Below the pieces are notes generated by a model. It was not told the DNA's origin. It worked only from the letters and a program-made list of their open reading frames with translations, and did not search any database. Shown here piece after piece: positions 1-64,000 of a stretch of 64,000 nucleotides of DNA. Positions within the stretch are counted from its first letter, which is position 1. Each line of letters begins with the position of its first letter. This stretch comes from Owenia fusiformis (lineage: Eukaryota > Annelida > Polychaeta > Sabellida > Oweniidae). Position numbers and translations under genes: made by a program. The stretch covers positions 3,780,001 through 3,844,000 of the forward strand of contig CAIIXF020000009.1 of assembly GCA_903813345.2 (NCBI GenBank), read 5' to 3'.

Positions 1-1315
1 CAAATGTTCCATAACAATTCCCGGGACCTCTCGAATTTACAATTGTTCAAAACGTTCTCTCTAAATTCAGGTTTATAAATCAAAACAGATATATAATATG
101 AGAAATCATTCCAAGTTAAAGGATCTAGAATGGCGAATAATGTATCTATTATAAGCAACAATATATAGTAAGGCCAGACGTGTAAAACTGACTAGAAATA
201 AATACAATCAGTGCTTTTGGTATAACATGTATAAGGGAGGGGTTGCAGTAAATAGTCTAAATAGTAATGGGAAGCCCAAAGAAGCCAAATGGGCTTGAAA
301 TGGCTTGCCGTGACCTTTGAGGCTTGTCGGCACACAGTGACCCCTGTTCTTATTGAAGTTTCTCCAACCAAACTGGCGGTGAAAAATCACAGAAACAGGT
401 CCTGGGATTTAAATTAGGGAGTGGGTGATAAAGCCCAATTACAGACAATTATCTGAGAAGGAGCTTTACTGTGTAAGCGGGGGTTATTGCCAGTATGGAA
501 TAAGACTGAATCAGTTCAAAGCTCAAGCTGATCCAAAAGACGCTAGAAACTTTATATAATCCAAATCAACAGTAGTCCTTTAGCAATAAATCCCCTAAAC
601 AGTTTTAAATGAGTGTTTATACATGTTATACACGCTAACTCAGATAAAAAAATAAAAGATACTACAGTGGTCAAAAACCTGTCAAAATTACAATAAAATC
701 AATTCAATTACCTTCCCCAACTTGTTCACCTAAGTTGGTATATCTGTGTTTATATAAATATCCAGTTTTGAGTTGCGTTTTTGAATGTTATAATTCTAAA
801 AAGTTATACACGTCCGGCCCGTTTCAATGCAATGGAGAGAGTCCCCAGACAAGACAGAATCACTGAGCTAAAACAGCTGATTTCCAGCCTAGCCTCGTTT
901 TGGATGAAAGTAAACAAACCCAAAGTTTGGCTATCCCTTGAATGAAAGTTTACAGCACAGTTGCTAACATGAAATTGACCAGTTTTATAACAAAAATTAT
1001 ACGCTGTCATTACTCTACACAATTATGGCATAATATATACAAATATAAAGTTTATGGTTACATGATAAAAACAAGTGAGGACCCGAATTCAATGGATCTT
1101 GAATAAATGAAATTGACACTCTCAATTTTAGTCCAGGGCAACTGCCTGTCTATATCAACAACCCTTTTGCAAAATCTTAAAGAGTTCTACATATATTAAA
1201 TACAACACAAATTAGAGTAACTACAAAAAGTATGTAAGTGCAAAAGTGAAACAAAGTGACAATCCTTCAAGGCAATCCCATTACCATGCTCAAAGTAATC
1301 TGAAGGATCGTCACA
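1..1315 (-). repeat. 3' LTR of minus-strand LTR element 1 (window-truncated)
   Basis: This is the first copy of a direct repeat whose second copy lies at 7146-8463, at a constant offset of 7148 with no indel visible. On the minus strand the LTR begins TGTGACGATCC at 1315. It would end GGAACATTTGACA, but the last three bases fall outside the window. A purine-rich tract lies directly next to it inside the element (minus strand, about 1330-1316), as expected before a 3' LTR. The identity of the two copies implies recent insertion. Confidence 0.9.
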
Positions 1316-3114
1316 CTGCTCCCCCTTTTAAAAACAGTTCGTCCTCGAACTCTGAAAATACAAATTCATTTATCAACACATCACCTAAAGTAATTTACTA
1401 GCAACATTGTTCTGACTTAAGTAGTTGATAGACATATGTACACAATAATATATAATCAGTTTACTACTTACATAAAAACCATAAGTCTAAATCAAACAAA
1501 TGTTAGTTTACACCTTTTTAATTTCACACCTATAATACACAACATAGAAAGGTTATCATATAACAGTATTATACAAAATGACGTTAAATGATAAATGTCA
1601 TTTGCAGCATCAGTTGTCTTCTTTGTCCTCTTCTTGCAGATCGTGGTTCTGGGAAGGGGTTGGAGTATTATCCATATTGTTTGCACTAAGTTTATCACGA
1701 GTTCATATCATCACATATATGGATGATGCAGGCATTGTTACTGGTTCCCAATCATAGAATGGGAATATGAATATGTTCAATCAGCATTTGGCAGTGCATA
1801 GTCTCTAGAACAATATAAAGTTGAGATTGTCAGTCATTCTTCATGGCCTTTCTCAATGTGCAGAGGCTTCACAAAACTGCACAGTAATATAAGTATAGAG
1901 TACTTGTCTCTGTTTATAAGCCTTAATTTGCATTGTCAATATTTTAAGTGGCTTCCAATGCCAGTTCATGGGATTCTCCAAATAGTTGGACACACTTTAA
2001 TCAAAAGTCAATCATGATAGTGTTCAACTGTTCACATTACTCTCAGTCAGCAGAGTGTCAATGTTCATTTTGTTGAAGGTCATCATATGGTTCAGGCTGG
2101 ACTGGAATAAGAAGTGTTACAGTCCTGCAAATAAGACTGGTTAATTACAGGTAAATTTTGAATATCACATGATATGATGTGAATTGGCCAAAAATAAAGG
2201 GTTGTCAAATGAGATTGAATCAATCAAACGTATCCTCAAGATATATCCTTTCACAAACAGTTTCCAATTGGAAGGATTCAGATAATATCTCATAACATTT
2301 GTACAGGGAATGATTCAAATTCAGTCACCATTGCCCTTTTTGGTACAAAGGCAGTAGGGAGGGAGGCGAGGTAGGATTCAAACTTGATTGGAACATCCAT
2401 TGCAGAGGATGGGGTCACAAGCTGGGACAGTTGCTTGAAAGTGGAACTGGGGGTATGAGAGGAACCTACAAAGTCAGTAGTAGGGAAACACTTCAATGAA
2501 GCAAATGGACAGAGCTCTTGTCCATCGTGGCACTCACCCCCAGGGGGTCACAAGTTGATCCACCTCATTTAAACAGAAGCAGGGACAAAACTATAATATT
2601 GCAATGTCCTTTGGATTCCAATATACCTGTTACCCCAAGCGTAAACAGGCTTCATGTTTGTAAACATTGGTTGATCAGGCCAATGTTCACAATGAACCCC
2701 ATTGCTTGAGTAAAGCAGGTCACTGGTGATCCATAACATATCAAATAAATAGTTCCCTCTTTGAGGTCATGTCATCACTACCACTGAGCAAAGTGTTTAA
2801 AGCTTTACAAGAATCAAAGCCCCAACAGCTCATGTGGTAGACAGAAGTTGGGAAGCATCAGGAATGGAAACGAAATACTTCAGGAAAGAAAAATTAGTTT
2901 TCTTTCTTACATTCACATAAGTAAGCATACATTTTCTCACTGAGAAAACTGGCTTACATAAACATTAAAGTAGATCATGGGAAATAAGTATAAAGATAAA
3001 GTCATCCGGTTATAAACACAAGTGGCTTCACCAGCCACTCTTTGGAGTGATATAATGTATCTATGGTGGCTTGGACTTACAATACAGATACATTCACATA
3101 AGTTAGCTTGAAAG

Positions 3115-5460
3115 CTAACTCAACCTACCCTTAAGAGAGGGGCAGGCATTTACACAGTGAGTGCCCTGGCCACATTTGAAGCATACTGTGGCACCAGGAA
3201 CTTTTGAGTTGGGATGTCTTTGGCTACAATCAAATACTGAATGACTTCCCGAGTCACATATTTTACAGTATTTTCTTTTCAGTTTGGAAACAGGTTTCTC
3301 CTCTGTAATAGTTTCAGTCAGATTTCTGGTTAAAGCCTTCATCTTTTGCTCAACTATTTCCATAATATCACTCTCAGAGAGAGATAATGAGGTAGATGAG
3401 TTAACCTGAACAGGAGTTGGAGTAGCACATAAAACAGGGTCTGGAAAACTTTCAAGTCTCTTCTTTCTTCCCTTGAAGAAAGCCTCATATTGCAAAGCCA
3501 TGGTAAGAGCTTCATTGAGACTTTTGGGGTTAGAAAAAGAAAGCTTGGATTCCAGTTCTTCATTATTCAAAGCATCAATGAAGGCCTGTTTAGCTAGGTC
3601 GTCAATTGTCTTCCTTGACATGCCTGACTTCCCAAAGGCTTGTCTTGACAATTTTCTGATATCATGAGCCAACTTTTCAAGAGTCTCATCATTGCCTCTG
3701 AACTTATGTTTAAGCTCGGCACGGGCATGGTTACTTTGTTCAGGAGGTTCATAGTTAATTTTCAGGACATTAATAATACTAGCCAAGGTTGGCAGGTCTT
3801 CATCATCCAAATCATCTAAAACATTGACAGCCTCTCCCTCAAGACTTCTCACCATATAGATGGCAGATTCCTCATCTGTCCAACCATTTATGTTAGAGAC
3901 AAGTCTAAATTGGATAAGAAAAGCCGAGAGACTACACTTTCCATTGAAAAGTGGTGCTTTCATTTCCCTTCTAGAAAACGAATTGCCTCTTCTTTGGTTT
4001 TCAACTCCAGTACAGGATTCCTGATCGGATGTATTAGGACTGGGTATAAAAAGATCATTGGGTTCATCAATCTGTCTGTAGAGACCAAAGGAACATGGAT
4101 TCACTTTTGATCTACTCATATCTCTAGATCTGAGGGGAGGAAAACAATTTTCCATAGCAGATTCATATTCATCAGAATTGTTCATGTAGTAAGCTGGTCT
4201 TTGTCTAGATTTTGCATAGTAAGATGGGCATTTCATACTATTTTCTACATAATCTGGGTCAGAAAAGTCAACAGTTGTTTCATATTCTGGAGAGGGAAAT
4301 AGTGATTCTGCTTGAGAGGATCGAGCATAATCTTCATTTACCCTCTGTTTGAAGGAGAATTGTTGACAAGGTATGTAACCATTACTTTCAATCTGGGCTG
4401 AAATATCATGGGAGGGCAAAGCACTTCTGTTATAGCCAGGTATTTGAGCATCAAGCCATGAAAGTGTCTCCAAATGTGAGTCATAGGTCTGATCCACACT
4501 TTTGGGTAGACAATATGGCTGTCTGCAATTGGCAGAAAACTCAGTGCTTTGAGATGATTTGTCTGATAAACTGAACATATCAGATTTATCAACAACTGGG
4601 ATTTTGCAAGGAGGGGATTCACTAGATTCACATAAGACTCTAGCATTAGGCCTCTTTAAAGCTTGTCTACAAAGACTACTTTCGAATTGGTGCATACATT
4701 CATAACTTTTAGACTTAATACCCGAGTTTGGAACAGTCTGGTCAGTTAGAAATTCAGCATGTTTCAACTTGTCAGGCTCACTTAATTGAGTAATCTCTTT
4801 TGCAACTAAAGGGGCATTTGAAGCCTGGAAAGCCATCTTAAGATCATATGACTGATCAGTTGATGGAGTCTCTTTAGGCAAACATTTCATGAAGTTAGGG
4901 TCATAATACATTGAGGGTGGTATTATATCAGATGGGATCAGTAAAGGGCTTTGCAAAGGCTGTACTGACAGTTCACCCCCATATGCTCCCTGAAGCATGT
5001 CACCTTCATGAGGTGTCAGTGGCATCGGAGCAAGGGGTGGAACCTGGTAGTTGACTTGCACATCCTTTACTACTCCCACTTTGCTAGAATCACCCAACAA
5101 ATCATAGTTTGGCTTTGTATAGTCATATTTTCTCTCTTGTTTGACATTTATTGGGGACTTCAGTGTCAAATTACGGGAATGAGAGAATTCTTGGGTCTTT
5201 GGTCTAAATCTGGGAATGTCAGTTATTTTAATTGGGGGGAGTAAGGGTCTAAATGGAGATTTTCTTTTTACCAGGATCTTGCTTGCTGCAGGAGATCCTA
5301 TTGGCAAAGTATCATCTTGTGCCAGTTTCAAATCTTTATTAAGATGTTGATGGCCCAAAACCACTTCTAAATCATCCAAATACCCTGGTGTTATAGACCC
5401 AAAAGCTCCTGATAGGGACTTTTGACATGGCAAAGCTTTCATTTTGGATTTTTCTGACAT
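3115..5460 (-). CDS. Gag-like protein with two CCHC zinc knuckles (781 aa)
   Basis: The product is probably the structural nucleocapsid/capsid protein of LTR element 1. Residues 1-500 or so are long, polar and Pro/Ser-rich, with no domain I recognise. Roughly residues 510-690 resemble a retrotransposon Gag capsid segment: an amphipathic helical stretch that starts near the motif APLFNGK and includes NVLDDLDDED and LAHDIRKLSRQAFG. The C-terminus has two CX2CX4HX4C zinc knuckles, at C732-C745 and C760-C773, which normally bind RNA. The ORF stops eight residues after the second knuckle, with no protease or RT in the same frame or shortly after. At 781 aa it is larger than most Ty3/Gypsy Gags, and the long N-terminal extension is unusual. 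The open frame and identical LTRs suggest it is functional or was until recently. Confidence 0.8.
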   Translation of the reverse strand: MSEKSKMKALPCQKSLSGAFGSITPGYLDDLEVVLGHQHLNKDLKLAQDDTLPIGSPAASKILVKRKSPFRPLLPPIKITDIPRFRPKTQEFSHSRNLTLKSPINVKQERKYDYTKPNYDLLGDSSKVGVVKDVQVNYQVPPLAPMPLTPHEGDMLQGAYGGELSVQPLQSPLLIPSDIIPPSMYYDPNFMKCLPKETPSTDQSYDLKMAFQASNAPLVAKEITQLSEPDKLKHAEFLTDQTVPNSGIKSKSYECMHQFESSLCRQALKRPNARVLCESSESPPCKIPVVDKSDMFSLSDKSSQSTEFSANCRQPYCLPKSVDQTYDSHLETLSWLDAQIPGYNRSALPSHDISAQIESNGYIPCQQFSFKQRVNEDYARSSQAESLFPSPEYETTVDFSDPDYVENSMKCPSYYAKSRQRPAYYMNNSDEYESAMENCFPPLRSRDMSRSKVNPCSFGLYRQIDEPNDLFIPSPNTSDQESCTGVENQRRGNSFSRREMKAPLFNGKCSLSAFLIQFRLVSNINGWTDEESAIYMVRSLEGEAVNVLDDLDDEDLPTLASIINVLKINYEPPEQSNHARAELKHKFRGNDETLEKLAHDIRKLSRQAFGKSGMSRKTIDDLAKQAFIDALNNEELESKLSFSNPKSLNEALTMALQYEAFFKGRKKRLESFPDPVLCATPTPVQVNSSTSLSLSESDIMEIVEQKMKALTRNLTETITEEKPVSKLKRKYCKICDSGSHSVFDCSQRHPNSKVPGATVCFKCGQGTHCVNACPSLKGRLS

Positions 5461-5764
5461 TCCGGAATATTTTGATCACTTCAATTGGAATATATATTGC
5501 TAGATTGCAATGTATGCAAAATAACAAATAATAAGCAATGGCATAGGACTTGGCTTGGGTCAATACGTAAAGTACTATATCACACCGCTAGGCCAACATT
5601 TCTGTCGCGACCCTCGTGTGGTAGCGTGGTTTGAGGGTCGTAAACAGAATACAGTCTAAAAGTCAATCGTTTGATTTTGTGTTTCAATTGACTTAGTTTC
5701 GGAACAAGTTCAAGTAAAAGTTGAAAAGTGTATCCCCTATTTAATTGAACAACATCTGTGTTCA

Positions 5765-5930
5765 CAGTACCTAACAAAATGGGATAAAGTGGGGATAAAT
5801 ATATAGGGGATAAAATTGTGATAAATTTTGCGATGAAAATTTACGGGATAATTTAGGGATAAATTCTGGGATAAAAAATAATTGGGATGAAGTGGGACAA
5901 TTTCGGGATAACAGTTACGGGATAACAATA
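5765..5930. repeat. Cluster of GGGATAA repeats in leader of LTR element 1
   Basis: About eight irregularly spaced copies of GGGATAA or a one-base variant lie within 166 bp. On the coding (minus) strand of the element this reads TTATCCC. The location, between the 5' LTR and the Gag start, could suit a packaging or regulatory role, but that is inference. Confidence 0.55.
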
Positions 5931-7145
5931 TCTAGGTATAGGCTTAGTTAGATATCTCAGTGTTCAATGTAAATTTTATATTTCTTAAAAGCAAATGGCA
6001 ACAAACTCAAGATTCTTAATATGCCCAGTGATAAGTTGCATCAAATAAGTATGAAATTAGGGCGTGAGTATGACCAGGTGGAAGTCAAGTTGCAGCCACT
6101 TGAGGGCTACAATGGGCTTCAAGTTGTCACTTTTCACAATTAAAGTGGGAAACTTTGTAATGCTTAAAGTAGGGCTTTTTCAAATCAGGAGTCTGTCAAA
6201 CTCATCAGGGGATAATATTACTAATTCACCATTTAAACACACAAATAACAAAACAGTGGAAGTAAATGGATTTTTATATAATGTTTAAAAACGACTCTAT
6301 TTCTATTACTATTCTACACAAAAGTTACAAAATCAGTATAGTCAAATGATATATCAAGTACTCAAATGATCTCTCATACACAATGCACAAAACAGCAAAG
6401 TCAGTGGAAGTTCAGTAAATCAATTTGCAATAAAGCCCAAAATGTGTTTCTTTCCAAAAATGTAATTCAATTCAGTTCAGCAGTTCAGTTATGTATGATC
6501 TCTAGTTGGGTTGAAATCACCTTCCTATACTACTCACATGAAAAGTGGAATGTAGTTTTCCCCTCAATGAGCAAACAAAAGGGTAAGGTATTAAGTATTC
6601 TTGCATAAAATCTGTCTATAATCGAAGAACTATATGGAATATAGTTAACATAGATATTGACCAGATATGGAAACTAAATGGGGAGGGGTAGATGGTAAAC
6701 ACTGACCAGAACCCCATACAAGCAAGTGTCAGGTTAAAAGACCCTAAATGGAATCTATACCAACTCAAGCTATGTAGTCAGGGGGTGGTCATAGTGTCTA
6801 GACAGCATCTCAAATAGGATTAAAGCCTTATGAGCTGGCTTCAATACTGACTTTGACTCTGCAAGTACTGGGTGCAGAATCAGTGATCAGCTGTTTGATT
6901 ATGATCAGAAAGAACGCTCGGGATCCCTTTTAAAATACCCAGGCATGAACATACACATATAAAGATACAAAAGTGTGTTTTCTAATGGGTCAATAAAAGT
7001 TACTTTGGCAAATAAAATTAATACAGTTTCAAGTTGAATTTAGGGGGGGGGGTCATAAAGATTATTCAATGGAACCCCAGGAACATTGACTCTGGTTTAG
7101 AATAAGTTACATCGGTTCCTAAAGACCATAACTTTACGTACACCT

Positions 7146-8463
7146 TGTCAAATGTTCCATAACAATTCCCGGGACCTCTCGAATTTACAATTGTTCAAAA
7201 CGTTCTCTCTAAATTCAGGTTTATAAATCAAAACAGATATATAATATGAGAAATCATTCCAAGTTAAAGGATCTAGAATGGCGAATAATGTATCTATTAT
7301 AAGCAACAATATATAGTAAGGCCAGACGTGTAAAACTGACTAGAAATAAATACAATCAGTGCTTTTGGTATAACATGTATAAGGGAGGGGTTGCAGTAAA
7401 TAGTCTAAATAGTAATGGGAAGCCCAAAGAAGCCAAATGGGCTTGAAATGGCTTGCCGTGACCTTTGAGGCTTGTCGGCACACAGTGACCCCTGTTCTTA
7501 TTGAAGTTTCTCCAACCAAACTGGCGGTGAAAAATCACAGAAACAGGTCCTGGGATTTAAATTAGGGAGTGGGTGATAAAGCCCAATTACAGACAATTAT
7601 CTGAGAAGGAGCTTTACTGTGTAAGCGGGGGTTATTGCCAGTATGGAATAAGACTGAATCAGTTCAAAGCTCAAGCTGATCCAAAAGACGCTAGAAACTT
7701 TATATAATCCAAATCAACAGTAGTCCTTTAGCAATAAATCCCCTAAACAGTTTTAAATGAGTGTTTATACATGTTATACACGCTAACTCAGATAAAAAAA
7801 TAAAAGATACTACAGTGGTCAAAAACCTGTCAAAATTACAATAAAATCAATTCAATTACCTTCCCCAACTTGTTCACCTAAGTTGGTATATCTGTGTTTA
7901 TATAAATATCCAGTTTTGAGTTGCGTTTTTGAATGTTATAATTCTAAAAAGTTATACACGTCCGGCCCGTTTCAATGCAATGGAGAGAGTCCCCAGACAA
8001 GACAGAATCACTGAGCTAAAACAGCTGATTTCCAGCCTAGCCTCGTTTTGGATGAAAGTAAACAAACCCAAAGTTTGGCTATCCCTTGAATGAAAGTTTA
8101 CAGCACAGTTGCTAACATGAAATTGACCAGTTTTATAACAAAAATTATACGCTGTCATTACTCTACACAATTATGGCATAATATATACAAATATAAAGTT
8201 TATGGTTACATGATAAAAACAAGTGAGGACCCGAATTCAATGGATCTTGAATAAATGAAATTGACACTCTCAATTTTAGTCCAGGGCAACTGCCTGTCTA
8301 TATCAACAACCCTTTTGCAAAATCTTAAAGAGTTCTACATATATTAAATACAACACAAATTAGAGTAACTACAAAAAGTATGTAAGTGCAAAAGTGAAAC
8401 AAAGTGACAATCCTTCAAGGCAATCCCATTACCATGCTCAAAGTAATCTGAAGGATCGTCACA
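7146..8463 (-). repeat. 5' LTR of minus-strand LTR element 1
   Basis: This 1318 bp LTR is bounded on the minus strand by TGTGACG and TTTGACA, giving the standard TG...CA ends. It reads as the same sequence as the copy at 1-1315. The bases just outside (8464-8468, CTAGG) should be one copy of the target duplication; the other copy lies before the window start. Short ORFs inside it (for example 7952-8170) occur in both LTRs and do not look like genes. Confidence 0.9.
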
Positions 8464-8634
8464 CTAGGACCTACGTCAAATTTTGAATACAGTGAACCCC
8501 CCGGGGTCTGACCTCTTGTTCGGTAAGACACAACTCCCTCATTATCGCATGCGTACGACCCCTTTAGATTGTCTAAAGTGGTCGGTAGGATACAATAACT
8601 CCCTCATACACTGACAGAACCATACCAAAATCAT

Positions 8635-9120
8635 ATGCTGCATGGACCGAAATGCAGCCATGGAATTTATTTTGTGTCTTTCTTATTTTTCAATGTCAAA
8701 AATAAGAAAACACACAAATCAACCCCAAGGCCTTCTAAAACCAAATTTGTCTGGCCCAGTTCTCTACTCCCTGTAGTTCAACAAGTTAAACCCAATACCA
8801 CGGCTTTCATTTATTAATCTGAATGTTCTTGTTGCCGTGGTTGGGTTTAACTTCCGTGCTATGCTTTCATTTGTTGCAAATTCTCACAATCAGTTATGAA
8901 TTAAACGCGCATGGAATTCCATGCGCTACCATAGGCCACTATTAAATTTTTTGCATCAAGGGCCGAATAGGCACGGACGTTAAACCTAGGGCGGGCCACA
9001 AGATATGTCAGATAAGAAATAAGGCCCAGACTAGGTTTAACTTGTTGAACTATACTCCCTGATGCCGTAGATCTACGATATTTCAGAAATAAGAAATAGA
9101 TATCTGGTCCAGACTGGTTT
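8635..9120. repeat. Foldback-rich unclassified repeat
   Basis: An 18-base segment AGTTCAACAAGTTAAACC at 8775-8792 recurs inverted near 9034-9051. A second pair, AAGTTAAACCCAATACCACG and its complement, surrounds a short loop at 8786-8853. These nested inverted repeats suggest a miniature foldback element, but I cannot define termini or a target duplication. Confidence 0.4.
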
Positions 9121-9159
9121 GGCTAGGCCTTCAACTGTCCATTGTTACAATCAATGGCA

Positions 9160-9400
9160 TGTTTCAATTTCAATTCAATTCAATTTCAAAATAATTTATT
9201 TCAGTTTTCATTACAAAAATTACAACATTATACAGGCTATGACACCCCAGGGGGTGTATGACTGCCCATAATTAAATTTACAATAAACATGATAAACTGT
9301 GAACATTTAAAGTGGTACATAGGTCAATACAATAATATAATATAAATACAATATACAAATACAATAATATGAGACAATAAAGAAATGAAATAAATGTTTT
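9160..9400. repeat. AT-rich repeat, possible inverted non-LTR retroposon tail
   Basis: A TTCAAT-type microsatellite is followed by AT-rich sequence (TTTATTTCAGTTTTCATTAC and on). It resembles the 3' tail of a non-LTR retroposon in reverse orientation. There is no coding remnant, so this is a weak call. Confidence 0.3.
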
Positions 9401-9475
9401 GGTTACTCTGTACTCAGGAGGTCAATTTTCAAACGAGATGTTTCATTCACACTTTAACAATTATTGTTTTTTCAG

Positions 9476-10007
9476 CGATTCCAGCTCCAGTTCAAAGGAT
9501 GGAAACAATGGGAATGGCCACATAATTATACGCGAAATTTACGAATCTGATAACGCCCACGAAGAATTTGAAGCAGAGCTAGACAATGCACTTTACCAAG
9601 GAATCAAAACAATCGTGATTGAACCAACAAAATTAGGTGACGAAACTGCGAGATGGATCCAGGTTGGAAATTGTCTGCATAAGACAGCTGTTCTTGCAGG
9701 ATTCGGTAGTCTCCTTTCTGGACTTGTTTGGCCTGATGTAGGCTATGTTACATACCCTTTAGGTTTTTCAAGTGTTGCTTGTGCAGCCGTATATGCAGTT
9801 TCATGGCAATTTGACCCCTGTTGTAAATACCAAGTGGAGTATAACATTAGAAAATTACAGAAACTGCCACTACGTAATCTCGCATCTAGTTCGCCTGTTG
9901 TTTTAGTTCGTAAAGAAGACACACGTCGCAAACTTTTACATAACACTATTGCCTTATCAGCTACAGTGCTTTGCGGGTGGAAACTTTATGAGCTCTTCTT
10001 TAAATAA
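9476..10007 (+). CDS. TMEM11: TMEM11 orthologue, last coding exon (partial gene)
   Basis: TMEM11 is a mitochondrial membrane protein needed for normal cristae and mitochondrial shape, and in animals it is linked to the MICOS complex. The exon follows a good acceptor (pyrimidine tract, TTTTTTCAG ending at 9475) and enters on the last base of a split codon. Family hallmarks are readable: IVIEPTKLGDETARWI, VGNCLHKTAVLAG, SWQFDPCCKYQVEYN, SSPVVLVRKED and LHNTIALSA. Two hydrophobic segments (around LAGFGSLLSGLVWP and GFSSVACAAVYAVSW) match the family's membrane spans. The stop is TAA at 10005-10007. The upstream in-frame ATG at 9399 is intronic and should not be used. The first exon was not found; it may lie between the LTR element and this exon or outside the window. 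The gene is convergent with DHRS7B. Confidence 0.93.
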
Positions 10008-10702
10008 TGACTCAGAATTTAGGAAATTATAGGAATTATTTAAACTGGCAACACATTTTAGCAACATGGGGTACTGTACATTTGTAAGCAATGCAATAAG
10101 ACTATAACAGCTACAACACCTGCATAGAGGTTGGGAGGTTGAGGAGTTCTGTTTGGATTGATTTTTGGTGTAGTACCTAAGTCACCTAGTAAGTGATCAA
10201 AATTATGGACTAAATGAAAAGATGAAAACCAAACTTTGTAGCATGATAGGGTACATTGATTGTAACTAGGCCAGGTGCCAAGATACGAGGTCCCCTAGCC
10301 TCAGCTACAGGATAATGAGAATATCAGTCCGACCAAAGTTATGGACTAAACCAAGCTAAACTTTGTGGCATGTTGGCGCACAATTGTACATCGATTGGGA
10401 CTCTTAGCTCTCTGCTCTAACTCAACAGCAAATCAGTTCTGACAGTCATACCTCTCCTAACTTTATTTATAAAAATTCAACAGCCAAGCTGCCCTGGGCA
10501 GCATAATCACAAGGAAGCAATGCCAATTTGGTGACTTGCCCAATGCCCATTCAAACGAATAGTCTATAGTTGAGCTTTTTTGACGCTGTGAAAAACTGTT
10601 AAACATGAAATTAATAGTGCCTACATGTAGTTATTTGATTGAGTGATCATTCTTGTTGAGCTGGTAATTTAAGTTTAAAGCTTTTAATTTATAGCTCAAG
10701 TA

Positions 10703-10993
10703 CAGTAAAACCAAAGGTTGGACACCTCTGTAAGTGGAACACCTCTGTAAGTGGAACACCTCTGTAAGTGGAACACCTCCAGAAATGGAACCATTTCCAG
10801 AGTGACAGAGTCCCATGACTTTATGATAAATGAACCTCTGTAATAAATATTTAGTTTAACATAAATAATAGATCCATGAGAACAATATTCTTTGTTTTCT
10901 TAAAAATTGATGGGTTTACTGTGAATTCAATAAATTACAATTTGAACACTTTTTCGAGGTACCAAAGGTGTTCCACTCACACAGGTTTTACTG
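10703..10993. mobile_element. TA-flanked MITE, CAGTAAAACC family, copy 1
   Basis: The termini are CAGTAAAACC at 10703 and GGTTTTACTG ending at 10993, with TA on both sides. That fits a Tc1/mariner-type target duplication. Just inside the left end the motif ACACCTCTGTAAGTGGA repeats about three times in tandem. The inner right end holds its complement (GGTGTTCCACT). A second family member lies at 46150-46328. Confidence 0.75.
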
Positions 10994-11580
10994 TACATTG
11001 AAAATTTGAAATAAGGCTTTGAGTTCTCAGGAATTTAAATAGATTTGATGTAATAGCCTGTTATATATATAAATACACCTCTTAACAGTTTTAAATTTAC
11101 ATCTAACAGAAGTGGTTTATGGAGTGCACATCTCTCACCAGCCTTACCTTGTACCTTGTAGAAAATAAACCACAGTTTGCAAAAGTGTGGAACCCTTGTA
11201 TTGAAATAAATGGATTTTACCAACATTTTATACAAATGTCCATGACTAACTGAGATTTGAGAATCTTCTGCAATTTAGCATTGAATAAAATGAATATAAT
11301 ATACACATGTTACAATAGCTTGCTATATTTTTGTTTGCAATAAAGATAATGGTTTGGGGAGGGCTTTCATCAGGGGTCATTTCAAAGTTATTTTTACAAA
11401 CAACAGAATCAATTTTAAAATCTGGTGCAAGTGGGCACTACTCCCATTTAGAATAATCCCACCTGAATATCAGTTTTCAGTTGTTTACCCACTTGAAAAT
11501 GAGAAAATCATGAAAAATATAGAATTTTTTTGAAAATAAAAATGTTATTCTTATCATTGTTAGTACCCTGACTCTGTTAA

Positions 11581-11982
11581 GGTCAGGGTGCATGTTCATA
11601 ATTTTGCTGCAACCCTCTATAGGGTCAAATGTTATTTTTCAAATTTGAATCACTTGTTCCCCACAGTGTCTACTTCTCTCACTTTTGCATAGCATGTACA
11701 CTAATGTACCTTGAAAAGAATGTAGAGAAGAATGTTTTGATAAAATGTATAAAAAACAAGAAAATTTAGTGAAAAAATTCAGAAAATTTTCAGAAATTTT
11801 TTTCACTGAATTTTCTCGCTTTTTATACATTTTACAAAACAAATCTACTCACCAGTCTTTTCTAGCACTCTGTGCAAAACTGGAAGATGTAGACAATGTG
11901 AGGAACTGAGTGATTCCTGTTTGAAAAATAGCATGTGACTCAATTGAGGAATGCAGCAAAATTCCGAACATGCACCCTGGCC
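11581..11982. mobile_element. TTAA-flanked MITE (piggyBac-like target site)
   Basis: The element begins GGTCAGGGTGCATGTTC and ends GAACATGCACCCTGGCC, a near-perfect TIR, with TTAA directly on both sides (11577-11580 and 11983-11986). Inside, 11729-11842 is a second nested hairpin around AAAATTTAGTGAAAAAATTC. No transposase is present. TTAA duplication is typical of piggyBac, and Kolobok also uses it. Confidence 0.75.
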
Positions 11983-12947
11983 TTAATGATCAGACTTCTA
12001 AAATAGAATTTAAATAATAGACCTGTCCTGTGGTATTGTTTACCAACCCATAACTAGGCCTTTGCAATCAAACTTGTGATTGCTAAATTACACCCTTGGT
12101 ATACGCAGCTACTGATAATGACCTGGATGGTTGTGGATGTGTGACTGGGGCAGTGCCAATGATTGTTTTTGAAGCAAAATTACCACCTTTTTGTGAGAGT
12201 GACAGTTGGCATCTGTAACAAATGGCAGGGGGTGACATTTTGCTCTGAATTGTTTTTGATTGGTGAACAACCAGAAAAATGACTGAGAGGGTACCTTCCA
12301 AATAATAATTATGAGCAGTGGTCCTTCATGGAAAAGTTAATATTAACTTACAAGATAATTGGGTAATTTAAATGCAAAATAGATGTTGGCAGTGACCAGT
12401 CCATTACGGTAGCTGTGTATACTGAGGGTGACTTGGAAAAACATGGATCTTCCAAGATTACCTCCCTAACTTAAACATGAGCTATAAATTCAATACAAGA
12501 ACATCTGTAAAATACACATAGTTGGAGAATCTCGATATTATAGGTAAATGTTTTTAGAATATTTAAGTAGTCGTTATCCCCCAGGAATTAATCAAGAGAT
12601 CATTAAACAAATCTTTTTCTATTCATCAGAATCAAACAAAACATGTGTTTCTAAAAATTAAAATGTACAAATATATATTTCATTACTTAATCAAAAAAAA
12701 CAATGTAGATAATGATATAAATATGAACAATTCATTTTTATGGGTGGAGGGATCCTCCTCCTCCTTTACAACATAACTGTCCCTTTGGCTCTTCTCTGTC
12801 TATCTAGGCTCTTATATTTGTGACATCACATCTGTCAATAGTCCCTCTAAATGCATAAATGTCCCTTTGCTCTTATGTATGCCCCAAAGAAATTGAATTA
12901 TTAATACTGCTTTTTTCCTGCTATCTTTATAGGCTACTATTGCTGCA

Positions 12948-13138
12948 TTATTGTCCCTTTTCAGCTCTTTTCCGCATGATGGAAAAATAAACAGTTGGTA
13001 GGATGGCACGTAGGATTATTGCAAGTTTATGCATCATAGGACATAGCGTTATTTCCTCTAAACCTCGGGATGTTCCATCAATGATTCGTTTCGCAACATA
13101 CTCGGGTTCCATTCCATTGGCTGTTGTGGCGTCCATCG
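12948..13138 (-). CDS. DHRS7B: DHRS7B coding exon 6 (C-terminus)
   Basis: The acceptor is ATTTTTTCAG just above 13138, entered with two bases completing an Ala codon. It codes [20 protein letters not shown] through the hydrophobic stretch [17 protein letters not shown] to RKRAEKGQ-stop. The basic C-terminal tail resembles that of vertebrate DHRS7B. Confidence 0.9.
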
Positions 13139-16100
13139 CTGAAAAAATGATTTGCAGTTTAATCAACGGAAATTATAATAGTTTTTTTTTTATATAGTGG
13201 TCAGTCTTACAATCCAATAAAATATAAAAAAACTAATTACAGTTTTACCCAGCCCACCTTGGGCTTATTAACCACTGTTATAATAATACTTCATGCATAC
13301 ACATATACATGTAAACATTTGGTTTTCTTGGTTGCAACAACTTTATATTGACAACTTCATACACTGAGATGTGAGCTTTATAACTTTACAATAGAATACT
13401 CAGTCCCCTATAAGGGTGAGATTATCACTTGTTAAAATTAGTTTAATCTTTCAGAAAGCATAACTTCGGATTAGGGGGGGGGCCTGGGGGCCCGGGCCCC
13501 CCCCCTTGGGTGGGCCCAGAAAAAAAAAATTGGGCCCAAAAAAAAACCAGAACAACGGCAATGCCAAAGCGTAGCGAATCCCATCGAACATTTTTCAAAA
13601 GGGGCACCTTCAACCAAAAGTGTCATTAGACAGTGTGACATGCTTATAATATTCACATACCAAATATGAACAAAATCGCTCCACTACTTTTCGAGTTATA
13701 GTAAAATACATTAAAATGGTGGCCATTTTGAAAAATGGCCGCCTTCTACCAAAAGTCTCATTAGACAGTGTGCCATGCTTATGGTATTCACATACCAAAT
13801 ATGAACAAAATCACTCCACTACTTTTCGAGTTATAGTAAAATACGTTAAAATGGTGGCCATTTTGAAAAATGGCCGCCTTCTACCAAAAGTGTCATTAGA
13901 CAGTGTACCATGCTTATACGTATTCACGTACCAAATATGAACAAAATCGCTCCACTACTTTTCGAGTTATAGTAAAATAAGTTAAAATGGCAGCCATTTT
14001 TCAAAATGTCCGCCATTTTTCAAAATGGCCGCCTTCTACCAAAAGTGTCATTAGACAGTGTGCCATGCTTACAGTATTCACATACCGAATATGAACAAAA
14101 TCGCTCCACTACTTTTCGAGTTATAGTAAAATACTTTAAAATGGCGGCCATTTTGAAAAATGACCGCCCTCTACCAAAAGTGTCATTAGACAGTGTGCCA
14201 TGCTTATACGTATTCACATACCAAATATGAACAAAATCGCTCCACTACTTTTCGAGTTTTAGTAAAATAAGTTAAAATGGCGGCCATTTTTCAAAATGTC
14301 CGCCATTTTTCAAAATGGCAGCCTTCTACCAAAAGTGTCATTAGACAGTGTGCCATGCTTATAGTATTCACATACCAAATATGAACAAAATCGCTCCATT
14401 ACTTTTCGAGTTACAGCAAAAATCGTAAAATAACGAGTAAAGGCCGCCATTTTTCAAGATGGCTGCCATGTGCTTTTTTAATATCTACATTTCTAGCTTT
14501 ATTAATGTCCTATATAATTTTTTTTACATTTAAAACATATTGCTATTACAGTTTTACATATTGCACCTAAATTACTGTAAAATCGGCACTAAAATGGCCG
14601 CCATTTTTAAATGAGCGGCCATTTTGAAAATCGGCTTTCGAGCAGAACTTCTACCCCCATAGGGTATATGTGTACAAAATATGAATAAAATCGGGCCAAC
14701 GGTATTTGAGTTATTGCCCGGACGGACGGACAGACAGACGTACGTACGGACGGACGGACGGAGGCATTCCCTATATCCCTCCGAACTTCGTTCGATGGGA
14801 TAATTAGGGCCAATAAAGGCCTTAAGGCCCCCAAAAGTCGGCCTTTTTGGTCATTACTGGGCCTTTTAAGGCCTTATTTTTTAAATTCAGGCCAAATTTT
14901 GAAGAAAATGGGCCTCAAAATTTTAAAATTTGGGCCCACTTTTGCGTTTTAGGGGCCCAAAATTTTTTTCCGCGGATGTTTTTTTCTCTGACCTGAAATT
15001 TGGGCCCCCCCCTTGTTGGTTCCTAGATCCGCCAGCATAAACAGGCAACTGACTAACCAAAATTTTAAAGAAAAAATATATTTAACAGTGTGAAGTCTTG
15101 TGACATATTAAATGTAGGGCTATATTCCATCGAATAACTCTTTTTATAGTTGTTGGCACTGTGTCATACATCTCATACTAAATTCTACACACAATGTTGT
15201 TTATAATGTTTAGTTGATGTGTCTTAAAATAAAACTCCATTTTCATTCAAGAAAATAATATTTAGGAGTTGCTATTTTAAGAAAAAGCACTCTTTCTCAA
15301 AAAGTTTTTTAAGAAGCTGGGGTGGTTGGGTGGTGTCGCATTTATCACAGTTATGCAGAATTGAGTGTAAAACATTTGAGATTGTCCCCTTACCTCCATA
15401 TGAAGTTCCATCTGCCGTGACTGCATTTAGAGAAAGATTTGTCTTTATATAACCTGGGCTAACTACTAATACATTGATGTTCTTTGAGGCTACCTCTGCC
15501 CTGAGACTGTCAAAGAAGGCCTGGGTGGCATGCTTGGATGCTGCATCTGGAAATCAACAAATATCGAGATTTGATTCATTCATTTATTACCATTTTAATT
15601 TGAACTTACATTTTAAATATGGTGACATACACAAATGAAGTAGACAGAATGATATGGCCTTTAAGTACCAAACACAATGCCTCAATAATAAATTAACAAG
15701 GCGTTACTATGCAAAATGTCACACCACCTACCATTTGGTACAGGTGCTGAACACTAACCGCTGAACACCAATTGCGAAATGACAAACACTATCCACAAAA
15801 ACAATATGACACCACTTGTGGAGGTGACATAATAATAAAAAAGTACACCTGTTACATTATTGATAGCTCTGAAAATCTGGGAAATACATAGGATGGAGGT
15901 TCCATCTAAAAAAGCCCAGCCCTGGCCCTGCACCCTTTTTGAAAGTGTGGATGCATGACTCAATACCAAATGTCCATTTCTGACAGTGTCTAGAAACTGT
16001 TTACTTACAAGCAGATCTGTATGGTATTGCAATCCTCCCTTGTACACTACTAACTGCCACAATGCTCCCTTCACCTTGCTGTCTCATGCTCGGCAACAAG

Positions 16101-19100
16101 GCTGAAAATGTAAAGTCAAAAATGATATGCTATGACGTAAAGGGTACTGTACTTCTACTTAATTTGGCAACCGTTTTAATTTGGCGGATCTGCCAGATTG
16201 TTGAAGTAAAATTGTAAACTAGTACCATTAATGCATTGTTAACTAATATTGCAAGTCCACCAAATTAAGTAGCTGCCAGATGTTCACAACAGCAAATCCT
16301 CCAAAACAAGTAGCACCAAATTTAGTAGAAGTACAGTATTCACTATAAGCATACCCTCCTGTAAAGCCTCACTTGGCGTATTTTCAACATTTTTGGCAAA
16401 ATAAAGACTTACTTTTGAACTTTATCTTTCATTAGACATCAACAAAAAAAACATACATCTAGTAAATGCCCATTGTCTTAAATCACTTGTTTCACATTAA
16501 AGTTACCTTTAGTTAAAGCCACCTGTCCTAGATAATTCACAGTAAGTAACTGAAGGTCAACGTCAGTAGTTGTACTTTGAGCCTCCCCTCTGTAGCTTAT
16601 ACCAGCATTATTCACTAAAATATCTACACGATCATAAAAGTTCAAAGCTTGACGAGCAAATTTAGGAATGTGCGCTATGTCAGATAGATCCAGTTTTAAT
16701 ACTTTGGGAGTATATTTCTGAATGGCCTTTCCTGCCTGAAAATACATGGAAATGCAATTTCGTTTAATTCATTTATGTGAATCAATCAAATAATATTAAA
16801 TTTGAAAACCAAGAAAAGTTGAGATTTTTGACAAAAATATGGTTCATTTTCATTTTTGAGGCCAATTTGAAGATCAGCTCTCGTTAGTAAAGTGGCATTG
16901 AACTAAGAGCAACAAATAACCTTTTTGAGAGATAAATGAACTGGTTCCCTACTTAGTTCAGTGTAATAGACTTTTCCCATTTGACATTTTAGTGTCTTTA
17001 AGAACTTTCTGGGATAATTAAAGTAATCAATGTAACATTACCTCCATAGGCTACCCAATTGAAAAATAAAACTAATTACCAACTTATTACCAACTAATTT
17101 ACAACTAATTATCAACAATTCTGCTGGCAATTGGAATTAAAGTTAAGCGTTAATTAAATCAATGATAATTATGGCCCAATTATCAGTAGCAAGTTCAACG
17201 TAAATTAACTTACAATAATGCTGATTTATGATTTTTAGTTGATAGTTAAGATATGAAATGTTTGAGGGTGATAGTAAGTGGTAAATTAAAACGATTTTGT
17301 TCTGAAGTAGATTATTGGTTGATAGTTAACATATAGGATGATTATAATGATAATTAGTCGTAAATTAGGCCCATGATTTAGAAATACAAACCCCCTAAAT
17401 TTAATTTCAAGATGATGGAAAAAGAAAACATGTGAGAGATATTTCTCTCATAAAATTGAGAATTACAACGTGAATGGTGCGTATACTACCATGGAATTTG
17501 GTCAACATTATTATAAGGGTATGTAGAACATGAATACAATGTATGTTAAATCTTATTCACACTTCTGTCTGAAATGTTTATGAATTCAAAAATCTTTTTG
17601 CATCAGATAATATAATATTAATCCTAGAATGCAATTTAGGTACTAACATGGGTTACCTATATTTCACAAGTAATCCAAATGTGCTCTTCTAAATAATGAT
17701 TGTTAGATCACAAAACATATTTTTGATTATATCTGTTACGTCCTTATTGTATAGCATTATAGTCTAATGTTTGTGTTCTGATTTTAGTTGTTGATGGCAA
17801 TAATGATGTTTTCACATGCTTTTCATGAATCTTAAAAATTTGCAAAATAGAATAGCTTTAAAAAAGAGGGGGAGAAACCCCAGGGTTCAAAGATGACATA
17901 CGCTTATAATGTAAATCTGTATTGAGATGACATCGTCGCTGATTGGTTTAGCGAGTCGATCGTTGATTGGTTTAGCGAGTCGATCGTTGATTGGTTTAAA
18001 ACTAGGTCAATTTGAAAACTTTGAAAACCAAGATGGAGGGTACGTTTTCGACAAAAGGAGGTGTGCGAAGGAGGAAATCGTATGTCATCAATTGAATCAT
18101 GGGGTTTTCCCTCCTCTTGCTGTGAAATTTCAATAGTTCAAGTTCATTGTTGTCTGTTCTGAAAGATCCTAATTAAGATGAATATTCCGTCACAAAATAG
18201 TTCAAGATGAAGCAAAAATCTCCGAGTGAAGGGAAGCAAAAAAGAAGCGAGTCATTTTTGAGATGTCACAAATCTGACTTAAACCTAACTTTCAACTAAT
18301 TATCAATAGTAAGTTAGGTGATAATTAGAGATTAACTTACATCAAACTTACAACTAACTTTCAACTAATTTACGTAAATAGCTCATTTGCATATTGATGG
18401 TAGTTAATCGTTAATTAAGTTGCAAATTAAGCGTTAATTAAGTTGATAATTAGCTCATTTGCATGTGAATTTTTACACCTAACTTTCAACTAATTATCAA
18501 TAGTAAGTTAGGTGATAATTGGAGATGATTTTCCATAGGCTTTTTTCAATTGGGTAAGAGCGATAGAAATCATTTTTAAATAATAATAATCGATCTGTGT
18601 TTATCTATGTTTCTCTTGAAAAGATAATACTGGATTCTGTTGGTGCTGCCATCTTTATATCAGCCTAGAACCTATGATTACCTCAGTTGAGTTCATGATG
18701 TCCTGTTTAACTTTGTCCAATGCATCTACATTTCGAGCACTAAGTATAACTTTACATCCAGCAGCATAAAAGGCATGAGCACAAGCTAAAAAGAAAGGTT
18801 AAACTACACTACCTCTCTTGCTTGGTACTGGTATATATTTAAGCTTCCCTTCTAAAATCTAAGATTGGCATACAATGTATAGCACTAGGCCTAGCATATA
18901 TTATATTTACAAATGTACATTCATTCTTTTACAAATGTAGAAATAAAAAAGTAAAGAGTAGAATCATATTTAACTTTGAAACAAACATATTTTACGGATA
19001 TTCAAGCAATATATTAATCATGGGCATTCAATCTTATCCCGTGCCAGGACTATATTTATAGTCCTGGTACGGGATAAATTCAATCTATTGAAAGCCAATG

Positions 19101-19518
19101 TACATGTACTAATCGATGGACCCCCATTCCCCTAAATTTTACAGAGATCTCCATTAAAACTTGCACCTTCATTTCAACTCATTGCATTTAAAAATCAATC
19201 ATGATTTAAATTACCAAATCACAAATTACATCAGTGTAAAGTCATTCACAGAAGGTTCTGAAATTGGAGTTCCTAGATTTTTATAGAAATGTGTTTCTTC
19301 AGTTTTTTTTCATTGACAGGTATGCATAGAGCTATCAAAAATACTTGGTAAAAGTAACACACACCTCTTCCAAGTCCTGAACTGGCCCCAGTAATTAGAA
19401 CCACCTTATCCTGAAGTGACATTTTCCTCCGCCGCGGAGACAACAAGGCATAAAGGATATAAACGACACTTAGAGGCAGCCCGACATTGTACAGAATGTC
19501 ACTAATTGTCCATCCCAT
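12948..19518 (-). CDS. DHRS7B: DHRS7B orthologue, six coding exons, 307 aa (complete)
   Basis: This is a short-chain dehydrogenase/reductase. The mammalian orthologue (also called PexRAP) is an NADPH-dependent acyl/alkyl-DHAP reductase in peroxisomal and ER ether-lipid synthesis. The coding exons on the minus strand are 19518-19365, 18785-18682, 16735-16507, 16101-16009, 15546-15394 and 13138-12948. All have GT-AG borders and phases that join into 924 nt, including TAA. The product has an N-terminal hydrophobic anchor (about residues 10-27), the cofactor motif TGASSGLG (43-50), NNAG (128-131), catalytic Ser181, and Tyr194-x3-Lys198. The order and spacing match the family, and 307 aa is close to the human protein (about 325 aa). 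The ATG has A at -3 and G at +4. Introns carry several TIR elements. Exon assembly is by eye and needs transcript support. Confidence 0.93.
13471..15036. mobile_element. GGGCCC-rich TIR element interrupted by a nested tandem-array element (DHRS7B intron 5)
   Basis: The outer parts (13471-13560 and about 14805-15036) share wording with the short elements at 42169-42410 and 55418-55653: CTTGGGTGGGCCCAGAAA, GGCCTTAAGGCCCC and TTGTTGGTTCC with ATCCGCC at the end. Between them lies a second unit whose ends share ATCCCATCGAAC in inverted orientation (about 13580 and 14795). That unit carries the tandem array at 13600-14420. Confidence 0.6.
13600..14420. repeat. Six-copy tandem repeat, about 135-155 bp unit
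   Basis: The phrase ACCAAAAGTGTCATTAGACA, or a close variant, recurs near 13613, 13747, 13885, 14038, 14174 and 14328. Each copy continues with CATACCAAATATGAACAAAA, CTTTTCGAGTTATAGTAAAA and an inverted AATGGCGGCCATTTT motif. Short ORFs on both strands come from this periodicity. It is followed by a GACGGACGGACAGACAGACG microsatellite near 14720-14760. Confidence 0.85.
15394..15546 (-). CDS. DHRS7B: DHRS7B coding exon 5 (active-site exon)
   Basis: The exon enters after TGATTTCCAG with AT, completing the catalytic Tyr194 codon split as T|AT. It continues [18 protein letters not shown], which supplies Lys198, and [18 protein letters not shown], the family's SPG-x-x-x-T segment. The donor is GGAG|GTAAGG. 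Confidence 0.92.
16009..16101 (-). CDS. DHRS7B: DHRS7B coding exon 4
   Basis: It codes [18 protein letters not shown] and [12 protein letters not shown], including the catalytic serine (Ser181). The acceptor is ACATTTTCAG and the donor GCTT|GTAAGT. A longer open frame over this exon (15754-16074) is read-through into the intron and is not a gene. Confidence 0.92.
16147..16336. mobile_element. Short TA-flanked MITE in DHRS7B intron 3
   Basis: TIRs CTGTACTTCTACTTAATTTG and the inverted CAAATTTAGTAGAAGTACAG bound a 190 bp element flanked by TA. It contains repeats of TTAATTTGGCG. A degenerate relative with the same TTAATTTGGCG phrases lies at 63671-63765. Confidence 0.65.
16507..16735 (-). CDS. 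DHRS7B: DHRS7B coding exon 3
   Basis: It codes residues 87-162, including VLKLDLSDI, the conserved [14 protein letters not shown] and [11 protein letters not shown]. The acceptor is ATTTTCAG just above 16735 and the donor is AAAG|GTAACT. Nothing odd was seen. Confidence 0.93.
17054..18554. mobile_element. TA-flanked foldback element in DHRS7B intron 2
   Basis: Inverted ends CCCAATTGAAAAA and TTTTTCAATTGGG bound 1.5 kb, with TA on both sides. Both flanks are rich in repeated AACTAATTATCAA-type phrases in opposite orientation. A nested unit at about 17864-18117 has its own ends (AAGAGGGGGAGAAACCCC and the inverted GGGGTTTTCCCTCCTCTT). That nested unit contains 2.5 tandem copies of a 24 bp repeat beginning GATTGGTTTAGCGAGTCGAT at 17941. 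Confidence 0.55.
18682..18785 (-). CDS. DHRS7B: DHRS7B coding exon 2
   Basis: It codes [20 protein letters not shown] through KQDIMNSTE. This is the helix and second beta strand after the glycine-rich loop, with Arg at the usual NADP-specificity position (SARN). The acceptor is CTTTTTAG and the donor GAG|GTAATC. Confidence 0.92.
19038..19077. repeat. Perfect-type hairpin in DHRS7B intron 1
   Basis: TATCCCGTGCCAGGACTATA is followed within two bases by its near-exact complement TATAGTCCTGGTACGGGATA. A similar phrase (TATCCCGGTGCCAGGAGTAT) occurs near 27444, so this may be a short dispersed element. Confidence 0.5.
19365..19518 (-). CDS. DHRS7B: DHRS7B coding exon 1 (N-terminal anchor and cofactor loop)
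   Basis: The start ATG is at 19518. It codes [20 protein letters not shown], then [20 protein letters not shown], then [12 protein letters not shown] hydrophobic segment followed by RRRK fits a signal-anchor with positive flanking residues. The donor GAG|GTGTGT at 19364 ends the exon after one base of the next codon. Confidence 0.93.
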
Positions 19519-20179
19519 GGTGTAATGTGGTCTGTCAATTCAGGCAAAGTTAACAATCAAGTCACGATGATATCTGAGCCTGAAATGAAGGGTATATAAA
19601 CATGGGTACTCAATATATAAACAAACAATTATAACCGAAGTAAATAAATGACCATCGATAAACAACATTTCAATTTCTTCAGGCTTAAATACCTCAATGT
19701 CATCACACAAATTGAAATGTTATCATAAAATGTTTGTCAACAAAATAAAAAAAATAATAAAAAATTATAAAAAATCATTATTGACTTCAAACCTATCTTC
19801 CTTTGAAGAAATCAACTGTATATGTCAGTTAGAAATAAATTCAGGTACCTCTAAACGTAGTACGAGATAAGGATAGACTTTGCACATTCTGCCAATCATA
19901 AAAGAACAGTAAATCATTCAAAATTTTTTCTTTTGCCCAAAAAATACAACTCGGAGTGAAAACTACCAATTGCGCATGCGCACTAAAATTTTCACATCCG
20001 CAAATTTTGTTTACAGTTTTCGTATATTTCGACCTAAATATAACACAAAAGAAGCCAACTATTACAGATTAAACGTTACAAAATCATAGCACAAGATGTA
20101 AGCGTAACATAGGAGTTCACATTATATTAGGAATCTCTGCCAATCGGACATAATCATGCCCGGATCGATCACATAAAAA
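19519..20179. promoter_or_regulatory. Divergent promoter region of DHRS7B and RAB40
   Basis: Only 661 bp separate the two start codons, which face away from each other, so the region should hold both 5' UTRs and promoters. It contains the NRF1-type palindrome at 19971-19982. No obvious TATA box sits at a sensible distance from either ATG, and transcription starts cannot be placed by eye. Confidence 0.65.
19971..19982. promoter_or_regulatory. Perfect NRF1-type site TGCGCATGCGCA
   Basis: The 12 bp palindrome TGCGCATGCGCA matches the consensus for Nuclear Respiratory Factor 1 exactly. It lies between the divergent DHRS7B and RAB40 starts in otherwise AT-rich DNA. NRF1 sites are typical of bidirectional, TATA-less metazoan promoters. 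Use by these genes is inferred. Confidence 0.6.
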
Positions 20180-20345
20180 ATGGCGATTTCACCTCCAGTC
20201 TCTCCGAGTCCATCCAAGGAAAAGAGCTATGACTATCTACTTAAATTCTTGCTTGTGGGAGACAGTGATGTAGGGAAGGAAGAAATACTGAGTGGACTGG
20301 ATGATGGTGCTTCTGAATCCCCTTATGGATTTTCATCTGCCTCTG
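20180..20345 (+). CDS. RAB40: RAB40 coding exon 1 (P-loop exon)
   Basis: ATG in the context AAAAAAATGG begins [20 protein letters not shown], followed by [17 protein letters not shown], which contains the P-loop. It ends in SPYGFSSAS plus one base of the next Gly codon, at donor CTCTG|GTGAGT. A short open frame running past this donor to 20374 is intron read-through. Confidence 0.94.
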
Positions 20346-23300
20346 GTGAGTTACCATTGGGGGGGGGTGTATAGGGGGTCTTGGAAGTCCATATACAATA
20401 TTTTTCAGCCCTCTTATACCATATACAATATTTTTTCACCATATACAATATTTTTTGCCTCTCTTATACCATATACGATATTTTAGGTGAAATACAATAT
20501 ACGATAATTTTGAAACTGCTGTTGATTAATATTTGGATGTTTATAAGGAAATAAGATAAGGAGAGAATCCATGTACTACCAAATATATTATTATGAGCCA
20601 AATAGACTGCACAGTGCACATAATTAGACCACAATAATTCCATTTTATCCATTATTACAACAATATTCATTTTGGACACAACCCCATGGTCAAAAATTCT
20701 GTAACTCCATATTATTGTCAAGTAGACAAATTGTACAACTTAATGTACTTCTTTCTTATGACTTATGTCAATTGCATCCTTCATAGTGAGTCAGGGAATG
20801 ATTCTTCTTTCCTTGGGAACACAATTGATTCAAAAATGAGAACGTGGAACCATGGGCTTTCAATTAGAAAGTTGAAAGCCCATGGTGGAATGAAAGACTG
20901 TATGATTCATCATGACATTGTATTCTTTAAAAAATAAAGTTTATTGCGGCAAAGTATGTACAAATAAATCTGTCAGGTAGATAGTGAAGATACAAAATGT
21001 ACAATAATTTGGCAAATCAGCCACTAACCTGTAAAAATGTTTTAAATGTTTGAAAATACAAAACAATATTACTGACTCCTTAAATAATTCATTTCCACAT
21101 AGAAGTTTTGTTTGCCAGTTTCAATAAAATGTTTAAAAATTGGTGACCTACTTCTTTTGAAACAACTAAAAGTAGATCACTGAAAGTTCTCATTTTTAAA
21201 CATCTCTACACTCTTGTCTTGTCTATAAAGTGTATTCTTTGTGGACAATGTTGGATCAAGTTATTAATAATTGAAAGTAGCATGACTTCAATGAGGATTG
21301 CCAAAAACATGGAATATACCTCACATTGAGAGGCTGGACAGTCTAAAGATATCTTATGTTACATTATAAAAAGTCTTTAATGGCACAATTGTGTATAGAA
21401 AACAATAAATAGCAAAATTTCTTACCATCTGCAATTCAGCCATTTCTTGCTGAGTAATAAACTTTCCTCCTCTTTTGAAGAGTCAAAGTGAAGGACCTGT
21501 CATTCTGTGCAGGCCATGATTGTAATGCAATGAGTAAAACAGCTGTTGTGGTGCTAATGGCTATTCATATTAGGCATGTTTAATTGTTTTAGATAAAATA
21601 TTTAGGTAACTGGTGACATATTAAGACTTCAGATTCCTTTAGATACCATATACCACGAGGGGAAAGAGTACCCGTGTATATACAACCTACCGCCGAGCAA
21701 GACACGCACATACCGCCGAGCAAATGTTTGATAATGTCATCTCGTAGGAAAATGGACAATAAAGGTAATATAATGTCACTAACAATTCCTTTGGATGGTT
21801 AGAGTTGTTACTAAGATGTTCTAGCAGGCGCAATTGGCCTAGAATTATAGTTGAAATATATTTTTATGTCCAAATTAAGAGATAAGGTAAACGTATAGTA
21901 GGTTTCGATTTGTTTTTCTCATTCATACTCGCTTTAATTGATAATGTGCCATACATAAGACATACTTGGGTCGGTAAATGGATATGTGCATATGCATAAT
22001 ATATTAAGTGTCAAAATATTAGGTCAAAATAGCACTTTTGAACAGCAAAATCTTCACTTAAACTTTGTCCTAAAAGATCCGAGGTTATCGGACATCGGAC
22101 CCGATGTGATCGACGAGTAATATTATAAAGATCCGAAAATATCTTGAGTAAAGGATCTCAGAATCCGAACATTACTTGAGTAAAATCTGTTGAGATCTGA
22201 TTATATCGTCGAGTTTATGACGTGCTGATGAAAAAATAATAAACATACAATCTGCATCATTCATGTGAATCATTTTGTTGTGAACAATAAATGAAACTGA
22301 AAAAATATGGCTATCACCAGTTACCACTGTACATCGAAACATTGTATTTCAGGTCTTCGGTACAAATGCTTCCACTGTAGTTATAAATCACACGAGATGG
22401 ATGACTTTGTGGTCCACTTCAGTCAGCACCATCCATTACTGAGTATTAAAGTTAATGTGCCTGAGTTAAATGGCAAAAAATGGATTTACAATGTTTTTGA
22501 CTATGGTATTGTATTATCAAAGAAAGATCACGGTAATTTTCGTTTCGAGGATATTGTTATGTATCTGGTTTCAGTACTGGTCATTAAGACATGTAAGATA
22601 TCTGATACCCTTAACTGAGATTACCATGCTTATAGCAGACACTTGTAAGTCTGGCTTCCTACTAGAAACACATTAACTATGTAGTTCTTATATTATGTTT
22701 GATGTATAATAAAGTCTTAATACAAAACACAACATGGTGTCAGATGTGGTCTCACATGAATAAGTAGATCAGAGACAATAACAATGGCAAGTGGATACTC
22801 AAAGATAGTGAAGGAATTAGACTTTTATGGCCCTAATCTCTCAGAAGATTGGAAGAGATGGAGAGAACTTATTGAATTAATGTTTGATTCTCCTGATGCC
22901 ACAAAATGGAAAGAGCAAGAGAAAGCCGCTCAAATTCTCCTTCTCATCGGTGAGAAAGGAAGGGACATTTGCAGATCGTGGATTGCCACTGGGGTACTTT
23001 CGGAATCACAAAAGAAGGAGTCTAAAACCCTCCTTGATAAATTTGAGGAATATTGTACACCCAAGAAAAACAGGTCGATCCAGAGGAAAATGTTCTATGA
23101 ATGCTACCAGTCGAAGGATGAGTCTATTGACGAGTTTGTTACAAAACTTAGACTTATTGGCAGAGACTGTAAATTCCCCGATCTTGACGAGATGATCGCC
23201 GACACGATATTGACACATTGCCATTCAACACAAGTCCAAGAGAAGCTACTAAGATACGAAGAGGACCTCACATTAGACCATGCTCTAAAGATAGCACGCT

Positions 23301-26300
23301 TATATGAGCAGAGTAACGTCCATAAGAACTCTCTAAATTCCCGCACAGAAAGTGGACATGAGGAAGTCAGTATTGTAAAGAAGTCGCAGTCACAAAGGTG
23401 TGACAACTGTGGACTGATACATAGAGGAGGCACGTGTCCTGCGGCTAATGAGCAGTGTAACGGATGTTTAAAATTCGGGCATTTTAAAAGATGTTGCCGT
23501 AGTGGGAAATCTAGTGAAAAGGACTCTAGACAACGGAGGCAAGGCAAATCTGGAAAACGTAGAAACCCCCGAAAAGTGAACCAGGTGGAGGAATCAGTAT
23601 CTTCAGAAGATGAAGTGTACTTGGGATCTGTAACCACTGAAATCCCAGACACCCAGACATCAAAGATAGCCCAGATTCCCGCCAAAACCCCAGATATACC
23701 CAACTCAAAATCCTGGATTATACAACTAAAAACAGGTGGGCACACCCTTACTGCTAAGGTGGACACAGGTGCCCAGGCCAATGTGATCTCACATGCACTG
23801 TTTAAGAGGTTAAGACACCCCCCTATGAAAGCTTCTACCACAAGGCTATTTACCTACAACAGGCAGCCCCTGGACGTCATGGGTGAATGTGATATGCCTT
23901 GTAACTTTGAAGGGATAAACTACAAAGTGAGATTCATAGTAATTAAGGAGAAAGCTGACACTTTAATTAGTCTGCAATCAGCTATTCTCTTAGGCTTAGT
24001 TTCCAGAAGTAACATTTCTACAGTTGGCTCTGACAGCACACTGACCACAGACCAGTTAGTGTCTAATTACAGCTACATATTTGAAGGCCTAGGCTGTCTG
24101 CCTAGCAAAGTGCACATTACCCTTGAAGAAAATGTCACGCCTGTGGTACACCCCCCTTACAAGGTAGCTGTTCACCAGAGAGACAAATTGAAAACTGAAT
24201 TAGAGCGAATGCAAAAACAAGGAGTAATTGCCAAAGTGGATGAGCCCACTGATTGGGTGAATAATATAGTTTTAGTTGAGAAGAGCGACAAATCTCTGAG
24301 GATATGCCTTGATCCTGCAAACCTCAACAAAGTTATTAAAAGGGAACCGTACCCTACTGCCACAACAGAAGAAATCAGCACAAGATTGAAAGGTGCTACG
24401 AGGTTTACCAAATTGGATGCGACAACCTCATTTTGGCAACTTGAACTTGATCACGAGAGTTCGTTGCTTACTTGTTTCAACACACCCTTTGGACGATATC
24501 GATTTACACGTCTGCCATATGGACTAAACATATCTACTGAAAAGTTCCAGATGGAAGTTTGTAAAGTTCTAGAAGGAATAGATGGCGTTGAAGTCCAAGT
24601 GGATGATATATTGATTTCTGGCAAAGATGAGGAACAGCTTAAGCATCGAATGGAAGCAGTGTTCCAAAGAGCAAGTGAGAACAACCTCAAGTTTAACAGG
24701 AAGAAATGCCAGTTTAATGTGCCATCAGTCACATATGAAGGACATACATGGTCGAGAGATGGACTGAGTATCCCGGATGATCGGATAAACAGGAAGAAAT
24801 GCCAGTTTAATGTGCCATCAGTCACATATGTAGGACATACATGGTCGAGAGATGGACTGAGTATCTCGGATGATCGGATAAAAGCGATAGTTGAGATGAA
24901 AACCCCTACAGATAAACAATCACTGAGTCGATTCCTTGGCATGGTGAATTATGTTGCCAAGTTCGTACCACGCTTATCAGAGCTAAATGCTCCCTTGCGA
25001 GAACTACTGAAAGAGGATATTATTTTCGAATGGAATAAGCCACAGATAGAAGCGTATGAGCAGCTGAAAAAGCTTATAACTACAGCGCCAGTTCTCAAGT
25101 TTTACGACCCCAATAAGCCATCAGTGCTGAATGTAGACTCTTCGAAAGATGGTCTTGGAGCTGTCCTACTACAGGATGATATGCCTGTATGCTACGCGTC
25201 AAAATCGCTAACCTCTGCCCAACAAAACTACTCCCAAATAGAGAAAGAGATGACGAGTATATGTTTTGGAGCAACTAAGTTTCACCAATACCTCTATGGT
25301 AAGCCCTTTGTTGTGGAAACTGATCACAAGCCCCTGGAGGTGATCGCAAAGAAAGCTCTAAATAAAGCCCCAGCTCGATTACAAAGAATGCTTTTGCAAA
25401 TGCAAAAGTACGATGTCACAATCAAGTGGAAACCTGGAAAAGACATGGTTATATCAGACACTCTCAGCAGAGCATGTGTAGACAGTGACACAGAAAGCTC
25501 GAAAATTATCGCTTCTATCATGAATGACATTGATCAACAAGCAGATGGATTACTTCAAGCTTTACCCATGTCTAAACCAAAACAGCAAGAGTACAGGAAC
25601 GCGACCTCGAATGACCCTGTACTGCAACGCATTATGGAATATTGCAGAATTGGATGGCCTGAAAAGACTGATGTACATGAGTCAGTCATGCCATATTACA
25701 CCTTTCATGATGAACTTAGTACAGTTGATGGTCTCGTGTTCAAAGGCCTAAAACTGGTAATTCCCACATCAATGAGAGACGAAGTAAAGTCGCTTATCCA
25801 TGAAAACCATATGGGAATCGTTAAAACAAAATCCATAGCAAGAGAGACACTCTTTTGGCCCAACATGAATTCCCAGATCGAGGATATGATAAAAAACTGT
25901 GACATTTGCAAAACCCACAGAAATGCCAATCAAAGAGAACCTATGCTTCCACATAAGGTTCCTATTCGCCCCTGGGAAAAGATAGGTGTTGACCTATTCT
26001 CACATAACAACAAGGATTACCTAATTGGAGTAGACTACTACAGCAAGTACCCTGAGCTGTACTCACTCACCAGCACCAAGGCAAAACCCATCATAAATTG
26101 CCTAAAAGCCTCGTTCAGCAGAAATGGTATTCCCCAAACAGTATTCAGTGACAATGGTCCACCATTTCAATCATCAGAATATGTAAAATTCAGCGAAGAC
26201 TACAACTTTGACATTGCTACATCGAGCCCGAATCTAGCAAATAGCAATGGCCAAATTGAAAGGACAATTCAGACTGTTAAAAATATTATCAGAAAATCAG

Positions 26301-29300
26301 ATGATATTTTCACAGCCATGCTGAATTTGAGAAACACCCCAATTGATGCGAAGATCAACAAATCCCCAGCAGAATTACTTATGGGAAGAAAACTGCGATC
26401 TAAAATTCCTACAAGTGGTGTTCTACTGAATCCCCAAAGCCCAGATCCCAACGTTCGCACAAAACTTCAGCAGAAAAAGCAGATGGAGAAGAGAAAGTAT
26501 GACCTCCGCGCTCGTCCCCTTGCCCCTCTTCAACCTAATACCCCTGTCAAAGTCCGTGAGAAAAGGAACAATAAATACATCTGGAGAAATGCAACAGTGA
26601 CTGAGAAACTAGACTCGCCCAGATCATATCTAGTTGAAACCCCAGATGGAGGACAATTTAGAAGGAATAGGAGACATTTAATTCCAGCATAAAATGTGTG
26701 AAATGACTGTCAATAATATAGTGTAGACCCAAGACTGGAAGTGAAATGGAAATATCCATATTTGCAATGAAGGTCAAGGATAGACCAAATTAGCATATCA
26801 AAATAAACATTGTAGTAAGACTGTAGTAAACTCTTAGGTCAAGAACCTCATTAGCATGTAGTACAAACATATGCACTGGACATTTTATCAATGAATACTA
26901 AAGTTCATGAGACAGGTCAGATAGTTCAAATTACATGGCTAGTAAAGTTTAAATGAGCTCCCTTACAAAATATTCAGAATTAGTAATGATCATATTTCAA
27001 TGAGATGACTGTTAAAAGTTTAACTTGTTTTTAAACTAAAAGAAGGGAGATGTTATGTATCTGGTTTCAGTACTGGTCATTAAGACATGTAAGATATCTG
27101 ATACCCTTAACTGAGATTACCATGCTTATAGCAGACACTTGTAAGTCTGGCTTCCTACTAGAAACACATTAACTATGTAGTTCTTATATTATGTTTGATG
27201 TATAATAAAGTCTTAATACAAAACACAACAGATATGAAGCTTGTGAAGCTTGGGATTCTTCAAGTTGTGTTCTTCGAGTAGAATGGCGCTTGCAATACAG
27301 AATTAAATGTTTTTGGGTTGCACTCTTACCATAGACACATAGAAAATTATGGTGATTCAAGTGTAAGCATGAATTCAATGTTTTAAGAACTTTGCCGGAA
27401 ACAGACGTTGACGTATAGTGCTGCGGGAATTATATCATATTATATTATATCCCGGTGCCAGGAGTATATGATAAATAAAAAGATATGATAAATAAAAATG
27501 AATATTTGTGATATCGTCATGATATTATATGCTCATTCGAAAGCTTACTCACTACCTCATCGGGTTCTACTCACGGTATAGTCGGAATAGCTCGGTGGTA
27601 GCTTCGGGTCCTATATAATCGTACTCGTGACATAATCGGGTCTTTCATTTTCAACTTTCACCGGTGATTTCAATGATATGCAACGTATAGCAGTGAAATA
27701 AATATGATACATTTACACCTATTGTATCTTTGAATCGAATGAAGTAAAGACAGCCATGACTGTTACTTATTCAAGATGTAAATCATCATTCAAATATTTA
27801 AAAGTTGAATTTAGCGATTGGATAGTAAACACTGCGCTAAGTACTCATTATTTTTTTGCTAACAGGAGTGCCTGGAACAATAACTTTATCAGTTACACAC
27901 AATTCTGTGTTTTATCTGTTTCTCATATTGAGAAATCCCCCTACATTTTCAGACATCTTCGGGTCTTTGCTCGGCGGTAGGTTGTATATACACGGGTACT
28001 CTTTCCCCTCGTGATATACCATATATTTCTCTTATACCATATACCATATTTTTTACTTCTCTTATACCATATACGATAAATTTTGGCCCCTCTTATACAA
28101 TATACAATAAATTTTCACGCTCTTATACGATATACGATATCTCTATACACCCCCCCCACCATTTTCTTGCGAATTCTGGGCCTTTAGACTAGACTAGTCT
28201 AGTTACTGAACACAGCTGACTTCTGTCAGCTCGGTAGAGTAAGCCTTTAGAGAGATGCAACTTTTCTAACTTTGAAGTGGGGCACTTTTAAAAATATATT
28301 GAAATCTCAAAGATGGCTGACCTGGGAATGTGAATCATCAGCAGTTGTCGAAATAATCCCATGGTCGATGCGAAGTAGCCCCATGAGGAATAGCCCGGCA
28401 TACGTCAAAGTTAGATGCATCTCCCTCAGTGAAGGCCCAGAATTATTGATGGGTCCTATATACCAGGCACAGGAGCATGTGTATTATATAAAATCAAATT
28501 TCTACATGCTGTTGCACAGTCAAGATGTAGGATCATGGAAATTAAGGTGCTATGGAAGTTAACAGGAAATGACAAAACAGGAAGTGACAAAGCCATGCTG
28601 GATTTTGAAAATTTTTTGAACCAAGATAACAGAGTTCTGTTTGGACCTCCAGTCAGTTTAACTAGTTCCACATATATAATTTACATGACCGGGAATATAA
28701 CGGAAATGGTCAGAATGACCATAAACATGATGAAATAACCTTTTCAGCCCTCTGAAAATGTGCCTGAAAAACAGCTAAGAGTAGGTGCTCAGGAAAGGTC
28801 ACTGAACAGAATTTTTTGACTTTTTCAGAAAATCTGTCCAATATATTGCTTAAAATGATACAATTTAAAAAAATTTGATATCATTCTTAGAAAAAGAAAA
28901 AAATGAAAAAAACTGAATTGAAAATCGATCGATTTACCTTTTTACTTCAGCCATTATTGTTTCAGAAAATTTTTTAAAATTTCAAAGATTGTATCATTAT
29001 GAGCAATATATTGGACACGTTTTCTGAAAAAATCGAAAGATTCTGTTCAGTGACCTTTCCTGAGCACCTACTTTTAGCTATTTTTCAGTCACATTTTCAG
29101 AGGGCTGAAAAGGTTATTTCATCATTTTTATGGTCATTCTGACCATTTCCATTGTGTTCCCAGTCATGTAAATGATATGTGGAACTAGTAAAACTGACTA
29201 GAGGTCCAAACAGGACTCTGATATCTTGCCTCAAAAAATTTTCAAAATCCAGCATGGCTTTGTCACTTCCTGTTTTGTCATTTCCTGTTAACTTCCATGG

Positions 29301-32300
29301 CACCTTAACTGGACTAGGTGATTAGCAGTCAAAGAATATATGAAATAGCAATTTGGCATAGAAAAGTAGTTCAAAGAATTCGGCGATTCCGACATTCTGA
29401 TTGGTTGGCTTTCAGGTGCTCATTGCTGCTACGAATTGATGCCATCTATTGACAAAAGCACAACATCCACATTTTTAACTCTTAAAAATGTTCAATTTAT
29501 ATATAAAAGAGAGACAATAATTGTTTCAAGGATGAAGATTGATAAAAGACAGAATAACACTCTTCATTCAACTCATAGAAGAAGTTTTAAATGGGGACTG
29601 AACTTAATGGTTGTCACGTTACCTTTCAAACTATAAACCAGAAGAGGGGGTTAAAATTTCAGATTGTTTTAACAAATTAAAAAAGTGAAATGTTATGTGG
29701 AGGATTTTAAGTGAATTTAATATCGGTCTGTTTTCAAAGATAGTGATAAATTTAATTGGATAAAGTTTTTTGGTTAAAGTTTTCATTATTTACAGTTGTC
29801 AGAAATTACTCATTACTGATGACATATCATAATTTTAAAGAAAACAGTATGACATTATAGTATTTCACAAGCAAGTACAAATATAACGTTATGACGTCAT
29901 ATCATTGCCAAGCAAAATTTCATAAAAAAAACAAAAATTATAATACAGTGTGTCTCAAAAAAAATGTTACACTTACAAAAAGTTCAATATCATTCATGAT
30001 TTTGACTTTTCCCCTAAAATATACTTAGTTACCAAAAGACGATTCTTTCTCGAATAAATCCACACCATCTGATTCAAAATCCGTCCATGATTGGTTGCAC
30101 AGGACAGATTTTATAGACGCATGTGAAATCTGATTTGCGCCGACTTCTCAGTGGTCAGACATGTGGTGATCAATTCTTTTTTGGTGTGAATGCTGTGGAG
30201 TAAATGCTGTGAATGCAATGATCCAGTTGTTTCTTTCCTGGATAGAAATACAACATTTCATTGTCAAAGGTTCAATTTCGTTACGTATGATTGCAACAGG
30301 ATGGTGCAAAGGCCTGTGGCAGATCGTTTGGTAGAACTCTTTGGAAATCAGACGATAGCATTGAATTACCTAATTGATTGGCCCCCAGGGTCATCCCACT
30401 TTACACCCTTGATTTTTTGAAGGGCCTCTGAAAGCACTTTACAGCATCACAAACTAACCTAAATGAACTTCTACAAAAATAATTGATGGAATCCGTGTGA
30501 TATTACAATGCATGTTCGCATGGGCAAGGGTACCTCAGATTCTTAGATTTGCTTTCACATTCAACATGTTGAGGGGACCGCATGTTTATGTGAATAGACC
30601 CAATGACCATATGTAAGACAAGTAGGAAAATTACAGAATGACTCAGTTAAAGGTCAAGCTTCTGCTCAGAAGAAAGTTAAATGTTAAAGAAACTGTTCCT
30701 CTTTTGTCATTTGGTCAATCCAATCACTTAGAAGTTGGCGCAAGTCAGATTTTACTATGGGACACTAAAAGGTGTCCTGTGGAGCCAATCAAGGACCGAT
30801 TTTGAATCTGATGGTGTCAAATTATTCGGGAAAGATTTGTCTTTTGGTATCCAAAGATATTTTAGGGGAAAAGTCAAAATTATGAAAGATATTGAACTTT
30901 TTGTAAGTGTAACATTTTTTTTGAGACACTCTGTAGTTATCAGGAGTACTGAACACAATCTTAATGACCAAATCAAATGCTTCAAAATTCCTCTAATGTG
31001 ATAAAATTGTCATCACACGTTTCAGCTTATGTTATACAGGAAATATTCCACTCGGGTAACAGTGTATCACCACTTAAGCTTTGTGCGCTTTCGTGGATGA
31101 TACTGTTGTATTACCTTTCGTGGAATATATCCTGTATCACATGCTGAAACGTGTGATAACTGAGAGTATTTCTAGTTTATGTTATGATTATGTACTTTTG
31201 CTTTAAGTTTATCTCAACAAGGGTAAGGATTTCCCCAGATCCATTAATCTTAATTTTCCCTATTTTATCAAGATATCTCTCATGTTCTAATGCGTAATGC
31301 GAAGAGTGACCACTGGTTAGTTATATTCATAGAGGGTTTGGGGGTGTTGGGGGGGGGTGTTAGACAGAAGAGAGCGAGTTAACTAGATTAATTTGTGAAA
31401 TAACGATTCAGTAACAGAAGTTCGCTAAAGAGAAAATATGCTTAAATCTAACAGCCCTCAGATTGTTTTCAAAAGTCTTATCCATGATTGCAAATCAGGA
31501 TTTATGTTGCAGCTTGTAAGAACAATTGGTTTAATCAAATATTTTTATTCAACTCATTTCCTGCTTGGTCAAAAGTTCAGATGTTGAAAGAAACCATATC
31601 GAATCAACTATTGATTTATTAGATTATACTGTTTCATGTGCCATTTATACTCTATTTGGTTGCAGATTGTTAATTAGTTTGTAAAAGATAGTCATTGTTC
31701 AGCCTGAGTCACTCTAATCTGCATTAATTATATTGCATGATAATAATAATATAACAATTTGGGTAATTGGAGAGTTATTTTGAAATATGTTTTTACAAGT
31801 TAATCTATTTATCATTTTCTTAATTATGATGGTAGACATCATTATAAAAATGTTATTTTTGTGCAGTATTTGGAAAATAAATTTAATTGTCTTAGTCTAA
31901 TAATGAATAGTATGTATAGGACAGATAAAAAACTTTTTTGAACTTTCGGACAGAATAAGCATATGAACATACAAAAATTGATATCCAGAATGAATACTCT
32001 TAGGACCAAGTAAAAAGTTTAAAATGTTTTTTGATAATGATTAATTTGGAGCTTATGGGATATACACTCCCCTCCATAAGTTTGGCAACCTTTTTCCCCC
32101 ATTGAACTACGTGTTAAAGCTTCTTTACGTTTGAATTTTTATTTACTTAACCGGCGATGAAATAACTTATAATATTAATAGAAACGTAACTTGACTTTAT
32201 TTCCAATACCTCCAAATTTTCTCAATTTTTTTCCTCAATTACAATAGGTCGAAAATTGATGATAAATTTGATGAATTTTTGAAAATCGTCATTCCCATGT

Positions 32301-35300
32301 AATCCAATGAGAAATGAAGGGTTCGGAGCAAATCAGAAATTAGGATATCTTTTCAGTAAAATATTCAGCAAAAAATATTTTTATATAGAAAATTGAATTG
32401 TCTAACTTTTTTGAACACTAAGTGTTTAGTTTATTTGATGAATATTAAAGTTACAGCACTTCAAAGTCATTTTTGAAAATAATTTTTCGCCTCCTGTGTT
32501 ATTTCAATGGGAGAGTTTTTTTGAAAAACAATTGTGCTATATTGTTGTCGTCTTGTGCTGTTGGGCGGGCGTGCGGTTGTGCGGGCGGGCGGCACATAAA
32601 CCAAATCTTGTCATCAAATTTCCAGGATAACTGCATACCTGTTCAACTTGAAATTTTTACAGATGCAAGAGCAGACTAGTACCAAGATCTGATTAAGTTA
32701 AGGGCATGCTGGGTAAACTACGTGGCGGCCATTTTGAATTTTTCAACAAATCTTGTCATCAAAATTCCAGGAAAACTTGAAATTTTTACAGATGCAAGAG
32801 CAGACTATTGCCAAGATCTGATTAGGTTTTGGGTATGCTGGCTGAATTACATGGTGGTCAAAAATTTGATTTTCTAAATTGATATTTTGGATTTAAATTT
32901 AGGTCAGCTAATTACAAAACACCTACTGAGGTCTGAAAAAGTGAAATTTTCAAGGTCGAAGGTCATCAAATTAGGTCACAAACAATGTTATCTAAATTTT
33001 CCCAAAGTTCAACACTACAAATAAATTCTGTGTCATCAAAATTGCAGGAAAACCACTAACCTTGTCAACTTGAAATGTTTACAGATGCAAGAGCAGACTA
33101 GTGCCAAGGTCTGATTAGGTTTTGGCCATGCTGGCTAAATTACATGGTGGCCAGTTTGCTCTTCAAAGTGCGATATTTATCACTGTGTGTCTTGTTTGTT
33201 AAATAAAGTTAGCAAATTCAATTGCCTGCCTAACTCGTATTTTTTGCAAGGACTCGGATGGATGGATATTGTGTCATATGACTTGTGGCAAACCTACCAT
33301 TTCCCATTGGTTAACATGGGAATGTTGATTTTCAAAAATTCATCAAATTTATCATCAATTTTCGACCTATTGTAATTGAGGAAAAAAATTGAGAAAATTT
33401 GGAGGTATTGGAATTAAAGTCAAATTACGTTTCCATCAATAGTATAAGTATTTTCATCGCAGGTTAAGTAAATAAAAATTCAAATGTAAAGAGGCTTTAA
33501 CACGTAGTTCAATGGGGGAAAAAAGGTTGCCAAACTTATGGAGGGGAGTGTATAAAAAGGTGCTCCCAATCTTATATTTGTCCATTTTAGAAAGTGCTCA
33601 CTCATCTTGTTAAGAGAGCTGTTCAAGTTAAATGCTTGACTATTGGTTTTAAGATCAGTTCTAGTCTACCCTTTGCATTTGCTCGACTTCGCTTCTTAAA
33701 AGAGAGCTTCATCTTGTAGTTTAACTAGACTCTGTGTTGATTAAGAATTTAAAATTTATTACTTTCCTTACAGTTGAAAATCTGTTTATTTCCTGGTTGA
33801 TTTTAAGAAAAACCAGCTTGAATTGAATATAGTATACTTAACTTTAAACTTAATCTTAAATTAGGATCTAATCGATATATGATTTTTGTAATTTTTTTAT
33901 TTTAGGTATTGACTATAAGACAACTACCATCTTGTTGGAGGGAAAACGGGTCAAATTACAGCTCTGGTAAGCTACTTAAAATAGTAATTTAGTAAAACAT
34001 ATTTGTACAGGGTGGCAGCTAAGGCCTCGCCAAACGCCAAAACAAGGGTCAGAAAAATTTTGGGCGAATGAAAATGCAATTTGTTTCGACAATTTCGGCG
34101 ATAGATAATTGAGCCCATGAGAAACAGATATATGCTTAACCTTCTAAACAAATAGTTTGTCAATCTTACCTCTAGAATCGCTAGAATACTTGAAAAAGTA
34201 GGAAAAAGTTTTTTATTTATTTTTATGTTCCGGACCGCAATTCAATGAAAACGCACCTTTGATTGGCTTAAAACTAAGTGGTGGATCAATCAAAGCGTTC
34301 GATGCAATACATAATATACAGCTTGAACTACGAACAAAATTATTCTTGCCGTTCCATAAATTCAACCAATATAATTATTTCATCTTCTTGCGATTTTTAT
34401 TTATAATTTGATTAACGCTGTAATTGAGGAACTTATTGCTGTATTAATCAGAAGTTTGAGCATTCACGACCTACAAATACCCAGACGAGTCATCGTATGA
34501 TCGTTTCATACATGTAATTTTGAAATCATATTTTATTTGTTCGCATTTCTTGTAAAGTGCTTACGTAGTATGCAAAATAGCGGCAAATTTGATTCACGAT
34601 GTCTCTTAACTTTAAAGGTAACTTTAAAGGTAGGTCATTTTCTACTGATTCCCAGCTTTTCTGTGGATTGCCTCGATTTAACAAAAAAATGTCCAGTCAT
34701 AGAATATTTTGGCGAGTCTGAATTCAAAGTGAGTGGTCAAATTTGGCTAGAGTGAAAATATCCTTAGCTGCCACACTGTTGTATTATTCTTTTACCATTG
34801 CAATATACCCATTGTTTAATGTTATATCCTTCTGCAGGTTTATGCATATTATCGTTTGAACAAATCGATTAATTTTTTGTTCCCATATCAAAAATTATTC
34901 AGATTTGTTTATAAATTGGGATTTGCAGCTCTGTGGAATTACTCAGATGCGAGTAGGTAGTTACCAGTTTCGCCACCAGGTGGCTGAGTCGGGGGAAATA
35001 ACATGGCAGGGTATTACAAAATTCCCTTAAACCTGAATATGCATCAGTTGTAGTGATTCACTTTTCATATTACCCTTTTGTATCTGATAGTTATACAAAT
35101 TAAAATATGCCCAGTAAAAGAAAATATTATCTGCCCAACACAAGAAAAGATATTTTACTTTTTGTGATTTTACAACATGGGCTCTATGGGGAATCCCCCC
35201 GACCTAGAAGTCACATTTTCAAAGAAAATTAAATTTTCAAAGTTGATAGACTCTTTTCAAAACCACATTTCTAGATGTATTTCTACATGTAGATTCCAAA

Positions 35301-38300
35301 TATGACATCAGTTTGACTGAATTTTGAATTTTTGATGACGTAAATCAAGATTATTTCTACTCGCATCTAGTCTATTGCCATCATCTAGCCCTTAGTGTGA
35401 ATTGAATAGCACTTAATGTGAATGGTTTTCATTTTAAACCTGTTTCACTTATAAATAGTCATTGTGTAATTTGTGTAATGTGAAGGGGTCTTGGTATAAT
35501 CCATATAAACTAATATGTTGTGTCAAGGGGTCTTAATGATAATCCATACTCCTTATCTTGGGCCTAATATGCAAACATTGATTGCAATTATCTGTTATCA
35601 CTCATTGCATCCCACTTTATCAAATTGATTCAGAAATTGGTGTTTTGTACCCTTTCGAAAGAGTTTGATTTTGTATCTCTTAAGAAAATGTTCATCTCCA
35701 CCTTTTGATTCTTTCATTAAGAAATGATCCTTTGACGTAGCATTAAAAAATCTAATTTGATGGTTTACCAACAATACACTGTTATCTACTCATTTAAAGC
35801 TAACATCGTCATCCATTTACACATCCTTTTCAGAGGCTAGGATTTTACTGCTGGTCTGGGATTCAGGGTATAGTTAGGCATACTGGTACTTATTAGGTTG
35901 AAATCACATTAAACTTACTTAAGGCTAATTGCATTCAGAACTGGGTACTTCTAAACATACATCACTTTCATATTCGTGTCAGAGATTTTTTTCCAATTGA
36001 CGTTTGGAATAGAGGGATTATACCAAACGTTGAAAATCATTCTTTGAAAATTATTTTTATCTCAGGATTCCAGAATGATGTCATCATTGATATATGAATG
36101 TATTTGATCATCACCTGATTTTGTTCAAGCTTTATTGGGTAGATTCCGATCATCAGTGAACATTTCATAAAAGTCTTGTATCAGGCCTCTAGACCTCCCC
36201 CATCCCGACCTAATGTTTGGAGTTACAAGGGCTCAGTGCAAGACTATCATTCTTATAGTTGTATGCAGTTAGAATAATCAAATCGGTCACTTGTATCATT
36301 CATGGTCTTGATTTTTTTGCGTTATCAATAATTTTTTTTGCTTCAATAATATTCATCTGAACAAACATGAACACATTATTCATTCAAATTCATTGTTTTG
36401 GTAAACAATGGTTTAATGTCAAAGCCGCCTTTTATTTTATAAATTGGCCATAAGGGAGTGATTTGCTAGGTCATGGTGACATATCACACATTTTTTATTG
36501 CAACTTCCTAATGAAACAGTGGTATCAATGCACATTGTGTGTTTCATTCAAAATTCACTAATGTCTTTATTCTTGAGATATCACTAGTAATATAAAAAGT
36601 AAGTCCTCTGTTTTCCTCTTTCTTTCTCATAATATTAATCAGAAGTATCCTATTCTGTTTCCAAACTTTAACCATGGTTTCAGTTCATACGCCTCAATGT
36701 CATTGTGCTAATATATTGTCAACTATGCATTACAATATTCTGCTCAATAATGTACCGAAAATCAATAATCTACTTTTCTATTTAAGAACCAAATTCATGC
36801 ATGTTTTCAATGCTGGGCAGAAGAGGAGACAAAATCCCAGAGCTTAGAGATGACTCATCTTGTTTATCAACTTCATTTGTCTAAATTTCCACCATATAGT
36901 TTCTAAATGCCTTGATGTGATGGTTTGAAAATTTGTTGATGTCACTCCTTGTCAAATGACCAATCAGCAATGAGATTGAAAATATGAGTCTTCTCAGAAC
37001 CCTCTGGTATCCCATTTCTGCTGGGCAGTGTTCCTAGCATTGGAGCATACGGGTCTTCTCTGAACCATGGGGTATCCCCCTTGTGCTGGGCAGTGTTCCT
37101 AGCATTGGAGCATACAGGTCTTCTATGAACCATGGGTTATCCCCTTGTGCCGAGCAGTGTTCCTAGCATTGGAGCATACGGGTCTTCTCTGAACCATGGG
37201 GTATCCCCTTGTGCTGGGTAGTGTTCCTAGCATAGGAGCATATGGGTAGGGTGTTCCAGAATATGGCTTTTTCATGCTAGCAAGATGCAGTTCAGACCAG
37301 ATGCGCTCTTGATAGTAAAGTTTAAGCTGAAAAAATTTCGGTTCCTAAAATCGACGTTTGACCCCCCCCCCCCCCCCCCCCTACCGACATTTTTGCGAAA
37401 ACTGGTAAAAAACGGCAAAAAACGTCATTTTCTAGCCTTACAAGGTAAACTATGAAGGATGGATGTCAGAAACCTTGTCAAAATCATTAGGTTATGGTCA
37501 TTATGTATTATCATACAGTTGAAAACATAGTATACCTTGTTCATTAATTATTTAACCCTTTTCCTACTAATATTTGAGCGAAAATCGCAAATATATCACA
37601 TTTTGAAACAAACTATTTGCTCTTTTACTGTTATTCATATGGTAGCTTATCTCTAACTACTAAACACCATCAAACTGGTAATACTGATGGTAATAACAAT
37701 TAGATAAATGGTACTGCAAGGGTTAAGCACTGTAAACCATATTTTAGAGTCCTGGTTATAAGGTGATCATGCATTCATTTAGATAATGGTTTACACTGAA
37801 TTAGTTCCACCCATGTACTCATAAATGATCTAACATGTTATAATAACAATGTCTAATGTCTACAGATTATTCTGCATTTCATTTTTTAGGAATGCAGGGA
37901 TCTTGGCCCTATGAGAGGAGGAAACCAGAATCATTCTAGCCCTCACAGTGCCATCACGGGCAGCATTGGCGTAGTCTTGTATGTCTTTTACGCTCCTCTC
38001 TGCAGCGTCATTAACCACATACAGATTATGCACAATAGCTGCTAATTTAATATATCCTTGATGTGTAGCCCACTGGTTGATTGGTAGATGGAGCCAAGTT
38101 GTATCCCCATTTGTAAGATCAAATAACAACCAAGATCTTGGCCCTAAAAAGTCAATAAGTTCTTGGTTGGGCTGAATGAGTATAATCAGTGTGGAAATCT
38201 GGCTTCCCAGGGTTGAAGACAATTGGTCTTTGGATTCCCAATAGATGTCTTGCCATACTTTCCCGTGTGATGTCATCCAGGCCATCATCAAACAGGGCAA

Positions 38301-41300
38301 AGACTACCAGGGATTCAGTGAGGTACCATTGGTGTCTGAGTATGGAGGATTTCACTTCCTGGGCTATCTCATTATCTACATCCTAGAATATATTAGAAGT
38401 TTTTTACTTATTGACCTGCATGTTATGAACACTCCAATATTTTTTACTTATTACAACTGTACATTTTGAATGCCTGGCATATGGATTTACCTCAAAGATA
38501 CACATGTGTTTCCAGAGCTGTAGGTCAAGGCGTGGTGATGGTGCAGAGACACAGGCTTGAAGAAACCATGGGCCGTAAAACAAAGATATGAATAGAGCCA
38601 TCCTATCGATAGATCATCATTGCTGGTGTCACAAGACCTTGGGGCAGTCTATCACCGAGGAGGGACAACTTCAAAAGGTAGATGCCAACAGCAAGGAACC
38701 GTGCGTGATGAAATGCCCCCGGAGCACGCATGATCCAAATCCATCTATTCATATCTTTGTTTTACGGCCCATGGTTTCTTCAAGCCCGTGTCTCTGCACC
38801 ATCACCACGCCTTGACCTACAGCTCTGGAAACACATGTGTATCTTTGAGGTAAATCCATATGCCAGGCATTCAAAATGTACAGTTGTAATAAGTAAAAAA
38901 TATTGGAGCGTTCATAACATGGAGGTCAATAAGTAAAAAACTTCTAATATATTCTAGGATGTAGATAATGAGATAGCCCAGTAAGTGAAATCCTCCATAC
39001 TTAGACACCAATGGTACCTCACTGAATCCCTGGTAGTCTTTGCCCTGTTTGATGATGGCCTGGATGACATCACACGGGAAAGTATGGCAAGACATCTATT
39101 GGGAATCCAAAGACCAAATGTCTTCAACCCTGGGAAGCCAGATTTCCACACTGATATACTCATTCAGCCCAACCAAGAACTTATTGACTTTTTAGGGCCA
39201 AGATCTTGGTTGCTATTTGATCTTACAAATGGGGATACAACTTGGCTCAATCTACCCATCAACCAGTGGGCTACACATCAAGGATATATTACATTAGCAG
39301 CTATTGTGCATAATCTGTATGTGGTTAATGACGCTGCAGAGAGGAGTTTAAAGACATACAAGACTACGCCAATGCTGCCCGTGATGGCACTGTGAGGGCT
39401 AGAATGATTCTGGTTTCCTCCTCTCATAGGGCCAAGATCCCTGCATTCCTAAAAAATGAAATGCAGAATAATCTGTAGACATTAGACATTGTTATTATAA
39501 CATGTTAGATCATTTATGAGTATATGGGTGGAACTAATTCAGTGTAAACCATTATCTAAATGAATGCATGATCACCTTATAACCAGGACTCTAAAATATG
39601 GTTTACAGTGCTTAACCCCTGCAGTACCATTTATCTAATTGTTATTACCATCAGTATTACCAGTTTGATGGTGTTTAGTAGTTAGAGATAAGCTACCATA
39701 TGAATAACAGTAAAAGAGCAAATAGTTTGTTTCAAAATGTGATATATTTGCGATTTTCGCTCAAATATTAGTAGGAAAAGGGTTAAATAATTAATGAACA
39801 AGGTATACTATTAGGCCAAGCAAATGGGCTCATAAAAGGCCCAAACATCCCAAAAATTGCAACAGTTTTTAAATTAGTCTTATATTATGTATTAATATCA
39901 GTTGAAAAACATATCAAAAATATAGAAAAATGTATGCAGTGGACAAATATGAAATTTCACTTCCTAGGTACCCCCTACAACCCTACCCCAAAATTGAGTA
40001 TTGGTAGGAAACAATTTTTTCTTCCCAAATGGAATACTTTAGTCAAGTATTCAAGCTTTATTATGATAGATCACATATTCACAAATAATTAAAATATTAT
40101 TTTAATCAATTTTGAGACCAGTTATTGGTCATTTGACCCCAAAGTATAACAAAATAGGCCACAAAACAGGCATGTTATCACATATCTATTTAGATATTTT
40201 AGGATCAGTTTGTCAGAAAAGCATGAAAAAAATCATGGTGTTACATATTCATATGAACTTCATATTTGGTGAGTGTCAGAATTCTAAGGTGTATACTGAG
40301 GAAGAAAAAAATTATTTCATTTTCATAGTTTTGCCCCGCCCACTATAGGGGAGATTATAGTTTTGATGATTAACTCCCACAATGCATCACATTTGTATTA
40401 GAGTTGATATCTAAATCATGTATATAGGCTTGTCATCATCTAAAATACAAGTTTTGTGAAGGTTTATACCTTATTAGTATGAAAAATAGGAATTATTAGT
40501 TGCACCAGGTGAAATGTTAAGGTGACCTCACTTTTATTTGATGAATAATTACATATCACCACTCTGATATTAGGGTATTTGATAACTGCTCTATACTAGG
40601 CTTATCTAAATAATGTAAGTTGTAGTTTTTGTGGAATTTAATATTGTTTAAATTATTAATTACAATCCGCAATTACAAAATTTGCATATATTTAAATTCA
40701 TCAGATAAATAAATCATTACATAAGAGTACATTACTATGGAACTGGATGTATAATGCTGTAGAAACGAATTCATGGTTATTAAACGGAATTTAAACTGAC
40801 AGAGAACATTAAAATCTCAGATATCTGGGGAGTCTTTCATTAATATAATTTCAGTGCATAGGAATGATGGTAATTCTGTCTGTCAGGTTGGAAAACATTG
40901 AGTGTTCATGTGCTGCATTCAGAATCGGATGCAGATATTGTGATTGTGAAAACTGCAATCCAAAGTGTCCAAACCTCAAATACAGTACTCAAACAGATCT
41001 CCTTGTGCTTCTCATTTATCATGCACAAAACACAAACTTCAACATTTTCTTCAAACCTGAACCAAAAGCAGCAACCCAAGAAACAAAATGTTGGAATATA
41101 AATGAAATAAGATTGTCTTTGGGAAAAGTGGTATTTGACAATATTTTGTTTCTTTTCTGGGGTGTGACATCGCATTCAGGTTATATATGGCATAGACAAG
41201 AGGCTATCATTGAAGCAGATAGAAAACAGTGAGTTCTTGAGAAAACAAGCGGTTGTTTTTAAATTACCAAATGCAGTCTGGTGATCCGCTCGATTACGCT

Positions 41301-44300
41301 TGTCGTTTCGGTAACAAAATGTCTAAACGTCGAAAGTACGATATTTCTTTTTTCCTTTTTTTTCACGCGTTGTAGGCAGACTCCCCACGATGTTTTTTCT
41401 CACAGAATTGTTGATTTAATTCCTTACTTAAGTTAAATAAACGGTTTGGGTTAAAAGTGCAGATCTTAATTGTTTATCGAAATACCGTTTATGTAACTTA
41501 AGTGAGGAATTAAATCGAAGATTCTGTTGTCTTCTGAACTATTTGTTCGCAAATATGTACATTTTTTGAACATATAATACTGATACATGTTTGTGATAAC
41601 AATGTTTTGGGAATTCTGCCTACAATGTGTGAAATAAAGAAAAAAGAAAAATCAAACCTTCGATGTTCCGACATTTTGTTACAACGTAAACAAGTAGAAA
41701 ACCAGTGAAATGCAAGCAACTCTGTCATTGCAGAGGAACATGCTCTTTTGTCAATTTATGGTGGAAAAATGGTGAAACCCTAAATTATTTTTGGCTTCTA
41801 AAATTCTATTAAAAGAGAGCAGCAAGATCTGAATTATTGCAGCCCCGTGTTCTTCCTCCACTTTCTGATGCTGCGGAATACCACAGTTACAGAGTGTACC
41901 ATCAGATCCAGGAGTGGGAGGGAAATAAACTGCCTCCATTAAAATTGGGCTGGGAAATAAGCAACGAAACTATGTACCAATTGCCTAAATGCAGCTCCCC
42001 TTTCTCAGAGATCATCCATTGTGTGTGTAAGGCAAATTGTATTTCTATGAGATGTTCTTGTAGAAAAATGAAATAACTGTTCTTTGACATGTAAGGTATG
42101 CAAAGGCATTTGTGCAAATACCTCCATTACTGATCATGAGAATAATGATGACTAAATAATGAACACTCTCACCCCCTTGGGTGGGCCCAGAAAAAAATGG
42201 GCCCAAAAAGGCCTTAAGGCCCCGAAAAGTGGGCCTTTTTGGTCATAAATGGGCCTTTTAAAGCCTTATTTTTTAATTGAAGAAAATGGGTCTCAATATT
42301 TCAAAATTTGGGCCCACTTCAGGGTTTTAGGGGCCCAACATTTTTTCCGCGGAAGTTTTTTTCTCAGACCTGCCCCCCCCCCCTTGTTGGTTCCCATATC
42401 CGCCCCTGATGAAGGCTGGTGATAGACAAGGTTGTAACTGATTGTTGTTACAACATAATAGTATTAAGCTTATTTAATCAGCATTCTTTTTTGCTCTCTA
42501 TAAGTAAGACACATATATGAAGGTTAAGATTACAAAATTAAGGCAGCATTTTTGATAATGAACATAACATAATCGAACCATGGATTTACTTTGCGTTACA
42601 CTAGTTAACTCAGGAGGATTTATTAATGTAGAAACCTTTTCCTCATTTTTTAATGAATTTCATCTTGAAATCGAACATTCTTCAGTTGAACTTCTTCATT
42701 TCATTTTCAATATCACTGTGTGGTTAAGAACACCTTAGTCAAAAGTAATTTTTCCTTAATACAGGGCGAGGCAAAAAGGTAACCCAAACAAATCTTAATA
42801 ATCCAGTCCAATCATCCTGCATGGATTTAGTGTCATATTTGGCAGAATTGAGTCTTGGTCAATGTATTATCAATCTACCCAGTCTCAGTGGTCTCTAGTG
42901 GTCACGATTTTATGGCCATTTTATACCATGCCATGAAATATGGGTGTCATGCCTGGAGGCCAACTTGAACGTATCGTACGTTGTTGTTCAAATCAGGAGC
43001 ATAAAAATCATGTGTTATGACTCTCATCTTCATTCTTATCTCTTGTTTTAATGTTTCAAGTGTTGTTAGTATCGAAAAAAGGTCCACAGATAAAAAAAAA
43101 ACTGATGGTATTGATGTCCAGTCAGTTAGGCACATTTCGATGTTTTGAGCACATTTTGTAAATGGCCATAAAATCGTGACTATTAAGGATAGATCAATGA
43201 CACTTAGTAGAATGAAAGAACATTGAACAAGGTAATTGTGCCAAATATGATGTCAAACCCATGCTGAATGACTGGGTTATTAACAAACATTTGGTTGGGT
43301 TACCTTTTTTGGCTCATATTAATAAACTGATGTCAGGGACAGGGATATTTAACATTTTGTTGCCTTTTCAAGGACATTTTTTGACCACTGATTGTAACAA
43401 ATCGTTCTCTGTTTTACCAGAAAAGGTATATTATATATCAAATTGAATTTAAAAGGAAAAAACATTTGATAATTTAACAGTTATCAACTAGTAGGGCTTC
43501 CCCTATATTTCACCTGGCATTTGCTGTTTTTCTACTTTTATTTACATAATCCTTTCCTGAAAACCTCAAAAAACTGTTTTCAGGACAAAATAAGCCTTTA
43601 CAAATAATTTAGTTGTGCTATTGAGTTCGAATATGACATATCTTGGAAGTAATTAAACAAAAGTAAGGTCACCCCAAAAGTGGGTGTGGTAAAATTTTGA
43701 AATTTCAAATATTATTTTCACGCTCAATATTCACTTAATGACCCTGATACTTATCAAAAACAATGTTCAGGTGTACAATACCCTCCTTGATATTTTTCAT
43801 GTAATTCTGATGAATTGATACAGAAATATATACATTGTTATATTAAATTCGGGCTATTTGATGGCCTATTTTCAGATATTTGGCGCTAGAAATGCCAATT
43901 ATTGCACTCAAATAGTTGGTTAACAATTTTTAGTTGCTCTTATGTCAGTAAACTATCATAATATTACTCGTTTAGTTGACAAGAGTATTCCATTTTGAAA
44001 TAAAAAAATATTTACAATCCCATACTCAAATTTGGAGGGGGGTACCGGGAATGTGACATTTCATATTTGTCCACTGCATATATTTTTCTATATTTTTGAT
44101 ATGTTTTTCAACTGGTATCAATATACAATATAAGCCTAATTTAAAAACTGTTGCAATTTTTGGGATGTTAAACTTCCATTTGCCTAGCCTATATGTTTTC
44201 AACTGTATGATAATACATAATGACCATAACCTAATGATTTTACCTTGTAAGGCTAGAAAATGACGTTTTTTGCCGTTTTTTACCAGTTTTCGCAAAAACG

Positions 44301-47300
44301 TCGGTAGGGGGGGGGTCAAACGTCGATTTTAGGAACCGAAATTTTTTCAGCTTAAACTTTACTATCAAGAGCCCATCTGGGCTGAACTGCATCTTGCTAG
44401 CATGAAAAAGCCATATTCTGGAACACCCTAGCATATGGGTCTTTTCTGAACCTTGGGCAGCGTTCCTAGCATTGGAACATATGGGTCTTCTCTGAACCAG
44501 GGAATATCCCCCTTGTGCTAGGCAGTGTTCCTAGCATTGGAGCATTTTGGTCTCCTCTGAACCATGGGTTATTCCTCTTGTGCTAGGCAGTGTTCCTAGC
44601 ATTCAAACATATGGGTGCTGCACCCCGATTACCCAGCGATTACTACAGTATAGTTTAACCTCTTGACTACCCAGAGTGACGAGATTTCTCGTCACCTCAG
44701 AAATGACCTTGGAACCCAGAGTGACGAGATAATCCGTCACAAAATATTTCACTAGAATTGCTCTTATTTGAACAATTTTTATCCAATTTACACAAAAATT
44801 GTTTTAAAATGTCTAGAAATGATCTCTGCTGTTTAAAGTTTACTAAATTGAACATCGTCTGTTGTATATATATGTAGTAAAATGTCCAAAGCTGGCAAAA
44901 ATGAAAAATTATCTGGTTTCAACCTATTTTAGAACCTGGGATTCAAGAGGTTAATAAAGAGAGGTGAAATGTTGAATATAGCACGGAAATGCATGTTGTT
45001 GAAAGGACCTCATTCCTATGAGCTGTCAGGAAACAAGGATATTGTTCTTCATTGTAGGAAAACATTTTATGTTATAAAACTGAAATATTTTTCTGCATAT
45101 TTGTTACCATAGCAACATCATCACTGCATCTTAAGAATATTTTACCACAATTGTTACAAATCCCAGATATACTAACTCTTGCAAGAAGTTCAATCAAAAA
45201 TTAAATTGGTTACCATAGTAACTATTCCTCCTGCTGAAATCATAAAACAGTCATTTTGTTCCTTTTATACGACATGTATGCTTTGCTGTTATCAACATTT
45301 CATCATATATTTACAAATAATTTAAAGTGTCATAGCAATATTTTGCAATGTTTTCCTGCTATTGGCAATCAACTGTTTGTTAAATGATCAACCTTGAGAG
45401 CTGAAGAAAACCTCAATTGCATTCTCATTTTCTTCTTTAGTGAATCTATTTATTCTATTTCTCAGATACAACATCGCATCTCTCTTGCATAATTTTTTTT
45501 ATTTAACATTTCTTTGTAGGAAGAATTCAATTTGCTAATATTTCCCAGAAGCAAAATTGGAAAATGATCGCATTTTAAACTGTAAATTATACTTTTTTAA
45601 TTATCCAAGTATTTACAGTATGTGTACTTGAAAATAGCTTATGGAAATGAATCAGTATTGTGCAATATTTTCAGTGAGGTGAGACAAAGTATACATGGAA
45701 TTAAAATTTGAAAAAATCTATTGAAACCTCTTGGAGAATAAAAACAGATATGCTTAAATTAAAAGCTAAAATGGTAAAATGGGGCAACCCGAAGAAAGGG
45801 AATCAAATTGTTGACCATGTTGAGCCACTTGTGTTCAAACTTTATTAGTGTGATAGTTATTGCTGTTTTCTGGTGTTAGAAAAACAGTTTTTTCATGAAA
45901 CATTTTTTCAGGCATGTTTAGATCATCTTATGCCAAACTTTATATTTATGTAGACCAGTGATCTCCCTGAATGAAACCGACCAGGTGTTGTACATACCCA
46001 GTTGAAATTTCACTCATCCCTGTTGAAAATATGTTTGCACCTTGTCAAAAGGATGATCGATTGTACAAATCATAGAGCAAATGCACTTGACCTCTTTCCT
46101 CTTGAATAAGAGAATATTCTCTAACCTAATCAACTATATTATCCGAATACAGTAAAACCTGTCTAAGTGGAATACCTTTGGTACCTCTAAAATATTATAC
46201 TTGGGAGGTGCTCCACTTATAGAGGTTTATTTTTTCACATTAAGTCAGTTGGACTTAGGACTCTGAAAAGTGTTTCACTTACAGAGGTGTTCAAATTCTA
46301 AAGGTGTTCCACTTTACAGGTTTCACTGTATGTAGCTGAAAATCCATTACATTATCTGTCAATAAGTATCTGTATAAACTGCTAAAATTCATTTCAAATC
46401 CAAACTCCCTTCATAAATGACCATCTAATTTTCAATTGACAGTACATGTATGTGTATAAATATCTCATAAGCTAAAGAACTAAAATCAGAAAACCAAAAA
46501 GTCGGTAAAACCTGATAATACGAGAGAATACTTTTTGAGCCAGAAAGTCTTCATTTAAAAGTGATATCTACAGAGAGTGTTTGTGGTTGTTTTTAGAGTA
46601 ATGGTGTCTATTGGGGACACATTTTTACTAAGACAGGTTTAACCATATATTTACTTCTAATTTCAGGGACACTTCAGGCCAGGGCAGATTTTGTACAATA
46701 TTCAGATCTTATTCACGTGGAGCTCAGGTAGGTGGCAGCACTTGTACTTGACATCAAAGTGTCACTCATACATAAAATGAATCTTTGGACAGTTGTTTTA
46801 GCTCATACAAAAATAATAGTGCAAGTCAAGTTTTTTTAATCTAGATAATTAACATTAAACATGGTTGGTCAATAATAGGATACAAGTTTTTCCCATCCTA
46901 ACTGCCCTGTAATAAAACAAAATGAGCTTATACCCAACAAGGATTCTTACTCTTGAAAGCCCATGTAACCAAACTACAAGTTAGGAATTGCAAAAAATAT
47001 CAAAATAATTTCTTTACCGAACTGACCATTGTAAAAATTCACAATTGCATCTCTTTACACAAAATTGACTAATATAGAGATAAAACAAACAGTAATGAGA
47101 TCATCGGGTAGTCGTGTCATTTTAGTAAAAATATGAATGTCAAGTATATGAACTGAATGTTTAGACATTTCTACCATTCGATTTAAAAGTTTGCATTAAT
47201 GGAATGTATGGGCTAAATGTGTACATTTTGGCCAGGAAATAGCTAATGAAAAATCAATCACACCAGGATGCTTGGAAAACTGAGGCAGAATAAAACTGGA

Positions 47301-50300
47301 ATGTTGAAATAGATATACTTTTCTGGCAAAAAATTCATAGTTCAGACTGTTAATTATTATTCACATCAGGAAAAGCGGTGAAGAAATCATGAAATTCACA
47401 AGCGGAATTCGAAATAAGCATTTGCTCATTTCTTTTTTTATATCTAATTAATGTGTTCTCAAGATTTAATAGTGTTATTTATTCCAGTGTTTTTTCCTGT
47501 TTCCAATAAAATTAACATTTATTTCGTAAGGTTCTGGAGTATAGTTGTGCTGTATTGAGAGTTAACACTGCCCAAAGTGAATTATTTAAACTGTTTATGT
47601 TAGTTTGACATTAAGTCCTTGTCTCCCCTATTTCTCTACTTCATACCCAGATATTTTGTAGAGGTGATAAATATTGATGAGGGGGGAGTTGGGGGATTGT
47701 AAGATTTAGAGTAAGCCTATTTTTGAATGAAGAATATGTGAAAGTTTTTAACCAAACACCACCGATCGCAAATATTTGAGTTCAACTGTTGATAAGTGTG
47801 AATCTGTGGGAGATATCAAAATTGGGACAGAGAAAAATGTTCACATTCAGAGGTTTTCAGATTAGAGAAGTGTTTGGATGTATTGCAACTTTGCAAACTA
47901 CCTACTGTATACTTTTTCTATTACTACTATGAATTCTAGATAAAGAATAGAATTTTTCTTGAATCATATTTTGTACATTAGGGACTGTATTCCTATTGAA
48001 GATACAAAACATCACAAAGTGATATATTATTTTGCCATTTTAGGCATTAGGGACTGTATTCCTATTGAAGATACAAAACATCACAAAGTGATATATTATT
48101 TTGCCATTTTAGGCATTAAGGACTGTATTCCTATTGACGATACAAAACATCACAAAGTGATATATATTATTTTGCCATTTTAGGCATTAGGGACTGTACA
48201 GGGTGTTCCAAAAGTAACAGGACTGGTGCTGGCATTTTGTAAATTTTGCAGTGAGTCTCTTCATATTTTCACAAATTGTACTTTGAAGTATTGCAACTAA
48301 AATTGTAAAGTTTCAGAAAAAATGATGAAATGCGGTTAGAGTTATGGTTTCTATAGTAACATGACATTCCAATACCCGGGGCAACTTTTTTCCTGAAAAT
48401 GTGATATCTAACATTTTTGTATTACTGAAGAAAGTAACTAATTCACCTATTATAATACAACATTTCTTGTTTATTTTATTATTAGTTGCTTTGTTGTGAA
48501 GATGTTGCCATACAACTCAGATTCTAGTATAATTTCATAATGATAATAACATTTATTCAATTTCCTGGAATATCACTATGTTTAACAGTCTGAAGAATTC
48601 ACGGTTGAGTTTTTGAAAAGACACATTTTGAAGCCAGTCATCCACCTTGATAGCGTGCCTGCCCGCAGGTCACCATTAATGACCATGTAGCTAAAGAGGA
48701 GCTAGGTCTTGAGGTCTAAAACCATGCATCATACTCTTCTGATCATGCAATATCTAATTTTACTTATATTGAGAATGGAATGCTAATCAGTGCTGTAAGA
48801 CCTTAGAGATGAGAATGACCTACTCCAAATTGTCGAATCGACCCTGCGTGACATGTCCTCAAATGGGTTCACTCATGTGTTTGGGTCATGGATACAGAGT
48901 ACTACTCTTGTACTGACCAAAGAGGACTGCTATTTTTCAAAGTAGAGGATACATAGGAATATCAAATGATGTAAAACAAATGTAATTCCCACCAGTTGTT
49001 GCATTTCAACTGTGATATGGCATGTACAAAATGCTTAATGTCTCTGTAACTTTTTGCATGGAATGTTGCCCCGAGTATTGCAGTGTCATGTTACTATAGC
49101 AACCATAACTCTACCCGAGTTTCATATATTTTGTCGACACTTTGCAGTCTTAGTCAGAATACATGAAAGTACATTATGTAAAATTTTGAAGACGATTGGT
49201 GCATATTTAACAAAATGCCAGCACCAGTCCTGTTACTTTTGGAACACCCTGTATTCCTACTGAAGATGCAAAACATCACAAAGTGATATATTATTTTGCC
49301 ATTTTAGGGAATCTTACTTGTATATGACATCACAAACAAATGGTCATTTGATGGCATAGATCGGTGGATCAAAGAAATTGATCAGGTATAGTAAACTTTA
49401 AGGTTTATTAATAATATTATGCTTAAATACCAGTTTTGATTACAGAGCTCTGAAAATGTTTTGTTCTCAAAGTCATTGTGCATCACTGTTTTGCATGTTG
49501 AATAGGGGTCTCACGATTGCTCGGATTTGCTCGAGCGCTCGAGAAATTAGGTATGAGACGAGCATATCGATACTCAACTTGAATATTGGTTAAAATTCTG
49601 TCTCGTTTTTAACCTCCCAAAACAGCAAAATCATGTTCGAAGCAGTTTAGATGAGATTGTATCTTCCCATTTTTTCCATTTTCCATTTTCCTTGTGTTAT
49701 GTGGCATAGAATGTATCTGCAATATAGGATATCCAGTTTCTTTTAATGAAAAAAAATCATGGATGGACACTGGACACGAGTGGACATTAGTTTTAGGAGG
49801 ACATTAATAGTTTCATACTGTTTCACGAGTTTGAAATTCGGGGGTTGGTACATTTAGAATCTCATGTCTTGTTTACCCATATGTTTTTAAAAATAAAAAT
49901 ATTTGTTACGCTCTTACATTGCTCGTATTGTTTGTATCGTGTCATGAGGTAAATATCGTTGCTTGTATCGAAATTAAAGAAAAAAAGATAATGAATCGCG
50001 GGACCCCTAATGTTGAACGCAATTGAGGCACAAAAAATTAAGAATATTCATCATAATTTAGTATATATTTTCAAAATAAATGATATGCATTTTGTGTAGT
50101 AATTTAATCAAAAATGTTTCCTATCTTATGAGAAATATAGATATGCTAAACTCTTGATAAATCAGAAACACTTGATCAAGAGTTTAGCTAAGTTAAAGAA
50201 AGTTAAAGAAAAAAAGATAACATATACTGGTATATACAAGTAAAAATGAATTTAACTTTGAATAATATGTTTAGAGAAAAAGCTAATCGTATTGATGAAG

Positions 50301-51197
50301 AATTCTTTACTTCAGCATGCACCCGGTGTACCAAAGATACTAGTGGGGAACAGACTTCATCTTGCTTACAAACGTCAAGTTGCGGAAACTTGTGCAGAAA
50401 CTTACGCTTTGAAGAATGATATGACGTTCTTTGAAGTTAGTCCATTATGTGACTTCAACGTTGTTGAATCATTCGCTGAGCTGTCGCGTGTGGCTCTGAA
50501 AAGGAATGGCATGAACAGATTGGGAGGTCATTGTAAAGGTTGGTTTAAGTCTCACATAGAACACTATGTGTGTATTTTTGTAATAAATCTAGTCACCTCG
50601 CCCACTTTCTCCCTTACTCTGGCCTGTGTGTGGAAGGGAAATGAGTGTGGATGTGTGTGGGGGGATGATAGACATAAATAAATAAAAAAGTGAGTTATTT
50701 TCTAGATACTTTAGGTAATTCCAATCAATAAATCAAAATACATAAAATTGGTGTATTTGTAAAAAACATGGAGAATTTGATACGCAGTCCATCAATTTTG
50801 TTATGTTTCATCATCAAAGTAAAAACTAGATTAATATGGCTGACTTTGAAGTTTTCCAGGATATTTTCTCAAGAACATAAATATCTGAACCCACCAAATA
50901 TGAATATACAATATTTAATAGCTATTCCAAGATTCAAAAAATGCTTTATTTTTAATTTCAGTGTTGGATCTGCAGGAACTTGCATGCCGGACTATCGTTT
51001 CACATACTACCATATATGGAATAGAACAGTTGCCTCTCCCTAATCCAATGAAATCTCACCTCAAGTCTTATGCTATGACAAACAAAACGCGGACTAGAAT
51101 GCAAAGTTTTGCCCACCGTGATAAACACAAAAAGAAAATAATGAACCCAACTGACTCCCCTCCGATGAATTGTAGAAAAAGCTGCTCTTTATCATAG
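20180..51197 (+). CDS. RAB40: RAB40 orthologue (Rab GTPase with SOCS box), six coding exons, 274 aa (complete)
   Basis: Rab40 proteins are atypical Rab GTPases whose SOCS box recruits Elongin B/C and Cullin-5, forming an E3 ubiquitin ligase that acts on membrane-associated targets. The exons are 20180-20345, 33906-33966, 46667-46727, 49308-49385, 50316-50538 and 50962-51197. They join in phase to 825 nt including TAG. Readable motifs: P-loop GDSDVGK (27-33), switch-I segment [27 protein letters not shown] (77-83), [26 protein letters not shown] (133-138), and a SOCS box with [13 protein letters not shown] and the Cul5-box LPLP. The C-terminal CSLS is a CAAX-type prenylation signal. The length fits human RAB40 proteins (about 280 aa). 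The introns total about 30 kb and are filled with mobile elements. The exon 5 donor is ambiguous by 12 nt. Confidence 0.94.
20380..20520 (+). repeat. CTCTTATACCATATACAATA tandem-type array, left block
   Basis: Irregular copies of a unit like CTCTTATACCATATACAATA, followed by a T-run, lie just inside RAB40 intron 1. The same unit in the same orientation resumes at 28014-28150, directly beside the right end of the TIR element at 21654-28013. Confidence 0.6.
20521..21647. other. RAB40 intron 1, no supported feature
   Basis: AT-rich intronic DNA. The only structure seen is a hairpin at about 20851-20884, CATGGGCTTTCA against TGAAAGCCCATG; the same phrase recurs near 46958 and 56714. No coding evidence. 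Confidence 0.5.
22307..22554 (+). pseudogene. C2H2-like zinc-finger ORF interrupted by Gypsy insertion
   Basis: The open frame contains one C2H2-type finger pattern, Cys-x2-Cys-x12-His-x3-His ([10 protein letters not shown] ... HFSQH). A possible splice acceptor (TTGTATTTCAG) lies just upstream at about 22351, so the true exon may start there. The Gypsy element inserted within the frame: the 5-base duplication GATAT lies at 22550-22554, and the frame continues after the 3' LTR for roughly twenty codons to a stop. I do not recognise the protein. It is probably a remnant of a gene carried by the surrounding TIR element. Confidence 0.5.
22555..22734 (+). repeat. 5' LTR of Gypsy element (180 bp)
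   Basis: It starts TGTTATGTATC and ends AACACAACA, and reads as the same sequence as 27051-27230. It contains AATAAA near its end. It is followed at once by TGGTGTCAGATGTGG, a primer-binding-site-like sequence resembling a leucine-tRNA-type 3' complement. The target duplication GATAT precedes it. Confidence 0.95.
22784..26692 (+). CDS. gag-pol: Gag-Pol polyprotein of Ty3/Gypsy element (1302 aa)
   Basis: The frame is single and uninterrupted, with no frameshift between Gag and Pol. Gag occupies about residues 1-250, with Cys/His knuckles at C206-C218 (Cys-x2-Cys-x3-His-x4-Cys) and C225-C238 (CX2CX4HX4C). The aspartic protease has DTGA at 327-330. The reverse transcriptase spans about 455-720, with [10 protein letters not shown] and VDDI at 606-609. 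RNase H has its first Asp in LNVDSSKDG and a later ETDHKPLE. Integrase has an HHCC zinc motif (H1006, H1009, C1039, C1042) and the D,D35E triad D1070, D1123, E1159. Oddity: residues 639-669 are duplicated in tandem as 670-699 (about 93 bp), just after the RT palm, which could impair the enzyme. There is no chromodomain. Long antisense frames over the gag part are shadows. Confidence 0.95.
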   Translation: MASGYSKIVKELDFYGPNLSEDWKRWRELIELMFDSPDATKWKEQEKAAQILLLIGEKGRDICRSWIATGVLSESQKKESKTLLDKFEEYCTPKKNRSIQRKMFYECYQSKDESIDEFVTKLRLIGRDCKFPDLDEMIADTILTHCHSTQVQEKLLRYEEDLTLDHALKIARLYEQSNVHKNSLNSRTESGHEEVSIVKKSQSQRCDNCGLIHRGGTCPAANEQCNGCLKFGHFKRCCRSGKSSEKDSRQRRQGKSGKRRNPRKVNQVEESVSSEDEVYLGSVTTEIPDTQTSKIAQIPAKTPDIPNSKSWIIQLKTGGHTLTAKVDTGAQANVISHALFKRLRHPPMKASTTRLFTYNRQPLDVMGECDMPCNFEGINYKVRFIVIKEKADTLISLQSAILLGLVSRSNISTVGSDSTLTTDQLVSNYSYIFEGLGCLPSKVHITLEENVTPVVHPPYKVAVHQRDKLKTELERMQKQGVIAKVDEPTDWVNNIVLVEKSDKSLRICLDPANLNKVIKREPYPTATTEEISTRLKGATRFTKLDATTSFWQLELDHESSLLTCFNTPFGRYRFTRLPYGLNISTEKFQMEVCKVLEGIDGVEVQVDDILISGKDEEQLKHRMEAVFQRASENNLKFNRKKCQFNVPSVTYEGHTWSRDGLSIPDDRINRKKCQFNVPSVTYVGHTWSRDGLSISDDRIKAIVEMKTPTDKQSLSRFLGMVNYVAKFVPRLSELNAPLRELLKEDIIFEWNKPQIEAYEQLKKLITTAPVLKFYDPNKPSVLNVDSSKDGLGAVLLQDDMPVCYASKSLTSAQQNYSQIEKEMTSICFGATKFHQYLYGKPFVVETDHKPLEVIAKKALNKAPARLQRMLLQMQKYDVTIKWKPGKDMVISDTLSRACVDSDTESSKIIASIMNDIDQQADGLLQALPMSKPKQQEYRNATSNDPVLQRIMEYCRIGWPEKTDVHESVMPYYTFHDELSTVDGLVFKGLKLVIPTSMRDEVKSLIHENHMGIVKTKSIARETLFWPNMNSQIEDMIKNCDICKTHRNANQREPMLPHKVPIRPWEKIGVDLFSHNNKDYLIGVDYYSKYPELYSLTSTKAKPIINCLKASFSRNGIPQTVFSDNGPPFQSSEYVKFSEDYNFDIATSSPNLANSNGQIERTIQTVKNIIRKSDDIFTAMLNLRNTPIDAKINKSPAELLMGRKLRSKIPTSGVLLNPQSPDPNVRTKLQQKKQMEKRKYDLRARPLAPLQPNTPVKVREKRNNKYIWRNATVTEKLDSPRSYLVETPDGGQFRRNRRHLIPA
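24696..24881 (+). repeat. In-frame 93 bp tandem duplication within the RT domain
   Basis: The segment beginning AACAGGAAGAAATGCCAGTT appears twice in direct succession, at about 24696 and 24789, each copy about 93 bp. The copies differ at only a few bases (Glu/Val and Pro/Ser in the product). The reading frame is kept. The duplicated part includes KKCQFN and GHTWSRDG, which normally occur once after the YVDD-type motif. Confidence 0.9.
27051..27230 (+). repeat. 3' LTR of Gypsy element (180 bp)
   Basis: It reads as the same sequence as the 5' LTR at 22555-22734. It is preceded by a polypurine tract and followed by the second copy of the GATAT duplication (27231-27235). Confidence 0.95.
28014..28150 (+). 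repeat. CTCTTATACCATATACAATA tandem-type array, right block
   Basis: Five or so irregular copies of CTCTTATACCATATAC plus an AT-run follow the right end of the TIR element. They end in a C-run (28147-28157). The unit and orientation are the same as the block at 20380-20520. Confidence 0.65.
28546..29304. mobile_element. TTAA-flanked near-perfect palindromic element (about 760 bp)
   Basis: The two halves are inverted copies meeting near 28925. The left end GGTGCTATGGAAGTTAACAG matches the complement of the right end CTGTTAACTTCCATGGCACC. TTAA lies at 28542-28545 and 29305-29308, a piggyBac/Kolobok-type target. Both halves contain the same open frame reading outward to inward ([20 protein letters not shown] at 28556 plus, and the mirror at about 29295 minus). 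That probably reflects only the sequence symmetry. Confidence 0.8.
29946..30933. mobile_element. Mariner-type element, decayed
   Basis: The ends CAGTGTGTCTCAAAAAAAAT and the inverted TTTTTTTTGAGACACTCTG are flanked by TA (29944-29945, 30934-30935). The TIRs extend roughly 200 bp inward with mismatches. A transposase remnant lies at 30190-30420. The 988 bp size and frame breaks show it is not autonomous. Confidence 0.8.
30190..30420 (+). pseudogene. Mariner transposase remnant
   Basis: The frame ends [20 protein letters not shown] then [16 protein letters not shown]. This resembles the stretch before and around the last catalytic Asp of mariner/IS630 transposases (WPPxSPDLTPxDF), with key positions altered and a stop immediately after. 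Only this fragment is recognisable. Confidence 0.7.
31012..31160. repeat. Short foldback (arms about 65 bp)
   Basis: TCATCACACGTTTCAGCTTA at the left matches, inverted, the right end CATGCTGAAACGTGTGATAA. The arms continue through ACAGGAAATATTCCACTCGG and the corresponding CGTGGAATATATCCTGTATC. No coding content. Confidence 0.65.
31161..32060. other. RAB40 intron 1, no supported feature
   Basis: AT-rich DNA with a short G-run at 31348-31357. I see no ORF or repeat that I can support. Confidence 0.5.
32063..33552. mobile_element. TA-flanked long-TIR element (about 1.5 kb)
   Basis: TACACTCCCCTCCATAAGTT at 32063 is matched, inverted, by AACTTATGGAGGGGAGTGTA ending at 33552. The TIRs run on for about 250 bp (for example TTGAACTACGTGTTAAAGC). 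TA flanks both ends. The middle carries three direct, imperfect repeats around ACAGATGCAAGAGCAGACTA (near 32661, 32785 and 33080). No transposase. Confidence 0.8.
33906..33966 (+). CDS. RAB40: RAB40 coding exon 2 (switch I)
   Basis: This 61 bp exon codes [19 protein letters not shown], with the split Gly before it and the split Trp after it. The acceptor is TTTATTTTAG and the donor CTCTG|GTAAGC. It is too short to stand out as an ORF but matches the Rab40 effector region closely. Confidence 0.93.
34008..34778. mobile_element. Probable TIR element in RAB40 intron 2
   Basis: CAGGGTGGCAGCTAAGG after TA at 34006-34007 is mirrored by CCTTAGCTGCCACACTG ending near 34778. The right flank lacks a clean TA and the inner arms diverge, so borders are approximate. 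It begins only about 40 bp after exon 2. Confidence 0.55.
34938..35372. repeat. Weak foldback
   Basis: ACTCAGATGCGAGTAGGTAG at the left corresponds to inverted CTACTCGCATCTAGT at 35357-35371. The inner sequence shows little further complementarity, so this may be a degraded MITE. Confidence 0.35.
35380..36960. other. RAB40 intron 2, no supported feature
   Basis: About 1.6 kb of AT-rich unique-looking intron. No coding, repeat or RNA feature could be supported. Confidence 0.5.
36985..37246. repeat. 64 bp minisatellite, left block
   Basis: Four copies of a roughly 64 bp unit contain CTTCTCTGAACCATGGGGTA and GTGTTCCTAGCATTGGAGCA. The block stops at the left end of the 7.2 kb element and resumes at 44431, so the element inserted into this array. 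Confidence 0.85.
37860..38595 (-). pseudogene. VNDxAER-family C-terminal coding fragment, left arm
   Basis: On the minus strand this arm codes, from about 38590 to the stop at 37860, LFYGPWFLQ and [11 protein letters not shown], a plausible intron (GT after CTTTGAG, then TATATTCTAG), [20 protein letters not shown] and [12 protein letters not shown] one-base difference from the right arm breaks the frame near 38185. After that come [39 protein letters not shown] and the end [11 protein letters not shown]. It appears to be the C-terminal half of a larger protein of unknown function, related to the one in the element at 51556-53242. I do not recognise a named family. Confidence 0.55.
38745..39478 (+). 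pseudogene. VNDxAER-family C-terminal coding fragment, right arm
   Basis: This is the mirror of the left-arm fragment. The frame at 38985-39395 reads through where the left arm is broken ([18 protein letters not shown] ... [14 protein letters not shown]). It then shifts after AERS, so the last part is out of frame, and a stop replaces the Gln-Glu junction near 38980. Neither arm alone is intact, and the damage sits at different places in the two arms. Confidence 0.55.
40864..41232 (+). pseudogene. Cys-rich ORF fragment in the 7.2 kb element
   Basis: The 122-codon frame has a Cys cluster at its start ([20 protein letters not shown], then NPKCPNLK). The remainder looks less protein-like. I do not recognise the family. 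It may be a decayed exon of the element's own gene. Confidence 0.35.
41298..41697. repeat. 400 bp foldback element
   Basis: The left arm CTTGTCGTTTCGGTAACAAA (41298 on) is matched by inverted TTTGTTACAACGTAAACAAG near 41697. The arms are about 90 bp with mismatches. A second inner pair (TTAATTCCTTACTTAAGTTA against TAACTTAAGTGAGGAATTAA) lies around 41418-41513. Confidence 0.65.
41837..42076 (+). pseudogene. Cys-rich C-terminal ORF fragment (CxC motif)
   Basis: The frame reads [22 protein letters not shown], then [19 protein letters not shown] and stops. A C-x-C-x3-C-x4-C-x-C pattern at a C-terminus is characteristic of DNA- or zinc-binding CxC-type tails. From memory, similar tails occur in uncharacterised invertebrate repeat-encoded proteins; I cannot name the family. 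It probably belongs to the 7.2 kb element. Confidence 0.45.
42169..42410. mobile_element. GGGCCC-rich MITE, copy 2
   Basis: It contains CTTGGGTGGGCCCAGAAA, GGCCTTAAGGCCCC, GTGGGCCTTTTTGGTCAT and ends in TTGTTGGTTCCCATATCCGC. The same phrases occur at both ends of 13471-15036 and, more diverged, at 55418-55653. Confidence 0.6.
42762..43316. mobile_element. Mariner-type MITE, degraded right end
   Basis: CAGGGCGAGGCAAAAAGGTA after TA (42760-42761) is matched inverted by TTGGTTGGGTTACCTTTTTT near 43291-43310. An inner pair, CACGATTTTATGGCCATTTT, is mirrored at about 43157-43180. The right terminus has diverged and lacks a clear TA. Confidence 0.6.
44431..44620. repeat. 64 bp minisatellite, right block
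   Basis: Three more diverged copies of the unit seen at 36985-37246 continue on the far side of the 7.2 kb element (CTTCTCTGAACC at 44487). Confidence 0.8.
44659..44950. mobile_element. TTAA-flanked MITE (piggyBac-like target)
   Basis: TTAA at 44655-44658 is followed by CCTCTTGACTACCC. The right end is GGGATTCAAGAGG before TTAA at 44951-44954. Inside, CCCAGAGTGACGAGAT occurs twice. There is no transposase. Confidence 0.7.
44955..46140. other. RAB40 intron 2, no supported feature
   Basis: AT-rich intron. No ORF, repeat or structured element could be supported. Confidence 0.5.
46150..46328. mobile_element. TA-flanked MITE, CAGTAAAACC family, copy 2
   Basis: CAGTAAAACCTGTCTAAGTG at the left and AGGTTTCACTG at the right are flanked by TA. 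The inner phrase AAGGTGTTCCACTTTACAGG matches the family member at 10703-10993. Confidence 0.75.
46667..46727 (+). CDS. RAB40: RAB40 coding exon 3 (DTSGQG)
   Basis: This 61 bp exon codes [20 protein letters not shown] after completing the Trp codon. The acceptor is TCTAATTTCAG and the donor CTCAG|GTAGGT. It holds the WDTSGQ segment that Rab40 has in place of the usual WDTAGQ. Confidence 0.94.
46728..47980. other. RAB40 intron 3, first part
   Basis: Intronic AT-rich sequence with no supported feature before the tandem array at 47982. Confidence 0.5.
47982..48198 (+). repeat. 69 bp tandem copies of the RAB40 exon 4 splice-acceptor segment
   Basis: Copies begin GGACTGTATTCCTATTGAAG at 47982, 48051 and 48120. 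A fourth begins at 48191 and is cut by the element at 48199-49251. It resumes at 49252 and ends at the genuine acceptor (CATTTTAG, 49307) of exon 4. Each upstream copy ends in the same TTATTTTGCCATTTTAG, so the intron carries three decoy acceptors with AG at 48042-48043, 48111-48112 and 48182-48183. Confidence 0.9.
48199..49251. mobile_element. TA-flanked TIR element inside the acceptor repeat array
   Basis: CAGGGTGTTCCAAAAGTAAC at 48199 is mirrored by GTTACTTTTGGAACACCCTG ending at 49251. The TIRs are about 42 bp strong (through GGACTGGTGCTGGCATTTTG), with further weaker inverted similarity inward. TA duplicates at 48197-48198 and 49252-49253, and joining across it restores the tandem unit. 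The element is 1053 bp with no transposase ORF. Confidence 0.85.
49308..49385 (+). CDS. RAB40: RAB40 coding exon 4
   Basis: This 78 bp exon is exactly 26 codons and codes [20 protein letters not shown] then IKEIDQ. The acceptor CATTTTAG lies in the last copy of the 69 bp tandem unit. The donor is ATCAG|GTATAG. Confidence 0.94.
49503..50009. mobile_element. hAT-like MITE with 8 bp target duplication
   Basis: TAGGGGTCTCACGATT and inverted AATCGCGGGACCCCTA bound 507 bp. ATGTTGAA is duplicated at 49495-49502 and 50010-50017. The 8 bp duplication and the YAGGG-type end fit hAT. It lies in RAB40 intron 4 and has no coding content. Confidence 0.8.
50141..50192. repeat. Hairpin in RAB40 intron 4
   Basis: GCTAAACTCTTGA is followed, after about 18 bases, by TCAAGAGTTTAGC, a perfect 13 bp stem. 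No known structural RNA is recognised. Confidence 0.45.
50316..50538 (+). CDS. RAB40: RAB40 coding exon 5
   Basis: It codes [20 protein letters not shown], then [19 protein letters not shown] and [14 protein letters not shown]. It holds the base-recognition region in its Rab40 form (GNRLHL in place of GNKxD). The acceptor is TTTACTTCAG. Two in-phase donors are possible: GGAG|GTCATT at 50526 and AAAG|GTTGGT at 50538. I prefer the latter because the resulting length matches human RAB40 exactly between GM and the SOCS box. Confidence 0.9.
50962..51197 (+). CDS. RAB40: RAB40 coding exon 6 (SOCS box and prenylation tail)
   Basis: The acceptor is TTTTTAATTTCAG. It codes [16 protein letters not shown] (BC-box-like), [19 protein letters not shown] (Cul5-box LPLP), a basic stretch [12 protein letters not shown], and ends SCSLS-stop. 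Cys271-Ser-Leu-Ser is a CAAX-type motif. Confidence 0.93.
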
Positions 51198-51245
51198 TTG
51201 TAGGCTTGACCTGACAAGAAATTTCACGTTGGTTCTAATGTTTAG

Positions 51246-51547
51246 GTGATATCCTGGTATCATATAGGTGATATCCTGGTGTCATATAGATGATATCCTT
51301 GTGTCATATAGGTGATATCCTGGTGTCATATAGTTGATATCCTGGTGTCATATATTTGATATCCTTGTGTCATATAGTTGATATCCTGGTGTCATATAGT
51401 TGATATACTGGTGTCATATAGGTTATATCCTGGTGTCATATAGGTGATATCCTGGTGTCATATATATGATATCCTGGTGTCATATATGTGATATCATGGT
51501 CTCGTATAGATGATATCCTGGTGTCATATAGGTGATATCCTGGTGTC
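51246..51547. repeat. 22 bp minisatellite GTGATATCCTGGTGTCATAT, left block
   Basis: About 14 copies of a 22 bp unit (GTGATATCCTGGTGTCATAT plus AG) begin about 50 bp after the RAB40 stop codon, so they may be in its 3' UTR. The array is broken by the palindromic element at 51556-53242. The repeat lacks spacers, so it is not CRISPR-like. Confidence 0.9.
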
Positions 51548-52007
51548 ATGTAGGTTAGGGTGGCTCAAAATAATTTTTTTTTGGAAATGTTATGCTCCCT
51601 ACATGAATCGAGTTGCATTTTGGGGTTAATATCACCTGTGATTTTTTTCAAATTTTTTAGTCAACTTTTAGGGGTCCCCCACAGCCTTTGAAGTTTGCCC
51701 ATAGGCTTAACATTAGTGGGCGTCGCCTAAAATTGTACTTTGTAGAAGTTTTCTTCTAGAGTGATTTATATATGTTGTTGAAGAAAAACAACATTGTATA
51801 TGATATGATTAGATGTTTAAATCATCATATTACTCTGTTTCATCATGTGAACTTATAAAAAAGGTTATACTTACAATATCCTACTAACAAAATATTAGGT
51901 ACATTCGACCAGTATAATTATTTGAACAAGTACAGTTTTAGGGAATCATGTCTCATATATGATTTGGTAAACTGTAAAAGATATATTCATTCTTGACATT
52001 TGATGTT

Positions 52008-52430
52008 TTAAACATGGTTCAGATCAGCTTTTCTTATATGTGACACTCTTCCTTTAAGATCTGAGAGTACAACACATACATTGTCACGATGCGCCGCGTC
52101 ACAGGTCATTTGAAATATTCCTGCAGATGATACCAGAACTTGAGACTGTGAAGAGGTGCTGTGGTTGTCAAGGGGGCACTTAGAAAATACCATCCATAGA
52201 GACAGACCACAAATCCCACAAGTTGTGTTATCCTCTGCAGTTGCTGTGGAGTAAGTTGGACAAATAAGTGGCTGAGCATGAATATCTTCAAGAGGTAGAG
52301 ACTCTTCCCCATGAACTTGGCATAGTGGTAGGCTCCAGGTTGGTCGCAGGTCTTCGCAGTGTAAGACAGAGCAAGAGAGGAGAAGCAGGAGCTTGCTACA
52401 GCACTGCTCAACATCCCACAGCCTGTACAA
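52008..52430 (-). pseudogene. VNDxAER-family related fragment, minus strand
   Basis: Read on the minus strand, one frame shows FVVCLYGWYFLSAPLTTTAP and HSLKFWYHLQEYF, similar in layout to LFYGPWFLQ ... [11 protein letters not shown] of the 37530-39808 element. Another frame ends AHRDNVCVVLSDLKGRVSHI and RKADLNHV. Frames are broken between the two parts. Confidence 0.5.
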
Positions 52431-52599
52431 TTTGCAACTGCAAACCGGGACAGCCTGAATTCAACTCAGTTGCTGCTCACTTAGGCAATGTTAAACCATC
52501 ACTAGCAATGTTTGTTATTGAGATCGAGATCTTGGCTCTTATTGTGACAATGTATGTGTTGTACGCTCATAGCAACTTATGTTCAAACCCAGAATTTCT

Positions 52600-52769
52600 G
52601 TCAAGACCTGCATTCTGTTAATGATCCAGCTGAACGAGCAGTGAAGCTGGTACAGGAATGCTCTCAAATGACCCGTGACGTGGCGCATCGTGACAATGTA
52701 TGTGTTGTATGCTCAGATCATAGAGGAAGAGTGTCACATATAAGAAAATCTGATCTGAACCATGTTTAA
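52600..52769 (+). pseudogene. VNDxAER-family C-terminal fragment, plus strand
   Basis: The frame reads DLHSVNDPAERAVKLVQECS, then AHRDNVCVVCSDHRGRVSHI and RKSDLNHV before the stop at 52767-52769. It corresponds to [15 protein letters not shown] and the end of the 37530-39808 element's protein. The last 30 or so residues are mirrored by the minus-strand copy that ends at 52008. Confidence 0.55.
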
Positions 52770-53250
52770 AACATTAAATGTCAAGAATGAATATACCTTT
52801 TACAGTTTAAACCATTATAATGACAATACCAAATCATATATGAGACATGATTCTCTAAAACCGTACTTGTTCAAATAATTATACTGGTCGAATGTACCTG
52901 ATATTTTGTAAATAGGATATTGTAAGTATAACCTTTTATATTTAGTTCACATGATGAAACAGAGTAATATGATGATTTAAACATCTAATCATATCATATA
53001 TAATGTTGTTTTTCTTCAAACAACATAAATAAATCACTCTAGAAGAAAACTTCTACAAAGTACGATTTTGGGCGACGCCCACTAATGTTAAGCCTATGGG
53101 CTAACTTCAAAGGCTGTGGGGGACCCCTAAAAGTTGACTAAAAAATTTGAAAAAAATCACAGGTGATATTTACCCCAAAATGCAACTCGATTCATGTAGG
53201 GAGCATAACATTTCCAAAAAAAAATTATTTTGAGCCACCCTAATGTAGGT

Positions 53251-53535
53251 GATATCCTGTTGTCATATAGGTGATATCCTGGTGTCATATGGATGATATC
53301 CTGGTGTCATATAGGTGATATCCTGGTGTCATGCAGGTGATACTCTAGTGTCATATAGGTGTTATCCTGGTGTCATTTAGGTGATATCCTTGTGTCATAT
53401 AGGTGATATCCTGGTGTCATATAAATGATATCCTGATGTCATATAGATGATATCCTGGTGTCATATAGGTGATATCCTGGTGTCATATAGGTGATATCCT
53501 GATGTCATTTGGGTGATATCTTGGTGACAGGCAGG
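53251..53535. repeat. 22 bp minisatellite, right block
   Basis: About 12 further copies of the GTGATATCCTGGTGTCATAT unit continue after the palindromic element, with more variation towards 53530. Confidence 0.9.
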
Positions 53536-53539
53536 TTTA

Positions 53540-55410
53540 ATTCTGGTATTATTCAAGCGTTTATCTGATCTTATACTAGAATTTAGAGATGTGAATTTAT
53601 AAGCAATATTGAAAATCAGACCAATTTAAATGGCTTGTTAGGGATGAATAACAAAATTATATCCTATATTTATATTTGTAACAGCATTGGTACAGGAGGT
53701 CTATAAGTCTCATGTATATAATAAACTGAGTGATTCACACAGACACAATACACATTAAATGTGTGAAAAACAGAATGTGCACAAGACACAGAATCAGCAC
53801 AAGATATGTGCAGTTGCGCACATTTGCAATAAATATATGTGCACACGGGAATGTGAAGTTCATTGAGGAATTTGTACTAAAACAGGAGATGTGCACAAAA
53901 TTATGTACTTTGCAAAAGCAATTGGTGTGTACAAAACAGAAAACATGGCAAATATGTAAAAAGACATTGCACAAAGATGTAAAAAATCGCACTTTCAAAA
54001 ACATGGAATTGGAACACAGCTGGAAAAGTTTTGATTTGCCAAACAGAACTTCGGATTTGAGTGGTGTTATAAAGCTATTCCTAGAGTGCACCGATTTACA
54101 TTGAAGTACTTGTATATGGGGCCTGGTTGAATATCAATTTGTCATTATTTTTGAAGGCAATAAGATTTAATTCAATTATAGCTTTGATGTTTGATTTGGT
54201 AAGGTGTAGCCAACATGAGGGAGGGTGTCTGAGTCTAATGCTTTCTTTTATTGGTTTTGCTATGAAATATTGACATTTTGAGCCAGTCCATAAGTATGAT
54301 AATTTGGACAAATCATGAAACATTGACATTTTGAGCCAGTCCCAACCCAAAGATATCAGGTTCTTAAATTCATTACTCTAGAGACAAATTTTATCATTTT
54401 AAATATCCAATTCAAAATTTATGCAATAGTTTTATGTTTTTCACTCATGATTTTCAGCAAATGTTATGATTGGTGATGGTGTATGTCTATTTAAACCTGT
54501 CTTATCTGAGTGCCACTATCAACAGCCAAAAGTGTTCCAATTTTAAGTTTTTCCATCCTCCTAAGCAGGTGTCCAGAATCCGTACCTCCTTCTTCCTTCT
54601 TGGAAAAAGGAAGAATATATTCTTGATTTTGAAGACCTGCGTACGGAGGCTGAAGTTTTTCCAATTTCGAGGTTTCTTTAACATGGAAGTCAATATGATA
54701 TTAAAAAATTAAGCCGAGATAGTCAGATAGAGAGATTTTGCTGTAATTTTTTTTAATTAGAAAGACCATGGAAAAACATTTGGTTCAAGCACATGGAGTG
54801 GATTAAGCAGAACAGTGAACAATATATCAAAAAATTATCAAAATTTTAAGAAGTCAAATACGAATCTCATCCTTATCAACTTTTAGGTCACTCCAAGTAA
54901 ATAATACATTTAACATCCCTTTTAAAGGATAAACCTCAAAGATTGGTGAGAGGTGAAAAACTAATTATTTGAACAAAACACCTTTATCATTTTCTATGTG
55001 GGTATTTAATAGTACACATCATTCATAGGGGGTGTTAAACACATATTTAAGTTCCAATGGCCTTACAATTAATACAGTGTTCCTACCCCTTTGACTATTT
55101 ATTTGTTGTATAAACACTATTAAAATCAATCAGGAGCGGCTCAGTTACAATCAAATAATATGTTGGACAATTTGATTTAAAATTATGAATTTAAAATGTT
55201 CATGTTTGCTTTTAGATTCTTGAACATAAAAATGTAGTGTTGGATATTGTGTGAAACTAGTCAATTTTCCAGTACTTGGGGAAAATTAAATATTCAAAGA
55301 AAATAAGTAGAGTATAGACGTGTCATCCTCAAAGTACAGGCTTCCCAACCTACATGTTTCTTCCAGTTCTGTCAGATTTAGGGGACCTCTCTTGTGATGA
55401 CAACTGTTAC
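53540..55410. other. Downstream intergenic DNA, no supported gene
   Basis: A 124-codon open frame at 53730-54104 is Lys/Thr/Cys-rich and sits on TGTGCACA-type low-complexity sequence, so I do not call it a gene. At 54284-54342 a short direct repeat occurs (ACATTTTGAGCCAGTCC twice). The 54494-54715 segment resembles the CAGTAAAACC MITE family (AAACCTGTCTTATCTGAGTG) but its ends are unclear. Confidence 0.45.
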
Positions 55411-55417
55411 AGTATAC

Positions 55418-55653
55418 ACTGGCGGATCCAGAAGCTAGCAAGGGTGGGATGCACACTTCAAAAATTCTGGGCCCCTAGAATCAAAAATAGGGCCCATTTT
55501 AAAAATCAGGTCTAAAAAGGTCCAAAAATGCCAAGTTATGCCAAAAAGGCCCATTTTTGAGGCGCTACAAGGGTGGGGTCCTCATGGGCCCACCCCCCCC
55601 TGAATCTGCCAGTAGTCCACCCCCCCCCCCCCCCCCCCCTGAATCCGCCAGTA
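55418..55653. mobile_element. GGGCCC-rich MITE, copy 3, with 20-plus C run
   Basis: It begins near CTGGCGGATCCAGAAGC and ends GAATCCGCCAGTAG, an inverted-end pair. Inside are GGGCCC-type phrases shared with 42169-42410. Near the right end the terminal segment is repeated, separated by an uninterrupted C run of more than 20 bases (about 55618-55640). Confidence 0.55.
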
Positions 55654-55683
55654 GTATATGATATCCAATCAGCAAAAAATGTT

Positions 55684-55855
55684 ACGAGTTCTGTAAAACC
55701 TGTTTAATCTAAATGCTACTTGTACCAAAAGTGTTTGGATTAGGAGGTTTTCATATTTCAAGGTTTCTGTAACATGGGATCGGGGGAGTAAATGGGTGGT
55801 TTGAAAATTGGGAAAGTCAGGTTCGATTATAGACAGGTTTTACTATACTTAAAAC
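55684..55855. repeat. Degenerate CAGTAAAACC-family MITE
   Basis: CTGTAAAACCTGTTTAATCT at the left and AGACAGGTTTTACTATA at the right form imperfect inverted ends. Inner wording (AAAGTGTTTGGATTAGGAGG) resembles family copies at 10703 and 46150. Confidence 0.45.
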
Positions 55856-55859
55856 TAAG

Positions 55860-57205
55860 GTACTGCAATGAAATCTTTTTGTCTATAATTTAAAAGATGA
55901 ATGAATTTATGAGAACTTACAATGTATATTATTTTGCAGTATTTGTTTATGCCTTGAATCGAGTCTGTGACCCCCTTCTCCCCAACTCCGTATTAATTTT
56001 CTTTGCACAAATGCAGCATTCTTAAAAATATTTCAAGTGATTGCAATATTATCACAGTTCTAGCCAAAAGTGTGTAAATATTTTGTCATTTCCTCATTTT
56101 CAAGTCGGTGCAAATTGTTTTTCATTAGGGTGCGAGGGTTTTCAAGTGGGTGCAAATGGTTTTCAAATGGTTGCAAATGGTGTTTCAAGTTGGTTCTCTA
56201 ATCCCATGGAGAACACTGGGAAATAGATAGGGGTAACCAGAGACTCGATCCAACAATATTTTATTGAATTAAATCAGAAAATGTGAGGACCACACATAGT
56301 AATTATTCAGTGTCAATTCACAAAATGTAAAAATGGATTGATATTTCATTGATTTTGTAAAATGTGTCATGGTTATTCATGTTTTCAAATGTGAGGAGTC
56401 GAGATATAAAGGGATATTGGCAAGGAATAATGTATTGCAATTCCTCATTGTTTCTTTCTGATTCCTCTCTGTTATTCCTACAGGCATGACCATTAGAGGA
56501 ATCGTGAAGGAATAAAGTGTTGGTGCATTGCTTTTTCTATTCCATGCTAATTTCACTTCATTATGCCTAAGAGCATGGCCACCATGACATTTTTCCAAAA
56601 GTTCTCAAAAGGTTTTACATATACAATTCTATGTACATTTACTTATGTATTTTGTTAACTGTTTCAGCAACCAACTTATGGAAATTTATTTTGATTTTGT
56701 AGATACAAATCGTGGGCTTTCAAGAGAAAGCCCATGTACAAATCTAAAAGTAATTTTTGCACTTCTTTAACACTCATTTGAACAAAATCGATATGTAGAA
56801 TATTGTGTAAAACATTTGAGATGACCCCCTAAAATAAACTAGTAGCTAAGACATTGTATAACAAATACACGTTGCCATGACCACTTAGCATTATGTACTT
56901 ACAGAAGCGTTATTGTAAATAGAATGAAATGTTTTAATTTATCAGATATGTTGTGTTAAGGTAAGAATGGTCGAATGACATTTGACAGGACATTATTGCA
57001 AATGCTTACATATAAGGTATATGTTAACAGTGAAATTGTAAATGGTTCACACCTTTAGGGGCATTCGCAAATATATGATTCACAGATTTAAAAGTAAAGC
57101 AATAGTTAAGGTGCTATTTGAACTGATTGGATATATCAATGAATCATCTGATATTAAAATATGATTTATGCATACTGTCAATTGAACAGCCTCAAATTTA
57201 CCATT
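55860..57205. other. Intergenic, no supported gene
   Basis: AT-rich DNA. The only structures seen are direct repeats around 56101-56190 (TTTTCAAGTSGGTGCAAAT type, three copies) and a hairpin at 56714-56737 (TGGGCTTTC against GAAAGCCCA). Confidence 0.45.
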
Positions 57206-57209
57206 GTTC

Positions 57210-57439
57210 AGTGCTCACCATAAGTAAATGACACCTGGATTTGCTGAAGTGAGGATTTCCCATGTAAAAAAAGAAGAGAATTTTCAAGAGGCTTAGTGGA
57301 TGAGAATATACAAAATGTAAAATATACAAAACTTAAGGGATGTCTATTTGGACATTATTGGAAAGTATGAAGTCTCAAATCACCATGGTCCGAAAATGGT
57401 GATAGAAAATCCAGGTGTCATTTATTTATGGTGAGCACT
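57210..57439. mobile_element. 230 bp MITE
   Basis: AGTGCTCACCATAAGTAAAT followed by GACACCTGGATTT is matched by inverted AAATCCAGGTGTCATTTATT and TATGGTGAGCACT. The TIRs are about 33 bp. The flanks are too AT-rich to define a target duplication. Confidence 0.7.
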
Positions 57440-57510
57440 TTAAATGAATTGAAGCATGCCTTAATTAGAAAAATACTGAAGGACTGTACATTGGATTGTA
57501 CTGTTTTAAT

Positions 57511-59631
57511 CACAGGCTGGTATCGAAAAAATTGTCCGCTGTGACGGAGCGTGCTATTTTGCATAGAAACACTAGGAAATCCACACAATTTATTTTTTTA
57601 CTCATATGTTTTGCTATATCAAAGAAAATTACTGACTCCATGCAATGAATATATCATTTGCGGGTAACTTTAACTTCTGTTTGAAGTCCAACAACGCTAA
57701 GAGTAAAAGCGGCGTAAAAACGGCGTCGGAGTATCATACTCCAAAATGTACCATTTATTTTATTTCTTTTTAATGGTACAATATAGCGACACAATAATAT
57801 TTACATATGTTTGAAGGATAACTCTGAAGGTATTAATGAGATTTTTATGTATTGGGTATTTTTAATTTTTTCAATAAAAAATAATGTTTAAATTTTTTGT
57901 CCGCTGTGACGGAGCAGTTTCAAATCTGAAATACGTTAAGAATTTAGATTTATAATATATCTCTTTATAACTACACGTTAGAGGAAGGAGCGTATCAAAT
58001 CTCTTTCGTAAAGTATTCTGAAAAATAAAACGGAATAAAAGTACACAATTCAAATTCTGAGATGTATATACGACCACTCTTTAAGCTTCTTTTCTCAGTT
58101 TGTACTGTAATCCAAGTTATGCATGGATGGTAACTCATGAAAATGATAGTCAACTTTATTTCAGTATAGGGTATTTGCCTTTCGTTGTACCTACTGTGGA
58201 TCCATCACCTGACATGGTCATTTTTTATGGTAACTTATATACAGTAATATTGTGTGGTAAAAGGTTATACATCTGTCGGAACGCAAGATGTCTGTGCGCT
58301 ATTTCGAATAAATTCATAGTATCCCTTTTTTTATGTTACGCGGTAAACACGATACAAAAATATGCCATATTCCGCAACGAATATGCCATATTCACTTGCG
58401 GTGTATGACAGATTCACCTGTGTTGGCATACACACTAACCAATGAGAACGTGATACGGAAGTATGCAATTGTCAATTGCATGGATTGAACGAACAAGTAA
58501 AACTTTATTAATTATTATAATGATTACTGAATCAACAGTACAGTTTATCGAATACATCAACGTATGCAGAAGTATCACTCACCAATCTCACGTAATAAAC
58601 TTACCCAATCAATCCAGGATTCATATATTAGTACGCACTGACAGTATTGGTAATCCAGCGTAGTTTTACATTCAGAGTCGATTCTCGCAACCAATCAAAC
58701 CAAGTCTTTCTGTATCACGTTTTTCACCTGCGGAATATGTCATATTCAACTGCTGTATATGGCATATTCCGCAAGTGAGTATGACATATTCTGAAGATGA
58801 GTATCGGGTATTCACTGAATTCAATGCATCAAATATTCACTGCGGAATATCGCATACTCACCTGCGGAATATGCCATATGCCGCAGGTGAGTATGGCATA
58901 TTCACCCGTATCACAAATACCGCGCAACCATGAATGTATGCCATATTCCGCGTAACAATTTACACTACACGTGACATTCTAAGACGTCTTGGCGAAAACG
59001 TATTAGATATATTATGTTGAGTTTACACCATGTTGATTCATGTTGATTTCAGTACAAACCTCCGAAAAATGCTAAGAGTTTTTATCTCAGATTAACATTA
59101 CCCCAGATCTCCCAGAGGCTACTTGTTATAATTTAGAAAAGTGATTTGTGACGTTCTTTCTTCTTAGGGTACTTTTAAAAGGTATAATTTGAATCTTAAA
59201 TTCTTTACGTAGTTCACAGTTAAAACTGCTCCGTCAAAGCGGACAAAAAATGTAAACATTATTTTTTATAAAAAATATTAAAAATACCCAATACATCAAG
59301 ATATCATTAATACCTTCAGAGTTATCCTTAAAACATATGTAAATATTATCATGTCGCTATATTGTACCATTAAAAAGAAATAAAAGAAATGGTACATTTT
59401 GGAGCATGATACCCCGGCCCCGTTTTCAATAGCTCTTACTCTTAGCGTTGTTGGACTTCAAACAAAAGTTAAAGTTACCCGCAAATGATATACCCATTGC
59501 ATGGAGTAAGAAACTTTCTTTGGTATAGCGAAACATATGAGTAAAAAAATAAATTGTGTGGGTTTCTAAGTGTTTCTATGCAAAATAGCACGCTCCGTCA
59601 CAGCGGACAAATTTTTCGATACCAGCCTGTG
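57511..59631. mobile_element. 2.1 kb long-TIR element with central palindromic array
   Basis: CACAGGCTGGTATCGAAAAA and inverted TTTTTCGATACCAGCCTGTG bound the element. TTAAT lies on both sides (57506-57510 and 59632-59636). The arms are about 440 bp (57511-57955 and 59190-59631). Each contains GTCCGCTGTGACGGAGC or a variant twice. The centre holds an array of short palindromes around GAATATGCCATATTC. No transposase was recognised. Confidence 0.8.
58350..58945. repeat. Short palindrome array (CGGAATATGCCATATTC type)
   Basis: Phrases such as ATATGCCATATTCCGC, GAGTATGGCATATTCAC and CGGAATATGCCATATGCCGC recur in both orientations. The densest cluster is 58720-58945. It could form many small stem-loops. 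Confidence 0.65.
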
Positions 59632-59699
59632 TTAATGCGAGAAGAAATATAATTTTTATCAGCATATGTGGTGTGAATCAGATTATATCATGACAAAAA

Positions 59700-60095
59700 T
59701 GACGAGGAATAATGAATAATCTGAAAATGACATTGAATAGTCAGGTAATAGCCTTGAATAATCAAGCTAATGTCATTGAATAGTCAGATGAGGTCATTGA
59801 ATATTCTGAAGTTGACATTGAATAATCAGATGAGGTCATTTAATAATCTGAAAATGACATTGAATAGACAGGTCATAGTCTTGAAAAGTTGAGACAATGT
59901 CATTGAATTATCAGATTAGGTCATTGAATAATACGAAAATGACTCTGAATACTAGATTAGCAGTCAGGTTTTAGCCTTGAATAATCAAGACAATGCCATT
60001 GAATAATCAGATTAGGTCATTGGATAATCTGAAGAGTCCTGAATAGTCAAGGCAATGTCATTGAATAATCAGGTAATGACATTGAATAGACTTGA
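59700..60095. repeat. Minisatellite, GTCATTGAATAATCAGAT unit
   Basis: About 15 irregular copies of a roughly 20-25 bp unit (GACATTGAATAATCAGATGA, GGTCATTGAATAATCTGAA and similar). No coding potential. Confidence 0.8.
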
Positions 60096-60361
60096 GTGAT
60101 AAATGTCAAAATAAGTCAATACATGATAATGTGTGTATATATAGGACATTGTAGTATACAACCAGCATACAGTATGTTTTCTCAATAAATTCTATGTTGA
60201 AATAAAAAATAAAACTTGATATTGTTGTTGTCATTATTAGTGACAGTACAGATATTAAAAGATGATGGGGTATGTTGAGATCTATTATGAGGATCTTCAA
60301 ACATAATATGAGCCCCGCCATAGGAAAACTGGTCTTATCACAAAAATTGAAATTGTGCTAG

Positions 60362-60784
60362 TGTAACATGGTCATTTTCACATTGTTATATTTCTACTTT
60401 TCATATTGACCAATCCCCATCCATGTCATTTTAACAGGTCCCTTCATTACTTTACACTAGTGTTTCAAATATTTAATTCCAATGTTTTCAATTCATGTGT
60501 ATACTTTCCACTTTAGCTTCTATTGTCTAAACCAGTTTTACAGGTATGCATGCTGAGTTTGTTTTATGTAATGTTTTGTGTTCCTTATATGGTTTACACA
60601 TTCACTCACATGTAGCTGAGTTTGGGTGTTGGCCCAGCCTCAGTTGTTGCTTAGAGTTAGATGATAATGTGGATTGTACAGAAAACGTTTGAAGTTTATT
60701 TGAAATAGACTATTTTATATATTTCAACTTTAGTTATCTTTTACTTTTATTTGCCACCCACGGCCTTACACTCGCCCCGTTACA
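60362..60784 (+). repeat. Probable 5' LTR of LTR element 3
   Basis: The segment starts TGTAACATGG and ends CCCCGTTACA, matching TG...CA ends with inverted TGTAAC/GTTACA. Two bases later comes TGGTACCAGGAGTGGGG, which looks like a tRNA primer-binding site and resembles the one in the Gypsy element (TGGTGTCAGATGTGG). The second LTR is not in the window, so borders rest on these terminal signals only. Confidence 0.6.
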
Positions 60785-60906
60785 TTTGGTACCAGGAGTG
60801 GGGTAGGCACAAATAGCGACAGTGGTGTAGGCAATATCGATAAGATAGCAGCAAAAGTGTTGAGAAACTGTTGATTTTGGATTTTGAAAACATTTGATAT
60901 ACAATA

Positions 60907-61647
60907 ATGAAGAATGTGGATTACTATTTGATGATAACCTGTTGGTTCTGCAAGTCTCCAGGGCATACTAAAAGATGTTGTAAACTGTTCAAACAAGCGA
61001 AGTACTTTTGTTCGATGTGCAGCTGTTATGGACACCGTGATCGAGACCACAGTCAGCCAGACAGGTATGTTAGGACTGTTTCCATACACCCTGTGAATGT
61101 GAAATCTGTGTCAATTCAGACAAAAAAGTGCAAAGACACTGATAAACCGAAAAGTCACAACAAATATACCCAAGCAGAAACTGTTGACATGAATGAATAC
61201 AGTTCCAATATGGCCAATTTCAAGCGTATTCAAAGTGAACTGTTTGGTCAGAAGAAAGGAAATGATATCTACAAAGCTCAACTTAAGTCACATTTGAAAA
61301 CTATTGAACTATTGGAACAGGATGTGAAAAATAACAAAATGAACAGTGATCAAGACTTATCTGAAATCAAGGCATCACGTCAACGGATCATTGATCTGCA
61401 ATCCAAAAACGATGTCTTTTCTAAATTGATCAAAGATCTCAACCTCAAACTAAATGATCAACATCAACAAATATGTGCGTATCAGGATAAAATCAAGAAT
61501 TATGTGAACATGTTGCCAAATACAGTTAACACCTCTGGATATATGGAGTTTCTTGGAATGCGCAATCAATTCAAAATGACTACTTCGCCACAATGTAAAT
61601 CTAAGTCAGATGTACCACCAGAGGAGAATTCGATCAGCAGATATTAG
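60907..61647 (+). CDS. Zinc-knuckle, coiled-coil Gag-like protein (246 aa)
   Basis: The N-terminus has a CCHC knuckle at C12-C25 (CWFCKSPGHTKRCC, CX2CX4HX4C) and a second Cys/His cluster at C35-H48 (CSMCSCYGHRDRDH). Residues 100-195 are rich in Lys, Leu, Glu and Gln with heptad-like spacing, consistent with a coiled coil (LKSHLKTIELLEQDVKNN, IIDLQSKNDVFSKLIKDL). It lies about 120 bp downstream of the putative LTR and primer-binding site, which suggests it is the first gene of a retroelement. However, knuckles at the N-terminus are the reverse of a normal Gag, and no protease or RT follows before the window ends. A domesticated or novel retroelement protein is possible. Confidence 0.6.
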   Translation: MKNVDYYLMITCWFCKSPGHTKRCCKLFKQAKYFCSMCSCYGHRDRDHSQPDRYVRTVSIHPVNVKSVSIQTKKCKDTDKPKSHNKYTQAETVDMNEYSSNMANFKRIQSELFGQKKGNDIYKAQLKSHLKTIELLEQDVKNNKMNSDQDLSEIKASRQRIIDLQSKNDVFSKLIKDLNLKLNDQHQQICAYQDKIKNYVNMLPNTVNTSGYMEFLGMRNQFKMTTSPQCKSKSDVPPEENSISRY

Positions 61648-61649
61648 TG

Positions 61650-62085
61650 CTAAATAATGTAGGAATCTAAAAATTCTCATCTTCTATATGATGACACCAC
61701 ACAATCTATATCTGCCATATTACAATGATATGATGCCGACTTTTGATGTCCAATAATTTTGCCTTTTACTGATAACAATGTGATATATAATAGATGCTGA
61801 TTGCCGTATATTTATGCTAGGATACTGATTCTGATGCGGATTCATGAAATTAAATTATTGACTTTTAATGAATGTTTTTTAATTATCTCTAACAATTCAG
61901 GTTGCAACCATATGTTTTATATTCTAACACATTCTTATACTTTAATTGTGAATGACATGATGTTATTCATGCAAGTGATAAAGTTTGTTTCTTTGCTGCA
62001 TTTATAACTGTTTGTAGGTAAATTTGTTATGATCGTAATATTTGCATTTAATGTTGATATTGTCTTTAATCCCAAATGGTGTAAT
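61650..62085. other. Sequence after the zinc-knuckle ORF, no supported gene
   Basis: If LTR element 3 continues here, no pol motif is visible in any frame. AT-rich and non-coding by eye. Confidence 0.45.
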
Positions 62086-62092
62086 ATATTTA

Positions 62093-62400
62093 GCCTAAAA
62101 TGGTGTATGGCCATCTATATTGATGTATTATTGCCTAAAATGGTGTACAAGGTAACTGCCTAAAATGGTGTATTGCTGCCTATAAAATGGTGTATTAATT
62201 AACTGCCTAAGTGGTGTATTACTTGCCTATGAATTGATGTATTACTTGCCTATGAATTGGTGTATTACTTGCCTATGAATTGGTGTACTACTTGCCTATA
62301 AATTGGTGTACTACTTTGCCTTTAATGGTGTATCACAGCCTACCATGGTGTATTATTTTGTCTTTAATGATGTAGATTATATTAAGCCTATAATGGTGTT
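62093..62400. repeat. Minisatellite, TTGCCTAAAATGGTGTAT unit
   Basis: About 12 copies of a variable 19-28 bp unit: TGCCTAAAATGGTGTA, TTGCCTATGAATTGGTGTAT and related forms. The unit drifts along the array from AAAATGG to GAATTGG and back. Confidence 0.8.
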
Positions 62401-62967
62401 GCCAAGGGATAATTGTTTAGAGAGCCAAAAATGTGCCCAAGATTAAGAGGAAAATGTGCTAAATTCAAATCCATGTTTTGGTCTATATCTGCGAGGAAAA
62501 ATGTATAAGACATAAGGCATGGGACATTTGAAAGGTCTCTTTGTGCTTTTTAAGATAGACAAAAAATCAAAATATTGAAAAAATCTGTAATAATACCGGT
62601 TTTCCTGTGGCCTGGCTCATATATGAATACAGATTCAAGAAGAGGAGGAAATTACCCAGGATTCAAAATATAAAATATAAAAAAACAATTATTCCAAGAT
62701 GTTGGCGAAGCTATTCCTCAAATGCATATTTCAATCATACAAATGTTATTTGATTTATTTTTATACATTTATTTCAATGATATATTTCTTCATATATAAA
62801 CTATACATAAATAACTTTATTCATTTTATGTACAAAACAATATCAAAACTTGATTCAACAGTTTTTGCGGTCTCTTTTGTTAAAGTCTTAATGTTTATAA
62901 GCATTCATTTTTGGCATAAAATAGCGACTATACCAGCAGATTCACTTGTATTACACATAGCCTATTT

Positions 62968-63000
62968 AATACATTTATACATCTCTTTCACCGTCAAATA
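62968..63000 (+). repeat. 33 bp direct repeat, left copy
   Basis: AATACATTTATACATCTCTT and the next 13 bases recur exactly at 63378-63410. The two copies bracket the palindromic 63001-63377 segment. Confidence 0.9.
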
Positions 63001-63008
63001 ATTAGAGG

Positions 63009-63122
63009 TTATGTCACTATCGTGGCATATATGCCCGAGGTCTCAGTGATATATGGCCCGACCTTGGGAGGGACATTGATCTCTGAGAACCGAGGGCATA
63101 TGTGCCACGATAGTGACATAAA
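63009..63122. repeat. Hairpin with about 33 bp stem
   Basis: TTATGTCACTATCGTGGCAT and onward through ATGCCCGAGGT is matched inverted by ACCGAGGGCATATGTGCCAC through GATAGTGACATAA. The stem is near perfect with a loop of about 48 bases. Confidence 0.8.
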
Positions 63123-63377
63123 CGATTTATAACATACATATGATTATGTAGAATGGTCAGAGAGTACCGTTTTCTAATAGAATTGACAAACAAATGGTTT
63201 GAAAATGATTGAAATGAGTTTAGAAAAATTGCTCGCGCAGTTTTATCTTTGATTGATTGGTTATGACGTCAGCGCCTTGACCAATCAGAAAGTTAGCGGG
63301 CGCGGGCTTTTCACAACTTATATTGGCCCGCTGTCTTGTGTACACTTTGCACTATGCATCATCATAGGTATGTTATA

Positions 63378-63410
63378 AATACATTTATACATCTCTTTCA
63401 CCGTCAAATA
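63378..63410 (+). repeat. 33 bp direct repeat, right copy
   Basis: An exact second copy of 62968-63000, immediately after the 377 bp inserted-looking segment. Confidence 0.9.
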
Positions 63411-63415
63411 TACAT

Positions 63416-63614
63416 CAGGGGCATAGCCAGCTTTGTCAGGGGGTGCAATTGTGGCATAAACAAGCCAAAAAATAATATTTATTTTGAATTTTACAAAAAT
63501 TGATGCTTTCCTTTAAAATAGAGCTAAAAGCTTCAAATAAAAAGCATTTTAAAGCTCTCGCCTTCTTTCTCATGTTTTATTTTTATTGGTTCGCACCCCC
63601 TGGCTACGCCTTTG
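63416..63614. mobile_element. Short MITE with CAGGGGCATAGCCAG-type ends
   Basis: CAGGGGCATAGCCAGCTTTG with GGGGGTGCAA corresponds to inverted TTCGCACCCCCTGGCTACGC. The wording CAGGGGCGTAGCCAG is common in hAT-like MITEs of invertebrates. The target duplication is unclear. Confidence 0.6.
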
Positions 63615-64000
63615 TATGTGTAATTCAAAGAAATACATGTACATTCATCAGTACAGTCACTCTGACATATACTGTAGATTGGGTTAATTTGGCGCTACTT
63701 AATTTGGCGATTTTGCCATTTTTGGCATATTGGCGGCTATTTAATTTGGCGGATATGCAAAAAAAAATTTTAATTAACTTACGCGTTGTTTGCGAATTTT
63801 ATGTTCATTTTTTCTTTTGAGGACCACTGGCAATATTCACCACGTTTGTACATTTTTGTGAGACCATCCTTTACATTTTGCACCTCGATTGATGCTGCTA
63901 CTATACTGCACTTTTCCTTTCTAGTTTTTCCCTGAGTATTAGTAACTGACTGACCAGTTCTGAGCCAATTTATGAGAGACATTTTTTCATATTTTTGGAA

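Follow-up and report, generated by a model that had tools for sequence, protein, structure and literature searches.

The window analysed here, a stretch of 64,000 nucleotides from the annelid Owenia fusiformis, contains a palindromic element of 1,687 bp at positions 51556..53242 (element B, the window member of family B). It opens with TAGGGTGGCTC from 51556 and runs up to GAGCCACCCTA at 53242. These exact ends are flanked by an 8-bp target site duplication, ATGTAGGT, at 51548..51555 on the left and 53243..53250 on the right. The host site is a tandem repeat with a 22-bp unit, whose phase is restored when the flanks are joined through a single copy of the duplication. Since the flanks rejoin into a continuous 22-bp repeat, the element must have been inserted here.

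Self-alignment yields long inverted-repeat arms that make up most of the element, a structural trait of Foldback transposons: positions 1-568 match positions 1098-1687 with 92.2% identity. The left arm (51556..52123, minus strand) is an inverted 3' end, comprising the terminal repeat, the 3' untranslated part and the last codons of a transposase-like gene, while the right arm (52653..53242, plus strand) presents the 3' end in sense orientation. Reading frames place a copy of the C-terminal tail (AHRDNVCVV...GRVSHIRKADLNHV) in the left arm at 52008..52115 on the minus strand. Joined to this arm, as seen by translation and exon alignment, is a minus-strand frame at 52106..52465 that contains the penultimate exon (PGAYHYAKF...YGWYFLSAPLTTTAPLHSLKFW). 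This strand lacks most of the last exon, and its penultimate exon runs straight into the last codons. On the plus strand, reading frames and protein alignment locate the end of the C-terminal exon with VNDPAERAVKLVQ at 52617..52769; the Glu of AER in this stretch is a candidate catalytic residue. An extra internal piece of the C-terminal tail lies at 52541..52574 (plus strand) as one copy of direct repeat D4, the second being at 52687-52720.

A previous, sequence-only reading of the window held that both arms end in AHRDNVCVV...GRVSHIRKxDLNHV, preceded by VNDPAERAVKLVQ. The ending is indeed found in both arms, but VNDPAERAVKLVQ precedes it in the right arm only; on the left strand it is the penultimate exon that precedes the tail.

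Family B as a mobile palindrome

A search of the 498-Mb genome with the left half of element B as DNA query gave 83 alignments, and 31 places, including the window, were examined. Both ends are present in 30 of these, and 28 of the 30 two-ended copies have identical 8-bp flanks. The palindrome with an 8-bp duplication that had been proposed at 51556-53242 is thereby confirmed, with ends, coordinates and duplications exact. The exceptions are L014 and L029, which lack identical 8-bp flanks, and L030, which lacks the ends. L018 and L019, which lie on different contigs with different flanks and duplications, share 1,678 bp without a single difference, and L007 and L008 show 1 difference in 1,688 positions. 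Given these near-identical copies and fresh duplications, family B is mobile and has moved recently: the palindrome has spread as one unit and acquired new 8-bp duplications. A tree of B arms might give this spread mild support. It covers 25 of the 31 copies (omitting L001, L012, L014, L022, L029 and L030), has good support on just 14 of 43 inner branches, and mixes the labels left and right because copies were kept in mixed orientation.

Two subtypes can be recognised. Subtype 1 (the window copy and L002-L016) has left arms that mostly measure 570-590 bp, compared with mostly 630-660 bp for the arms of subtype 2 (L017-L029). Copies L012 and L022 are interrupted. The whole last exon is open on the plus strand of L026 (183 codons), and the right parts of L026 and L020 are approximately 90% identical to that of the window copy. 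An open frame contains the motif VNDxAER in 11 of 29 B copies, a count requiring the exact letters, so that a miss does not amount to a broken frame. Some other copies contain stops inside the matched protein stretch.

A genome search with the D1-D2 region of L034, the full-length element of family D, found no full-length parent of B. We therefore infer the origin of B from families A and C. The 5.5-kb copy L001 (5,497 bp) was considered as an autonomous parent and rejected, as its frames are those of a B palindrome plus an apparent inserted LINE. Its long minus-strand frames (G000:C1:3120880-3126620) read as an endonuclease and a reverse transcriptase.

Full-length relatives and superfamily

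The window contains another palindrome, of family A, at 37247..39811. Its C-terminus and that of element B are identical at 19 of 60 positions (E 1e-11 in a single comparison), and B copy L026 matches the full-length A element L033 at 58 of 175 aligned positions (33%, E 2e-28). Upstream, the blocks YGWYFL... and YGPWFL... align as one and the same penultimate exon. The sequence-only reading was thus right to see one protein family and a comparable upstream block in both window palindromes, and the shared motif survives proper alignment. It had also taken their termini to be unrelated, and this part has to be given up: families A, B, C and D all begin with TAGGGTG and have a T-run around positions 19-28. 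The two window elements belong to sister families that share their tips.

Relatives were found across the genome with the last exon of family A as the query, and their surroundings were extracted. One complete copy was detected for each of three families: L033 (family A; 4,415 bp, terminal repeats of 487/491 bp), L035 (family C; 3,794 bp, repeats of 170 bp) and L034 (family D; 3,912 bp, repeats of 322 bp). All three have perfect 8-bp duplications and transposase-like genes inside, so the full-length homologues do lie between TAGGGTG terminal repeats, as had been suggested. A host gene was rejected for all three on account of these repeats and duplications. The gene can be followed through the pieces HWDGK, FDTTxSNTG...ACRHH (WDTT in A), PGAxxHARFxxxxIYxxK, FLQA...PRxDLxxW and VNDxAE, and to judge from the reading frames it is apparently split by introns. 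A DDE nuclease fold of the predicted protein is weakly supported.

The genome search with the D1-D2 region of L034 returned the three full-length elements and two weak matches (E 0.45 and 0.63), which may be read as hAT transposons. L038 and L039 were tried as distant parents and rejected, being read as ordinary hAT elements. Pfam gave nothing above cut-off for the transposase-like exons, and sequence searches of the PDB, single and by profile, gave nothing meaningful for these proteins. No relative was confirmed with the N-terminal profile in viral and bacterial contig collections, nor with the C-terminal profile in viral contigs.

The published group most similar to these elements is hATm, described in the available text of PMC6004678 with TAGGGTG/CACCCTA termini and duplications of 8 or 9 bp; two examples given there have terminal repeats 417 and 575 bp long. 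Likewise, families A, B, C and D have TAGGGTG and CACCCTA termini, and perfect 8-bp duplications flank 5 of 7 two-ended C derivatives and 5 of 5 two-ended A derivatives tested, besides the full-length and B copies given above. The full-length elements also share with hATm a single transposase-like gene and terminal repeats of hundreds of bp. The latter trait was judged from the full-length copies of A, C and D; the repeats of C are shorter than the published examples, and the trait is perhaps not defining for hATm.

One difference concerns the hAT dimerisation domain PF05699, which is reported for hATm-6 (PMC6004678). None of the four C-terminal exons matches it at E<=10, under HMMER filters that discard most weak matches. 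However, L039, which reads as a hAT element, also stays below the curated cut-off (17.4 against 21.4 bits), so that the missing domain is weak evidence. When the D1-D2 profile is aligned to L039 in global mode, HWDGK, FDTTxSNTG and ACRHH fall in register with the positions of D1, D2 and C(x)2H in an RNase H-like core, at a probability of 4.4%. In local mode the score is 33.5 (35%), compared to a maximum of 24.8 among shuffles (0 of 150 as high) and to 13.4 and 14.2 for two unrelated proteins. The last-exon profile gives no signal against L039, with 20 of 150 shuffles equally high. Because L039 was picked as the best weak hit, the D1-D2 alignment counts as support rather than proof.

Transposases of the P type are marked by a THAP domain. 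No such domain is among the Pfam hits of seven exons at E<=1, and the duplications are 8 bp rather than the 7 bp of Galileo, a member of the P superfamily. On these sequence features, element B is very probably a palindromic non-autonomous hATm-like DNA transposon. The part of PMC6004678 that covers autonomous copies and MITEs mentions no 3'-3' palindromes, and among the matches listed in the openly licensed literature we found no paper on palindromic hATm derivatives.

Palindromes of families A and C and their origin

Mapped on the full-length elements, the palindromes of A and C consist of the 3' end inverted, followed by the 3' end again. All seven two-ended derivatives found for family C are of this 3'-3' type, and they have seven different sets of breakpoints. 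In parent positions, L040 reads 3794>2760, 2544>2387 and 2512>3794; L041 reads 3791>2371 and 2671>3794; L042 reads 3794>2349 and 2728>3794; and L043 reads 3794>2209 and 2844>3794. More complex are L044 (3794>2626, 2007>2720, 2893>3794), L045 (3794>2562, a terminal-repeat piece, 2094>2579, 3035>3794) and L054 (3794>3308, about 1.2 kb unmatched to the parent with its own inverted repeat, 3042>3794). The two copies lacking a clean duplication are L041 and L044. The count leaves out the one-armed L053 and the diverged relatives L056 and L057 (73-83%). Main arms are 97-99.7% identical to the parent, and main arm pairs inside a single copy are 97.6-100% identical, one pair in L054 being identical over 487 bp.

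In family A the arms extend beyond the terminal repeat in the window copy, L047, L048, L049 and L050. The window palindrome corresponds to parent positions 4415>2931 and then 3071>4139; it has one detectable tip, the last 276 bp of the right arm being lost, and L047 too has a single tip. L048 shares its seam with L049 and L050 with L032, and L051 starts where L050 and L032 do, so that family A has at least four seams. Not counted as separate palindromes are the one-sided L032 and also L031 and L051, whose left arm is terminal repeat only and which alone are indistinguishable from ordinary deletions. At the seven seams examined, either 0-7 bp are shared or 5-9 bp of filler intervene, as in end joining.

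The inverted duplication of the 3' end is thus directly visible in families A and C, where the 3' end of a surviving parent gave rise to separate palindromes that differ in their breakpoints. An assembly or long-read artefact is a very improbable source of these structures. Long-read data can contain false inverted reads, but the palindromes stop at the element tips, most two-ended copies have 8-bp duplications, the arms of most copies differ, and spacers or fillers are present.

Some minor observations concern the same loci. The last-exon frames of the window A palindrome are broken in both arms. L056 (G000:C3:5398300-5404500) and L057 (G000:C3:27998700-28001700), with 73-83% identity to C over their better pieces, are probably further families. 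Tandem repeats run through long reading frames in the flanks of L031 and L032; L031 adjoins a GPCR-looking frame and L032 lies beside a long array.

The products are one-sided as well. The genome contains one occurrence of the C 5' part (parent positions 171-1407), compared with nine of the C 3' end at 97% identity or more (the parent, the seven palindromes and L053). The 5' part of A (490-1726) occurs twice, in searches blind to A derivatives that have the terminal repeat alone on the 5' side. The second occurrence lies in L055 (G000:C6:21121300-21125300), a one-ended 5' fragment (parent positions 1039>1) and the only derivative found with unique 5' sequence of A. Against 11 separate 3'-3' seams in A and C there is no 5'-5' palindrome, for which the probability would be 2 x 0.5^11, or about 0.001, if both kinds were equally likely and independent.

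A possible footprint of the origin is preserved in L040. The 5' and 3' terminal repeats of the C parent L035 differ at 17 of 170 positions, the first 45 bp being identical. At the first five of these sites (46-95) the left repeat of L040 agrees with the 5' type, and at the remaining twelve (100-165) with the 3' type, without any further difference in 170 bp, which puts the switch between positions 95 and 100. Such a chimeric repeat would be left by a strand whose synthesis began in the 5' repeat and then switched to the 3' one.

We favour, with a probability of about 0.7, an explanation in which element B is a hATm-like non-autonomous palindrome that was formed by template switching during repair and moved in trans. 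The parent would have been excised or broken, after which repair synthesis would enter from the 5' flank and copy part of the 5' terminal repeat. The strand might then jump to the near-identical inverted 3' terminal repeat and enter the 3' gene end the wrong way round. There it would meet the normal strand coming from the 3' flank, and end joining could seal both, leaving unequal arms and seams where 0-7 bp are shared or a short filler is present. For the product, which has two 3' ends, mobilisation in trans may finally come from a hATm-like transposase able to recognise the TAGGGTG tip. The repair switch as such, with or without excision, is likely.

Excision may not even be needed: a break in the 5' terminal repeat might be mended from the 3' repeat of the same or another copy by non-allelic recombination. 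This course fits L040, and the accessible part of PMC3573991 proposes it for Galileo copies with recombinant repeats. Here its outcome is indistinguishable from excision-gap repair and it leaves the one-sidedness unexplained, so we regard it as a possible but not the preferred route. Gap repair alone has the same difficulty, as it predicts 5'-5' palindromes equally often and none is seen.

The other C palindromes are less informative about a switch. L042-L045 carry 3'-type repeats at both ends, and the two sides of L054 likewise agree with the 3' end; in L041 each arm shows the 5' letter at site 46, with the 3' type setting in by site 66 at the latest. Consequently, a jump in these six would lie in the outermost 45-65 bp, of which the first 45 are the same in both parental repeats and would hide it, or be erased. 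They are fitted equally well by a fold-back, in which the 5' half is lost and the exposed strand snaps back and copies itself to the 3' end, or in which a replication fork turns back on itself; the resulting palindrome would then insert elsewhere. Such a process would also produce unequal arms, a single-copy spacer and seams with little shared sequence. It suits C palindromes that each have their own breakpoints and, in five of seven, their own perfect duplication, and loss of the 5' end would account for the absent 5'-5' forms. Nonetheless, the L040 repeat with its change from 5' to 3' type is left unexplained, and we consider both fold-back variants together rather doubtful. That the chimeric repeat occurs in L040 alone speaks against the repair switch, and with the footprint in one palindrome only our confidence in the full explanation is slightly reduced. 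The repeats of family A share, in all copies, a pattern mixing the 5' and 3' types; the compared parent is therefore not the exact source of the A copies.

Precedents, possible effects and family D

The proposed process has relatives among known transposons, and the closest precedents are Galileo copies with recombinant repeats and maize Mu killer. According to the available text, 38 of 170 Galileo copies in D. mojavensis have two recombinant terminal repeats, for which a similar repair process is proposed (PMC3573991), and in D. willistoni both repeats have taken up the end of the transposase ORF, with 69 bp of it in one copy and >500 bp in a second (PMC4168063). As in the present families, internal sequence is recruited inverted into both terminal repeats. 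Galileo differs by its P-type transposase, its 7-bp duplications and the other structural types that are common in it, whereas the arms described here reach approximately 1.1 kb and include the last exon. For Pack-TIRs, template switching in gap filling has also been proposed, as far as PMC8277862 is available. Four things appear to be new: the lineage itself, the finding that all two-ended C derivatives detected are 3'-3', how many separate seams can be compared with a parent that is still available, and the switch point preserved in L040. The origins of foldback transposons are mostly deduced from the finished products. In the present genome a parent can be compared with its offspring, the seams differ and one switch point is kept, so that foldback origin and 3' preference become directly testable. 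The many mirror-image offspring in this genome, several of them formed independently, illustrate a way in which faulty DNA repair may give rise to parasites of parasites.

A possible reason for the spread of 3'-3' forms is offered by mariner elements, which in the accessible part of PMC4505599 transpose best in vitro with two copies of the preferred end, although these are laboratory constructs of another superfamily. A second parallel is Mu killer, a maize MuDR derivative in which a partial inverted duplication of the transposase gene is combined with two copies of one terminal repeat (PMC3440606, available text). Both features recur in the present palindromes. Mu killer belongs to the Mutator lineage and is reported to silence MuDR, while here the formation is recurrent, in an animal genome, and family B is mobile.

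By analogy, the palindromes might act as natural silencers, with read-through RNA forming a hairpin of the transposase end that feeds small-RNA silencing. This would concern their effect rather than their origin and is compatible with the other explanations. The architecture equals that of Mu killer and one full-length copy was detected per family; yet the spread can be explained without silencing and B moved recently, which makes silencing improbable. Going further, nearly all offspring of some hATm-like families could be 3'-3' palindromes made by terminal-repeat template switching, serving as super-parasites and Mu-killer-like repressors until one parent is left. We consider this broader proposal unlikely. 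If true, two preferred ends would make a better substrate than the parent and the encoded hairpin of the transposase end a potential silencer.

Family D behaves differently. Four copies have the 5' and 3' parts in ordinary order by their search coordinates (L036, C7:30416303-30418541, C6:39561258-39563394 and C2:6920678-6926134; middle mapped in L036 alone) and are of the deletion type. In addition, the family includes L037, a partial inverted copy that lacks a second tip, and several one-ended pieces. As family D consists mainly of ordinary deletions, the palindrome rule is not general. The proposal that non-autonomous members form by inverted duplication of the 3' end hence applies to A (at least four seams) and C (seven breakpoint sets), but not as a general rule. 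Stretches of approximately 150-200 bp, 80-88% similar to the outer D terminal repeat, are scattered over the small contigs C13, C100, C104, C406, C415, C482, C511 and C515, with more such stretches on C2, C8 and C11; these are perhaps a MITE group.
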